From NCBI GenBank assembly GCA_014871385.1, contig CM026423.1, positions 23,607,067-23,671,066 of the forward strand: a stretch of 64,000 nt of DNA, read 5' to 3'. Below, piece after piece: positions 1 through 64,000 of this stretch. Each line of letters starts with the position of its first letter. Position 1 is the stretch's first letter. Position numbers and translations under genes: made by a program. Under the pieces are notes generated by a model. The model saw nothing but the letters and a program-made list of their open reading frames with translations, had not been told where the DNA came from and searched no databases. The DNA comes from Ceratodon purpureus (Eukaryota > Streptophyta > Bryopsida > Pseudoditrichales > Ditrichaceae).

Positions 1-636
1 TACCAGGCCTTCCTGACCCGTCAACCGGATCCGACTATGAAGAATATAATAAAGTTCATGCACGACCGGACGCAGGTGATGAAGGACACTTGGATGATGA
101 TGAAGAACCTGGTGGAAGTCCTCGGTTACGCAGAGGCCGGTCCGTCATCAGGGCCACCGGCAAATCAAGAGGATCCCAGACCACCGTCACCAACCAGGGA
201 ACCGGCACCGGTGCCACCTCCAGCCTCTCCGATACGGTCGGCCATCCGGTCAGCCCAACAGGAGGTAGGACACCCGCTGGAGGATCCTATTCCGGATACC
301 TTGAGCAGTCTGCACACTCTACCCAACTTGGATGGAGTCGAGACTGTTAACCCCGGAAACATTCCTTTGGGACCGGACCAGAGACCACCACCGGTAGATT
401 TTATACCGGTACAGGGATCTCCGGAAACGCTCCAGGTGGATCTCAGCGCAGTTCCGGTGGCGGCACAATCTCCATCCCCGGCGGTTCAAGCAGAACGATC
501 CCGGAAGTCCAGTGAACCGTCGGCATCTGAGGCTCCGGAAGAAGGCCCCTCGTTGAAGAAACTGAAGCGGGTACAGAAGAAGGAACGGTTGGACGGAACC
601 CGGCATTGTCCCCGGCTCGATAAGCACAAGGAGTAG
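1..636 (+). CDS. LTR-encoded ORF, C-terminal 211 aa (partial)
   Basis: This is the open frame from the window edge to TAG at 634-636. It matches the last third of the 621-aa ORF at 8148-10013 with only a few substitutions. The segment includes the end of a helical region, a Pro/Ser-rich linker, and a basic tail with a lysine-rich cluster before the stop. The first two thirds lie outside the window. See the entry at 8148 for what the protein may be. The function is unknown. Confidence 0.75.
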   Translation, partial: YQAFLTRQPDPTMKNIIKFMHDRTQVMKDTWMMMKNLVEVLGYAEAGPSSGPPANQEDPRPPSPTREPAPVPPPASPIRSAIRSAQQEVGHPLEDPIPDTLSSLHTLPNLDGVETVNPGNIPLGPDQRPPPVDFIPVQGSPETLQVDLSAVPVAAQSPSPAVQAERSRKSSEPSASEAPEEGPSLKKLKRVQKKERLDGTRHCPRLDKHKE

Positions 637-1693
637 AATTTAGGATAGGGACCGGATAAAATGGCAGCGACTAACGATGGGGCTCCAGTGCACCCGGCTG
701 CCAATCCGGATAGATAACGGCAGTAACTAGGAATAGAAGGCGGCCACCGGTCCGGGATTCCCGGATCCAAGATCCGGAATTTCTGGATCTCGGTGGGCCA
801 CTTGGTCGCTTTAGGAACCGATAGGTTTTAGTATTTAAGTTAGACGTTTTTCCAAGGCCGGGGCCTTGTTTTTGTACGCCGTTTTGTTGTTGCAATTGAG
901 AATATACTTTTGGATTTGTTGTGTCAACCGGCTGCTGACGGGTCCGTTGCCGTATGGTTTGTGGTTCTATTGTCTTCAGTAGTGTTCCGGAGGAGTGTTG
1001 AACAGTAGGAAGGTCAGGAGAGCGCCCGGAGAGACTGGGGAGGTGTCAAGCGTCGAGTGTTGACGGTTTCCAGTCCCGGAAGGAGCCCGTAGGGAAGGAG
1101 AGACGTATTGCAGCAGGGCTGGTAGTCTCAAGGACACGGAGAGCCGTGTGTACACCGGGATCCGGAAACGGACCGGTCGCTTCCTGTAGATGGGATAAAA
1201 GCCGGATGTCCTACTGCGAACCAATCCGGAAGGGAGATAGTATAGTAGAATACTGTGCAGCCGTAAGGTGATGTCATTGTAGTATGATTTCCGTATCCGT
1301 AACCGGCACTGAGTAGTTATCCGGACCGGTCCCTAGCCGTACGGAAGGATTATTACTCCACTTCTCGGGTGGTAGATAGGAACAGTGGGGTGTCCAGCCA
1401 CTATAAGTCACGGGACGGTGGAAAATCCAGCCACTTGAAAGGATAGACGGATCAGTGGGAACCGGCCACTAGTCTAAAAAGCCGGAAAATAGGAACGAGG
1501 CAAAAACTACCGGATTCGTCCAACCGTCTGTAAGACGGAGTACGGTCGGACACTGGTGGTGATTTCCGTTAAAGTCTAAAAGGAAGAAAACTATAGGTCT
1601 TCGTGGGAACGAACACGGAGTGGTTTACTTTGGAGGGTATTTAGTGTGAATTAAGTGCCTTCCGGAGGAATACGGATACCACGTCGTGCTACA
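1..1693 (+). repeat. 5' LTR of element A, 3' part
   Basis: This stretch repeats 9378-11070 almost base for base and ends in GCTACA, immediately before the leader and primer-binding site. Bases 1-636 hold the 3' end of the LTR-encoded ORF. Bases 637-1693 are noncoding: I see no other gene there, only CCGG-rich sequence and a duplicated GGGGCC-type segment near 855-870. Confidence 0.93.
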
Positions 1694-1702
1694 TGTGATT
1701 TT

Positions 1703-1720
1703 TGGCGCCGCTGCCGGGGA
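1703..1720 (+). other. Primer-binding site (tRNA-Asp type) of element A
   Basis: TGGCGCCGCTGCCGGGGA lies 9 bp after the LTR end. It is the tRNA-Asp-complementary site well known from plant Ty3/Gypsy elements, with one difference (C for T at the ninth base). The same site occurs at 12833-12850. Confidence 0.85.
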
Positions 1721-1787
1721 TCTATATGATTTTCTTTCTCCGGATTTCTACGGTTGTCACTAACCCAAGTCAGGTTGTAGAAAACGC

Positions 1788-3353
1788 ATGAATCCGAATT
1801 CGGAGCCGGAAGGAGTACGGAGGTCTAGTAGAAAGAAGAAGGGTGATCAGGAGACGGAAGCCAGACCATTCGTCACTACTAGATCAGAATTTATTGAAGA
1901 CACAGATCAAGAGATAGCTGGGACTTCCGGATCCGGAGGTCAGGGTGGGACAGTACCACCCGGGCCGGTGGCCGGAGGACCGGTAGCGGGTCTTCCTATG
2001 GCCCGGACGTTCTCCAGACTGAAGTATCGGAAGTTCAGGGGCGATGGCCGGGAGGACGTGGACGAATGGCTAAGTGAGTTCAACGCCACGGCTGCTGCCA
2101 ACCAAGAGGACGAAGCAATCAAGTTACGGTTGTTCCAGGGATTACTCAAGAAGGAGGCACTCCAGTGGTACCAAGAGGAACCGGACAACGTGCGAAGAAG
2201 TTGGGGTTTGCTATCCGATGCCTTCCGGAGGGCCTTCCGGGAGGTAGGAGGAGAAGCCCGCACATTGGGAAAACTTAGTAAAATCCGGATGGAGCCGGAA
2301 GAGTCAGTCCGCCGGTACGGACAGAGGGTTAGGAGTTTAATTCATAAACTAAGTCCCGGAATTGCAAATAGTATCCAGGTAGAATGGTACGTCGCTGGGT
2401 TACCCGACCGGATGGGGTTCCAAGTAAGGCAGACCCGGCCACAGACTTTACCGGAGGCCATGGAGGCCGCCCAGAACTATGAAAACTCCAAGCAGTCCAT
2501 ACGGCAGTACCGTAAGGCAGGGAAGACCTCTAGACGTCTCCGAAAGGTCCGGAGGAACCGGGATTCTAGTTCAGAATCCAGTGGATCCAGCTCCGAAGAT
2601 AGCTCGGAAACCGGGAGCAGCAGCAGTGAGGAGGATCGCTCACGACGGAAGGCGTCAGGTAGCAAGGGCTACCGGAAAGACAAAGAACGGACGATAGTCC
2701 GAGTAAAGGAGGAATACCCATCGGAGAAACGGATGATCAAAGATCTGGTGAACAGCATTGAAGAACTTAAAGTCCAGATGGCGGAAGAGAAGAAAGCACG
2801 GAAGGCGCTGCCCACCGTCCGGAACAATGTGTGGTGCACCAACTGCGGAAAGCCGGGACATTACAACCGGGAATGCCCACACGGAGCGCCCAAGAGAGTG
2901 CAGTTTGTGGATGAAGAGGGGTCAGTATTCTTTGCGGAACCTGCTTATGAAGAGGAGGAAGTGGAGATGCTACCGGTTTACCAGGTAAACCCGGCCTATG
3001 GCCGTGGACGGATGATACAGCCGGTTATCAGACCTCGACCCGGAATGGGCTATCCATCCGGTGGACATCCGGCCCCGCCGGCACAACCACCCGTCTCCGT
3101 GGAAAGGCAGTTTGGATGCTGTTATATTTGTGGAGAAGCCGGTCATTATGCTAACAATTGTCCACACCGAGGAGGTCAAGGCGCACCGTTGGAACTACCG
3201 TGTCAAAACTGTGGTCAGTACGGCCATAAGTCACCCCAATGCCAACAACCGGTTAGACCTAGGGCTATCTATAAGCAAGTGGAAGAACCTCCACGGGAAC
3301 GTACCGGGCTCAACTACGGTCACAAAGACGGGGTAGAGAATCCGCCAAGTTGA
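1788..3353 (+). CDS. gag: Gag polyprotein of element A
   Basis: A 521-aa capsid/nucleocapsid precursor that packages element RNA. The ATG at 1788 follows the leader. After a charged N-terminus, about residues 70-230 form a Retrotrans_gag domain with the typical WLSEF, ALQWYQEEP and W..L..AF.R.F blocks. A Ser/Glu-rich stretch (about 255-290) and a lysine-rich helical part follow. Three CCHC zinc knuckles (CX2CX4HX4C) lie near residues 350, 445 and 475 and should bind RNA. The frame ends in a single TGA at 3351-3353, with pol continuing in the same frame. The copy in E0 is closely similar but split by a DNA transposon. Confidence 0.93.
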   Translation: MNPNSEPEGVRRSSRKKKGDQETEARPFVTTRSEFIEDTDQEIAGTSGSGGQGGTVPPGPVAGGPVAGLPMARTFSRLKYRKFRGDGREDVDEWLSEFNATAAANQEDEAIKLRLFQGLLKKEALQWYQEEPDNVRRSWGLLSDAFRRAFREVGGEARTLGKLSKIRMEPEESVRRYGQRVRSLIHKLSPGIANSIQVEWYVAGLPDRMGFQVRQTRPQTLPEAMEAAQNYENSKQSIRQYRKAGKTSRRLRKVRRNRDSSSESSGSSSEDSSETGSSSSEEDRSRRKASGSKGYRKDKERTIVRVKEEYPSEKRMIKDLVNSIEELKVQMAEEKKARKALPTVRNNVWCTNCGKPGHYNRECPHGAPKRVQFVDEEGSVFFAEPAYEEEEVEMLPVYQVNPAYGRGRMIQPVIRPRPGMGYPSGGHPAPPAQPPVSVERQFGCCYICGEAGHYANNCPHRGGQGAPLELPCQNCGQYGHKSPQCQQPVRPRAIYKQVEEPPRERTGLNYGHKDGVENPPS

Positions 3354-3390
3354 CGGTTACCGGTGGAACCACGAGGAGAGACCGGCGTGG
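3351..3390 (+). promoter_or_regulatory. Putative gag-pol stop-codon readthrough site (UGA CGG)
   Basis: Gag ends in UGA and the next codons, CGG UUA, are in frame with pol. UGA followed by CGG is an established leaky context in plant viruses such as furoviruses. Two short pairings can form just downstream: CCGGT (3360-3364) with ACCGG (3381-3385), and CCACG (3369-3373) with CGTGG (3386-3390). Which of them forms is not known. The same bases occur in E0 at 31037-31076. Confidence 0.7.
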
Positions 3391-6300
3391 GTATCCATCA
3401 GGTCAGTTCGCGTAGTTCCACCCGGAGACAGGATTCAGAAAAGAAGAAGAGGAAGTCTGGTGTTCGGACCAGGTCACAGAGGAAAGAGAGTAGCCGACCG
3501 GAATCTTCAGAAACTTCCGGGGAATCAGAGAAGGAGGTGCCCCCGGAGACGGTCCCGGTTGAAAAAGGGGTCAAGACCCTACCAACCATGCCGGACATTG
3601 GACCGGAGGTAATTGCTGGGTTACCTCAAGTACAGGAGGGCCGGAAGGTGACATTCAGCGAGATTCCGGAAATAATCCAACCGGAGGTCCGGGCGAAAGC
3701 CGACAGGTACGACATCCTCCAGGATATTCAAGCCCAGCCGGCCAATGTCACCATAGGACAACTGTTACATGATAATCCTAATTATCAGAAGCAGGTTAAG
3801 TCCGGCTTAATCCGGACCCGGAAACGGAAGATTAAGCTGCCTTCCGTCGCAGTTAATTTTGCCGAGATGGAGGATTTCGGGGCTCCGGAAATAGCTGTGG
3901 AGATCGACGGATGTATTATCCAGAAGGTACCGGTAGATGGAGGATCCGGAGTAAATCTACTACTGGAGAGTACGGCCAACGATTTAGGGTACACTGCCTT
4001 TGAGCCTACCAATCAGACCCTACGGATGGCAGACCAGTCTCGAGTAGTACCAGTGGGAAAACTGTCGGCAGTACCGACAAAGATTTCCGGACTCACTTAC
4101 CCGCTCAACTATTTGGTTATCCGGGTGGAGGAAGGAAATCCGTTTCCACTGTTACTCGGACGGCCGTGGCTATATCTAGCCGGAGTCAAGGTAAATTGGG
4201 CGAAGAAGGCTTTTACTTTCGGGAATCCGGCTGTTTTGCTATCGTGGAAACCGGAGCTCCATCTGGGGGAAACAAGTGAGACGGATGGTTACACTTCCGA
4301 TTGGACAGGGTCAGAAAACTCGGATTCCCTGCAATCGTATCATGTTCAAGAGTTCCGGGAGGTATCAGAAGAAGATCTGGGATTCCGTAACCCGGTACCT
4401 GAACAGAAGCCGGATGGAACCGAAGTACCGAACCGACCGCCGGAAGGCAGGAAGGAAGATGAGAGGGCCTTAGGAGAAGCAAACGTTCCATTGACCTCCG
4501 AATGGATTAGAGGACAGTTCGCAGATGGGATAATCAAAACAGGAATATCCGGGTCAAGGACCAGTGACTTACCCTGGTCAGCCCTTCCGGGGTCCGTAGG
4601 AACGGATGCTAGCGAACCGGTCAAGAATGTGGTAGCACCGGAAGATTACGAAGCAGTGAAGACGGAAGCCGGTAGGACTTTCTATTTGGGAAAAGGACTG
4701 ACGGACCGGGAGCGGGCACAGTATTTGGAACTGCTTACGGAATATGATGACGTCTTCGCCTGGCTCCCATCAGATCTGGTGGGTATACCGCCGGAATTGG
4801 GCGAATACCACATCGACCTAATGGAGGGAGCGGTTCCGGTTCGCCAAAGGCAGTACCGACTCAACCCAAAGTACTCCATGATGGTGAAGGAGGAACTAGA
4901 TAAACTGCTGGAAGCCGGTTTTATCTATCTAGTGAATAACTCCGAGTGGGTGTCACCGATTGTGGTAGTACCAAAGAAAACGGGTCCGGATGGTAAAGTC
5001 AAAATCCGGGTATGTCAGGACTTCCGGAAGCTGAATGCAGCCACGAAGAAGGATCATTTCCCTTTACCCTTCATCGACATGGTGCTCGATCACGTGGCCG
5101 GTCAGGAATGCTTCAGTTTTCTAGATGGGTTTTCCGGATACAATCAGGTGTCCATCCGGAAGGAGGACCAACTGAAAACTACTTTTACCACCGATTGGGG
5201 TACCTACGCTTTCAACCGGATGCCTTTCGGATTGTGCAATGCTCCCGGAACGTTTCAACGGTTGATGATGGACATCTTTCAGGATTTCTTAAAACACTTC
5301 CTGGAAGTTTTCATTGACGACTTTGCGGTGTTCAGCCGGTGGATGGAACATCTGGACTATCTCCGGAAAACGTTCCAGCGATGCCGGGAGACTAAACTCA
5401 AGCTCCATCCGGGCAAGTGTTTTTTTGGTATGTTAGCCGGACTATTGCTCGGACACATAGTCAGCCGGAAGGGAATAGCAGTGGATGTAGCAAAAGTGAT
5501 AGTCATGTTGGCCCTTCTTGCTCCCACCAACCTCCGGGAACTCAGAGGATTTCTGGGGTGTGTGGGATACTACCGGAGGTTCATTGAGAATTATGCCCGG
5601 TTGGCAATGCCACTAACGGAGCTACTCAAGAAGGAAGAAGAGTACCTCTGGACGGAAATCCGTCAACAGGCTTTTGAAGAACTGAAGAGACGGTTGGTCA
5701 CAGCCCCTATACTAGCACCACCGGACTGGTCGAAATCTTTTCATGTCACTTTGGATGCATCCGGTTGGTGTGTGGGAGCTATCCTATGGCAATTTGATGA
5801 CGAGGGCCGGGAACGACCCATCTATTATGCCAGCCGGCAGATGAATCCGGCCGAGAAGAATTACACGACAACCGAACGGGAGGCTCTAGCCGTCATTTAT
5901 GCGTGCAAGAAGTTTCGCCATTACCTATTGGGGTACAAAGTCATCTTCCATACGGATCATGACTCGCTGAAGTATCTAGTCAACAAACCGGATCTTTCCG
6001 GAAGGTTGGCCCGGTGGATATTACTTCTTCAGGAGTTCAACTACGAAGTTATTGTCAAATCCGGGAAGTCTAACCTCAATGCAGATTACTTGTCGCGACA
6101 ACGGGGAAAAGAGAGCACGGAGGAGATATCTTCAGAGTTTCCGGATGAATTTCCGGAAGAATACCCGGTTGGTACCAGTATACAGGATATACCGGACCCC
6201 CGCGACCTTCCGGTCGTAGGAGGGACGTCTTCTGCTTACCGAATTCAGGAGGACGAAGGGGAAGACCAGGATCTTCAGCGGATTAAGAACTATCTCCAGA

Positions 6301-7547
6301 CTCAGAGGTATCCGGAAGGCCTGAGTAGGGAGGAGAAAAGTGTGTTTCAGCACCGGGTGGCACCGTACTTTCTGGTCGGAGAATTGCTTTTCAAGCTAGG
6401 GGCGGATGAAAAACTCCGACGCTGCCTAGAACCCATCTATCGCCGGAAGGTCATCCGGGCTCTGCACGATGGACCGGCCGGAGGACACTATGCATCCGTC
6501 ATCACCGTACAGAAGATCCGCGAGGCCGGATACTGGTGGCCACACCTTCACCGGGATGTTCATCAATTTATAAAAGAATGCGATCCCTGCCAACGGATAG
6601 GAGCTCCGGCCGTACGGCATCACTGGCCGTTAACTCCCATTGTTCCACTAGCACCGTTTGAAAAATGGGGAGTGGATTTTATTGGGCCAATTCAACCGTT
6701 AGGCACTCAGAGGCACCGGTACATCATTTTGGCGACGGACTACGCCACGAAGTGGGTAGAAGCCAGAGCCACCCGGAAGAATGATGCCGATACATCCGCC
6801 CGGTTCATATTCGAATGGATAATGATGCAATTTGGCCATCCGTTGGAGATAGTGAGCGACCGGGGAACACATTTCCTGAACGAAGTGGTGGCCGGTCTGA
6901 CCAACCAGTACGAGGTCAAACACCGGAAGACCACACCGTACAATCCTAAGGCGAACGGATTGACGGAACGTGCCAACGGAATAATCTGTAAGATTCTGAC
7001 CAAGGTGGTGACCTCACATAAGACGGACTGGGACCGGAAACTGACATCGGCGGTCTATGCGTACAACACGGCACACAAGAGTACAACCGGACGGACTCCG
7101 TATTATCTGGTATACGGACAGGAGGTACTTCAGTCCATCGAGACGGAAGTAGAGACGTTGAGGGTACTCGCAGCCAACCACGGAGATAAAACGGATGCAC
7201 TCGACGACCGTCTACAGGTCATCGACCGGATGGAGGAAGACCGGATGGAGGCATTGGAACGGACAAAGGAGGTCCAAGCCAAAAGGAAGGAAGTGTATGA
7301 CAAGCGAATCACAACGGATAAAGGAATCGAAGAAGGAGGATTGGTTCTAGTCTATGACAGCCGGTACAAGAATTTTCCGCATAAGTTACATACTCGCTGG
7401 ATGGGACCGTTCCGGGTTGATAAGATTTATTCCAATGGGTCATTACAACTTTCAGATCTAGAAGGATATCCAATGGATACTAGGGTGAATGGATCCCGGG
7501 TCAAACTGTACAGACCGGATGACGTTCGCGAGGACGCTCACGGGTGA
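3354..7547 (+). CDS. pol: Pol polyprotein of element A (protease, RT, RNase H, integrase)
   Basis: The frame is continuous with gag after the UGA. A basic/acidic linker of about 170 aa leads to an aspartic protease whose active-site motif reads DGGSG (near 3936) rather than D-[ST]-G. Reverse transcriptase follows (VCQDFRKLN, FLDGFSGYNQV, MPFGLCNAP, FIDD near 5315). RNase H comes next (LDASGWCVGA, TEREALAV, HTDHDSLKYL; about 5740-6090). The integrase has an HHCC zinc finger (about 6470-6600) and the D, D, E catalytic blocks WGVDFIGP, SDRGTHF and NGLTERANG. A GPF-type C-terminal module ends the protein; no chromodomain is visible. No ATG lies close to the start, which fits synthesis as a gag-pol fusion. 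Confidence 0.93.
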   Translation, partial: RLPVEPRGETGVGIHQVSSRSSTRRQDSEKKKRKSGVRTRSQRKESSRPESSETSGESEKEVPPETVPVEKGVKTLPTMPDIGPEVIAGLPQVQEGRKVTFSEIPEIIQPEVRAKADRYDILQDIQAQPANVTIGQLLHDNPNYQKQVKSGLIRTRKRKIKLPSVAVNFAEMEDFGAPEIAVEIDGCIIQKVPVDGGSGVNLLLESTANDLGYTAFEPTNQTLRMADQSRVVPVGKLSAVPTKISGLTYPLNYLVIRVEEGNPFPLLLGRPWLYLAGVKVNWAKKAFTFGNPAVLLSWKPELHLGETSETDGYTSDWTGSENSDSLQSYHVQEFREVSEEDLGFRNPVPEQKPDGTEVPNRPPEGRKEDERALGEANVPLTSEWIRGQFADGIIKTGISGSRTSDLPWSALPGSVGTDASEPVKNVVAPEDYEAVKTEAGRTFYLGKGLTDRERAQYLELLTEYDDVFAWLPSDLVGIPPELGEYHIDLMEGAVPVRQRQYRLNPKYSMMVKEELDKLLEAGFIYLVNNSEWVSPIVVVPKKTGPDGKVKIRVCQDFRKLNAATKKDHFPLPFIDMVLDHVAGQECFSFLDGFSGYNQVSIRKEDQLKTTFTTDWGTYAFNRMPFGLCNAPGTFQRLMMDIFQDFLKHFLEVFIDDFAVFSRWMEHLDYLRKTFQRCRETKLKLHPGKCFFGMLAGLLLGHIVSRKGIAVDVAKVIVMLALLAPTNLRELRGFLGCVGYYRRFIENYARLAMPLTELLKKEEEYLWTEIRQQAFEELKRRLVTAPILAPPDWSKSFHVTLDASGWCVGAILWQFDDEGRERPIYYASRQMNPAEKNYTTTEREALAVIYACKKFRHYLLGYKVIFHTDHDSLKYLVNKPDLSGRLARWILLLQEFNYEVIVKSGKSNLNADYLSRQRGKESTEEISSEFPDEFPEEYPVGTSIQDIPDPRDLPVVGGTSSAYRIQEDEGEDQDLQRIKNYLQTQRYPEGLSREEKSVFQHRVAPYFLVGELLFKLGADEKLRRCLEPIYRRKVIRALHDGPAGGHYASVITVQKIREAGYWWPHLHRDVHQFIKECDPCQRIGAPAVRHHWPLTPIVPLAPFEKWGVDFIGPIQPLGTQRHRYIILATDYATKWVEARATRKNDADTSARFIFEWIMMQFGHPLEIVSDRGTHFLNEVVAGLTNQYEVKHRKTTPYNPKANGLTERANGIICKILTKVVTSHKTDWDRKLTSAVYAYNTAHKSTTGRTPYYLVYGQEVLQSIETEVETLRVLAANHGDKTDALDDRLQVIDRMEEDRMEALERTKEVQAKRKEVYDKRITTDKGIEEGGLVLVYDSRYKNFPHKLHTRWMGPFRVDKIYSNGSLQLSDLEGYPMDTRVNGSRVKLYRPDDVREDAHG

Positions 7548-7558
7548 AAAAGGGGTAA
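7547..7558 (+). other. Polypurine tract of element A
   Basis: AAAAAGGGGTAA lies directly before the TG of the 3' LTR, the position expected for the plus-strand primer. E0 has AAGAAGGGGTAA at the equivalent place. Confidence 0.75.
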
Positions 7559-7938
7559 TGTGGAAAGTGATTTCCACGGTTGACACACCGGAATACTAAT
7601 TCCGGTAGGAAAATGATAAAAAAATTAAAAATTTTATGTTAGAAATACGGAAGTACTAAGCCTATAAGTAAAACAACCGGTTAAGCCGGTCGGCTGAATA
7701 AATAAGAGACCAGAAGGCCAGCCGGGTGAGATCCGGTCGTCTGCGGTGGAGGAGAGACGGGTGTAGTCCATATGACAGAGCCCTGACCCGGCAGACTTAA
7801 GGATAACCACCAAAAGGTACAACGCACACGGGGATAATGGCTGCGACCATTAAAACGCCGCCGGTCGCGACCGTCCAATGATGAGGGGCTACGACCGTCC
7901 GTCATGATGAGCTACGAACGGGTGGGCGCGAGGGCAGG

Positions 7939-7945
7939 TATAAAA
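7939..7945 (+). promoter_or_regulatory. TATA box in the LTR of element A
   Basis: TATAAAA lies about 200 bp before the LTR ORF, in a segment conserved at 13242-13248 (solo LTR) and 40029-40035 (E0). It is the likely promoter for the element RNA. From the 3' LTR it would drive the LTR ORF outwards. Confidence 0.6.
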
Positions 7946-8147
7946 GGAGGAAGAACCGCCATGCTCCTCCTTTCTCTTTGTCATTTTGTGGCACGACGGG
8001 TCCTTGCGCTCTAAGGCGGAGGGCGCAGTTAGGGTTAGACGGTAGGAGAGAGACGGTGAGACGGAAGTGTTTCCGTTAGGCGAGAGATTGTGGTGAGGAT
8101 CGTGCGTGCAGGTGTTACCGGAGTGACGGAGAGGAGGACTTAGCAGA

Positions 8148-10013
8148 ATGGGTAGGAAAGGGAAGGAACCGGCGGCGGAAGGACAGTCGTTCAGGGTACA
8201 ACGGGTAATGCCGTTGATACCGGCCGGCGAGAAGGAGAAGGAGCTCCTCCGGACCGCCTTAGAGTCTATGAGATGTGAGGTCCTACTGGACAAGGCATGG
8301 GGTTGGAAGCTTGCCCTTCCGGCCCAGGAGATCCTCGTCAAGAATCCCGAGAATCGAGGAACCATTCGGGGAGAGCCGGATCAGTGGACGGCACAACTCT
8401 GGAGGGAGAGGTATGGTTTCAAGAACTCCGGCGAGGTCTCGACGCCGGAGCCCCGGGACTTCGTACACCGGTATCTCAAGGGGGCCGGAGACCCGAGAGA
8501 AGGATGGGGGCTGGATGACATTGCGGATCCGGAGGCCCGGAGAGTCGTAGGGTTTATGAACCCTATTTTCCATCCGGAAAAGCCCAAACGGATCACCAAC
8601 AAGTGGGCGTCCGTTTTCATTGGGGCCATGATCGGTGAATTCACGGTGGACTGGGGGGTCATGATGAAGACGATAATCGACCGACAGGTGGCCAATCTCC
8701 GGAAGACCAAGAAGCAGGCCACCTGCCTTCCGTCTTTCCTCATTCACCTCTACCGTACTAAGGGGCTGTTGAGTGCTGAGGAGGTCCGGGAGTACGATGA
8801 GCTCTTAAGCTATCAGCAGTTCGCTGAGCCGGAAGAAGTGTCCGACCAGGACGACGATGATGATGTTATTGAGGTCTCCCCCACGCCGGCTAAGAGACCC
8901 CGTCCTAGCCCGGAAAAGGGACAGCCATCCGGATCACCTCGGACTCCCGTACCGGCCAAGCGAACCCTGAACACGGAGATCCAACAGCCCACCGGACCAC
9001 CGGAGCACACCGGAGATCCGTACCAGGACTTAGTTAACCTATCGGAGCAGGCGACGACGTATGCCCGGTTCTTACAGTCGACTAGGCAGGCGGAGGGCCG
9101 GTTGGCTAGGGAGGTAATGATCCTTACGGGTTCGGACCGGTTGGAGGATTGCCTGAGTATTCTTCGCAAGCACCGGGACTTGGCCGGTCTCCAGGAAAAG
9201 CACATGGACCGGCTAGCGAAGTACCGGGAGACGAATCGGAAGCTCGAGGAGGAGGTGCGTGATGCCCGGAAAGATTTCAATGACGCCCGTGACCGGTCAG
9301 TCGAGGCCATCCGGTCGGTCGCCGAGATCAAGGCCACTTTAGCTCTTCCGGTAGATGTGGCCAACCAGTGCGCCGTTTACCAGGCCTTCCTGACCCGTCA
9401 ACCGGATCCGACTATGAAGAATATAATAAAGTTCATGCACGACCGGACGCAGGTGATGAAGGACACTTGGATGATGATGAAGAACCTGGTGGAAGTCCTC
9501 GGTTACGCAGAGGCCGGTCCGTCATCAGGGCCACCGGCAAATCAAGAGGATCCCAGACCACCGTCACCAACCAGGGAACCGGCACCGGTGCCACCTCCAG
9601 CCTCTCCGATACGGTCGGCCATCCGGTCAGCCCAACAGGAGGTAGGACACCCGCTGGAGGATCCTATTCCGGATACCTTGAGCAGTCTGCACACTCTACT
9701 CAACTTGGATGGAGTCGAGACTGTTAACCCCGGAAACATTCCTTTGGGACCGGACCAGAGACCACCACCGGTAGATTTTATACCGGTACAGGGATCTCCG
9801 GAAACGCTCCAGGTGGATCTCAGCGCAGTTCCGGTGGCGGCACGATCTCCATCCCCGGCAGTTCAAGTAGACCGATCCCGGAAGTCCAGCGAACCGTCAG
9901 CATCTAAGGCTCCGGAAGAAGGCCCCTCGTTGAAGAAACTGAAGCGGGTACAGAAGAAGGAACGGTTGGACGGAACCCGGCATTGTCCCCGGCTCGATAA
10001 GCACAAGGAGTAG
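8148..10013 (+). CDS. LTR-encoded 621-aa protein ('ORF0')
   Basis: A complete ORF inside the LTR. The ATG at 8148 is kept in all three copies. Residues about 30-215 form a compact domain with a W-rich start, the conserved FMNPIFHPEKPKRIT block, WA..FIGAMIGEF and CLPSFLIHLYR. This resembles the domain annotated in plants as 'putative plant transposon protein', which is found in extra ORFs of some Ty3/Gypsy elements; that link is recognition, not a search result. An acidic run (about 235-245) and a Pro-rich linker follow, then a long charged helical region (about 310-430, coiled-coil-like), then a Pro/Ser-rich tail and a basic end. It would be the first ORF on an RNA started at the 7939 TATA box. 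Function unknown. Confidence 0.8.
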   Translation: MGRKGKEPAAEGQSFRVQRVMPLIPAGEKEKELLRTALESMRCEVLLDKAWGWKLALPAQEILVKNPENRGTIRGEPDQWTAQLWRERYGFKNSGEVSTPEPRDFVHRYLKGAGDPREGWGLDDIADPEARRVVGFMNPIFHPEKPKRITNKWASVFIGAMIGEFTVDWGVMMKTIIDRQVANLRKTKKQATCLPSFLIHLYRTKGLLSAEEVREYDELLSYQQFAEPEEVSDQDDDDDVIEVSPTPAKRPRPSPEKGQPSGSPRTPVPAKRTLNTEIQQPTGPPEHTGDPYQDLVNLSEQATTYARFLQSTRQAEGRLAREVMILTGSDRLEDCLSILRKHRDLAGLQEKHMDRLAKYRETNRKLEEEVRDARKDFNDARDRSVEAIRSVAEIKATLALPVDVANQCAVYQAFLTRQPDPTMKNIIKFMHDRTQVMKDTWMMMKNLVEVLGYAEAGPSSGPPANQEDPRPPSPTREPAPVPPPASPIRSAIRSAQQEVGHPLEDPIPDTLSSLHTLLNLDGVETVNPGNIPLGPDQRPPPVDFIPVQGSPETLQVDLSAVPVAARSPSPAVQVDRSRKSSEPSASKAPEEGPSLKKLKRVQKKERLDGTRHCPRLDKHKE

Positions 10014-11070
10014 AATTTAGGATAGGGACCGGATAAAATGGCAGCGACTAACGATGGGGCTCCAGTGCACCCGGCTGCCAATCCGGATAAATAGCGGCAG
10101 TAACTAGGAATAGAAGGCGGCCACCGGTCCGGGATTCCCGGATCCAAGATCCGGAATTTCTGGATCTCGGTGGGCCACTTGGTCGCTTTAGGAACCGATA
10201 GGTTTTAGTATTTAAGTTAGACGTTTTTCCAAGGCCGGGGCCTTGTTTTTGTACGCCGTTTTGTTGTTGCAATTGAGAATATACTTTTGGATTTGTTGTG
10301 TCAACCGGCTGCTGACGGGTCCGTTGCCGTATGGTTTGTGGTTCTATTGTCTTCAGTAGTGTTCCGGAGGAGTGTTGAACAGTAGGAAGGTCAGGAGAGC
10401 GCCCGGAGAGACTGGGGAGGTGTCAAGCGTCGAGTGTTGACGGTTTCCAGTCCCGGAAGGAGCCCGTAGGGAAGGAGAGACGTATTGCAGCAGGGCTGGT
10501 AGTCTCAAGGACACGGAGAGCCGTGTGTACACCGGGATCCGGAAACGGACCGGTCGCTTCCTGTAGATGGGATAAAAGCCGGATGTCCTACTGCGAACCA
10601 ATCCGGAAGGGAGATAGTATAGTAGAATACTGTGCAGCCGTAAGGTGATGTCATTGTAGTATGATTTCCGTATCCGTAACCGGCACTGAGTAGTTATCCG
10701 GACCGGTCCCTAGCCGTACGGAAGGATTATTACTCCACTTCTCGGGTGGTAGATAGGAACAGTGGGGTGTCCAGCCACTATAAGTCACGGGACGGTGGAA
10801 AATCCAGCCACTTGAAAGGATAGACGGATCAGTGGGAACCGGCCACTAGTCTAAAAAGCCGGAAAATAGGAACGAGGCAAAAACTACCGGATTCGTCCAA
10901 CCGTCTGTAAGACGGAGTACGGTCGGACACTGGTGGTGATTTCCGTTAAAGTCTAAAAGGAAGAAAACTATAGGTCTTCGTGGGAACGAACACGGAGTGG
11001 TTTACTTTGGAGGGTATTTAGTGTGAATTAAGTGCCTTCCGGAGGAATACGGATACCACGTCGTGCTACA

Positions 11071-11766
11071 GAGGTCAAGGCCACTTTCGCCCTTCCGGTG
11101 GATGTGGCAAATCAATGCGCCGTTTACCAAGCCTTCTTGACCCGGCAACCGGATCCGACTGCATCGAAGATAGTGAAGTTCATGCACGAACGGACGCAGG
11201 TGATGAAGGACACTTGGTTGCAGATGAGGCACTATGTGGATATCATCAGTACCGGAAAGGCCGGTCCGTCAAGACCACCAGAGCCACCGGCAGATCGGGA
11301 GGAGCCCGGACCATCGGCGCCACTCAGGGAACCGGCACCGGCGCCACTTCCAGACTCTCCGGTACAGTCGACCATCCGGCCAGTACCGGAGTTAGGACAG
11401 CCGCTGGAGGATCCTATCCCGGATACCTTGAGCAGTTTGCACACTCTGCCCAATTTGGCTGGAGTTGAGACTGTTAACCCCGGAAGCATCCCTTTGGAAC
11501 CGGACCAAGATCCACCACCGGAAGACTTTGTGCCGGTACAGGGATCTCCGGAACATCTCCAGGTGGATCTCAGCGCGGTTCCGGTGGCCGCACGATCTCC
11601 ATCCCCGGCGGTTCAAGCAGGACCATCCCGGAATGCCATCGACTAGTCGGCAGCTGATACTCCGGAAGAAGGTCCCTCGCTGAAGAGGCTGAAGAAGGGA
11701 TTACAGAAGAAGGAACGGATGGATGGAACCCGGCACAGTCCCCGGTTCGATAAAAACAAGGAGTAG
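11071..11766 (+). pseudogene. LTR ORF fragment in E0 5' LTR
   Basis: The C-terminal third of the LTR-encoded protein, cut off on its 5' side by insertion of element A. The frame stays open to a TAG at 11644-11646 and then continues in frame to the family's usual end (TAG at 11764-11766), so this stop is premature. It carries subfamily-specific residues shared with the E0 3' LTR copy (ASKIVKFMHE, DTWLQM), which is what pairs the two LTRs. Confidence 0.75.
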
Positions 11767-12824
11767 AAGTAGGATAAGGACCGGATAAAATGGCAGCGAC
11801 TAACGATGGGGCTCCAGTGCACCCGGCTGCCAATCCGGATAGATAGCGGCAGTAACTAGGAATAGAAGGCGGCCACCGGTCCGGGATTCCCGGATCCAAG
11901 ATCCGGAATTTCTGGATCTCGGTGGGCCACTTGGTCGCTTTAGGATCGATAGGTTTTGGTATTTAAGCTGGACGTTTTTCCAAGGCCGGGGCCTTGTTTT
12001 GTACGCCGTTTTGTTGTTGCAATTGAGAATATACTTTTGGATATGTTGTGTCAACCGGCTGCTGACGGGTCCGTTGCCGTATGGTTTGTTGATACTATTG
12101 TCTTCAGTAGTATTCCGGAGGAGTGTTGAACAGTGGGATAGTTTGGAGAGCGCCCGGAGAGACTGGGGAGGTGTCAAGCGTCGAGTGTTGATGGTTTCCA
12201 GTCCCGGAAGGAGTCGGGAGGGAAGGAGAGACGTACTGCAGTAGGGCTGGTAGTCTTAAGGACACGGGAGGGCCGTGTGTACACCGGGATCCGGAAACGG
12301 ACCGGTCGCTTCCTGTAGATGGGATAAAAGCCGGATGTCCTACTGCGAACCAATCCGGAAGGGAGATGATATAGTTAGAATACCGTACAGCCGTAAGGTG
12401 ATGTCATTGTAGTATGAATTCCGTATCCATAACCGGCACTGAGTAGCTATCCGGACCGGTACCTGGCCATCTAGAAGGATTATTACTCCACTCCCCGGGT
12501 GGTAGATAGGAACAGTGGGGTGTCCAGCCACTTTAAGTCACGGGACGGTGGAGAATCCAGCCACTTGAAAGGATAGACGGATCAGTGGGAACCGGCCACT
12601 AGTCTAAAAAGCCGGAAAAATAGGAACGAGGCAAAAACTACCGGATCAGGCCAACCGGGCGAAAGACAAAATACGGTTGGATTACGGTGGTGATTGCCGT
12701 TAGGATCTAAAAGGAAGAAAACTATAGGTCTTCGTGGGAACGAACACGGAGTGGTTTACTCTGGAGGGTATTTGGTGTCAATTAAGTGCCTTCCGGAGGA
12801 ATACGGGTACCACGTTGTGCTACA
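11071..12824 (+). repeat. 5' LTR remnant of E0
   Basis: This is the 3' half of an LTR of a second subfamily. It starts abruptly at the end of element A in the middle of the LTR ORF and ends GCTACA. Apart from the ORF remnant at its start, 11767-12824 is noncoding and matches the equivalent part of A with scattered changes. The first half lies beyond A, outside the window. Confidence 0.85.
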
Positions 12825-12832
12825 TGTGATTT

Positions 12833-12850
12833 TTGGCGCCGCTGCCGGGG
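12833..12850 (+). other. Primer-binding site of E0
   Basis: Identical to the tRNA-Asp-type site at 1703-1720 and at the same distance from its LTR end. The leader is broken 13 bp later by the solo LTR. Confidence 0.85.
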
Positions 12851-12863
12851 ATCTATATGATTT

Positions 12864-15800
12864 TGTGGAAAGTGATTTCCACGGTTGACACACCGGAATA
12901 CTAATTCCGGTAGGAAAATGATAAAAATTTAAAAAATTTATGTTAGAAATACGGAAGTACTAAGCCGATAAGTGAAACAACCGGTTAAGACGGTTGGCCG
13001 AATAAATAAGAGACCGGAAGGTCAGCCGGGTGAGATCCGGTCGTCTGCGGTGGAGGAGAGAGGGTACAGTCCGTATGACAGAACCCTGACACGGCAGACT
13101 TAAGGATAACCACCAAAAGGTACAACCCACACGGGGAGAATGGCTGCAACCATTAAAACGCCGCCGGTCGCGACCGTCCAATGATGAAGGGCTACGACCG
13201 TCGGTCATGATGAGCTACGAACGGGTGGGCGTGAGGGCAGGTATAAAAGGAGGAAGAACAGCCGTGCTCCTCCTTTCTCTTTGTCATTTTGTGGCACGCC
13301 GGGTCCTTGCGCTCTAAGGCGGAGGGCGCAGTTAGGGTTGGACGGTAGGAGAGAGACGGTGAGACAGAAGTGTTTCCGTTAGGCGAGAGATTGTGGTGAG
13401 GATCGTGCGTGCAGGTGTTACCGGAGTGACGGTGAGGAGGACTTAGCAGAATGGGTAGAAAGGGGAAGGAACCGGCAGAGGAAGGACAGTTGTTCAGGGT
13501 ACAACGGGTAATGCAGTTGATGCCGGCAGACGAGAGGGAGAGGGAGCTCCTCTGGACCGCCTTAGAATCTATGAGTTGCGAGGTCCTACTGGACAAGGCA
13601 TGGGGTTGGAAGCATGCCCTTCCGGCCCAGGAGATCCTCGTCAAGAATCCCGAGAATCGAGGGACCATCCGGGGAGAGCCGGATAAGTGGACTGCACAAC
13701 TCTGGAGGGATACGTATGGTTTCAAGAACTCCGGCGAGGTCTCGACGCCGGAGCCCCGGGACTTCGTACACCGGTATCTCAAGGGGGCCGGAGACCCGAG
13801 AGAAGGATGGGGGCTGGAGGACATTGCGAATCCGGAGGCCCGGAGAGTCGTAGGGTTTATGAACCCTATTTTCCATCCGGAAAAGCCCAAACGGATAACC
13901 ATCAAGTGGGCGTCCGTTTTCATTGGGGCTATGATCGGTGAATTCACGGTGGACTGGGGCGTCATGATGAAGACGATAGTCGACCGGCAGGTAGCCAATC
14001 TCCGGAAGACCAAGAAGCAGGCCACCTGCCTTCCGTCTTTCCTCATTCACCTCTACCGTCACAAGGGGCTGTTGAGTCCTAAGGAGATCCGGGAGTACAA
14101 TGAGATCACAAGCTATCAGCAGTTCGCTGAACCGGAAGAAGTGTCCGATCAGGACGATGATGATGATGTTATCGAGGTCTCCCCCACGCCGGCTAAGAGA
14201 CCCCGTCCCAGCCCGGAGAAGGGACAGCCATCCGGATCACCTCGGACTCCCACACCGGCCAAGCAAACCTTGAACACGGAGGTCCAACAGCCCACCGGAC
14301 CACCGGAGCACACCGGGGATCCGTACCTGGACTTAGTTAACCTATCGGAGCAGGCGTCGACGTATGCCCGGTTCCTACAGTCGACTAGGCAGGCGGAGGG
14401 CCGGTTGGCTAAGGAGGTAATTTCCATTACGAAAACGGACCGGTTGGAGGATTGCCTGAGTATTCTTCGTAAGCACCGGGACTTGGCCGGTCTCCAGAAC
14501 AAGCACATGGACCGGCTAGAGAAGTACCGGGAGAGGAATCAGAAGCTCGAGCAGGAGGTGCTTGATGCCCGGAAGGATTACAGTGACGCCCGTGACCGGG
14601 CAGTCGAGGCCATCCGGTCGGTCGCCGAGATCAAGGCCACTTTAGCTCTTCCGGTAGATGTGGCCAACCAGTGCGCCGTTTACCAAGCCTTCTTGACCCG
14701 TCAACCGGATCCGACTGTCAAGAAGATTATAAAGTTCATGCACGACCGGACGCAGGTGATGAAGGACACTTGGATGATGATGAAGAACCTGGTGGAAGTC
14801 CTCGGTTCCGCAGAGGCCGGTCCGTCATCAGAGCCACCGGCAGATCGGGAGGAGCCCAGACCACCGTTCTCACCCAGGGAATCGGCGCCGGTGCCACCTC
14901 CAGCCTCTCCAATACGGTCGGCCATCCGGTCAGCCCAACAGGAGGTAGGACACCCGCTGGAGGATCCTATCCCGGATACCTTGAGCAGTCTGCACACTCT
15001 ACCCAATTTGGCTGGAGTCGAGACTGTTAACCCCGGAAACATCCCTTTGGGGCCGGACCAAAGACCACCACCGGAAGGCTTTATGCCGGTACAGGGATCT
15101 CCGGAAACGCTCCAGGTGGATCTCAGCGCAGTTCCGGTGGCGGCACAATCTCCATCCCCGGCGGTTCAAGCAGAACGATCCCGGAAGTCCAGTGAACCGT
15201 CGGCATCTGAGGCTCCGGAAGAAGGCCCCTCGTTGAAGAAACTGAAGCGGGTACAGAAGAAGGAACGGTTGGACGGAACCCGGCATTGTCCCCGGCTCGA
15301 TAAGCACAAGGAGTAGAATTTAGGATAGGGACCGGATAAAATGGCAGCGACTAACGATGGGGCTCCAGTGCACCCGGCTGCCAATCCGGATAGATAACGG
15401 CAGTAACTAGGAATAGAAGGCGGCCACCGGTCCGGGATTTCCGGATCCAAGATCCGGAATTTCTGGATCTCGGTGGGCCACTTGGTCGCTTTAGGAACCG
15501 ATAGGTTTTAGTATTTAAGTTAGACGTTTTTCCAAGGCCGGGGCCTTGTTTTTGTACGCCGTTTTGTTGTTGCAATTGAGAATATACTTTTGGATATGTT
15601 GTGTCAACCGGCTGCTGACGGGTCCGTTGCCGTATGGTGTGTGGTACTATTGTCTTCAGTAGTGTTCCGGAGGAGTGTTGAACAGTAGGATGGTCTGGAG
15701 AGCGCCCGGAGAGACTGGGGAGGTGTCAAGTGTCAAGTGTTGACGGTTTCCAGTCCCGGAAGGAGTCCGTAGGGAAGGAGAGACGTATTGCAGCAGGGCT

Positions 15801-16373
15801 GGTAGTCTCAAGGACACGGAGAGCCGTGTGTACACCGGGATCCGGAAACGGACCGGTCGCTTCCTGTAGATGGGATAAAAGCCGGATATCCTACTGCGAA
15901 CCAATCCGGAAGGGAGATAGTATAGTAGAATACCGTGCAACCGTAAGGTGATGTCATTGTAGTATGATTTCCGTATCCATAACCGGCACTGAGTAATTAT
16001 CCGGACCGGTCCCTAGCCATACGGAAGGATTATTACTCCACTTCTCGGGTGGTAGACAGGAACAGTGGGGTGTCTAGCCACTTTAAGTCACGGGACGGTG
16101 GAAAATCCAGCCACTTGAAAGGATAGACGGATCAGTGGGAACCGGCCACTAGTCTAAAAAGCCGGAAAATAGGAACGAGGCAAAAACTACCGGATTCGGC
16201 CAACCGGTTGTAAGACGGAATACGGTCGGACATCGGTGGTGATTTCCGTTAATATCTAAAAGGAAGAAAACTATAGGTCTTCGTGGGAACGAACACGGAG
16301 TGGTTTACTTTGGAGGGTGTTTAGTGTCAAATAAGTGCCTTCCGGAGGAATACGGATACCACGTCGTGCTATT
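12864..16373 (+). mobile_element. Solo LTR inserted in the E0 leader
   Basis: A complete LTR of the A family (TGTGGAAAG start) with no internal region. It is flanked by the direct repeat GATTT at 12859-12863 and 16374-16378, and the flanks together restore the leader seen in A. The last two bases read TT instead of CA, so the terminus has mutated. Such solo LTRs arise by recombination between the two LTRs of one element. Noncoding parts are 12864-13450 (TATA at 13242-13248) and 15317-16373. Confidence 0.88.
13451..15316 (+). CDS. LTR-encoded 621-aa protein in the solo LTR
   Basis: An intact copy of the LTR ORF, the same length as that at 8148-10013 and roughly 90% similar by eye, with substitutions clustered near the N-terminus and in the charged helical region. 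The conserved FMNPIFHPEKPKRIT and CLPSFLIHLYR blocks are unchanged. It has its own upstream TATA box, so it could be expressed without any other retrotransposon gene. That a solo LTR keeps the frame open is notable, but the insertion may simply be recent. Function unknown. Confidence 0.75.
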   Translation: MGRKGKEPAEEGQLFRVQRVMQLMPADERERELLWTALESMSCEVLLDKAWGWKHALPAQEILVKNPENRGTIRGEPDKWTAQLWRDTYGFKNSGEVSTPEPRDFVHRYLKGAGDPREGWGLEDIANPEARRVVGFMNPIFHPEKPKRITIKWASVFIGAMIGEFTVDWGVMMKTIVDRQVANLRKTKKQATCLPSFLIHLYRHKGLLSPKEIREYNEITSYQQFAEPEEVSDQDDDDDVIEVSPTPAKRPRPSPEKGQPSGSPRTPTPAKQTLNTEVQQPTGPPEHTGDPYLDLVNLSEQASTYARFLQSTRQAEGRLAKEVISITKTDRLEDCLSILRKHRDLAGLQNKHMDRLEKYRERNQKLEQEVLDARKDYSDARDRAVEAIRSVAEIKATLALPVDVANQCAVYQAFLTRQPDPTVKKIIKFMHDRTQVMKDTWMMMKNLVEVLGSAEAGPSSEPPADREEPRPPFSPRESAPVPPPASPIRSAIRSAQQEVGHPLEDPIPDTLSSLHTLPNLAGVETVNPGNIPLGPDQRPPPEGFMPVQGSPETLQVDLSAVPVAAQSPSPAVQAERSRKSSEPSASEAPEEGPSLKKLKRVQKKERLDGTRHCPRLDKHKE

Positions 16374-16433
16374 GATTTTCTTCCTCCGGATTTCTACGGT
16401 TGTCACTAACCCAAGTCAGGTTGTAGAAAACGC

Positions 16434-16960
16434 ATGAATCCGAATTCTGAGCCGGAAGGAGTACGGAGGTCTAGTAGAAAGAAGAAGGGTGATCAGGAGC
16501 CGGAAGCCAGACCATTCGACACCACTAGAGCAGAGCTTGTTGAAGACACAGATCAAGAGATAGCCGGGACTTCCAGATCCGGAGGTCATTGTGGGACAGT
16601 ACCACCCGGGCCGGTGGCCGGAAGGCTGGTAGTGGGTCTTCCTATGGCACGGACGTTCTCTAGACTGAAGTATCGGAAGTTCCGGGGCGATGGCCGGGAG
16701 GACGTGGACGAATGGCTAAGCGAGTTCAACGCCACGGCTGCCGCCAACCAAGAGGACGAAGCAATCAAGTTACGGTTATTCCAGGGACTACTCAAGAAGG
16801 AGGCACTCCAGTGGTACCAAGAGGAACCGGACAACGTGCGAAGAGATTGGGGTTTGCTATCTGCTGCCTTCCGGAGGGCATTCCGAGAGGTAGGAGGAGA
16901 AGCCCGTACGTTGGGAAAACTTAGTAAAATCCGGATGGAGCCGGAAGAGTCAGTCCGCCG
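16434..16960 (+). pseudogene. gag: E0 gag, 5' part (interrupted)
   Basis: This matches the first 176 codons of gag in A, including the capsid-like domain up to the SVRR motif. It then runs into the terminal repeat of a 13-kb DNA transposon, where a TAA closes the frame at once. The remainder resumes at 30002. Removing the insertion with one TSD copy restores the same frame as in A. Confidence 0.9.
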
Positions 16961-17125
16961 GGTGTAAGTATGCTAGACTCAAGCAATTTTGGCAAAATCC
17001 CTTTGTACAATTTAGAACCCATTGTACAAAATAGTGCAGAAGGTACTTCTACAGAATTGATCTCGGCCGTTGATATTGGTCTAGAATAATGTGCCAATGA
17101 GATCCCTGAACCTAAGCAAATGGAA

Positions 17126-17745
17126 TTGAAGTTCTGGCAGGCTGATTAAGTTTGATCCAGCATCCCATGCCGCAGGTTTAGACATATATGTTGCAGATTA
17201 GTTAGTTAATCGCTGAACTTTGTCACTGCCAAACAGCTGGATTGATCGAGGGCTGAAATTGAATCGAAAGCATGGCCATTAGAAGATGTGATTGAAGTTC
17301 TGGCATATGGGAGTGAAGTTCTGGCAGGCTAATTAATTTTGATCCACCTTGTGCAACAGCCATGGAGCGACATATTTGAGAGAAATGAGTTAATTAATTG
17401 CGGTTCTTTGTCTCTGACAAACAGTTGGAGGGATGTAGGGCTGAAATCCACCACATGAGCATGGGTATGTAGGAAACCCCCTACAATGCGAATAAAGCAC
17501 TGTCCACTTTGTTCTGGGGACTATTCAACAAACTTTTCAATTATGATGTGTTTTGTACTTCCCTGAGCGCTTCCACCGTTGGATCTCCTCTCCAGGTGCC
17601 CAGTCCGTCAGATGATAATTAAACTTCGTGGCCTTGGATTTCAACTGTCATTAAACCTCACAATGTCGAAATATTCTCTACTTCCCCCAGCACCTCCACC
17701 GTGAGATCTCCTCCCAAGCGCCCTGGTCCGTCAGATCTAAATTAT
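17126..17745. repeat. Diverged direct duplications in the transposon left end
   Basis: A segment beginning GAAGTTCTGGCAGGCT (about 17126-17285) is repeated about 195 bp on (17321-17466) with many changes. A second segment containing GATCTCCTC...CCGTCAGAT (about 17570-17615) recurs about 117 bp on. No gene is visible between 16961 and 19391. Confidence 0.65.
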
Positions 17746-17809
17746 GAAAATTAAAAATCAAATATAGCCTATATTAATAGAGGGATTTATTCATTAGTAA
17801 TTTTTTTTT

Positions 17810-18990
17810 GTTTATAAGGTACATGTTAATAAAAAAGAATAAAAATCATAGATTGAAGAATAAAAATCATAGATTGAAGAAAGAAAATCATACATTGAAG
17901 AATAAAAATCATAGATTGAAGAAAGAAAATCATACATTGAAGATTAAAAATCATAGATTGAAGATTTAAAATCAAGATTAAAGATCAAAAATCATAGACT
18001 AAAAACAAAAGATCATAGGTTGAAGATTGAGTATCATAGATTGAAGATTATTTAAAATTCTGAGATTGGGGATTGGTCTTATTGTTTTGTCAAAAATCCA
18101 GAAGAGAAGATCGCAGATCAAAAAAAGGAAGATCAAAAATAAAAATATGAAGATGAGAAAAAAAAAATGATGAACAAATATCCAAAAGTGAAGATCAAAA
18201 ATTCATAAAATTAAATATAAAACTCCTATACTTCTAACAAATAATATTTAAGCTAGGAGCTTGCATTCATTTATATACTTTACACATGATAATTTGAAGT
18301 TTTGAGACTTCTACAATTTTAGTGGAACTAAGTGAATTCTAAATTTTGATGAATTTTAAATTTAATAGTATATTTATTACCAGGCCCTTTCATAGAATTC
18401 ATTTATATTTTGAATTCACTTCACTTTCACTAATTATAGAACTTAGTTTCACTAATTGGGGAATTTGATAAACTTCAAACTCTCATATATAAGGTATATA
18501 AATCAATGCAATCTCTCAAGTTTAATATTATTTGTTAGAAGTGTAGGTGTACTATTTTAAATTTTTTGAATTTTTATCTTCATTTTTTGAAATTTATTCT
18601 TCATTTTTTGAAATTTGTTCTTCATTTATTATTGTTTATCTTCATTTTTTTAATCTTTGATCTTCATTTTTGGATTTTTCATCTTCCTTATTTGATTTTT
18701 TAACATTGGCGTTTTTTGATTTTGATGTAGTCATTTTTTGATTTCTGATCTTCATTTTTGTGTTCTTGAATCTTGATCTTCTTTTTTGTATTCTTGATTT
18801 TCATTTCTGTGTTTTTGATCTTCATTTTCTAATTTCTGACTTTCTTTTGTTATTATTCGTTTTCTTATTTGTTTTTCTTAAATTCATTTTTTTATTCTTG
18901 ATGTTCATTTTCTATTTTATGATCTTGATTTTTTTATTTTTGATCTTCATTTTATTTCCTTTTATTTTCATTTTCTAATTTTTGATCTTC
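17810..18990. repeat. AT-rich foldback (long inverted repeat)
   Basis: The left arm (about 17810-18380) contains repeated ATTGAAGA(A/T)..AAAATCATA units. The right arm (about 18390-18990) contains their reverse complement, repeated GATCTTCATTTTTTGA-like units. Near the centre, ACTTCTAACAAATAATATT (about 18233) pairs with AATATTATTTGTTAGAAGT (about 18523). The symmetry axis is near 18388. It could be a foldback or MITE-like element nested in the transposon, or part of its own end. Confidence 0.65.
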
Positions 18991-19391
18991 ATTTTTTTGA
19001 TTTTTAATCTCCATTTTTTTATTTCTGAGTGTCATTTTTTGATTAAATTGGGCCACCATTAAAAACTTTTTAGGATATGGAATTGATCTTTTGCAGAAAT
19101 CATCATTTCAGAATGTGAAAGTTTAGGTGAGGGATTGGAGCCTATGTGTCACATCTACTTAGATGACCAGTTCTGCAGGTTTAGGTAACCGCTGCCCACC
19201 GGTTACCCTAGTAGTCTCAAAGTAGAGTGACTGGTGATCCCCGGTCACCGTCGTCTCTCTCGTTGGAGAAGCATTCTCTGTGTTGCCTTTGCGCCACTTT
19301 GGTTTCTAAACTTGGGCTGCATTGCTGCTTCTGGTTTGAGAGTCTGGTTTCGAGGTTGTGGGTTGCTTTGTAGTTGCAAGGGTTTATCGGA

Positions 19392-22300
19392 ATGGGGTGT
19401 CTGCGCCCAAAACAGAAGGTGGGAGTTGTGGAGAACGAGGACCTCGAGGATGCGCAAGGGCTGGAGGGGAAGCGCGCATTGGGGAGCCCCGAAGAAGGCG
19501 CTGTAGTTTCAGCAATTGAGGAAGAGAACCAGCGAGGTGCGCAAGCGAAGGAGGGGAATTGGGATTCTGGGAGCGTCGGCGAAGCTCCTCTGAAGTCTGA
19601 AGAGCAGCGGTCGAAGTCCAGCAGCTTACCGGCGCGTTCGGGGAGATCGGGTGTGCCAAGCGGCAATGAGGGGGAGTTGAGGGAGCTGCAGGCCGGGGGT
19701 GAGAGAACTACTGCAAAGACGAAGGGGAAGGGGAAGGATCGATCGCTCAAGGTATTTAGGTCTGTTGAGGACGTTGAGGACGAAATTGCGCGATTGAAGA
19801 AGCCTCCATGACAGCTGAAGAAGATCGATTTCAAGACGGAGTTTGCACTTGAGGACGAAGGCGAGAACCCCCATCACTTTCGCAAGAACACTGTCCCTGC
19901 AGAGACTTTGAGGAAGCTCTTTGGGAAGCCATACGGGGAATCGGGGCGGGCTGGGTATGCGTGGGGTGATTGCGATGTGCAGGAGGTTGTACAGAGAGTG
20001 AGGTATTTGCACCCAATCCTCTATCAGCATGGAGAGGATGAGACACCAAATCTTGTTACAATTCGGTTTGCAGAAGGGGTGGCGCTTGAGTACGAAGAAG
20101 GTTGCGGTAGGGTGAACTGGTGTGCGTTTGGGGAGGAGACTAACAAGAGGCAGCGCAGTCGATACACCTTGGACCGACAAAAGCTCGAAGAACTGAAGAA
20201 AGCCGTGGCTGCGTCCATCACTGCGGAGGGGAAGAAAAAGTTGGATGTGCGAGGCAAGGAGTGGCGCGGATTCAGGGTGAAGACGGAGGGGGAGGAGGAG
20301 AGCAGCGGGAAGAAGAGGGCCCTGCTCGATGGCTCTCAGGAGAGGGGAAATGCAATGAAATCGCGACGTCTCTCCACGGCTGTCTCCACGGGTGATTGCG
20401 ATGGTGCGGGCAAGGAGTCCGGGATGGCTTCAGGGGTTTGCGTGCAAGAGACTGCTGGAGGGGCGCTCACAGGTTTGGTTCTGAAAAAGGAGGTTCTTGA
20501 CGAGCGCCTGCTAGAAGTGCGACAGCTGATGGAGGCAATTCATTTGGAGCAGCAACACCTTCGGGGCTTGAAGAAGGAGGCAAGACAGAGGCTTGAAGAA
20601 TGTTCGCTGAATTGCAAGCAATCTGATTGGGGCTTGCTTTCCTTACAAAAGCAGGAGGTGCAGAAGAAGGCATTCATCAAGACACTTCAGGAATCAGGCA
20701 AAGACACATTCAAGGAAACAATAAAGATGGAAGGAATACAAGAGCAGATGGAGGAGGAGGCTGCTAAGGTGAAAGCCGCAAGAGTGGAGCTCGGGAAGGG
20801 TGAAGCTGCTATGGCGTCATTGACAAGAAGCTTGGAAACGAGCCAGCTGCAATTCGATGCTCTAGCAGCGGAGAAATTTTAGCTGACGGCGGGAAGGAGT
20901 ACTTTGAACTGCTTACCATGGCCAATGGTGTACTCTCCCGAGGACCCTCCTTCGCCATCACGTGATTTCTGGGATGACAGCAAGTTTATTAGAATCACTA
21001 CTTGCAGTTTGTGTTCATTCCCATTTCCTCAGAGTGACATTGTAGTATCCTCGTGCAAGCATTTGTATCATCCCTTTTGTGCTTCAGTTGTTTTTTCTTG
21101 AAATTGCAAGTATATGGCTGAGGGCTGTTTCAAGTTGTCTCATCCAGCGTGGCATCGAAGCTTTGGTTGGGGAGAGCCTGATGCAGAGCTATCACAAAGG
21201 GAATTAACGCTCGGGTTGGCTGAAGAGAGGAAGAGAATTATGAAGGACAGAAAAGACAATGCTAGGTCCAAGTTACCGGCAATTGGTAAGTTCGGGTTTC
21301 AACCGAGGCTGTGGATATGTGATTCAAATCGTGTGAATTCTGCTTTCAGGGTTTCTACTTCGTGTGGTTTCTGCTTTCAGGGTTTCTACTTCTTATGTAG
21401 TTCATGTGATTCTGTTCATTCCTTGAATTCTATGTACATTATTACTTGTACATGTTCTCTATTAGATAATTAGAGGCTATGTATTGTATTCTCTGCCCTT
21501 CTAAAGTCCACACATGATGCACCATTTGCACCGCATGTAGAGCTCGAAGTACTTGCTAGTTGTAGTTAGGCACTTCTATTCTGTAAGGATACTTTGAGGA
21601 CTTCCATTGACATACTTTTTTTGCTGACGACAGGGTCCATAAACAAGATCGTACTAGGAGGACCTACAACAGGTATTTTCTATGCATTTTGTACTTTGTT
21701 TCTTAGGTGCTTAAGGAAAACAATATTAAACGGTTGGTTTGTGAGTACAATGGGTACTTCACGCTCCCTAGGCCTAGTACTATTAAACCGCTATTTTCAT
21801 GAAACAGAAATACTATAGAACTTTTTTTACTAGTTGTACGCTTTGTATTCTTAGTCCATTGGTATTCTGAGTACATTAGTAATCTCTCTACAATGGTATT
21901 CTAAATACGTTTCTGGTTTTTAGTACAGTGGTGTTTTGAGATTACTTAGACTGCGTTAAGGGGAGTACATCTGTATTTTCAGTACATCCTTTTGGCTTAG
22001 TACATTTCTATTCTTTATACATTTCTATTTCTTCTACATTTCTATTCCTTGAATGTACATTCCTATACTTTCTGTGGTGCAAGTCTTTGTACATTTCTAT
22101 ACTTTGTACATTTTTATTGTTTCATGTCTATTTGTATTCTTTTCTATGGTGAGGCTTTTTTGTATTCGGGGTACAGTAAGGTATCATGTGATTGTGTTTT
22201 TGTACCTTTCAGATATCATTGAAGAGAACGACGTTGACTCCAAGGATGCTACACAAGGGGAAAAGCAAGAACTGGAGACAGATTTGAGTCTGCAAGACCC

Positions 22301-23126
22301 TACGCTACAAGGCCAGGAGGACTCTCAACTAGAAATTTCAGAATGTGAGGGGGCAGAGTTCAAAGAGTGTGGCATGACGTCATTGGAGAGCAGCCATGGT
22401 AGCGCTGGATTTCACATTCAGGAGCGTCCGAGGCCCCAGTTAGGACTTCCTACAGCTCCTTCTGGGGAAAAGGAGGGATTGGCAATTGGGATTGCGATGG
22501 AGCTGGAGAGAGGTGGAGGTAAAAGCCCGGTGGTGTCCAAATCAGGATCTCAATGCTTGGTAGGGCAGCGAGGGAAAGGGATTGCGGTCAAAAGAAAGGA
22601 GGACTTTGAGGACTGCATTGGAGAAGGGTTGGGGGATAGGGTGCAGCAGGTGGAGGCTACTAAGGTGGAGGCTACGACGCCAAAGGCTTCTACGCTGGAG
22701 CGGTTGGTTGAAGAATTGCCACTCTCGAAGGAGGTTCACACCACAGTGGTGGCAGTGGAGGCCCTAGCTACGGCAGTGGAGGCAGGATCAGAGCTACTCC
22801 CTGAACCAGCGTCGACATCACCATGGGAGGTCAAGGCAAGGAGTGAGAAGGAGCAGAAACAGTTAGACAATTTAGAACCAGAAAATATGGTCGCCCTTGA
22901 GAATCTGTACTCCCCAGAGAAGAGGACTTTGAAGGACTTATCAGAGCTTCCTGGGAGTACCGATAGTCCGGGTCCTGTTTCAGACACGAGTCGGAAGACC
23001 AGATCACGTACTGCTAAGGAGGGTGAGGCAGAAGTGGTTACCAAGGTCACAGTGAAGAAGAGAAAGGGTCAAAAGGTAGGTGGCACTTCCTCGCAGAAAC
23101 AGGCGAGGGCTGCCACTACAAAATAG
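19392..23126 (+). pseudogene. Decayed RING-like, coiled-coil gene of the 13-kb transposon
   Basis: I read three exons, 19392-21285, 21634-21672 and 22213-23126, with GT-AG borders and phases that agree (949 codons). The frame is interrupted by three in-frame stops, TGA at 19809, TAG at 20880 and TGA at 21099, with no frameshift. The first two can be explained by C-to-T changes. The protein starts MGCLRPKQ and is charged. It has a long Glu/Lys helical region (about 20470-20880), then a C-X2-C...C-X-H-X2-H/F-X2-C cluster resembling a RING or related zinc finger (about 21000-21130), and a Glu/Lys-rich C-terminus. A ubiquitin-ligase role is only a guess from the Cys/His spacing. It lies just upstream of the SET gene on the same strand. 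Confidence 0.6.
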
Positions 23127-23342
23127 GTCTACAGCAGTGTTTTTTTTTTTATTGCATTTTTTTTTTGGTTTTTGTCCACTGAGCTGCAATGTTGAGCTCT
23201 TACTGTGCGTATGTTTTTTTTTAATACAACGGATTGTGAGGATCCCTCCCTCATACCAAGGCTTCACTTGAGGGTCGATCTAACACACTTCGTGTATTGA
23301 TTGGTATTTTTTAAGACACTGATTCAGTTTTTTGCTTGGAAT

Positions 23343-24453
23343 ATGACGTGGGAAGCTTGGTTGTTGGGATGTGATAATAATCAGGGTGAAACTTGGTATG
23401 ATGCTGAAGATTTGTCTAAGGGGCGGGAGAAGACTCCTGTCCGAGTTGCTTCCTCTGATCTTGATTTGCCTTATTTTCAGTACATGCAGAATAGTGTAAT
23501 TTTTGATAAAGCAATGGTACCTCAGACACTTGATAGCCTGCGACCTGGGGACTACTGTCAATGTTCCAACAGTTGCATCGGTGCGGATGCTGCTTGTTCA
23601 TGCCAAGTAAATGTTGGCGGTCAGAGTGCATACCTTGGAGGGAGGCTGGCAGATGAGTTCATCGAGGGGCCCGGCAACGAGAGCGATGCACGTTTCTGTA
23701 AGAAGGGTGCCCCATGTATTAGGGGTGTGGAAATATGCGAGGGTCATGTTCCTTGTATTTTCCTTAAAGAATGTAATGTTAAGTGCACGTGCAGTAGTGA
23801 CTGTGGCAATCGTCTTGTTCAGCAGGGCATGAAGGTCCAGTTAGAGGTCTTTCATACAGCCCTTACGGGATGGGGGATTCGAGCAGCTGAGCGTATACCC
23901 AAAGGTGCATTTGTTTTCGAATTGACAGGCGAGATTTTAACCAATGCTGAGCTTATTGTTAGAAATGAGCGGGCAGATGGCTCTCTTACCTATAGTATGG
24001 CACTTGATGCGGACTGGGCTACTGAGCAAAAGGTGGATGACAGTAGTGCTTTGTGCTTGGATTCCACTCACTTCGGAAACGTGGCCAGATTTTTGAACCA
24101 CAGGTACATTACATTTTGCATTTTTTGTTGTTTCTTTGTGTTCTACTTCTTTGCTAGGACTGACTCTTGTCCCTTGACATTGCAGGTGTGGGGATCCAAA
24201 TCTGGTGGACGTACCTGTTTCAATTGAGAGTGTCGATCGCCGCTGCTATCATGTGGCCTTCTTTTCGAATCGTATCATTGAACTTGGAGAAGAGTTAATG
24301 TGGGATTACGGCACATGTTTCAAACACAACGGACCATCACAATCTGTCTTTCATTGTAGGTGTAACAGTATCTTGTGCAAGGAGAAGGTGTTTCCAACCT
24401 TGTTTCAGCGAAGATCAGCCCGAAATCCACCTAAGCCACGTAGGACCAGATGA
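23343..24453 (+). CDS. SUVR4-like SET-domain histone lysine methyltransferase
   Basis: Two exons, 23343-24103 and 24186-24453, with an 82-bp GT-AG intron give 342 aa with no stop. Residues about 70-160 are a Cys-rich pre-SET domain ending in CGNR(L)VQ. The SET domain covers about 165-300: GWGIR, FELTGEILTNAE, ALCLD, the NHRC..PN cofactor motif (252-259) and ELMWDYG with the catalytic tyrosine (290-296). A post-SET CXCX4C follows (311-318). These features match plant SUVR4/SUVR2-type enzymes, which methylate H3K9 and silence transposons. The intron splits the NHRC motif. The WIYLD-type N-terminus of host SUVRs is absent, so it is a short form. All expected catalytic residues are visible, so activity is plausible. 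It is cargo of a DNA transposon. Confidence 0.85.
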
Positions 24454-24868
24454 CTTAGAACTCGTGCTGTCAGGCTTTTAGAGGTACTAATATACTAGCG
24501 GTAAATGTACAAAATGTACTTAATGTACATGTACTCATGAACTGAGGAACTTATTAAAACTTGACAACTCAGGATGTCTTGGCAGCCTTTGGAGCCCTCC
24601 AACCTTAATTTTGACAACTCAGGAACTTATTAAAATTTGAAGTCCTAAACACTCAGAAACATATAAGTAGAGAAATACAGTAAGTGGCCAGTCCTCGCCC
24701 ATATACCACACCTTCAATAACCAAAAAAGGAGCCATTCTATGTTAACAACTTCTAAGTCTCACATACATATGACTGAATCAAAGAGTAACTACAGGTTCA
24801 GATAGGAAACCATTACAAATGAAAGTGAGTTTAAAAACTCACAACTATTTGTTAATACTCATGGTACA

Positions 24869-24998
24869 CACAGTATCTACAGATACTTTTAACCAACCCC
24901 TCGACCAAAACCTACACAGTATCTACAGATACTTCTAACCAATCCTTCGACCAGAACCTACACAGTATCTACAAATACTTCTAACCAAAAGAAACAAC
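24869..24998. repeat. Three tandem 46-bp repeats
   Basis: Units start CACAGTATCTACA at 24869, 24915 and 24961, with a few differences. They lie in the 583-bp noncoding stretch (24454-25036) between the convergent SET and transposase genes. No gene is visible there. Confidence 0.8.
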
Positions 24999-25036
24999 CT
25001 TCAGAAGGACCTCCTAAACTGATTCATGGAACATGC

Positions 25037-28000
25037 TTAATCACCATTGAATGCCCACCACTCCCGTAAGGCTTCTTCACATATCTGTTGTGTTTCAGTG
25101 GACACCTTGTATACAGGGGTTCCCTTCACCCTATGGGAAGCAAGAATCATAGGGAACTTGCAAGCACGAACCAGATGAGCCTCTACATGAGCATCAACTG
25201 CCTTATCACAAAGCACGTACGTTTCCTCTCCACGCCCATACTTCTTGAAATATTTTGCTCGAATCACAGCGTCTCCAGCTCTAAATACCCCCCCCCCACG
25301 GACAAGTCATGGACTCTTGTAACACAAACTTCTTGGCCACACACTGGAGAATGTAATAGTCCACCCCATCTTCGTTATCTTCCTCTGCAGGTATCATGAA
25401 GTTGTCGCCAATTTCTACCAAATCGCCAACCTCTTCTGAAATACCATCGTACACCCAATTTGCTTCATCGTCCATCTCTTCAATCTGTTGAGCTACAGCA
25501 GCAGCGCTAAAGGGCTGCAACCTTTGAACCCGCCATTCCTGCACATGTGCTGAGTTCTCACAATCAGTCCATTCACCATCTATACATGGGATACAAAAGC
25601 ATGACAACTCACGAGTCCTAAGCAGAGTAGGGTCTGTTATGGAGAAGCCTGAAATAGAATAAAGACTTTTGGAGCCTGGCAAAGTATGGCACTTGATACT
25701 ATTATCTTCATGATCTACAGCTGTATCTCCAATCAACCAAAAAACACGAGAAAGAGGGGGAGTTGTAGCTCGTGCGTATGAGCTTGGTACACGTTCTGTA
25801 TACTTCTCCTCGAGGAAATCCACCACTTCGGCTGCATTTCGCAAGGGCCTCAATGGATTCGTGATTTGCTCGGCAGCCAAGGCCCTCTTTACAACAGCCC
25901 CTGCACCATCCCATTCACCCTTTCCATGAGCGGATTCAAAGAAGTTCCAATTCATTTTGCACCCTCCAGTAAGCCCAGGGTACCGTGCCACAAAGTACAT
26001 AGCTGTTGCACACTTAAACTGTGCACTACAGCCGTCACTGTAGACCCAATGCTCCTCCGGAGTTAATCCAGAGTCAATTAGCCAATCCCAATGCAACATC
26101 ATGCAATGCTGTACAAAAGCAGAATCGTGGGATTTGTCATCAGAGATATAAAAGTGCGTCTGCTTCAAAGTCTGGTCTCCTTCTTTCCACATTGTAATGT
26201 GAACTAATATGGTCACACTTGTGCTGAAATAATACAAGCTTTGCACCTCATTCTGGATTGCAAAGCTATAATTTTCAGCAAAGTCAATGTGGGACACAAC
26301 AACTCCCTCAGGCACATTCTTCATCATCAGCTGGCATTGCTCATCTTGCCATCGAGCTTTGAAGTTGTGCGTGATGAAGGTAGTGACGGTTTTCTCCATG
26401 TATGATAAAAATTCATGTGCCGGTGTCTCTTTGAAAGCCTCCCGAATTCTTTTCTTGGCTTTCCAGTCCGAGTGTCCACTCCCACCTGGTAGTACTCGAA
26501 ACACTTCCACTTCAAGGTAAATGTGTTAGAAACAGACTTCTCAAGAGGACAAAATGAGAGCAAATGAAAACCACAGCTAGAACAATCTCCCATAAGGCAT
26601 TCCAGTTTATGCCACACATCAAACTCTCCTTTCGGACACACACATGCTTCCCATAATAAGGTTATCCGCTCAAAAATGTGGTCAGCAGCACAGCAAATCC
26701 CCTCTGCGTCGCCTTTGCAAATAACACAAACACAAACACAGTGAACGTGTAGCCCTCGCAGTTTGTCTCGCAGATTCCTCGGTCCAATCTTCATGAACTC
26801 CATCTGGACGTGGTAAATACAGCAACATGTATTTCTCTCCTTCAATTTCCGCACCCACCACGGCTTCAGCCTCTCAAATGCTCTCTGCCGCACACTACAT
26901 TCCGGGTGGACTTCCTTGAACCGCAAGAAGAACGAGGTCTGAAAAACTCAGGAGGATGCACAATACGTACAATTAGGACCTTTTTGTAAACCATGTACAT
27001 AACAAAGTTACGAAACATACTAATTGTACAGAAAGTATCACCACAATGTACTATAAGTGATGCATGTGTTCCGGTTTGTATTCGGAACTTTGGGTTTCTA
27101 AGTGGACAGACTACAATAGTACATTAGATACATACACTAAGTACATAAATTGGTACTTTCTTCTAAACTTTACTATGAACTGTTCAGAAGTACAGGCGCA
27201 TCCTAGTACCATTTATACTTGACGATGCCATTTGTACACAAGGTACTAAACTAGCAACATAAAGTACATGAGCACCTACTTGACTTGTTTTTCTATACTT
27301 CCTTTGAGGTTCTAAGTAAAAAATGTACAAGCTCAAACTTCCGCATTGTACAACAGGTGAACAAAGTGCTTCGGGCTATAAATTAACACCTTTAACTACT
27401 ACAAGAACAATTCTGCACATTCTTAGGAGTACTAGTGGCCCGGGCTAATATTGTACTTCAAATACTGGATGTAGTAGACAGCTCCTAACGCTCACTGGTT
27501 TCTCTAAGTGTGTCCATCTTCTAATCACTGTAAAACACTATTTATACAAAAAGTAGCAGTTCCTCTTGACGACTCGAAAAGTGTATCAGGTTTTGGTCCA
27601 CTGTATCAGGACTCCAGAACAGGGGGAAAAAAACAACAACTAAACAGTACTTGAGAATCAACATACCTGAGAATCACATAGATAATGAGTCGGATGAGGC
27701 TCAACCCAGTCTTTCCGACCTACTCTGTGTTTGATAACGTCCTTTTTGTTTGGGGATACCTTAGTCTGGGCATTCCACCATAGCTCAATGCAATCTTTGA
27801 CGTAGTCAGAGAGACCCTCTCTCTTCTTGCGATGTAAGCGAAGACCTAACACCGTTTCTTCAGTATCAGCGGCCCGAATCCTTCTATTCAAAGCAATATT
27901 GATGCTCAGTTCTGACGTTTCCAAAACACGGGACAATGGTCTCACACCATCAATTCCCAAGCTAACTGCTGCATCCAACAGAGCACTCTTCCTGGCTAAC

Positions 28001-28464
28001 AACTCGTTGGAGTTAGCCACCTTTACTAATTGCAATTCATTCCTGAAGTTCTCAATGAACGAATGAATGGCCTTGGCTTCTTGTGGCCGAGCATAGTACT
28101 CAGGTAGCAACGGCGATACAGTGTTATGGCGCAATACCCTCTCCACAACATCTCTCCTACTCTGGGGACCGGGACAGCATCTCAACTCCTGAACTAAATA
28201 CTGCGCTACACGAAGTGAGATTCGGTTCAATTCTCTCACTGATAGACTATCGTCCACCTCAACATCGGGTGCTGTAGACGCTAAAATAAGAGCTTCCTTG
28301 TGTCTTTCTCTGTCTCGTGATCTCTGGCGAGATTTCCTTTTTCTTGCGTTCTCAGTCTCCAAAGTGCGCTGCTCTTCGTGCAAGCGAGTTGCAGTGGCCC
28401 TAGCTGCTGGACCCGGGCGATTGATGCCATTTCGCACCCTCTGTCTCTTAGCGACGTTACCCAT
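25037..28464 (-). pseudogene. DDE-like transposase of the 13-kb transposon (frameshifted)
   Basis: The main exons on the minus strand are 28464-27667 (start MGNVAKRQRV; MPSNC at 28497 is an alternative) and 26938-25037, joined in frame across a 728-bp GT-AG intron. Exon 2 has a Cys-rich region (about 26850-26560) and then a DDE-like core: HIDFAENY, VYSDGCSAQFK, and WNFFESAHGKGEWDGAG..KR. Similar blocks occur in uncharacterised transposase-like proteins of several eukaryotes; I cannot name the superfamily. The frame breaks near 26400-26510 and again in a run of ten C at 25288-25297. Either break could be decay or an assembly error. An ORF at 29010-28657 may be a 5' exon, but its splice phase did not fit. 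Confidence 0.65.
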
Positions 28465-29010
28465 TCCTGGACAAAATAACATACAGTTCGAAGGCATGCA
28501 GACATCAGTCGTCTACTAGAAACCAGTGTACGTGGTTCAAAAGTTGCAAAACTAACAAGATCCAATGTAACATGTGCATGGAGAAAGAAGTTGGCCAGAG
28601 AAATCAACATTGTTTCATGAGAATGTCATGTAACTCACCCTCGAAAATTGACCTTCTCACGTCCTGGCCGGAACAAATGAGCAGCGATCACTTGAAGACT
28701 CACAGGGAAGTCTCACGGAAGAAAGAGAATTTGCAACAAAGAAGGGACTGCTGGAATACGTTGCTAACTGTGAGGTACCAAATAGAGCACGCCTTCTTGA
28801 CCCGTCCTTTCTGTTGCACTGTCCTAGATAAAATGCTATATTTCCTTGCTTAGAAACAGGAGTTTCCAAACAAAAAACGTATCCGGAGTCACTGCTCTCA
28901 CTAATCGACCTCAAACTACGAGAACTCGACTCAGTAGGAGCACTTGCAGTGAAATATGATGTAATAAGTTTCTGAACCAGGACAACTGGGCGTTCTGTAG
29001 ACGTCACCAT

Positions 29011-29995
29011 TTTTCACATTTCATGAACAAAGACAAACAACTTCTGAATCCATGAGCGTCGGTTCTCCACTGCAAAAAAGATTGACAAAATTCCAAACCC
29101 AAGGAAAGCTTCGATAACAACCTAGAGCGCACAGAATCACACAACACTCCAGACGCGCTCAGCAGACGAGGGACTGAGAAAGACGACGATGACGTGGCCA
29201 AGGATGCAGTGGCGGCATCGCCAAGGACCGGCGTCCAAGAAGAATTGATTTGTCCCTAATACCCAAGATGCGTAGATTTGTCAGTAAAACGTTAGGATGC
29301 GCATTGATTTCTGAGTGATACCCAGGATGCGCTTTGATTTGTTAGTAATACCCAGGATGCGTAGATTTTCTTGTAATATCCAGGATGCGCATTCAAGTCA
29401 TACTCCTCCGACCAGAGTACAAACATATACTAAGAGTACTCAAGGTATCAAAATGACAGAATCATGCGCCTAAACATAAGTAACGGTAAATTTTACTTTT
29501 TCTGAAATCAACCAGTAGCCATTCTAGAACTAGCTGCTGGCATCTAGAATCTTCAATCCGATTGAAAAAAGCTTCATTTTCCTACCAGATATCGATTGCA
29601 AACCAAAACTAACTTGTTTCTAAGATTTCTGCCAGTTGTGAGTGGCAGACTTGACGGTCAGAGTAGATTCCAAGCCACTTCCCCTCCTTATCTTCATTGC
29701 CGAAAAAAAAAAAGTACTTCAACTTCCCAAGATACAGAAATTTGTACTTTTGTATGAACAAGCACCCTGTGACATTTTACTAACTATACTAAAAGTACAA
29801 ATTTCTCCCACTGAACGTGGTTTTTCAAGAAAGCAACAATGCACACAGGATCTTTACATGTAACATGCCTAGCAAATACAAAAAAATATGGGAAAATAAA
29901 CTTCTCAGTTCAAGCAATATCAAGTGCAAACTGAACCTGTCTTTGAAAATGGCACTGTGACTCAAAAAAGTATAGAGTCTAGCATACCTACACCC
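29011..29995. repeat. Right terminal region of the 13-kb transposon with 30-bp repeats
   Basis: Noncoding. About 29240-29395 holds five degenerate units of 28-30 bp built around CCCAGGATGCG followed by a T-rich stretch (GATGCG at 29267, 29296, 29326, 29356 and 29384). The rest is AT-rich with frequent GTAC motifs and ends in the terminal inverted repeat. Confidence 0.65.
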
Positions 29996-30001
29996 CGCCG
30001 G

Positions 30002-31039
30002 TACGGACAGAGGGTTAGAAGTTTAATTCATAAACTAAGTCCCGGAATCGCAAATAGCATCCAGGTAGAATGGTACGTCGCTGGGTTACCCGACCGGATG
30101 GGGTTCCAGGTAAGGCAGACCCGACCCCAGACTTTGCCGGAGGCTATGGAGGCCGCTCAGAACTATGAGAACTCCAAGCAATCCATACGGCAGTACCGTA
30201 AGGCAGGGAAGACCTCTAGACGTCTTCGCAAGATCCGGAGAAACCGGGATTCTAGTTCAGAATCCAGTGGGTCCAGCTCCGAAGATAGCTCGGAGACCGG
30301 AAGTAGCAGCAGTGAAGAGGATCGCTCACGCCGGAAGGTGTCGGGTGGCAAGGGCTACCGGAAGGAGAAGGAACGGACAATAGTCCGAGTGAAGGAGGAA
30401 TACCCATCGGAGAAACGGATGATCAAAGATCTGGTGAACAGCATTGAAGAACTTAAAGTCCAGATGGCGGAAGAAAAGAAGGCACGGAAGGCGCTACCCA
30501 CCGTCCGGAACAACGTGTCGTGCACCAACTGCGGAAAGCCGGGACATTACAACCGGGAATGCCCACATGGAGCAACCAAGAGAGTGCAGTTCGTGGATGA
30601 AGAGGGGTTAGTATTCTTTGCGGAACCTGCTTATGAAGAGGAGGAAGTGGAGATGCTACCGGTTTACCAGGTAAACCCTGCCTATGGCCGTGGATGGATG
30701 ATGCAGCCGGTTATCAGACCTCGACCCGGAATGGGTTATCCATCCGGTGGACATCCGCCCCCGCCGGCACGTCCACCTGTCTCCGTAGAACGTCAGTTTG
30801 GATGTTGTTATATTTGTGGAGAAGCCGGTCATTATGCTAACAATTGTCTCCACCGAGGAGGTCAAGGCGCACCGTTGGAACTTCCATGTCAAAACTGTGG
30901 TCAGTACGGCCATAAGTCACCCCAATGCCAACAGCCGGTTAGACCTAGGGCCATCTATAAACAGGTGGAAGAACCTCCCCGTGAGCGTACCAGACTCAAC
31001 TACGGACACAAGGATGGGGTCGAGAATCCGACAAGTTGA
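30002..31039 (+). pseudogene. gag: E0 gag, 3' part
   Basis: Resumes at the RRYGQRV motif directly after the transposon TSD and covers the end of the capsid domain, the Ser/Glu-rich stretch and three CCHC knuckles. It ends in TGA at 31037-31039, followed in frame by CGG and pol, as in element A. In the second knuckle region a Pro after the last Cys has become Leu; the Cys and His ligands are intact. Confidence 0.9.
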
Positions 31040-31076
31040 CGGTTACCGGTGGAACCACGAGGAGAGACCGGCGTGG
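31037..31076 (+). promoter_or_regulatory. E0 copy of the UGA CGG readthrough site
   Basis: The stop and about 40 downstream bases are identical to 3351-3390, including both candidate pairings. The stop is therefore a shared family trait, not a chance mutation of one copy. Confidence 0.65.
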
Positions 31077-33275
31077 GTATCCATCAGGTCAGTTCACGTA
31101 GTTCCACCCGGAAACAGGATTCAGAAAAGAAGAGGAGGAAGTCCGGTGTCCGGACCAGGTCACAGAGGAAGGAGAGTAGCCGGCCGGAATCTTCAGAGAC
31201 TTCCGGGGAATCAGAAAAGGAGGTGCCTCCTGAGACGGTCCCGGTTGAAAAAGGGGTCAAAACCTTACCGACTATGCCGGACATTGGACCGGAAGTAATT
31301 GCTGGGTTACCTCAAGTGCGGGAGGACCGGAAGGTGACATTCAGTGAAATTCCGGAATTTATTCAAACAGAAGTCCGGGCGAAAGCCGACAGGTACGATA
31401 TCCTCCAAGATATCCAAGCCCAGCCGGCCAATGTCACCATCGGACAACTGTTACATGATAATCCTAATTATCAGAAGCAGGTTAAGTTAGGATTAATCCG
31501 GACCCGGAAACGGAAGATTAAGCTGCCTTCCGTCGCCGTCAATTTTGCCGAGATGGAGGATTTCGGGGCGCCGGAGATAGCTGTAGAGATCAACGGATGT
31601 ATTATCCAGAAGGTACCGGTAGATGGAGGATCCGGAGTAAATCTACTACTTGAGAGTACGGCCAACGAGTTAGGGTACACTGTCTTTGAGCCTACCAATC
31701 AGACCCTACGGATGGCAGACCAGTCTCGAGTAGTACCAGTGGGAAAACTATCGGCAGTACCTACAAAAATTTCCGGACTCACTTACCCGCTCAACTATTT
31801 GGTTATCCGGGTGGAGGAAGGAAATCCATTTCCATTATTACTAGGGCGACCATGGTTATATCTAGCCGGAGTCAAGGTAAATTGGGCAAAGAAGGCTTTT
31901 ACTTTCGGAGATCCGGCTGTTTTGCTATCGTGGAAACCGGACTCCACCTGGGGGAAACAAGTGAAACGGATGGGTACACTTCTGACTGGACGGGGTCGGA
32001 ACACTCGGATTCCCTGCAGTCATATCATGTCCAAGAGTTTCGGGAGATATCGGAAGAAGATCTGGGTTTCCATAACCTGGTACCGGAACAGAAGCCGGAT
32101 GGGACCGGAGTACCGAACCGACCACCGGAAGTCAGGAAGGACGATGACAAGGCCTTAGGAGAATCAAGCGTTCCATTGACCTCCGGATGGATTAAGGAGC
32201 AGTTCACGTCCGGGGCAATTAAAACAGGGGCATCCGGATCAAGGACCACTGACCTACCATGGTCAGCCCTACCAAGGTCCGTAGGAACGGATGCTACTGA
32301 ACCAGTTAAGAACGTTGTAGCACCGGAGGACTATGAAGCAGTGAAGACGGAAGCCGGTCGGACTTTCTATCTGGGAAGGGGACTAACGGACCGGGAGCGG
32401 GCGCAGTATTTGGAACTGCTCACGGAATATGATGACGTCTTCGCCTGGCTCCCATCGGATCTGGTGGGTATACCACCGGAACCGGGCGAACACCACATCG
32501 ACCTAATGGAGGGAGCGGTTCCGGTTCGCCAAAGGCAGTACCGGCTCAACCCAAAGTACTCTATGATGGTAAAAGAGGAACTGGATAAACTGCTGGAAGC
32601 CGGTTTTATCTACCCAGTGAATAACTCCGAGTGGGTGTCACCCATTGTGGTGGTACCGAAAAAGTCGGGGCCGGATGGTAAGGTCAAAATTCGGGTATGT
32701 CAGGACTTCCGGAAGCTGAATGCGGCCACGAAAAAGGATCATTTCCCTTTACCCTTCATCGACATGGTGCTCGACCACGTGGCCGGTCAAGAATGCTTCA
32801 GTTTTCTAGATGGGTTTTCCGGATACAATCAGGTATCCATCCGGAAGGAGGACCAACTGAAAACTACTTTTACCACCGATTGGGGCACCTACGCTTTCAA
32901 CTGGATGCCTTTCGGGTTATGCAATGCTCCCGGAACTTTTCAACGGTTGATGATGGACATATTTCAGGACTTCTTAAAACATTTCTTGGAAGTCTTCATT
33001 GACGACTTTGCGGAGTTTAGCCGATGGGTGGAACATCTGGACTATCTCCGGAAGACGTTCCAGCGATGCTGGGAGACTAAACTCAAGCTCCATCCCGGTA
33101 AATGTTTTTTCGGTATGATAGCCGGACTCTTGCTCGGACACATAGTCAGCCGGAAGGGAATAGCAGTGGACGTAGCAAAAGTGATAGTCATGTTGGCCCT
33201 TCTTGCTCCCACTAACCTCTGGGAACTTAGAGGATTTCTGGGGTGTGTGGGATACTACCGGAGGTTCATTGAGAA
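31040..33275 (+). pseudogene. pol: E0 pol, 5' part (frameshift, then interrupted)
   Basis: Covers the linker, protease (DGGSG near 31627) and most of reverse transcriptase up to the RRFIEN motif. Compared with A, one G is missing near 31942, which shifts the frame; the rest continues in the other frame to 33275. The FIDD catalytic motif is kept near 33000. Several sense changes in RT (for example W for R before MPFG) suggest relaxed selection. The hAT-like element then cuts the gene. Confidence 0.88.
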
Positions 33276-33916
33276 CAGGGTTGTTCAAAAAGACGTCCGA
33301 CCCGGCTCCGGAGGTCCGGACGTCCGACCCGGACGTCCCCCGTCCCGGACGTGGCGTCCCCGACGCTCGAGAATTACGTCGCGGTAATAATTTTGCGATC
33401 CCGAGGGGCCAAAACATCCCCCAACCGTCCGATCGGCCGATCCCGCCACCACGCCCCATCTCGGCCGTCCGTTCGCGGGGACGGCCGCGGAGACGGCCGC
33501 GAGGTCGCTGGGGACGGCCGCACCTCGATCCGACGGCCAAGATGCGGCCGTGCTGGCACATCGTGGGCCGTCGGATGTGGGCGGCCCTCCTAGGCCGTCA
33601 GATCCCACAGCCGTCACCGTGGCCGACCGCGGCGACGGCCACGGGGATGGCCGCGGGATCCGACAGCCCAGATCGACCCCGGCGCGGGCCATCGAGGACC
33701 GCCCGATCGCCGCGGCCGACCGCGAGCCGTCGGATTCCGCGGCCGTCCCCGTGGCCGTCCCCGCGGTCGGCCACGGCGACGGCCGCGGGATCGGACGGCC
33801 CGCGGCCGGCATGGTTGGCCGCGGAGGGCCGTCCGATCCCGCGGCCGTCCGCGTGGGCGACCGCGTGGAGACGCGGCCGTCCCCGGCGACGGCCGCGGGG
33901 ACGGCCGCAAATGTTT

Positions 33917-34760
33917 TTTTAAAAAAACCTGAATCTTAAAATCTTCATAACTTCTTCAAAACGTATCCAAATCGGGCTTATGAGGTGTTTTTTGGCATCT
34001 ACATTTCCTGTAGATGCCAAAAAACATCTCATAAGTCCAATTTGGACAAGTTTTGAAGAAGTTACGGGAATTTTGAGATTTCGGGGAGTAGAGGGGTCGG
34101 CCGTTGGCGGAGACGGGGGGGGGCCGACCCCGGTGACGGCCGTGGAGACGGCCGGCCGTCTCCACGGTGACGGCCGCGGAGACGGCCCCCCGTCCGCTTG
34201 GAGGCGGAGTCTCGCATGGCCTTCCTTCTTCTCTTGCGTTTTCTCTAGAGACGGCCTCCCCTCCACTCCTCCCCTCGTCCAACCTTTGACAGAAAAATTC
34301 TATTTCTAGATACTCTAAAAACAAAATCATTACCGAATTAGAAATTTCAGACATATCCCTGAAATCATGGAAAATGTCCAAAAGATTTTGTATTCGGGAT
34401 TGTGGGATCCGCCTTGATGTTGGGGTATACTTTAGAAGGAGATATTTATGCCGTTCAATTGTTGGTGCTCTACTATGGTTTGCAAACATAATCTCAATGT
34501 TTAGAAAGAATAATACATTTGTTTTGGAAATGAAATTATGGCCCATGGGCCTATAGACGAGGGAGGTATACGATGGGGGGTACAACTTAAAAGGTAATGA
34601 GAAGCTTATAAAAAATAATATTCTTTTATTTGAAGACATTATTTCGTTAGGTAATATAATTAAAAGAGAACTCGACATGGATTTCTCTTACATTAATATG
34701 ACAAGTTTGTATGTTTTTGGCTTTAATTTTATATGGCAAGACTAATCCCTTTTCCATAAA
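33917..34760. repeat. Left inverted arm of the hAT-like element
   Basis: About 840 bp that recur almost unchanged in reverse complement at about 36310-37146. The arm contains a perfect short hairpin, TTTTTTGGCATCTACA / TGTAGATGCCAAAAAA (about 33989-34025). The spacer 34761-36309 is AT-rich with pyrimidine-rich tracts and no gene. Confidence 0.85.
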
Positions 34761-36309
34761 TGGAACATTGGAATTAAATAAAGGATAAACTTGAAGTTTA
34801 GAAATGAATTTGAATGAGAGGATTTGGAAGGTATGTTGTAGAGGACGTAATACTTAGAAATTAGATTTCAAATCAAATTAGATAGAGGTTGAAATTGTGT
34901 GAAGGAGGTTGGAGGACACATTAAATAGAATTGAGGATTGTAAAGTTGAATTAGAAGTCGAAGATGGTGGACAAAAAATTCATTATAAGTGATAGAGGAT
35001 AGAAATTTAAATACAACAAATTTTAGTTCTAATAATAAATAAATTGATTAATTAATTAAAAAACCAAGCAATCTGACAAGGGTGGATGTTTAATTTTAAA
35101 AGGTGAGTGAATTTTGAAGGTTTGGGAGTTGTCATTAAGAGAATTGTTTCTTGCTTTTGAAATGAAAGATATGCTAGTATTACATTTGAGTACTTGGGCA
35201 AGTGAATGCCACATTGTTTGCCTTCCATTCCTTTTAGACAAACACCGAGTCTATATGGCTTAAAGTTTAACAAATCTCGTCAATTTTTTATTCTGAGACT
35301 TATGATTTTTTTCCATCTTAAAGGTGATTCATAATCATTATTTTTATGAATGAAAGACATAACATGTGGATTCATCTAAATGTGGAAATACAAACACATA
35401 CTTCATAGCCAAAAATTTATATTTGTTTATTTATTTATTTAAGTATTTAATTATTTAGTATTCTTTCCTTAGTCTCCGATTCTACCTTTTATTTGTATAC
35501 TTTTTCCATTTGCCTTCCATTCTATCTTCTTGTTATTTTATTATTACACTATTTTTCCATTCTATTGTCTCTTTAGTTTTTTATCTTAACATTATTCTTC
35601 CATTTTCTCTTCTCATTTTCCTATCCTTCCATTCCTCTCCCATCATCTATTTATTTATTTAATATTCCTCTAATCTGTCTCCCATTCTATCTTTTTACTT
35701 TTGCCTATCGGAAGAAAGGAAAAATAAATAAAAGATTAGGGGATTATATTATGTACAAAAAAATAATAAAAAACAGACAATTGAAATAAAATACAATATG
35801 ACAGTAAATGAAACATAACAAATAACCGCGAGACAGACAAACTACAATGGGAAAAGGTTTGAAGGAAATAGATGTGTATAGAGAAGATAGATATCAAGGG
35901 AAAAAACAAAAAATAAAAAAAGTACATGAGAGGTAATAATAAATCAAAAAGATAATTAGAATAAAAGATCAAATAAAAAATAATAATAATAATTGCAAGA
36001 GTGGAAATGACATACAAGAAGAAATGAGGAGTATGAAGTGAATAGAAAAAACCATGTCATGGTGAAAACATTATGGCAAAAGAAGAAACTAAATAAAAAT
36101 ATCCAACTTAGAAAGGACTCTTTTCTTAAAGATTAAAGGATTAGATAAAGCACGAGACAATAATTGGAAAATAGTTAATTATAATTACATAGAATAAAAT
36201 GGTATTTGAAAACATAAGAAATAAGTTCAATAACACTAAGATATACAAACCACAGTGGGCATAATTTTAAATACCCAAGAAAGCAATTAATTAGGAAAAG
36301 AGCATTTTC

Positions 36310-37146
36310 ATGGAAAAAAGGATTTGTCTTGCCTTATAAAATTAAAGCCAAAAACATACAAACTTGTCATATTAATGTAAGAGAAATCCATGTCGAGTTC
36401 TCTTTTAATTATATTACCTAATGAAATAATGTCTTCAAATAAAAGAATATTATTTTTTATAAGCTTCTCATTACCTTTTAAGTTGTACCCCGCATCGTAT
36501 ACCTCCCTCGTCTATAGGCCCATGGGCCATAATTTCATTTCCAAAACAAATGTATTCTTCCTTCTAAACATTGAGATTATGTTTGCAAACCATAGTAGAG
36601 CACCAACAATTGAACGGCATAAATATCTCCTTCTAAAGTATACCCCAACATCAAGGCGGATCCCACAATCCCGATTACAAAATCTTTTGGACATTTTCCA
36701 TGATTTCAGGGTTATGTCTGAAATTTCTAATTCGGTATTGATTTTGTTTTTAGAGTATCTAGAAATAGAATTTTTCTGTCAAAGGTTGGACGAGGGGAGG
36801 AGGGGAGGGGAGGCCGTCTCTAGAGGAAACGCAAGAGAAGAAGGAAGGCCATGCGAGACTCCGCCTCCAAGCGGACGGGGGGCCGTCTCCGCGGCCGTCA
36901 CCGTGGAGACGGCCAGCCGTCTCCACGGCCGTCACCGGGGTCGGCCCCCCCCCCGTCTCCGCCAACGGCCGACCCCTCTACTCCCCGAAATCTCAAAATT
37001 CCCGTAACTTCTTCAAAACTTGTCCAAATTGGACTTATGAGATGTTTTTTGGCATCTACAGGAAATGTAGATGCCAAAAAACACCTCATAAGCCCGATTT
37101 GGATACGTTTTGAAGAAGTTATGAAGATTTTAAGATTCAGGTTTTT
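36310..37146. repeat. Right inverted arm of the hAT-like element
   Basis: Reverse complement of 33917-34760 with few differences. The two arms could form a stem of over 800 bp in a transcript, a possible source of double-stranded RNA and small RNAs. Confidence 0.85.
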
Positions 37147-37203
37147 TTTAAAAAAAATTTGCGGCCGTCTCCGCGGCCGTCGCCGGGGACGGCCTCCCCT
37201 CCG

Positions 37204-37516
37204 CGGCGATGGCAAGGGGCCGTCGCCGGGGACGGCCCGCCCACCGCGGCGACGGCCCCTCTCCGCGGGGACGGCAAGGGGCCGTCGCCGGGGACGGCCC
37301 CCCCACCGCGGCAACGGCCCCTCTCCGCGGGGACGACAAGGGGCCGTCGCCGGGGACGGCCCCCCCACCGCGGCGACGGCCCCCCTCCGCGGCGACGGCA
37401 AGGGGCCGTCGCCGGGGACAGCCCTCCTACCGCGGCAACGGCCCCTCTCCGCGGCGACGGCAAGGGGCCGTTGCCGGGGACGGCCCTCCCACCGCGGCGA
37501 CGGCCCCCTTTCCGCG
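37204..37516. repeat. Five tandem 62-bp GC-rich repeats
   Basis: Units are phased by CAAGGGGCCG at 37213, 37275, 37337, 37399 and 37461. Each unit contains GGCCGTCGCCGGGGACGGCC and can fold on itself. CpG density is very high, in contrast to the AT-rich centre of the element. Confidence 0.85.
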
Positions 37517-37681
37517 GCGACGGCCGCTTTCTGCTCCCGCAACCCCTTTCACCTCGGGGTGAAACTTGTGCAAGTGATTTTTTTTTTCTAAGTCACAGGA
37601 CGTCCTGTGGCGCTGGCGGACGTCCGCGGACGTCCCCACGTCCCGAGCGTCCCGGACGTCCGTGACAACCCTGATTGAGAA

Positions 37682-39638
37682 CTATGCCCGGTTGGCAATG
37701 CCACTGACGGAGCTGCTCAAGAAGGAAGAGGAGTACCTCTGGACGGCAATCCGTCAACTGGCGTTCGAAGAATTGAAGAGACGGTTGGTCACAGCACCTA
37801 TACTAGCACCACCGGATTGGTCAAAACCTTTCCATGTCACTTTGGACGCCTCCGGTTGGTGCGTGGGAGCTATTCTATGGCAATTGGATGACGAGGGCTG
37901 GGAAAGACCAATCTATTATGCCAGCCGGCAGATGAATCCGGCCGAGAAAAATTATACGACAACCGAACGGGAGGCTCTAGCCGTCATTTATGCGTGCAAG
38001 AAGTTTCGCCATCACCTACTGGGGTACAAAGTCATCTTCTATACGGATCATGACTCGCTGAAGTATTTAGTCAACAAACCGGACCTGTCCGGAAGGTTGG
38101 CCAGGTGGATATTACTTCTTCAAAAGTTCAACTACGAAGTTATTGTCAAATCCGGGAAATCTAACCTCAATGCAAATTACTTGTCACGACAACGAGGAGA
38201 AGAGAGCAAGGAAGAGATATCTTCTGAGTTTCCGGATGAATTTCCGGAAGAATACCCGGTCGGTACGAGTATACAGGATATACCGGACCCCCGCGACCTT
38301 CCGGTCGCAGGAGAGACATCTTCTGTCTACCATGTTCAGGAGGACAAAACGGAGGACCAGGATCTTCAGCGGATTAAAAACTATCTCCAGACGCAGAGGT
38401 ATCCGGAAGGACTGAGTAGGGAGGAGAAGAGTGTGTTCCAGCACCGGGTGGCATCGTATTTTCTAGTCGGAGAATTGCTTTTTAAGCTAGGGGCGGATGA
38501 AAAACTCCGACGCTGCCTAGAACCCATCTATCGCCGGAAGGTCATCCGGGCTCTGCATGACGGACCGGCCGGAGGACACTATGCATCCGTCATCACCGTA
38601 CAGAAGATCCGCGAGGCCGGATACTGGTGGCCCCACCTTCACCGTGATGTTCATCAATTTATAAAAGAATGCGACCCCTGCCAACGGATAGGAGCTCCTG
38701 CCGTCCGGCATCACTGGCCGCTAACTCCCATTGTCCCCCTAGCACCGATTGAAAAATGGGGAGTAGATTTTATTGGGCCAATTCAACCATTAGGCACACA
38801 GAGGCACCGGTACATCATTCTAGCGACGGACTACGCCACCAAGTGGGTAGAAGCTAAGGCCACCCGGAAGAATGACGCCGAGACATCAGCTCGGTTCATA
38901 TTCGAAAGGATAATGATGCGGTTTGGCCATCCGTTGGAAATAGTGAGCGACCGGGGAACACATTTCCTGAACGAAGTGGTGGCCGGTCTGACCAACCAGT
39001 ACGAAGTCAAACACCGGAAGACCACACCGTACAATCCCAAGGCAAACGGATTGACGGAACGTGCCAACGGAATAATTTGTAAGATTCTGACCAAGGTAGT
39101 TACCTTGCATAAGACAGACTGGGACCGGAAATTGACCTCAGCCGTCTATGCGTATAACACGGCACACAAGAGTACGACCGGACGGACTCCGTATTATCTG
39201 GTATACGGACAGGAGGTACTTCAGTCCATCGAAACGGAAGTAGAGACGTTGAGGGTGCTCGCAGCCAACCACGGAGATAAAATGGATGCCCTCGATAACC
39301 GTCTACAGGTCATCGACCGGATGGAGGAAGACCAGATGGAGGCATTGGAAAGAACAAAGGCGGTCCAAGCCAAAAGGAAGGAAGTGTATGACAAGCGGAT
39401 CACGATGGACAAAGGGATCGAAGAAGGGGGATTGGTTCTAGTCTATGACAGCCGGTACAAGAATTTTCCGGGTAAGTTACATACTCGGTGGATGGGACCG
39501 TTCCGGGTTGATAAGATTTATTCCAATGGGTCATTACAACTTCCAGATCTAGAAGGCTACCCAATGGACACCAGGGTGAATGGATCCCGGGTCAAACTGT
39601 ATAGACCGGATGACATTCGCGAGGACGCTCACGGGTGA
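37682..39638 (+). pseudogene. pol: E0 pol, 3' part (RNase H and integrase)
   Basis: Open from the hAT-like TSD to TGA at 39636-39638. RNase H (LDASGWCVGA, TDHDSLKYL), the HHCC finger, the integrase D, D, E blocks and the GPF-type end are all present and close to A. One visible change is NADYLSRQ to NANYLSRQ between RNase H and the linker. The gene cannot yield full Pol because its 5' part is separated and frameshifted. Confidence 0.9.
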
Positions 39639-39649
39639 AGAAGGGGTAA

Positions 39650-41571
39650 TGTGGAAAGTGATTTCCACGATTGACACACCGGAATACTAATTCCGGTAGG
39701 AAAAGGATAAAAATTTAAAAATTTTGTGTTAGGAATACGGAAGTACTACTTAGATAAGTGAAACAACCGGTTAAGACGGTTGGCCGAATAAATAAGAGAA
39801 CCGGAAGGTCAGCCGGGTGAGATCCGGTCGTCCGGGGTGAAGGAGAGGAAGCACCGTCCATGTGACAGAACCCTGACACCGCAGACTTAAGGGTAACCAC
39901 CGAAGGGTACGATGCACGCGGGAAGAATGGCTGCAACCATTAAAGCGCCGCCGGTCGCGACCGTCCAATGATGAAAGGCTACGACCGTCCGTCATGATGA
40001 GCTACGAACGGGCGGGAGTGAGGACAGGTATAAAAGGAGGAAGAGCAGCCGTGCTCCTCCTTTCTTTTGTCATTTTGCGGCGCGCTGGATCCTTGTGTTC
40101 CACGGCGACGGGCGCAGTTAGGGTTGGACGGTAGGAGAGAGAGACGGTGAGACGGAAGTGTTTCCGTTAGGTGAGGGATTGTGGTGAGGATCGTGCGTGC
40201 AGGTGTTACCGGAGTGACGGTGAGGAAGACTTAGCAGAATGGGTAGAAAGGGGAAGGAACCGGCGGAGGAAGGACAGTTGGTAAAGGTACAACGGGTCAT
40301 GCCGTTGATGCCGGTAGACGACGAAGAAAAGGAGCTCCTCCGGGCCGCCTTAGATGTCATGGGCTGTGCGCTCCTATTGGACAAGGCGTGGGGTTGGAAA
40401 CATTCCCTTCCGGCCCAGGAGATCCTCGTCAAGAACCCCGAAAATCGAGGAACCATCCGGGGAGAATCGGAGCAGTGGACGGCCCAAGACTGGAGGGAGA
40501 CGTATGGCTTCAAGAACGTTGGAGAGATCTCAGCACCGGAGGCCCGGGAGTTTGTGTGGACGTATATCAAGGGGTCCGGAGACCGGAGAGAAGGGTGGGA
40601 CCTGGATGACATCAAGGACCCGGAGGCCCGGAGGGTAGTCGGGTTTATGAACCCTATTTTCCATCCGGAAAAGCCCAAACGGATAACCATCAAGTGGGCG
40701 TCCATTTTCATTGGGGCCATGATCGGTGAGTTCTCAGTAGACTGGGGCCTCATGATAAAGACGATAGTAGACCGGCAGGTAGCCAATCTCCGGAAGACCA
40801 AGAAACAGGCCACCTGCCTTCCGTCTTTCTCATTCACCTCTACCGTCACCGGGGGCTGTTGAACCCTAAGGAGATCCTGGAGTACGATGAAATCAAGAGC
40901 CTGCAGCAGTACGCCGAACCGGAAGAGGTGTCCGATCAGGACGATGATGAGGATTGTATCGAGGTCTCTCCCACGCCGGCTAAGAGACCCCGTCCCAGCC
41001 CGGATAAGGGACAGCCGTCAGGATCAACCCATACTCCTACCCCGACCAAGCGAACCCTGAATACGGAAGTCCTCAAACCCACCGGACCACCGGAGCACAC
41101 CGGAGACCCGTGCCAGGATTTTGTAAACCTTTCGGAGCAGGTGTCGGCGTATGCTCAGTTCCTAAAGTCGACTAGGCAGCTGGAGGGCCGGTTGGCTAAG
41201 GAGGTAATTTCCATTACGGAAACGGACCGGTTGGAGGATTGCCTGGGTATCCTTCGCAAGCACCGGGACTTAGCCAGTCTACAGACCAAGCACATCGACA
41301 AGATAGAGCAGTACCGGGAGAGGATTCGCAAGCTCAAGCAGGAGGTGCGTGATGCCCGAAAGGATTTCGATGACGCCCGTGACCGGGCAGCCCATGCCAT
41401 CCAGTCGGTCGTCGAGGTCAAGGCCACTTTAGCCCTTCCGGTGGATGTGGCAAATCAATGCGCCGTTTACCAAGCCTTCTTGACCCGGCAACCGGATCCG
41501 ACTGCATCGAAGATCGTGAAGTTCATGCACGAACGGACGCAGGTGATGAAGGACACTTGGTTGCAGATGAG
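39650..41571 (+). repeat. E0 3' LTR, 5' part
   Basis: Begins TGTGGAAAG after an AAGAAGGGGTAA polypurine tract and carries a TATA box at 40029-40035. It is cut at 41571 by the retrotransposon starting TGTTAAAGGG. It shares subfamily-specific sequence with 11071-12824, confirming the two as one LTR pair. The 589 bp before the ORF hold no other gene. Confidence 0.85.
40239..41571 (+). pseudogene. LTR ORF in E0 3' LTR (frameshifted, truncated)
   Basis: Starts at the family ATG and follows the LTR ORF, but one C is missing near 40829 in the CLPSFLIHLYR block, which shifts the frame to an early TGA. The rest continues in another frame from about 40859 until the family C insertion at 41571. It is diverged from the A copy, especially in the first 130 residues, and represents a second subfamily. 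Confidence 0.85.
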
Positions 41572-42190
41572 TGTTAAAGGGATTTTGTGCCTTTTTACCT
41601 AGGAGCAGTTAAATAGGAGCAGGAACAGTAAACTGCTAGGAGCAGTAAAAGCAGTTAGGAGCAGTAAAACAGTTAGTTACTGCAGATTTCTTAGTTACTG
41701 CGTTTTGGATGAAGTTTTGACCGTCGGATGAAAAATTGACTTGGATGAAAAACGGACTGATTGGAGGGTGGCGGCTAGGGTTTGGGGGGGGTTAGTGAGG
41801 AGTGAGGGTGGCGGCTCTCACTCTCTCTCTCTCCCCTTGGAGTTTGTGCAGCTATGGAGGATTAGGAGAAGGTTAGGATGGTGGTAGTAGGAGCAGGATT
41901 GATAGGGCAGGACTGATTGTATGAGGCAGTGATTAATGGGAAAACAAGGACTTTTTTGAGCAGATTGAGTGTATACATTGAATGCTAGGATTTGTAGTCA
42001 GATTTGCTTTGTGGGTTCTTGCATTAATGGAGCAGTAGATCAGGGCAGTATGGTTAGAATCTGGTGCTGTTCAGGGGCAGAATGGTGTTAAGCAGAATTA
42101 GTTAGGTGGGTACTAAAATTTTGAGGGTTTCTTCTTAGATCCGGACAGTAAACTTAGCTTCCAAAGGGTGAGCTAAATCACCCTTTAACA
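41572..42190 (+). repeat. 5' LTR of element C
   Basis: The ends are the perfect inverted repeat TGTTAAAGGG / CCCTTTAACA (TG...CA). The left part has many (G)AGCAGTAAA-type short repeats (about 41600-41690). No ORF of note. Confidence 0.85.
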
Positions 42191-42191
42191 T

Positions 42192-42209
42192 TGGCGACCA
42201 TGCAATAGT
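42192..42209 (+). other. Primer-binding site of element C
   Basis: TGGCGACCATGCAATAG begins 2 bp after the LTR, so it could pair with a tRNA ending in GGTCGCCA. I cannot name the tRNA with confidence. Confidence 0.5.
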
Positions 42210-43238
42210 TCAAACCATGTGGCTCTTGCTGCACACGCGAGGAGAGTACCTGATCCGTACAGTTCCTGGAGTGGTAGGTACAGTGGTGATCTAGAAGGGC
42301 AGGAGTAGATCTGACAGTGGCAGTGCCCGATCTGTGACAGTGACTGTCACAGTAACCAGATTTGTGACAAGTGGAAGTTACAGGGACTAGATCTGCAACA
42401 GTAGCAGTTTTGGGTAATGATGGGGAGCAAATCAACAGTGACGGCAGGACATGTGCACTCAAGAACCGGTGGGAGCAGTCAACAGCAAGCTGGAGGGGAG
42501 GCGCATCTCAGGAGCTGAGGACAGCTCTACAGCAAAAGGGGGATAGTCAGCCAGATTCAGGTAAGTTGCTGTTACCACTGATTTGAGGTTGCACTGCAAT
42601 GAATAGTAGGAGGAATTTTTGAGCAGCAGTAAAAAAATGAACAGTCAGTAAAACAGTCGTAGATCTACTGTCTAGGTAAATATGAAGACAGTAAAAATGA
42701 CGCAGTAAAAATGAGAGGTAAAAACGAAGCAGTAAAAAAAAAATTGAGGTAAAAAAATGGAGCAGTAAAAAGTCAAGGTAAAAAGGTGGCAGTAAAAAAC
42801 GAGAACCAGGAGTAAATGAGGAATGGAACCTAGAGACTAGTGATAGGAGTATGGAAAGGAAACTGGACCTAAAAATCACTAGATCTAGGTAAAAAACAGT
42901 CAAACTGGACTAGGATTGTGAAAAATTGGATCAGTTTCACTAAAAAAATAAAGGGGCAGAACTGGAAAACCAGGACAGTCCTTTAGAAACAAACTGTAAG
43001 ACTGAACTGCTTGGAAATCTGGTAGAAATCTAGACTAAGGACGAATTTTTCAACCTAAAGGCAGTTAGGACCAACCTAAGTAGGAGCAGTAGCTACTGAT
43101 AGATCCACAAAGGACCAGACTGGGGTGGTAGAGGGATGTACTGACAGGAACCAGGAGTACAAAGGACTAGCACACAGGGACTAGAGGAGGACTGGGACAG
43201 AGATCCACAGTACCTACCCAAGAGTTCACCTGGAGGGG
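42210..43238 (+). other. Leader of element C with CAGTAAAA/AGGTAAAA repeats
   Basis: About 1 kb without a convincing gene. Between about 42640 and 42810 the sequence is built of GCAGTAAAAA and AGGTAAAAA units. It may hold packaging or translation signals, but nothing recognisable. Confidence 0.5.
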
Positions 43239-43241
43239 TAG

Positions 43242-44319
43242 ACTGGACTTACTGGAGAAGCAGACAGACCAGAAGATCACCAACAGAAGGGACCAGGAAG
43301 GAGAAGCAGTGACTGCCCTAACATAGAAGGCGGCTACCAAGGGTGGGACAAGGAAGAATTGGCTAGAAGACAGGCAGCAGAGAGGCTGGCCAGATACGAG
43401 CTCAGGGAGCAGCAGAGAGCAGCAGTTGAACCAGGAAGGAACATGGGTGGGCAGCCCAGCTCGGAGGAGAGCATTGCCAAAGGAAAGACCAGGGACTTGA
43501 TTGACATGGATCTGGTGGGCGAAAATTCAAGCCAGGAGACACTGCTTGGAATAAGCAGGAGGACAGGATCAGCTAAGGGCGAACCTAGTCCCAGTTTCAG
43601 GAACTGGCAGGAGGATGATGAGATCAGGAAGTATGATGGCTCAATGCCATCACCAAGGACCAGCAGAAGGGAGTTTCCAAGATCAGGAGGTGGAGACATC
43701 CATCACAGTTGGAATCCTCAACTGGAGACAGCAGTAGCATACGACCAGTTTCAAGAGGAGGAGAAGAGAAGCACCAGCCGACCTAATACACCAAGACCAG
43801 GAATACAGACACCAGGGGACTTGGTGGAGACGCTGGAGTCACTGAAGAAGAAGCTGGACCAGGTCAGGAGTGAAGACAGGATTACAGGAGAAGCAGTACC
43901 CACTTCAGATCCGACCAGGACCAGCAGACAGGGACATCAGACCACAAGGAAGCAGACAGTTCAGTTTCAGGGACCAGAGCTGGATGAAGAAGAAGAAGAC
44001 AGGAAGCAGCTGGAGCAGTTCAAGGCCCAACAGCAGGCCAGAAGGCAAGCAGAGAGAGAACGAAGAAACCAGCAGGCAACAGAGGACCTGTACAGGAGGC
44101 AGATGGAGGAGCTAGGCCAGGCAGCCAGGTTCAGAGAGACAATGGAGGCTTGGGAAGAAAAGAATCGGGAGGAGATCAAACTGAAGGAAGCCATGAAGCT
44201 ATGGCAGGAAACAAAGAGACTTGAAGAGCAGGACCAGGAGAAGTAGAGACAGGAGGCTCTCAGAACCTGGCAGGAGACTCAAAGGAGGGAGGAGATGAAG
44301 CAGGCAGCGAGGGAAGCTT
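43242..44319 (+). pseudogene. gag: Gag of element C, N-terminal part
   Basis: An open frame with no ATG between a stop near 43239 and the first in-frame ATG at 43443, so the true start is unresolved. The protein is highly charged and Gln/Glu/Arg-rich, with long helical runs (for example ARRQAERERRNQQA) typical of a gag N-terminal extension. TAG at 44244-44246 interrupts it, probably a former CAG. The frame is then broken at 44320-44323 (GTAC) by a DNA transposon. Joining to 59680 with one GTAC copy keeps it open. Confidence 0.7.
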
Positions 44320-44323
44320 GTAC

Positions 44324-44393
44324 GTGAGCGGAGAGCGCAGAGCGGAGAGCGGTGAGCGCAGATTTGGAGAGCGGAGAGCACAGAATGGGGGAC
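44324..44393. repeat. Left terminal inverted repeat
   Basis: Built of short GAGCGGAGAGCG(CA) units. It matches the reverse complement of about 59610-59675. The following 44394-45287 is AT-rich, with T-runs near 44790 and 45030, and holds no gene. Confidence 0.85.
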
Positions 44394-45287
44394 AGAACCT
44401 AAAAATAGCACTTTTTTTACTAAAAATAAATTATAAAATTAGAAGATTCGAATATTCTTAGTGTATTTTTGGAAATAAACTAATTTAAGTAATTTAATTT
44501 ACCCTATAACCGTGGACTAATTACAGTATTTTCATTGAATTTGTAGTTCATATTCTCCTTTCTTGGTGATTAATTTTTTAACGTGCACCAATTACTATGC
44601 TCCAGCTCCTTCTAACTAGTTCAGGCATACAGTAATTCCCCTTATCTCCTTAAATTTATATGCAAATTACTACTTAAAATGTTTTGGTATTGAACCTGTG
44701 AACAGGGATCAAGTAACATTTAATTTCATAACATTTTCTTAACATTGCTAGAATTCATCCACTATAGTCTACATGCCTTTCTCCTTTTTTTTTTTTTTTT
44801 AATTTTTTTGAAATTTGTTATGTAATTTTTATAAAATTTTCTTTATTCTATCTATCTTGTTAGAGGGGTCAAAAGCCTCCTTGCATTTGATTCTCTCCTT
44901 CATTTTATTTTCACAATCATTTTATTTTCACATTCAATTTGTTGATCTCCTTCATATTATTTTCAACCTTCATTTTAAATATTGCTATTCTTTTCTTTAA
45001 TCTTTTTAATTTCAATTTATATAAATGTCTTTTTTTTTTAATTTTTTTTTTTTTTTTTTCATTCTTTAATTTTTAAAGAAAAATTTAAATGCTAAATGAC
45101 CTCTGCTAAACCTTCATCTTTTTCCATTCGGTTTAGGAGGATGACAACTTTTAAATGAATGAATAGCCGATTTTCAAGGGCGCCAAGCATCTTCTTCAGG
45201 GATATTTAAGATAGGAGTAGGGAATGTCTCTGCCTCTTTTGTATTGGTGTTATGTGAAGCTCTTTTCCGTAGTGCGGGACAGCACCT

Positions 45288-45740
45288 ATGGAAGACGTCA
45301 GAGATATTGTTGTTTCACTCGCTGACGATGTTTGTCCATTTCAACCATATGTTGAGGTGGAGGACGAAGAAGAGGTGATGGCCAACAGCCAAGGGCGTCC
45401 GGCGACATCGGATGTTGCGGTACAACCGGATGTAAGAGCTGACCCTCCACGTTCAGAAAATTCGGATGAAATCATAGTGCTAGAGAAGGACGCAGATGTG
45501 CCTCTGCAACCACATGCATACTCGAAGGTTGGAAAGATCCCAAGGGGAACCTATTCCAGGGAATCAGTTAATCGGAGGCGGGGAGGTGGGCCATTGCTGA
45601 AACGATCATTCCAAGGACATTTGCCAAGTGTGGGAACGAAAGTGAATGCGAATGTAGTTTCTCCTGTAGTATAGTCAGCGGCTGGCAATCCTGCTGATAG
45701 TGTAGTGGGCAACCCTAAACGTGTTAGGTTCGAAGATTAG
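45288..45740 (+). CDS. Small acidic ORF at the transposon left end
   Basis: ATG at 45288 opens a 128-codon frame to TAG at 45672-45674. The same frame then continues 21 codons to a second TAG at 45738-45740, ending in a basic KRVRFED stretch. The protein is acidic at the N-terminus (DDVCPFQPYVEVEDEEE) and basic at the C-terminus. No domain is recognised. The first TAG may be the true stop or a former CAG. It could be the remnant of an accessory gene. The 254 bp up to the transposase stop hold nothing visible. Confidence 0.4.
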
Positions 45741-45994
45741 GACATCTAATAACAAGTATATGTTTGCCTTAATAAAGGGTACATGTCAGGGGATACGAGG
45801 TATATAGCGCACTTCTTCAAGATACAATGTATTGAAATAGAATGCAATCAATGTGAACGCCAAAGCCTTTAATATAATGAAAAAGTCAATACAGCTTCTC
45901 AATAGCTGACTTACTATATGGTATATTACTAAAATCATTCACTACGTGACAAATGGCCATTGTGGAAATGGAAGTTCTAAAGTAGGAGGGCTAC

Positions 45995-48900
45995 CTACTT
46001 CTTCGCCAAGGGGTGACGCAAGATTCCACCCTCTAAGAGTAGCTTGACCTCGTTGAAGCTGAAGGTAGGCGCATGGATGAAAAGCTCGGATTCGGGATCA
46101 CGGTTGCAGATCTTCAAGAGTATGTAGTATAGGTGCTTACAATACGTGAACTGAGTCTTGCCACGGAACGTAGTCATTGTCTTCTTGAATGCTGGGCAAG
46201 TGCAACCAGGGTAAGAACTGATGGTAATCTGGTACCGTGTGATGTGTGGAGCGACGCCGGAATCCAGCCCAATGATGCAACCGTGGCCCGGCTCAGGTAT
46301 CATGGTGACGGAACGGAGGCGCGCTTTAAGAGATTCGGAGGAGCCCATGGAGAGTCGCTGCGCTTGATTGGGACGAGTGGCAGTGCGCTTCACCATCTTG
46401 CCGTCTCTCTTGCCTGGGTAGCGGTCAGCGTCTGCAGGGACTGGCACCGAGTTGAGATTTGCAGGGGGCGGGGCAGAGGAGAAGAGGCGTCTTGGGGAGA
46501 CCGGTTTCTTCTGCGGAAGTTGGAAGCCCGCTGCTTCGAGGGCAAGAATCTCAGTAAGTTTTAGGTTAGTACCTAGTTTCACTGGCCACACCTCTGGAAT
46601 GGAGGGGAATTCCTGGTCCTTTGAGTAGTGTGCTACCCACTTGCGCTTAGAGCCTTTCACGCAACGCTCGATATCGTCGGAGCAGAAGAAGAACTCAGTC
46701 TTCTCCACTAGGTTCCTGCGATAGTTAGTCCAGAGCCCAGTGTAGGTCGGTGCAGCTGTGCAATGGGGCCCCCTGACGATTCTCTCAGTGCACTTCTTCT
46801 TCGTTTCAGCTCTTTGGGCCCAGCAGCACTTCGCAGAAAGTTTGTGAAGTCTCGAAATGTGCCACTCCTTCACGTCCACCTTGGTTTCTTCAACCGCGTT
46901 GACATGGCGAATGCCGCCCTTGTTCACAGGTGAAGGTAAAGGGGAATCAACTTCCTGGGCAGGAGGTTGGGTACATTGTACCTCGGTGTCGTGTTCGGAG
47001 TCGTCTTCGACAATGACGGGCATCTGCATAGGGCGAGCCCTGACGGCACGTCTTGGGCCTCTTGGGCGTGAGAAGTTGGTCTTCTCCGGGCGATGAGACT
47101 CTTCGTCAGCTCCGATAAGGACGTCGGCCTTTCGCTTCTGTGAACCGAAGACTTCCGCTCCAGGCATGATAGGCTGACGGGTGCAGAACTCATCAGCGCC
47201 TGGCATATCGAGCATGGGCTTGTCGAGCAGTGTAGGATTTCCCCATTTCTTCGCGTTGCGTTCAGCCATCCGAAGCCTGAGTTCCTTCTTGGATGGTCCT
47301 GTTCCGCCGACGTCACCTTTGAGGAACTGGTAGTAGTTGACGACCTGTAGAAATGCCCGAACGAAATCGTCCACGGTAGCAACGTACAGGTCGTTCCCGT
47401 TGTTTCCTGAAGCTTGGAGCCACTTGTTGTGAACTGTTTCGGCGAGGTTACAGGTAGGCATCTCTGTAAGTTCTTCTTTTGTGAATTTCTGCAGGTTTGA
47501 CAGTAGGTGCCGTTAGATTCACGGATTAGAGTTTTGTAGGTTAGGGCTAGGAAACCAGTATGAAAAACATAAAAACAGAGTGCAGAGATCGTACCTCGGT
47601 CATGAATCCCCCCCACTGGCGGAAGCGGTGGTGCCAGAATGACAGCCACTGATCGAGTTTGATGAGCCCGCTCTCGCCAACGACCCCGGTGGATGCCCAC
47701 CATGCTCGCAACGCGTGGTACAGAGTTTCCGCCTCTGCCATGCTGGTCGCATTCTTGTACTGAGTGCACATCTTCTTGTGCTGTTCCCAGAGTTCTTCGG
47801 GGAAGTGCTTCTGCGTATACGCCACCATGTTCTGAGTCCAGTGGAATAAGCACGACCGCTCCCGGTCCTCCATTGGGTCCTCTTTGTTGCCATTGCCGTA
47901 AAGGATCCGCACTGCATTCCAATTGGCCTGTGCGTTATCCGCCATGAACCCCTTGAAGTTCGGCGCTGCAACGCCATTGATCTCCATGACCAGGTTCAGG
48001 TTTTTCCAGAAGACGAGCTGGGCGTCCGTGTCCTCGGACTGCATGTCGCAAGTGGCGATTGTCATCACGCGGCAGTAGGTGGCGTCGTACACATGGCACG
48101 CCATCGTCGACCAATCTTTGACGCGTTTGACATGGTCGAACATGATCCATGCGTTCTCCAAGTCGCCACCAGCTTGCATACGGCTGACCAAGTCGACACC
48201 ACTGCCCGGCCCGACCTCCGACATCTTGAAGACAAAGACTTTGTCACGCATGGATCCCTGACCAGGAAACCTATTCTCCTGGACATACGCCCAGAGACTG
48301 TTTCCACGGAGCTTGGTGATACCGTCCATGATTCCGTACCTTACGAATTTTTTGAAGGTGGCGACTTTGTTGCGGATGTTGGGCGACGCCATGTCTTTGC
48401 ATCGATCCAGAACAGGAACCAGCTCCTCCATCGTCAGCTTCCTCGGTGGAGCATCCTCGGGCTGTAGAAGGTAGCTCCCAATGAGGAGTTTGCTGGCCTC
48501 CAGGACAACGGCGCTCTTTGTGGCTTTGTTGTTCATCTCTACCTGCTCTTCTATTAAGCTACTAATCTCTGCTTTAGAGTCTCTGTAGTCTCCAACTTTC
48601 ACTGGATGATCATGTGTTCCTATGTGAATACAAGCTCTAGTCTGAGTCGGTTTGCCCACAACATAATAAATCTTAGCCTCGCATGTAGCTACACATGATG
48701 GAGGTTCTTTACATACCTTGCACAATAGCGTGGACTCAGATGGAGGAGGCTGGTCCATGACAAAAGCTTGCAGGGTACAGCCTTCAAACTCAGTCTCGTT
48801 AACCTCGAAGATCTTGGGAACACGCTTCAGGAAGTCACACTCCGGGTTGCTGCAGCGCAGCCATCCGACGCAAGTGGAACTTCGAAAAGAGAGTCCGAAG

Positions 48901-49676
48901 TCGTTTTTGATGTTTGTTGTGATGGTCTTGGTCCACAAGTGTCCGTCGTATCGTTTATCCATTCCCTGCATAGACTTGGCGGCGAGCTTAGAGGATCCTG
49001 CAGCAGCTGGAGGCAACTCAAAAAGAACCGGACCGTCAAACTTCGCAGGCAAGTACTCTACTCTCTCGTGTCTAATAGTGGAATAGTCTATCTTCTTCAA
49101 AATGTTTTTGGACCCACGCGTCTTAGCAATCTCTTTAAGGAGCGGAACAATGCTAATTCTGACCGGGGACAATGGAGGAGAGACATTGGAAGGAGGAGCA
49201 TCTGCGTGGACCTTAGGCACCAACTTGACGGGACTGACTTCGTCGTCAGAAGAGAGAGATATGACGGTCGGAGGAGGTTTCTCTACATCTGAAGTCTCGG
49301 TACCAGGCTCGACTTTGACTTTGACATCATGAGGTAAGGGAGTCTGAATTGTGCAAGTAGATGAGCGACGGGGGGTGAGGATCTCAGTGGATGCAGCCAT
49401 AAGAGAATCAGTAAGACCATAGACTCTATAGGATCCAGGGAGGAGTCTCCACTGCAACATGTTGTTCTCATCTCTCATTGAAGGTTGTCCGAGGGTGTGG
49501 GTAACCTCGGCAGTAACGTCATCAAAGATCTCCTCCTCTATACTGATGGAATCCTCACGAAAATGGAATCTGAGACTGAGGCGAAGAGAGGACACCGTAG
49601 CTAGACCATCGTCATCTACGCGAAACCTAAGAGGGATGCCCATGCCTTGGGCGTACAGACAGACCATCCCCATATT
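45995..49676 (-). CDS. MULE-like transposase with SWIM zinc finger
   Basis: Two exons on the minus strand, 49676-47595 and 47461-45995, joined across a 133-bp intron (donor GAG|GTACGA, acceptor AGAG|ATG), give 1182 aa with no stop. The N-terminal third is an acidic linker. A zinc-binding region around 48850-48650 (CSNPEC, CKVCKEPPSC) is followed by a DDE core: WIMFDHVKRVKDW, FMADNAQANWNAV, and a C..H motif (SCLFHW). The second exon starts CNLAETVHNKW, a block typical of Mutator-like transposases, and ends with a SWIM finger C-X-C...C-X-H (about 46210-46120). A strict MULE assignment is uncertain because the 4-bp TSD is shorter than the usual 8-9 bp. Confidence 0.75.
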
Positions 49677-50470
49677 CGCAGGCAACACAAATATACTAGA
49701 GGAAGAAGGAAGAAGAGTGAGTGTAGTAGCAAAGCAGTATCGCGAGAGCGAAGTGAGAGGAATGATGCATCGCTGTTGATCATTTTATTCAAATTGGAAT
49801 GTCCATGTGGACGACTAGATAATGATTCATTCTGCTACGTAACGAATGTATGATTAAAGAGAGACGGCGCTAACTAATTATGATGTTGCTTTTTGCAGGC
49901 CCATAAATATGTAGTAAGATTTTTAGAATATTGCGTCGCGTATTTGAATGGTGGAGCAGATTCTATTTTTTATGGGGTGTGATCGGATTAAAAAGAGCCG
50001 TCTATTCCTTTTGCATTTAAAACAATAAATATATAGAATTTGAATTAATCAAATTCATGCATTAGTTATATATTTATAAGACTAATGCAAGCATATGATT
50101 TATTCAAATTCTATATTTTATTCAGTGTTTGAGTTCCTCAATTTTCATAATAAATTACTGGACAGACAGACTGTGAGTGAGATTAGAGTGAGCCGTCACT
50201 TGCATCCATATTTGATACAAGTATTTCTGTGCTTAATTCAAACCTTTTAATATTATGTGGGCTTTGTTTATTCTCTTCCAATATAGATAGATCCCATCAG
50301 CTTTAATTCAAATTGCAATTTATTTATAGTTTTCATTAATTCAAGTAGGTTTAGAATATGGGAAGTATTTAGGGCTGAGTCAGGGGGGTTGCAGGTTTGG
50401 GATACATAAGTTAGAGGGAAGTTAGGAGGAGAGCTATATTGTGAAGAGACTTCTCTCGTTAGTTAGACAT
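49677..50470. promoter_or_regulatory. Divergent promoter region between transposase and methyltransferase genes
   Basis: 794 bp of AT-rich sequence between two genes that start head to head. It holds a short inverted pair, AATTCAAATT...ATATATTTAT and its complement (about 50025-50125). No ORF. A shared promoter is inferred from the layout only. Confidence 0.5.
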
Positions 50471-53400
50471 ATGAAGGACAGTGGAGGGTCAGCTCCCTCC
50501 ACTTATGTCACTCCTAGGCGTAGAAGAAAACCAGGTGGTACAGATTTTACTAACAGGAGATCGAGGAAGAGGAGAGAATTAAGTAGGAAGTCAAAGTCGA
50601 AAGGCAACCTCTTGAGTGCACCTCTGAAGGTTCGAGGAGCTGGGCTGCCTGTGGCAATTAAATTTTGTAGCATCCGTAAACTCATTCTAGAGTCCATAGT
50701 AGAGGCGGAAGATGAGGTTTTAGAGGATACCGCAGTTGAGCATGAGGAGCATGAAGTAATAAGTAGCGGAGAGAAACATCTGGAGATGACGGAAGAGCTA
50801 GGACTGAATTGTAGTCCGACTTTGGAGACACCGCAACCTTCTTTCGGATTCAAGGAGTGTTCGACAGGAGGGACGGATTCTCAGTCGGGCGACCATGGTA
50901 ATATAGATGTGGTAAGTTTCAGAATCCATCAATAAAAAGATATTAAATGTGAATTATAGTTCGTTTGAAGTATTGTCTTTGCTGCGGGTTCGTTGTTTTA
51001 CTGTTTAGAATAGTGAAGCTGCATGAATCTGAACGGTTGTTCAAAATAAAAGTGGAGTAGTAAATTTCGTCATAGTCCTAAACATTTGCGCAGATTGGCG
51101 ACTTGTTTAGGATTGAGCAAGACGTTGAAGAGGAGAAGACGCCAGAAGTGGTTACGGGCGAGGAGTCAGATCATGAGACGTTGAGAAAAGTCGCTAGGAG
51201 AGCGAGACGCCAAATTATGGAGGCGGGCGAAGGTGGGGAACTACTTGCTGCTACACGAGCGGGGCGAGGGCACCCTGGAAGTCCTACTGAAACTAGTGGG
51301 GAGGATGATCATTCGCTTGACATTGCGGGAAGTCCAGGTCCAGAAGTGGACATGGATGAGGGGTCGGCCCGAGGAAGAGGTCGAAAGTCCGAGGTGAGGG
51401 GTCGAGGGAGGGGTAAGGGTCGAGGTGGGAGAGGGAAGGCCTCTTTGCAAGCCCCATCGCAACAAACAGCCGCGGCCACGTTACAGGAGAGAAGAGCTGA
51501 GGAGATGGCGGATCGTGGAGAGGAGCATGGAGAGGAGCGTCTGGAGGAGGTCACTGCGAGTGAGGAAGGCAGGTCAGACCGCGGCCCTGCCACCGAGGAG
51601 GTGAGAATCGAAGTTCGGGTTTTGGGTTTTGATGATTTGTGGGTGTTTAGATTTGTGGGGGAGGATTGGGGGGAGGGGGGCTATGTTGAAATTGGGGGCT
51701 TTGCGGAGGCCAAGGCCGCGGCACGAGAGCCTGCAGCTGCAGCTTGGAGGAGCCACCTTGCGGCACTTGCCCCGGGGGCAGAGGTGCTCGCCAAGGCGCA
51801 TTCGGAGCGGACATCCGCAGTTGAGGTTGGGCTGGATTGGGGGGAGGGGGGCTATGGAGAAATTGGGGGCTTTGCGGAGGCCATGGCTGCGGCCCGAGAG
51901 CCTGCAGCTGCAGCTTGGAGGAGCCACCTTGCGGCACTTGCCCCGGGGGCAGAGGTGCTCGCCAAGGCGCATTCGGAGCGGACATCCGCAGTTGAGGTTG
52001 GGCTGGATTGGGGGGAGGGGGGCTATGGAGAAATTGGGGGCTTTGCGGAGGCCATGGCTGCGGCCCGAGAGCCTGCAGCTGCAGCTTGGAGGAGCCACCT
52101 TGCGGCACTTGCCCCGGGGGCAGAGGTGCTCGCCAAGGCGCATTCGGAGCGGACATCCGCAGTTGAGGTTGGGCTGGATTGGGGGGAGGGGGGCTATGGA
52201 GAAATTGGGGGCTTTGCGGAGGCCATGGCTGCGGCCCGAGAGCCTGCAGCTGCAGCTTGGAGGAGCCACCTTGCGGCACTTGCCCCGGGGGCAGAGGTGC
52301 CCGCCAAGGCGCATTCGGAGCGGACATCCGCAGTTGAGGTTGGGCTGGATTGGGGGGAGGGGGGCTATGGAGAAATTGGGGGCTTTGCGGAGGCCATGGC
52401 CGCGGCCCGAGAGCCTGCAGCTGCAGCTTGGAGGAGCCACCTTGCGGCACTTGCCCCGGGGGCAGAGGTGCCCGCCAAGGCGCATTCGGAGCGGACATCC
52501 GCAGTTGAGGTTGGGCTGGATTGGGGGGAGGGGGGCTATGGAGAAATTGGGGGCTTTGCGGAGGCCATGGCTGCGGCCCGAGAGCCTGCAGCAGCAGCTT
52601 GGAGGAGCCACCTTGCGGCACTTGCCCCGGGGGCAGAGGTGCCCGCCAAGGCGCATTCGGAGCGGACATCCGCAGTTGAGGTTGGGCTGGATTGGGGGGA
52701 GGGGGGCTATGGAGAAATTGGGGGCTTTGCGGAGGCCATGGCCGCGGCCCGAGAGCCTGCAGCTGCAGCTTGGAGGAGCCACCTTGCGGCACTTGCCCCG
52801 GGGGCAGAGGTGCCCGCCAAGGCGCATTCGGAGCGGACATCCGCAGTTGAGGTTGGGCTGGATTGGGGGGAGGGGGGCTATGGAGAAATTGGGGGCTTTG
52901 CGGAGGCCATGGCTGCGGCCCGAGAGCCTGCAGCTGCAGCTTGGAGGAGCCACCTTGCGGCACTTGCCCCGGGGGCAGAGGTGCCCGCCAAGGCGCATTC
53001 GGAGCGGACATCCGCAGTTGAGGTTGGGCTGGATTGGGGGGAGGGGGGCTGTGGAGAAATTGGGGGCTTTGCGGAGGCCATGGCCGCGGCCCGAGAGCCT
53101 GCAGCTGCAGCTTGGAGGAGCCACCTTGCGGCACTTGCCCCGGTGGCAGAGGTGCTCGCCAAGGCGCATTCGGAGCGGACATCCGCATTTAAGGTTGGGC
53201 TGGATTGGGGGGAGGGGGGCTGTGGAGAAATTGGGGGCTTTGCGGAGGCCATGGCCGCGGCCCGAGAGCCTGCAGCTGCAGCTTGGAGGAGCCACCTTGC
53301 GGCACTTGCCCCGGGGGCAGAGGTGCCCGCCAAGGCGCATTCGGAGCGGACATCCGCAGTTGAGGTTGGGCTGGATTGGGGGGAGGGGGGCTATGGAGAA

Positions 53401-56400
53401 ATTGGGGGCTTTGCGGAGGCCATGGCTGCGGCCCGAGAGCCTGCAGCTGCAGCTTGGAGGAGCCACCTTGCGGCACTTGCCCCGGCGGCAGAGGTGCTCG
53501 CCAAGGCGCATTCGGAGCGGACATCCGCAGTTGAGGTTGGGCTGGATTGGGGGGAGGGGGGCTGTGGAGAAATTGGGGGCTTTGCGGAGGCCATGGCCGC
53601 GGCTCGAGAGCCTGCAGCTGCAGCTTGGAGGAGCCACCTTGCGGCACTTGCCCCGGGGGCAGAGGTGCTCGCCAAGGCGCATTCGGAGCGGACATCCGCA
53701 GTTGAGGTTGGGCTGGATTGGGGGGAGGGGGGCTGTGGAGAAATTGGGGGCTTTGCGGAGGCCAAGGCCGCGGCACGAGAGCCTGCAGCTGCAGCTTGGA
53801 GGAGCCACCTTGCGGCACTTGCCCCGGGGGCAGAGGTGCTCGCCAAGGCGCATTCGGAGCGGACATCCGCAGTTGAGGTTGGGCTGGATTGGGGGGAGGG
53901 GGGCTATGGAGAAATTGGGGGCTTTGCGGAGGCCATGGCTGCGGCCCGAGAGCCTGCAGCTGCAGCTTGGAGGAGCCACCTTGCGGCACTTGCCCCGGGG
54001 GCAGAGGTGCTCGCCAAGGCGCATTCGGAGCGGACACCCCCACTTGAGGTGGGGGAGGATTGGGGGGAGGGGGGCTCTGTTGAAATTGGGGGCTTTGCGG
54101 AGGCCATGGCCGCGGCCCGAGAGCCTGCAGCTGCAGCTTGGAGGAGCCACCTTGCGGCACTTGCCCCGGGGGCAGAGGTGCCCGCCAAGGCGCATTCGGG
54201 GGTGACACTCCCTCACAAGGAGGGGGAGGATGTGGGGGAGGAGGAGGGGGAGAAGGGGGCTTATTTTAAAAATAAGAAGAATTATATCTGGGGAATGAAT
54301 ATGTTTAAATGTCAACTGTTGCTTTCTTCTTGTTGTTTCGTGTTTTCTGTTGATTTCTTATTATTTGTTTTTCCTTTGTATTGTAGGAGGTCACAGAGCA
54401 ATTCACTGCAAGTGACTTTGATGGCCCAACTCCAGCTGAAACTGAGGTAAGTTGTTGGATTTTGGTTTCTCAATTAAGAATAGCATAGTATATTCAACCT
54501 CCATAGTCCTTTCTAATTTTCTTTTGAAAGCTTAGTTGGGAATCTGACAATGTCTTTGTTCTTTTTCTCTAGGTATTCTCAGATGCACCCTTGTCCATCA
54601 GTTCGCCGATTTCAGTGATCAATGTCTCCGACCTCTCGGATTCGTTTGATCAGCATTATTTATGTAGATGTGATTCGGGCAACCCTGTAGGTTTAGGTAG
54701 TGGACCTCTCGAGGTCCACTCTCCTCAGTACATGCCTACGTCTCCTGTCTATGAGCCTACATCCCCGGGCTACATGCCTACCTCTCCAAGACTTGGGACC
54801 CCGCCTATGTCTCCACCTTCTCCATCCTCGCCTATTAGAGTGAGGAGGCCAGCCCATGTTGTCTTCGCCCTCCCGGCGATACTGCCATGCCCTGTCCAGC
54901 AGACTAGGCGATTTTGGAAGAGGCGCCGTCACTGGAACTGTAGACAGTCTAGGGAGTATTATAGTCGTGCACGACGCACATAGTGGCCTAAGCTCTACTT
55001 ATTTCTGCTGCAGTCTGAGATGTACCAGTCTGCGAAGTAATTCTTATATTCTACATTATTGTTTTCGATTTGCTTACGTTCTTTATCTTTTAAGCAACTC
55101 TAAATACGTATGACGTTTGACAGGTAACTCAAACACAAACACAGGATCAGTTGCCAGCGCCATCTTGTCCTACTGAATTGACGAATGCAGTGGACAGTGA
55201 ATTGGAACACAGAAAACAATTCAAATTGGACTCTACAACCGTCATCAATGACCTCCGAATACTCCCAAAGACGAAGTCCCGTATGCTCGTACCCCTCTGC
55301 AGGATGCAGTCAATGGCAAGAGTGCGACCTGTAGGAGAAATGGGAGTTCAACATTTGGAGCGAGAGTTCGTCAATGGATATAGAGATGGTGACCGGGTCA
55401 TGTACATTTCCATGTACAACCACGAGGAGATGACAGCGGAAGTCACGCCTGAGATCAAGGCTGACTGGAGCCCTTGTTGGCAGAAAGTCAACGATGCTTT
55501 CGAGGATGAGCTCTTGGCCGATCCTGACTTGAAGGAGTTCTCCGGGAAGATGTTCTATGTCTGGGAAGGTAACCATCGCCTTGCCGCATGGTACAGACAT
55601 ATCAACAACCATCACTATGATGATCCAGCTTGGCACATCTCCGTGCATTGCATTGTTCTCGACCCACGTGGTCATGTGGGAAACCTTCTTCATGCCATGC
55701 ACGACATCAACTGGTAAGCATTTTTTCCCTACTTCTTGTCCTCACTTTTTGAAAGCTGCTTGAACTTTCACTACACGGCTTTAACTACCTACCATATCTT
55801 CGAGCAGGTCCACAGAGAATGATTACGTGAAGAGTAATCTTCCTGCAAAACTCTTTCGTATTCGCTCTTTTGGTGTGATGAAATTGGAGGAATTCAAGGA
55901 TCTGCTCTCACCAGCGGAGTATCAAATATGTTTGAATCACAAACCATCAATTCCAGGATGGTTTACTTTGCCAACCAAAATCTTCATCACATTTCTTTAT
56001 CGTGTAAGCACTTTCTCCCCCCCCCCTCCCCTCACGCTTCTAAATGTCATGAATTGCCATGCTGTTTATACTCAGAAGTTGATAATTTTATTTTCCAGAG
56101 AGAAATCGTGGCTGCTTCTGACGAAGCTGCCCGGGCCTACAAGGAGAAAACACCCATAACAGAGCAAACGGCGGCGGGTGTATGGGATGCCATGTCTGCC
56201 GCTTCGACCAACATGGTCGACTACATTAAGAGGAAGGACTTCACCAAGTACCTCGCCATTGCCAATCCCAAAAACGGTGATGACTTCCTCGCGGAGGTTA
56301 GTTTCTTCACATCTCTACTTTACTTTTGAATAAGTAATTTAAACACTAACCTTCCCGTTCATGTAATGTTCACTTCCCAGATCAATCGGCATTACAGTGA

Positions 56401-59147
56401 ATTCTCCAAGCCGGAGATGACAGTGGACAAGCTTCAGAAGATTGTTCCTGCAGCTGTTGATGCAAAGTTCAAGGCGCGTTGGCTGAGGTGGTGGAACTCT
56501 TCAGCAAGTGCACGACAATCTTACAGATTTTTGCCCCAGGAGTTTAAGGAGGCCGACTTCGACCCTTGGTTGAACAAGGCAACATTCTGGGCTGGGGTAT
56601 AGTACCTTCAAACCTCGAAATAATTACAGATACTACTTCTTCTTTGTCCCATGTCAATATTTACCTCAATGACTTTACCTTTCAATCGCAGATAGAGGAT
56701 GCTGTTTCCCGGGAGTTTGATGACATCTGCAAGACCGAGAACGTTGTCATCAAGTGGAAGTCCTTCCCGGGACTGTTGCGGCCAGACGCATATGTGGAGA
56801 GTTGGCGTATTCTCCTTTGGGAAAAGGCTTTCCCCGCATTTATAAGTACTCGCGCAGAAAAGCCTTTTGATAAGAAGTCTGATTTTTCCACTTATCCGGG
56901 AGCAGCAGATGTTGTTAAGCGTGTGACATACCGGTATGACTTTTATGCACTTCGAATTTTTATCTTTTTTTCTTTTTCGCTTTTATTTACTGTCAATACT
57001 ATGATTCTGATTAATATGGCACATGATTTTCATTAGGTACTTCACGAGAGAGCTGCTTCCAAAAGGTGCAATTGACCCTGAGAAGTTGCCTTCATACTTC
57101 GCCTCGTGGATTCAGAGAGGCTCTGATCAGTGTATCTATACTCCTCTGCAGCTGAAGAGGTTCAGCTCTCCGCACCTAGCCGCTGGTTGTTGGTACCTCG
57201 ATTGCATTCGAGGTTTCGTTGTTGAGTCTGAAGCGGAGCTCAAAGCTGAGCTTGACGCGGGATCAATAGCCATCGACGATTCTGGAGACGGTTCTGATGA
57301 GGCCGAAGGCCTCCAGGATCAATCATCTGCACCTCCACCGAAGAAAGGGCGGGGGCGGCGACTGCGAAAGCTGGGTGCTACGTCCCAGGGCTCTCAGGAG
57401 ACTGGTGCAGAGTCCTCCGCACCGGAGAAGGGCGCTGCCATTCCACTCCCTGTGATTGTCGTTCCCAATCCGTCCCCTACTCCTGCGCCTTCATCGGTCA
57501 GTGCATCCGCTATTACCAGAGGTCTTCTGGAGCAAAGGAAGGCCAGACTTCTCCCGGCAAGCACCTCCTACGCAGGAACTCTCCATTCCACTGGTGTTTC
57601 TATCATCAAGTCATCCGTGACCCCGTTACTGGTTCGTAACATGGAGCTCAAAGACAAAGGTGGCCATCCGGATTGGGTGAAAACTCTAGACTTCGTGCGC
57701 AAGGTATGAGTCACTTCTTACACAATTCGATATTACATACACTTCAATTAATTTCATATTGTCTAACCCTATAGCGTTGTTTCTCCAGTTTGGAAGTGGC
57801 CGCCAGAACGAAGTTCCTGAGCGGTGCCAGGTTGAGAATCATCTGGGAGTCGACTTGATCATCGTTGACATCCCTGAGAATCTTCCTGTCCCTCTCGTTT
57901 CCGATCCCCCTACCGTGATTCCTCCTTGGAACTCCCGTGAAAAGGATTATGTGTACGACATTTTCTATTTTGCAAGTCTTTACTTGCAAAATGATGGCGC
58001 TCTGTGCATCATCTACAACAATGATCAAGCGTTGGCAACGGAGATTCTTGAAGAAGCTAGCGCCACTAAGTTCGTCCTTTACAAAGACTGGTGGGGCTTC
58101 AATGAGCTCGGCCTCACTTCTCCTACGAACCCCGGAAACCTGGTAATTTCATCCTTTCCTTTCCTTCAGTTTACTTAGTACTATCCCTTCCGTTTATTCA
58201 TTCTGACATAATTTGGTTGATTGCAGACTAATCGGTTCTGGATCCGGGTCTTCGTTCGTGGTGGCGAGCCGCCATCTAAGTTCTCCTTTCAAACGAAGAA
58301 ATCCGATGTCATACACGGCGACCTCAACATTACCGAGAGTGATGCGATTTTCAACTTTATCGACGTTGATTCTCAGCAAATGAATGGGGATGTTCCATGG
58401 AGAGGGCCAAGGGAAAAATCCCCTGGGATGATGCAGAGCATAATTGGAGAGCTCTCGAAGCCCGGCGACATAGTCCTGGACTGGAAGGCAGGAACAGGTA
58501 ACCGTTCTTACATGTTTCCCCAGAATTATTTCTCTGATTCCTTCCTCAGTTTCTCACGTCTTCACCTTGCTTTGACTTGCAGGGGCCTCTGTCAAGGCTT
58601 GCCAGGCTATTGGTCGTCATATTATAGCTTTTGAGGATGACGAAGCCATATTCAACGCCCTTCTCAAACCGTATATGGCAGCAAAATCTCCCATGGGCCC
58701 CCCTAAACATCCTAGACCGGCAGCAGCAGAGGAAGCACCAGCAAAGAAACAAAGACCCACTAAGTATTGTAAGTCTTAGTCTATGCTTTGTAGGTTTCGT
58801 GCAATACATCTAGTATTATTTCTGTACGCAAATTTACCTATTCGTTCTAACCACTTCTGGCTTTCTATTGCAGAGTAGTTGTGACAACACCGCCAAGTGG
58901 GCATAGAGCCGTGTTCACTCCATCGTGGCGTCTTAATTCCAGCCCGGTTCAGCCTTTTATTCTTCCGGACTATGCAGAGGGCTTAGCACAAGCGCTTCAA
59001 TGTGGTGCACTTAGATATGTTCCTAGTCGGCCCACTAATTTTGATCCCAGGGCCCTTCTATTTGTCGATGACGAGGCTGTAGAAGGAGAGTCTGAGTCAT
59101 CGGGTTCTGAGAGTGGAAGTAGCGACTGTAGCATCTTCGAAGTTTGA
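50471..59147 (+). CDS. Transposon-borne ParB-like / N6-N4 DNA methyltransferase fusion protein
   Basis: I read 14 exons: 50471-50911, 51094-51600, 54387-54446, 54573-54839, 55124-55713, 55808-56003, 56099-56296, 56381-56596, 56692-56933, 57037-57703, 57789-58142, 58227-58497, 58583-58768, 58876-59147. All borders are GT-AG and phases agree, giving 1488 aa. Domains: basic then acidic/RG-rich N-terminus (1-316); three CTD-like heptads Y[ME]PTSP (389-409); a ParB-like region (about 475-610) with EGNHRLAA (573-580); a helical middle; a basic GRGRRLRK linker; a methyltransferase with motif IV VDLIIVDIPEN (from 1149) before motif I DIVLDWKAGTG (1327-1337) and GRHIIAFEDD. That order is the beta class. 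DPPY is replaced by DIPE, so catalysis is uncertain. The least certain borders are those at 54839 and 58876. Confidence 0.72.
51601..54386 (+). other. Intron 2 of the methyltransferase gene
   Basis: The donor GAG|GTGAGA and the acceptor after a long pyrimidine tract (TTTGTATTGTAG) keep phase 0 between exons 2 and 3. Nearly all of the intron is the 171-bp minisatellite. If it were retained, the frame would stay open to 54450, giving a 1115-codon reading with 15 repeats of 57 residues. Confidence 0.65.
51664..54228. repeat. Minisatellite: 15 tandem units of 171 bp
   Basis: Unit starts (GATTGGGGGGAGGGGGGCT) recur exactly every 171 bp from 51664 to 54058 with no indels. The first and last two units are more diverged. 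Variation is confined to a few positions, such as CTATG/CTGTG and GTGCTC/GTGCCC. Each unit has a G-run that could form a quadruplex, a PstI-like palindrome around GCTGCAGC, and CCCCGGGG. Because 171 is divisible by 3, several frames on both strands stay open. Confidence 0.95.
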
Positions 59148-59675
59148 AAGAGGCCTCGCTCTATCATTGTTTCCATTTAATTTGATTCGATTTCAGTGGA
59201 GTTGATTACATACTGCATCGTCTACTCTATTGCAAAGCACTAAAATATTCATGATTCTCATTTCCAGTTTATACTCGTGTATACCTTGCCTCCTTTATGT
59301 TTTGTGAAAGTTGTTTTTTTCCTCGTGCATTTACATAATTCTATGAAAGAATTATTTGTTTGATCTAAAACTCAACGCCTGATCATTGTATCTTGCCCAA
59401 ACCCATGATAAATCTAAAGGAATGTATGCATGACGTCATCATGACATCAGCCCTAATTTGTATCTTTGAGAACAAACGTAATAAATTCTTACCAGAGATA
59501 ATCCTAATTTCCACGGTAATATACTCTTTTTCTAAAAAAAGTGTCAAAATTAAGCCTTAATTTAGTAATTTTCCACGGTTATAGGGTCTACTTTGCTTTT
59601 GAAAATTTTCCTAATTGTCAACTCTGTGCTCTCCATTCTGCGCTCACCGCTCTCCGCTCTACGCTCTCCGCTCAC
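59148..59675. other. Right terminal region of the 15.35-kb transposon
   Basis: Noncoding and AT-rich, holding the internal inverted pair (59572-59587) and the right terminal inverted repeat (about 59610-59675). No gene seen. Confidence 0.75.
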
Positions 59676-59679
59676 GTAC

Positions 59680-62293
59680 GAACTTTCCCCAGCAGGCAGC
59701 TGAGAGAAAAGAAGCAATGCAGCAGGACCTGCTAAGACAGGAGGCTCTGCGTTTATTACAAGAAGCACAGAGATTGGAGGACCAGAATAAGAAGGAGGAA
59801 GAGATGAAAGAAGCTGCCCGGCAGGCGACCCTTTACAAATGGCAGGAGATACTGAGGGAAGAGAGCCAGAAACTCCAGGCCAAACCAAGGGCGGATCCGT
59901 GGGCAGCATATGACCAATCAGTGGTCCAGGGGGACAGACCAGGTCAACTGAGGGAAGCAGAATTGATGGGAGCACCCTATACTACATCTGCTGTACCTGG
60001 AAGGCCAGGGACAGACCATTTCCCAACCTCGAGGACTCGGGTGAGCCCAACAGGAGGAGGAGGGGTACATTCTACCTATGTGGATCACCTCACAGGTGAT
60101 GAGTACAGACCAGAAGTCAACAGAACTGCATACTGGCCAAGCGGAGGAGCAGAAGCCGGAGCAGGAGTTCCTGACACAGGAACAGGATATAGAAGACCAG
60201 CAGAGATAATGAGAGGGATGCCGTATGATACTAGGCCACCTGCAGGAATAGGAGTACCAGGGGATATAGCGGACAGCAGTTATCTAGTGAGGCATGGTCC
60301 ACCAGCCTACCCACCAGCTACTAGACCCAGAGTACCACCAGTGACAGGACCAGTCTTTGTGGCACAGAGGAAGCCGCTGACCTACACGAAGTACAAGGAA
60401 GGGACGAATCCAGATGCTCACATACGGCAGTTTGAGAGGACCCTATGGCACAACGGAGAAACTGATGAGCAGGTGATAATCAACCTGATGGGTACCACTT
60501 TGCTGGACAAGGTTGGTGCATGGTATGAGAATTTCCTAGAGAACCATGTCTACTGCTCATGGGAGGACGTTAAAGCTGCTTTCAGGAGAAGGTACAGAGA
60601 CCAGACCACGGATGAGGCAGTATACAGGGAATTGAAGTCCTTCTACCAGGGGGACAGAGAGAAGGTACAAGATTACTATGATCGGTTCATGACTCTAATC
60701 AAATGTCTACAATCTGATCCAGGGGAAGGGTTCAGAATCACTAATTTTCGAGCAGGACTACTGGAGTATATCAAGATTACTACGAGTGTAGCACCAGTCA
60801 AGAGCTTGACAGAGTTAGTGGATGCAGCCTTGAGATGCGAGGAGAACTGCACTGACTCTAGTGGTAAACCCACTAAGATTGAGGTAAAGAAAGTGGAGAC
60901 CAGCAGTAAGGCAGCCACAGTGACCAGGAAGGAAACAAGCCAAGAGGCTCCAAGGAAAGCCTGTGGAATCTGTAAGAAGCTGGGCCATGACGATGCAAAC
61001 TGTTGGTACAACCCAGCCAACCAGAGGGGGTCAAATGCGAAGAAGGAAGGAGAAGAACCTGTTTGTGTCAATGAAGTATCTGCTTCTAAACCTGCAGGAA
61101 GTTACAGTTACAGCCAAGGGTACCAGAGACCACCGAACTCCAGGGCAGGCAGTAGTCAACAGAGGAGTTATGGTGATCAACCACCGTGTTGCTTCTTGTG
61201 TGGAGGAGCAGACCACAGAAGCTGGAACTGTCCCAAGAAGGCACAATGGGATCAATTTTTAGCTGACCAAGAGAAGACGAACAAAAAACAGGATCACCAT
61301 GTGAGCAATGTGGAAATTGAATGGCTGGATGAGCCACAGGACCTAGTGGACATGGCTAGTATGACCAGGGCCCAAAGGAAGAAGGAAGGATTACCTCCTA
61401 TTGAAGACCAGTCCAAGGAACCAGAACCAAGGAAGGCCCAGACCAAGGAAGACTTGAAGGAGGAAGAACGGCTCAGGGATTCTATGCTAGAAGCCCTGAA
61501 AGAGATTCAGCTCAAGGAGGAGCAGGAGGCCAGAGCAGCAGAGCAGACCAAGACTGCTCACTCACATGAAGCTCAGGAGATGGCTGAAGCAGAGGTACAA
61601 GACAATGAGTGGGCAGGATTCCCAGATTCTGACGTCCTCAATTACAGCTTAAAGACTACTCAAGAGGGACGAGGAGTACCTGCAGAAACGAGTACAAGGG
61701 GGGACCAGGAGCAGGATTATGCAAACTTGGTGGGCAGGAGGATATTGGCCAGTCCAGTTACTGTGCCTTTGGGTCAGCTACTACAGATGGCTCCAAACAT
61801 GATTGAGATTGTCAAGGCCCATGTGTTTCCGGAGTTAAGGGCCAGTAAGGATTCTGGTCAAGGCGAAACGGCTGGGGTGGAGCAGATGACCAGAAAAGGA
61901 GGTCAACCAGGTCTGATACCCAGCTTGGCAGTAGATGTTGACACAGAATTGCCTATGTTAACTGTGCAGATTGGCAACGGGACCTTGGACAAGGTATTGC
62001 TGGACGGTGGATCTGGTGTCAATCTCATTACTGAAGAGGAGCAGAAGCGTTTAGGATTGAAGGACCCACAACCTGCTCCCTACAGATTGAGGATGGCAGA
62101 CCAGACTGTGGTGGAACCAGTAGGGATAATCAGAAATGTGAAGGTACACATCCATAGCATTCCTTATCTGATTACACTAACTGTCATCAAGAATAAGGAA
62201 GTGAATGAGGAGTATAGCATGCTGCTAGGTCGTCCTTGGTTGATCGATGCAAAAGTCAATCATGAGTGGGGTAGAAATCTCGTCACAATTTGA
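59680..62293 (+). pseudogene. gag: Gag-protease of element C, continued
   Basis: Resumes gag after the transposon, in the frame of 43242-44319. It has a helical Gln/Glu stretch and a Pro-rich linker. A Retrotrans_gag domain follows (about 60400-60850: ERTLWHNGE, AWYENFLENH, W.DVKAAFRRRYRD). There are two CCHC knuckles (CGICKKLGHDDANC near 60964, CCFLCGGADHRSWNC near 61190). An aspartic protease has DGGSGVN (near 62010), LRMADQT and LLGRPWL. The frame stops at TGA 62291-62293 within NLVTI-stop-GNGTVKTV; other elements continue through this position, so the stop is probably a mutated CGA. Confidence 0.82.
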
Positions 62294-64000
62294 GGCAACG
62301 GGACAGTCAAGACAGTATCAGTGAGCCAGAAGAAGGGATCTGGACCAGATTTACCTGAGGTATTGGTCTGCTACAACCATACTGAAGGACTCATAGATGA
62401 AGAGAAGGAACATTGGCTGGCCACCAAGCAGGATGTACTGGTCGTTGAGACAGTGGCACTGCCCCAAAAAGATGGAGACCAGGAGCCAGTGGCAGTAGCA
62501 GAAAGAGCCTATCTGGACCAGTTTTTGACAAGCATACCAGAGTACTCGACCAAGGGACTGGTCGAACAGCAAAAGGGGGATAGTGGTCACACACGCCAAG
62601 AAGGGAACAATTTAGATTACCAGGACAGAGCTGGCACCAGAGAGAAGCATACATCAGGATCACAGGACCATGACAAGCAAAGCAAGGCAAGAGAAGACCA
62701 GAGAGAAGACAAAAATCACCTGAACAAGACAAGAGAGGACCAGGGAGAAGACCAAGACCAGCAGAGCAAGAAAAGAGAGGACATGGAGGCAGACCAAGAC
62801 AGTGCAGGCCTCAAGGACCAAGACAACAATTTTTTCAAGGATCAGGCAGCAGACGAAGGTGAGTGGAGGAGGAACAGAGAGGACCAGGAGAGCAAAAATG
62901 AAGAGGGACATGACAAAGATCAGGAGAACAGGTGGGAAGAGGGCCAGAGTTTAGAAAAAGGAGATGAGGGCAAAATAGAGAAAAAAATAATAGAAAAAAG
63001 AGAAAAAAAAGAGGAAGTAATCAGAAAAGGGGTAGGAGAGAAAGAAAGGAAGCAGCTAGCAGTATTGTGCGGGGTAGTGGGAATCAGCCCTCTAAAACAG
63101 GAACAAGAGATGGGACAGCAGAAGGAGCGCTATCAGACAAGAGGAGGCGGCAAACAGGGTTTCAGTAGGAGCGGCTGCCAAAGCAGAGAAAAGCAAGAGC
63201 ATTGTGAGCCAAGAGGAGGAGGCAGCCAGGATTATAGCAGGAGCGGTTGCGAGGGAGACCAACAGCAAGAGCTTGAAGACCAGAAGAAAGTGGTTGGAGA
63301 CCAAGAAGATGAGGCAGCAGCCAAGATAGAGGACCAGAAGAACGGGAGTCTGGAGAAGGACCAGCAGGACATCAGTCCAAATGACCAAGAATACAGGGAC
63401 CAGCCAAGGTGGACCAGAGATGGAGGAGGTAAGAAAAATAAAAAAGAGAAAAATGAAGGAACTGACCAAGAGAAATGGGACCCGCAGGAGGTAGAACAAG
63501 AGCAGCAAAGATCCAAAGACCAGGCTAGGATGCCACAGGGATCTAGAGGAGGACACCAAGTCAAGAGGATGGGTGGGCAGAGGAGTAGTCCAGTACAGCT
63601 CTCCAGTAGCCGAGAGATGGTTTTACTGTTGGCACCCACCAGGCAGCTGCCAGTATTAGAGGAGCAGCACCAGGACCAGCCCCAGGAGCAGTCCGAGGAG
63701 CAGCGCCAGGACCAGGTTATAACAAACCAGCCAGAGGAGCAAGATCCTATAGACCAACAGGAGGAGCCAAGTGTGGATTTATCCACAAGCCAGGTAGACA
63801 CCACGATCTCAACCAGATCAGGAGGGGCATGGCAGCAGGCACCAGAAGACCAAGTGAGTATCATCAAGGAGGTGGGCATGTTGGTTCAGCAGTGGCAAGT
63901 GGCATTGGCACAAGCATCTCGTGTGCAGGATTTGCAGGAGCAGGAGGATCGGTCTGGCCCCAGCTACCAAGACCTTATGAGCTTCAGGCTTAGTCAAGAG
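62294..64000 (+). pseudogene. Element C polyprotein extension, acidic and Gln-rich (runs off window)
   Basis: Directly after the TGA the same frame stays open for 569 codons to the window end. The first 100 residues still look like the protease-to-RT linker of Ty3/Gypsy elements. The rest is dominated by Asp, Gln, Glu and Lys, with recurring EDQ, DQE and RED motifs and two related blocks ending SRSGC (about 63150-63250). It has no catalytic domain. An RT should lie further on. Low complexity alone does not prove translation, but 1.7 kb without a stop in exactly this frame supports it. Confidence 0.6.

Follow-up and report, generated by a model that had tools for sequence, protein, structure and literature searches.

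A MULE-like DNA transposon of the moss Ceratodon purpureus carries a conserved second gene with a methyltransferase fold

The window analyzed here, a 64,000-nt stretch of Ceratodon purpureus contig CM026423.1, contains a complete transposon of 15,382 bp (44309..59690) whose two genes are divergently transcribed, both open and both under purifying selection. One gene encodes a transposase; the other encodes a cargo protein that has a methyltransferase fold, for which enzyme status is not claimed. The reading that we favor, with a probability of roughly 0.6, is that the element belongs to a high-copy, recently active MULE-like family, and that its cargo is an integral, VANC-like accessory protein needed by the element.

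The ends of the element are common to all nine copies that have both ends. The left terminal inverted repeat (44309..44362, + strand), with heptad-like units GAGCGNA, equals the right repeat (59637..59690, - strand) at 49 of its first 54 positions, and a 10-bp target-site duplication, AGCAGGCAGC, flanks the element on both sides (44299..44308 and 59691..59700). A 10-bp duplication is found in 9/9 copies with both ends, one of them with an ambiguous register in a C-run. In particular, the left end reads GAGGG[A/T]AGCTTGTAC... in 11/11 left ends inspected, while the right end reads ...GTACGAACTTTCCCC with GTAC in eight of nine right ends inspected and with ATAC in copy C13. Because these end sequences, including GTAC, are common to the copies, GTAC lies inside the repeat and is ruled out as the target duplication. 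The first-pass annotation had correctly recognized a real element with inverted repeats at both termini; its borders (44324..59675) fell 15 bp short on each side, and neither its 39-bp repeats with one mismatch nor its GTAC duplication survives. Both the inverted repeats (49/54) and the 10-bp duplication agree with PMC6446971, which gives a target-site duplication of 8-11 bp for MULEs and terminal inverted repeats for many, not all, of them. The element interrupts a retrotransposon gag, whose right part lies outside it (59691..62293, + strand). Joining the flanks with one duplication produces ...EEMKQAAERKEAMQQ... and keeps the reading frame, as had been proposed for excision; the gag itself is not intact, having an in-frame TAG upstream of the insertion (44244-44246).

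The transposase was rightly described as unbroken: the gene model, drawn by eye on the - strand, has two exons and 1190 aa without a stop. Exon 1 (47595..49673, 693 aa) contains the candidate catalytic residues D530 (48084-48086) and D579 (47937-47939) and a C(2)H motif, C608-x2-H611, and exon 2 (45995..47488, 497 aa and the stop codon) contains the candidate E710 within CNLAETVH (47438-47440), followed by a C-x-C-x(n)-C-x-H motif (residues 1122-1145, 46133..46204) that we take to be a SWIM-like zinc finger; these putative motifs, including the triad, were assigned by eye rather than from a structure or profile. A C(2)H motif serves as a class criterion for transposases. The Pfam MULE model does not match the window transposase, nor does it match two of its relatives at E-values up to 10, where one weak DUF5763 match (0.18) appears; no Pfam domain is present in the 120 listed of 161 transposase relatives. 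With a Pfam MULE match absent, the transposase is termed MULE-like and is not classed as a MULE member, and its family has no Pfam model despite 161 relatives in public sequence. Lanisha DNA transposons have been described from Ceratodon. Kojima 2025 (PMC12730594) places them in the CMCT clade: their motifs are C(2)C and H(3-4)H, most of their ends are CA..TG, and their duplications span 2-5 bp, whereas the present element has C(2)H, GAGGG ends and a 10-bp duplication; on that description, the ends and the duplication rule out a Lanisha/CMCT identity.

The cargo gene likewise stands as an unbroken gene of 1488 aa, with 14 exons on the + strand, no stop, and 13/13 introns bounded by GT-AG in a model made by eye. 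It begins with the start codon in exon 1 (50471..50911) and continues through exon 2 (51094..51600) into intron 2 (51601..54386), which is largely a 171-bp minisatellite (51663-54199, 14.8 copies). A 1115-aa reading frame over this array was rejected as coding, since the array sits between a donor and an acceptor, has several open frames, and varies from 2.7 to 21.8 copies across eight elements including the window's. Exon 3 (54387..54446) is followed by exon 4 (54573..54839), whose heptads (54729-54788) resemble the CTD of RNA polymerase II and match the Pfam Rpb1 repeat at 0.012, under its cut-off. Exon 5 (55124..55713) contains the most constrained segment, with the [E/D]GNHR motif (55559-55579), and after it come exons 6 (55808..56003), 7 (56099..56296), 8 (56381..56596), 9 (56692..56933) and a linker, exon 10 (57037..57703). 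The methyltransferase motif IV position, DIPENLPVP (from 57867), is in exon 11 (57789..58142); motif I, DWKAGTG, begins in exon 12 (58227..58497) and continues from 58497 into exon 13 (58583..58768), which holds the remaining SAM-binding part; and exon 14 (58876..59147) ends with the stop codon. A protein search with a 931-aa version of the cargo returned no match at 0.01.

This constrained part of exon 5 had earlier been called ParB-like, a label that is unproven and goes no further than motif resemblance: the [E/D]GNHR motif, set against the G-x-H-R of ParB/Srx domains, is kept in 3/3 aligned cargo members, and ParB profiles from Pfam, NCBIfam, PHROGs and PDB do not match the cargo. The sole ParB-related hint is DndB (E = 0.035), found with one of three cargo members amid equally weak unrelated matches. 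Further, phage and prokaryote contigs were scanned for this domain in two limited searches, each with a pair of peptide patterns (48 and 34 stretches); they confirmed no bacterial or viral relative and give no support to a link with bacterial ParB-methylases.

The methyltransferase label, in contrast, is borne out at the family level. Pfam N6_N4_Mtase (PF01555) matches the whole cargo protein at 3.1e-7, above cut-off, and matches 4/4 members of the cargo alignment, the window included; a four-member cargo profile retrieves DpnA (1.3e-7) and CcrM (3.9e-6) from the PDB. The cargo shares this Pfam family with DpnA, CcrM and phage beta-class methyltransferases, as well as the permuted order in which motif IV precedes motif I. 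Their motif IV differs, being D-x-P/D-Y in four aligned ordinary methyltransferases (DPPY, DPDY, DIPY and DLPY; an alignment with three phage genes, in which the window domain is 18-23% identical to these four) and DIPE in the window cargo. The consensus for beta-class enzymes is (D/N/S)-P-P-(Y/F/W), from which the window's D-I-P-E departs, and D-[I/L]-P-E is also found in copy C13 and in P0017, P0019 and P0024. Similarly, the cargo's motif I is without F-x-G-x-G, the usual motif I consensus of methyltransferases. Three relatives in the same genome have DQP[FY] at motif IV, and these may still be enzymes. In the window clade, where Glu replaces the aromatic residue of motif IV, catalysis is doubtful, and the domain therefore probably serves to bind DNA or SAM and not to methylate.

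These motifs bear directly on a different account, in which the element's own DNA is, or once was, methylated at N6-adenine or N4-cytosine by the cargo, a mark that would protect that DNA or tune its expression and transposition. Membership in the beta-class family and the retention of D-Q-P-[F/Y] in three relatives are consistent with it, as is a precedent in PMC5890265, where dinoflagellate and charophyte retrotransposons carry C5 cytosine methyltransferases that methylate DNA. That precedent also places a methyltransferase in a mobile element of the plant lineage; its enzymes are host-derived and of C5 type, whereas the moss gene resides in a DNA transposon, and its fold is of the beta-class N6/N4 type, with motif IV changed. 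The loss of the aromatic base-stacking residue throughout the window clade and the unusual motif I make self-methylation unlikely. With motif IV being DIPE, enzymatic methylation is not favored for the family.

The favored reading instead has a two-gene element: a DDE-type transposase is predicted on one strand, and the gene transcribed divergently from it would encode an accessory protein of three parts, namely the strongly constrained domain with [E/D]GNHR, the heptads that resemble the CTD, and a permuted N6/N4 methyltransferase domain. By analogy with VANC in VANDAL elements, this protein would bind the element's own DNA, at its ends or internal repeats, and may counter host silencing or serve as a transposition cofactor. 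The cargo could alternatively be a purely structural partner, i.e. a second DNA-binding subunit that assembles the transposase on the repeated ends and has no role in silencing. Such a subunit would agree with the divergent two-gene layout, with the comparable constraint seen in the two genes, and with the heptad-like repeats of the terminal inverted repeats, which suit a multimeric binder; a methyltransferase fold together with CTD-like heptads suggests a chromatin or transcription role, and we regard the purely structural partner as improbable. More speculative, and decidedly a long shot, is the proposal of an old, still spreading lineage of MULE-like transposons in mosses, in which a bacterial-type amino-methyltransferase, once domesticated, became the indispensable second gene, with the DQP[F/Y] clade writing 4mC/6mA on its own DNA and the DIPE clade acting as a non-catalytic reader or competitor. 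If true, a plant would possess an element-borne writer/reader epigenetic system operating on non-5mC marks.

The association between the cargo and the transposon extends across the genome. The exact left end occurs 620 times in 362 Mb and the DIPENLPV exon 532 times, with zero occurrences of either reversed pattern. On contigs C1 and C2, the cargo's signature exon follows 64 of 91 exact left ends, in the same orientation and within 4-40 kb, compared to a mean of 2.2 and a maximum of 9 across 1000 circular shifts, and to 11 in the opposite orientation. On these contigs the cargo travels with most left ends; the remaining 27/91, without an exact cargo exon, are the minority for which the same ends lack the methyltransferase gene, a case that had been named as counting against the cargo. 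Conversely, 21 of 83 cargo exons have no exact left end, and no cargo gene turned up, in a search that was not exhaustive, as a plain host gene lacking the transposon ends. Outside these 27, C7 and C6b share the left end and keep a 3′ transposase remnant that has decayed; with neither a right end nor a cargo within the 20 kb inspected (the C7 stretch ends in X/N), they were rejected as full elements. Both genes are open in only 4/9 full copies, although transposon copies commonly decay. Moreover, the pair of genes recurs, again in opposed orientation, at a single deeply diverged locus (locus B), whose transposase is 39% identical to the window's and carries two in-frame stops; the 20 kb inspected there did not reveal a right end. 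A left-end likeness at this locus (GAGGGAGGCTATGAC) is a hint only.

Both genes show the signature of purifying selection in comparisons with the window, where the copies are mosaics and the pairwise dN/dS ratios are not independent. Across cargo exons 3-14, dN/dS is 0.15-0.20 for C11, C13 and L037-L041 (seven of eight diverged comparisons, with dS up to 0.79) and 0.36 for C6a, which is itself broken; L042, a right-end piece that did not align, was left out of these counts. The [E/D]GNHR segment is tighter (0.04-0.08 versus L038, C11 and C13; 0.21 versus C6a), cargo exons 1-2 are weakly constrained (0.42-0.62), and the transposase has ratios of 0.08-0.16 (C11, C6a and C13). Since selection preserves both genes, the element probably gains from the second protein, either in spreading or in evading silencing. 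The same ratios, in seven of eight comparisons for the cargo and three of four for its tightest domain, together with the recurrence of the gene pair at locus B, argue against a captured host gene without function, carried in the manner of a Pack-MULE; the 27 left ends lacking an exact exon and the many broken copies are what one would expect of such a passenger, which is disfavored and very improbable. That an ordinary host methyltransferase gene merely neighbors accidental ends is scarcely credible: the 21/83 exons without an exact left end, which give it no positive support, are its only opening, and it is contradicted by target duplications at the corrected ends of repeated copies, by the 532 exons, and by the positional linkage on C1 and C2.

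Several known systems resemble parts of this arrangement. VANDAL, an Arabidopsis MULE with the anti-silencing gene VANC, likewise encodes a second protein beside its transposase; VANC strips DNA methylation from its own family through motif binding. According to excerpts of PMC5735166, VANC targets often form tandem repeats, and tandem repeats are found in both VANDAL and the moss element; these excerpts make no mention of a methyltransferase domain, and the likeness to the cargo is one of description, not sequence. VANDALs are termed non-TIR MULEs in the relevant section of one review (PMC13317346), whereas the moss element has terminal inverted repeats. As covered in parts of Kojima 2025 (PMC12730594), several lineages of fungal DNA transposons carry TET/JBP dioxygenases that are thought to aid silencing escape, and its introduction notes that in Phytophthora, MuDR and HarbingerS elements carry SET histone methyltransferases. 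The fungal elements also place a DNA-modification gene in a DNA transposon; their enzyme is a 5mC dioxygenase, and their hosts differ from that of the moss element. Known element-borne epigenetic tools include 5mC dioxygenases, C5 methyltransferases, SET proteins and VANC; in the literature searched here, no plant DNA transposase was described whose conserved partner has a methyltransferase fold of N6/N4 type. Since the genome contains hundreds of copies, and both genes are open in four of the nine examined, the system is testable. Overall, the element connects two questions, namely by what means transposons stay ahead of silencing and which role amino-methyl DNA marks play in plants.

The complete element spans 44309-59690 of the window (15,382 bp), because likeness among its copies reaches 15 bp past GTAC on each side and the flanks differ only beyond that distance. 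The first-pass annotation had taken GTAC as the target duplication and border; it sits inside repeats common to the copies, and the true duplication is the 10-bp AGCAGGCAGC, which flanks the element on both sides. Similarly, the 39-bp terminal inverted repeats with one mismatch described there are replaced by repeats at approximately 44311-44362 and 59637-59688, in which 49 of the first 54 positions are identical. The left terminus GAGGG[A/T]AGCTTGTAC... is present in all 11 left ends compared and the right terminus ...GTACGAACTTTCCCC in all 9 right ends, with an ATAC variant in the diverged copy C13. When 11 elements (the window's and ten others) were extended outward, both ends were present in nine, and all nine have a 10-bp duplication, its register in C13 being ambiguous because of a C-run. 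Joining the flanks with a single duplication yields a continuous gag frame, as it would if excision restored the host gag; the interrupted retrotransposon copy is itself not intact, because an in-frame TAG lies at 44244-44246, 62 bp upstream of the insertion. Outside the element, the window also holds a GC-rich 62-bp tandem array (5.5 copies, 37175-37524).

The element carries two divergent genes, both modeled by eye. The transposase on the minus strand (exons 49673-47595 and 47488-45995, one GT-AG intron) encodes 1190 aa, with candidate residues, also assigned by eye, at D530, D579, C(2)H at 608-611 and E710 in CNLAETVH, and a C-x-C..C-x-H motif near its C-terminal end. Its annotation as a full-length, unbroken MULE-like transposase stands, with 'MULE-like' as a likeness and not as family membership: a Pfam search with this protein and a 39%-identical relative found nothing above cut-off and no MULE match, only weak matches to DUF6301 (0.09) and DUF5763 (0.18). 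The element is therefore not classed as a MULE, despite similar repeats and a duplication within the 8-11 bp given for MULEs in PMC6446971. Lanisha identity is ruled out, as the duplications given for that clade in PMC12730594 are 2-5 bp, versus 10 bp here.

The cargo gene on the plus strand (50471-59147) has 14 exons, 13 of 13 introns with GT-AG borders and no stop, in agreement with the unbroken, intron-rich 1488-aa gene first proposed. Its methyltransferase part is also upheld at family level. In particular, residues 1305-1362 match Pfam N6_N4_Mtase (3.1e-7), the window cargo matches the PDB profile of DpnA (7e-5), and a four-member cargo profile that includes the window matches DpnA (1.3e-7) and CcrM (3.9e-6), the latter across both halves of the domain; motif IV precedes motif I, the permuted order of beta-class enzymes. 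The ParB-like label fares less well: all three aligned sequences retain the [E/D]GNHR motif of exon 5, but Pfam, NCBIfam, PHROGs and PDB profiles gave no ParB match for this part. One of the three members matches DndB at 0.035, other weak matches are a ribosomal protein (0.057), a PHROG of unknown function (0.12) and a Spa2-type domain (0.13), and two short-peptide-pattern scans of viral and prokaryote contigs found no relative, leaving ParB identity as a lead. Heptads encoded at 54729-54788 (YMPTSPV-YEPTSPG-YMPTSP) resemble the RNA polymerase II CTD; the Pfam model of the Rpb1 CTD repeat gives residues 391-403 a match at 0.012 that does not reach its cut-off, and 37 of 38 residues within 397-436, which holds most of the heptads, are identical in the diverged C13 cargo. 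Intron 2 contains a 171-bp minisatellite (51663-54199) that can be read through in several frames, on either strand, with 2.7 to 21.8 copies across eight elements, the window's included; it was not found in the C13 element.

Genome-wide counts, together with positions on two contigs, link the ends to the cargo. A scan of 362.49 Mb (151 contigs) gave 620 places for the 16-base left end, 303 on the forward and 317 on the reverse strand, and 532 for a degenerate DIPENLPV pattern (260 and 272); the reversed control patterns gave none. On contigs C1 and C2, where both lists are complete, 64 of 91 left ends are followed by a same-orientation cargo exon at a distance of 4-40 kb (10-20 kb for 54 of these), compared to 11 in opposite orientation and a mean of 2.2 across 1000 circular shifts (maximum 9); conversely, 62 of 83 cargo exons have such a left end. 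The expectation that copies with these ends always carry the cargo is thus borne out for most ends and not for all, as exact patterns leave 27 ends and 21 exons unpaired, a shortfall that decay and variant sequences would explain most simply. At C7:17464277 and C6:61569687 (copies C7 and C6b; L031-L034), the left end has one internal base difference. Both retain merely a decayed 3′ transposase part, with no cargo in the 20 kb examined, and are probably derelict or rearranged copies.

Among nine full-length copies, the transposase exons are open in five (window, C10, C1, C4 and C6c) and both genes in four (all of these except C10). C12 lacks about 2 kb of transposase and has an open cargo; transposases are broken in C11, C6a and C13, and cargos in C10, C6a and C13, splice sites having been checked for the cargo. 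The comparison of cargo exons 3-14 drew on 15 sequences, the nine full copies and six right-end pieces (exons 5-14), of which L042 was excluded as unalignable (ratio 0.79). With our own Nei-Gojobori script and the window as reference, cargo dN/dS is 0.18 for C11, 0.20 for C13 (dS 0.79), 0.36 for C6a, 0.15-0.17 for the five pieces L037-L041, and 0.15-0.29, from 3-22 changes, for the near-identical C10, C12, C1, C4 and C6c. The corresponding transposase ratios are 0.08 (C11), 0.14 (C6a), 0.16 (C13) and 0.09-0.19 for closer copies, with 0.37 from 16 changes for C4. Within the cargo, versus C13, C11, C6a and L038, the ratios are 0.08, 0.05, 0.21 and 0.04 for the [E/D]GNHR segment and 0.24, 0.22, 0.18 and 0.13 for the methyltransferase domain; exons 1-2 reach 0.42 versus C13 and 0.62 versus C11. 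Selection on the cargo is about as firm as on the transposase, even with pairwise ratios that are not independent because the copies are mosaics. For example, C13 (L029 and L030) has a transposase half close to the window's (dS 0.10) and a distant cargo half (dS 0.79); element halves seem to have been exchanged between subfamilies, with the switch lying between the two genes.

In an alignment of 11 methyltransferase domains, only two columns, both Asp, are invariant. At motif IV, the four ordinary methyltransferases have DPPYN, DPDYN, DIPYG and DLPYG; it reads DQPFE, DQPYN and DQPFD in three same-genome relatives, and DIPEN in the window, with DLPEN, DIPEN and DIPEG in P0017, P0019 and P0024, which are about 36-43% identical and at least distant family members. 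C13 retains ADIPENLPVP, and this agreement makes loss of the motif IV aromatic a common trait of the window's clade. Catalysis has presumably been lost or altered there; the DQP[F/Y] relatives may still be active enzymes.

Searching the genome with PF01555 gave at least 32 matches (150 of 772 candidates scored), the best four being loci of diverged relatives. One of these, locus B (18 kb of C3), has the window's opposed arrangement: a minus-strand transposase (tblastn E 7e-139, 43% over 550 aa, plus two further pieces; 39% identical over its length) with two in-frame stops, and a plus-strand cargo (its [E/D]GNHR segment matched at E 1.7e-45, plus further exons). Its right end was not found in the 20 kb examined; it is repetitive, since L044, another of the four loci, on contig C12, is 95-97% identical to its cargo part in two aligned blocks of 1968 and 594 columns. 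That the partner and the layout recur at such divergence, at the one locus fully examined, argues for an old partnership and against chance capture. Two other N6_N4_Mtase matches, G000:C1:5958254-5958736 (profile 29-190) and C5:15306119-15306592 (profile 29-187), sit in 567-569 aa open frames, unlike transposon exons, and are possibly host amino-methyltransferase genes.

Overall, the transposase would cut and paste between the repeated ends, and the likeliest target of the cargo protein is the chromatin or the ends of its own element, in a VANC-like manner, a proposal resting on strong constraint, the methyltransferase-type domain, the CTD-like heptads and the VANC analogy. According to PMC5735166, the DNA motif bound by VANC is short and has accumulated in tandem repeats, and VANC causes loss of methylation in its own family; its targets are often tandem repeats, like the minisatellite in cargo intron 2. 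That the cargo instead methylates its own element is unlikely, and a role purely as a transposition cofactor is equally doubtful. Epigenetic genes on transposons are an already known kind, according to PMC12730594 and PMC5890265. The combination of a transposase with an N6/N4 methyltransferase fold was not found in the literature searched, whose coverage leaves out most subscription papers, nor in the accessible text of a 2026 plant gene-capture review, where the word methyltransferase never appears (PMC13317346). Further, with an E limit of 0.1, a protein search with transposase exon 1 (residues 240-693) gave 161 relatives; the 120 of them listed (P0027-P0146) are 43-99% identical to the query, some possibly from the same species, and none has a Pfam domain. 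These proteins point to a large transposase family without a public model.
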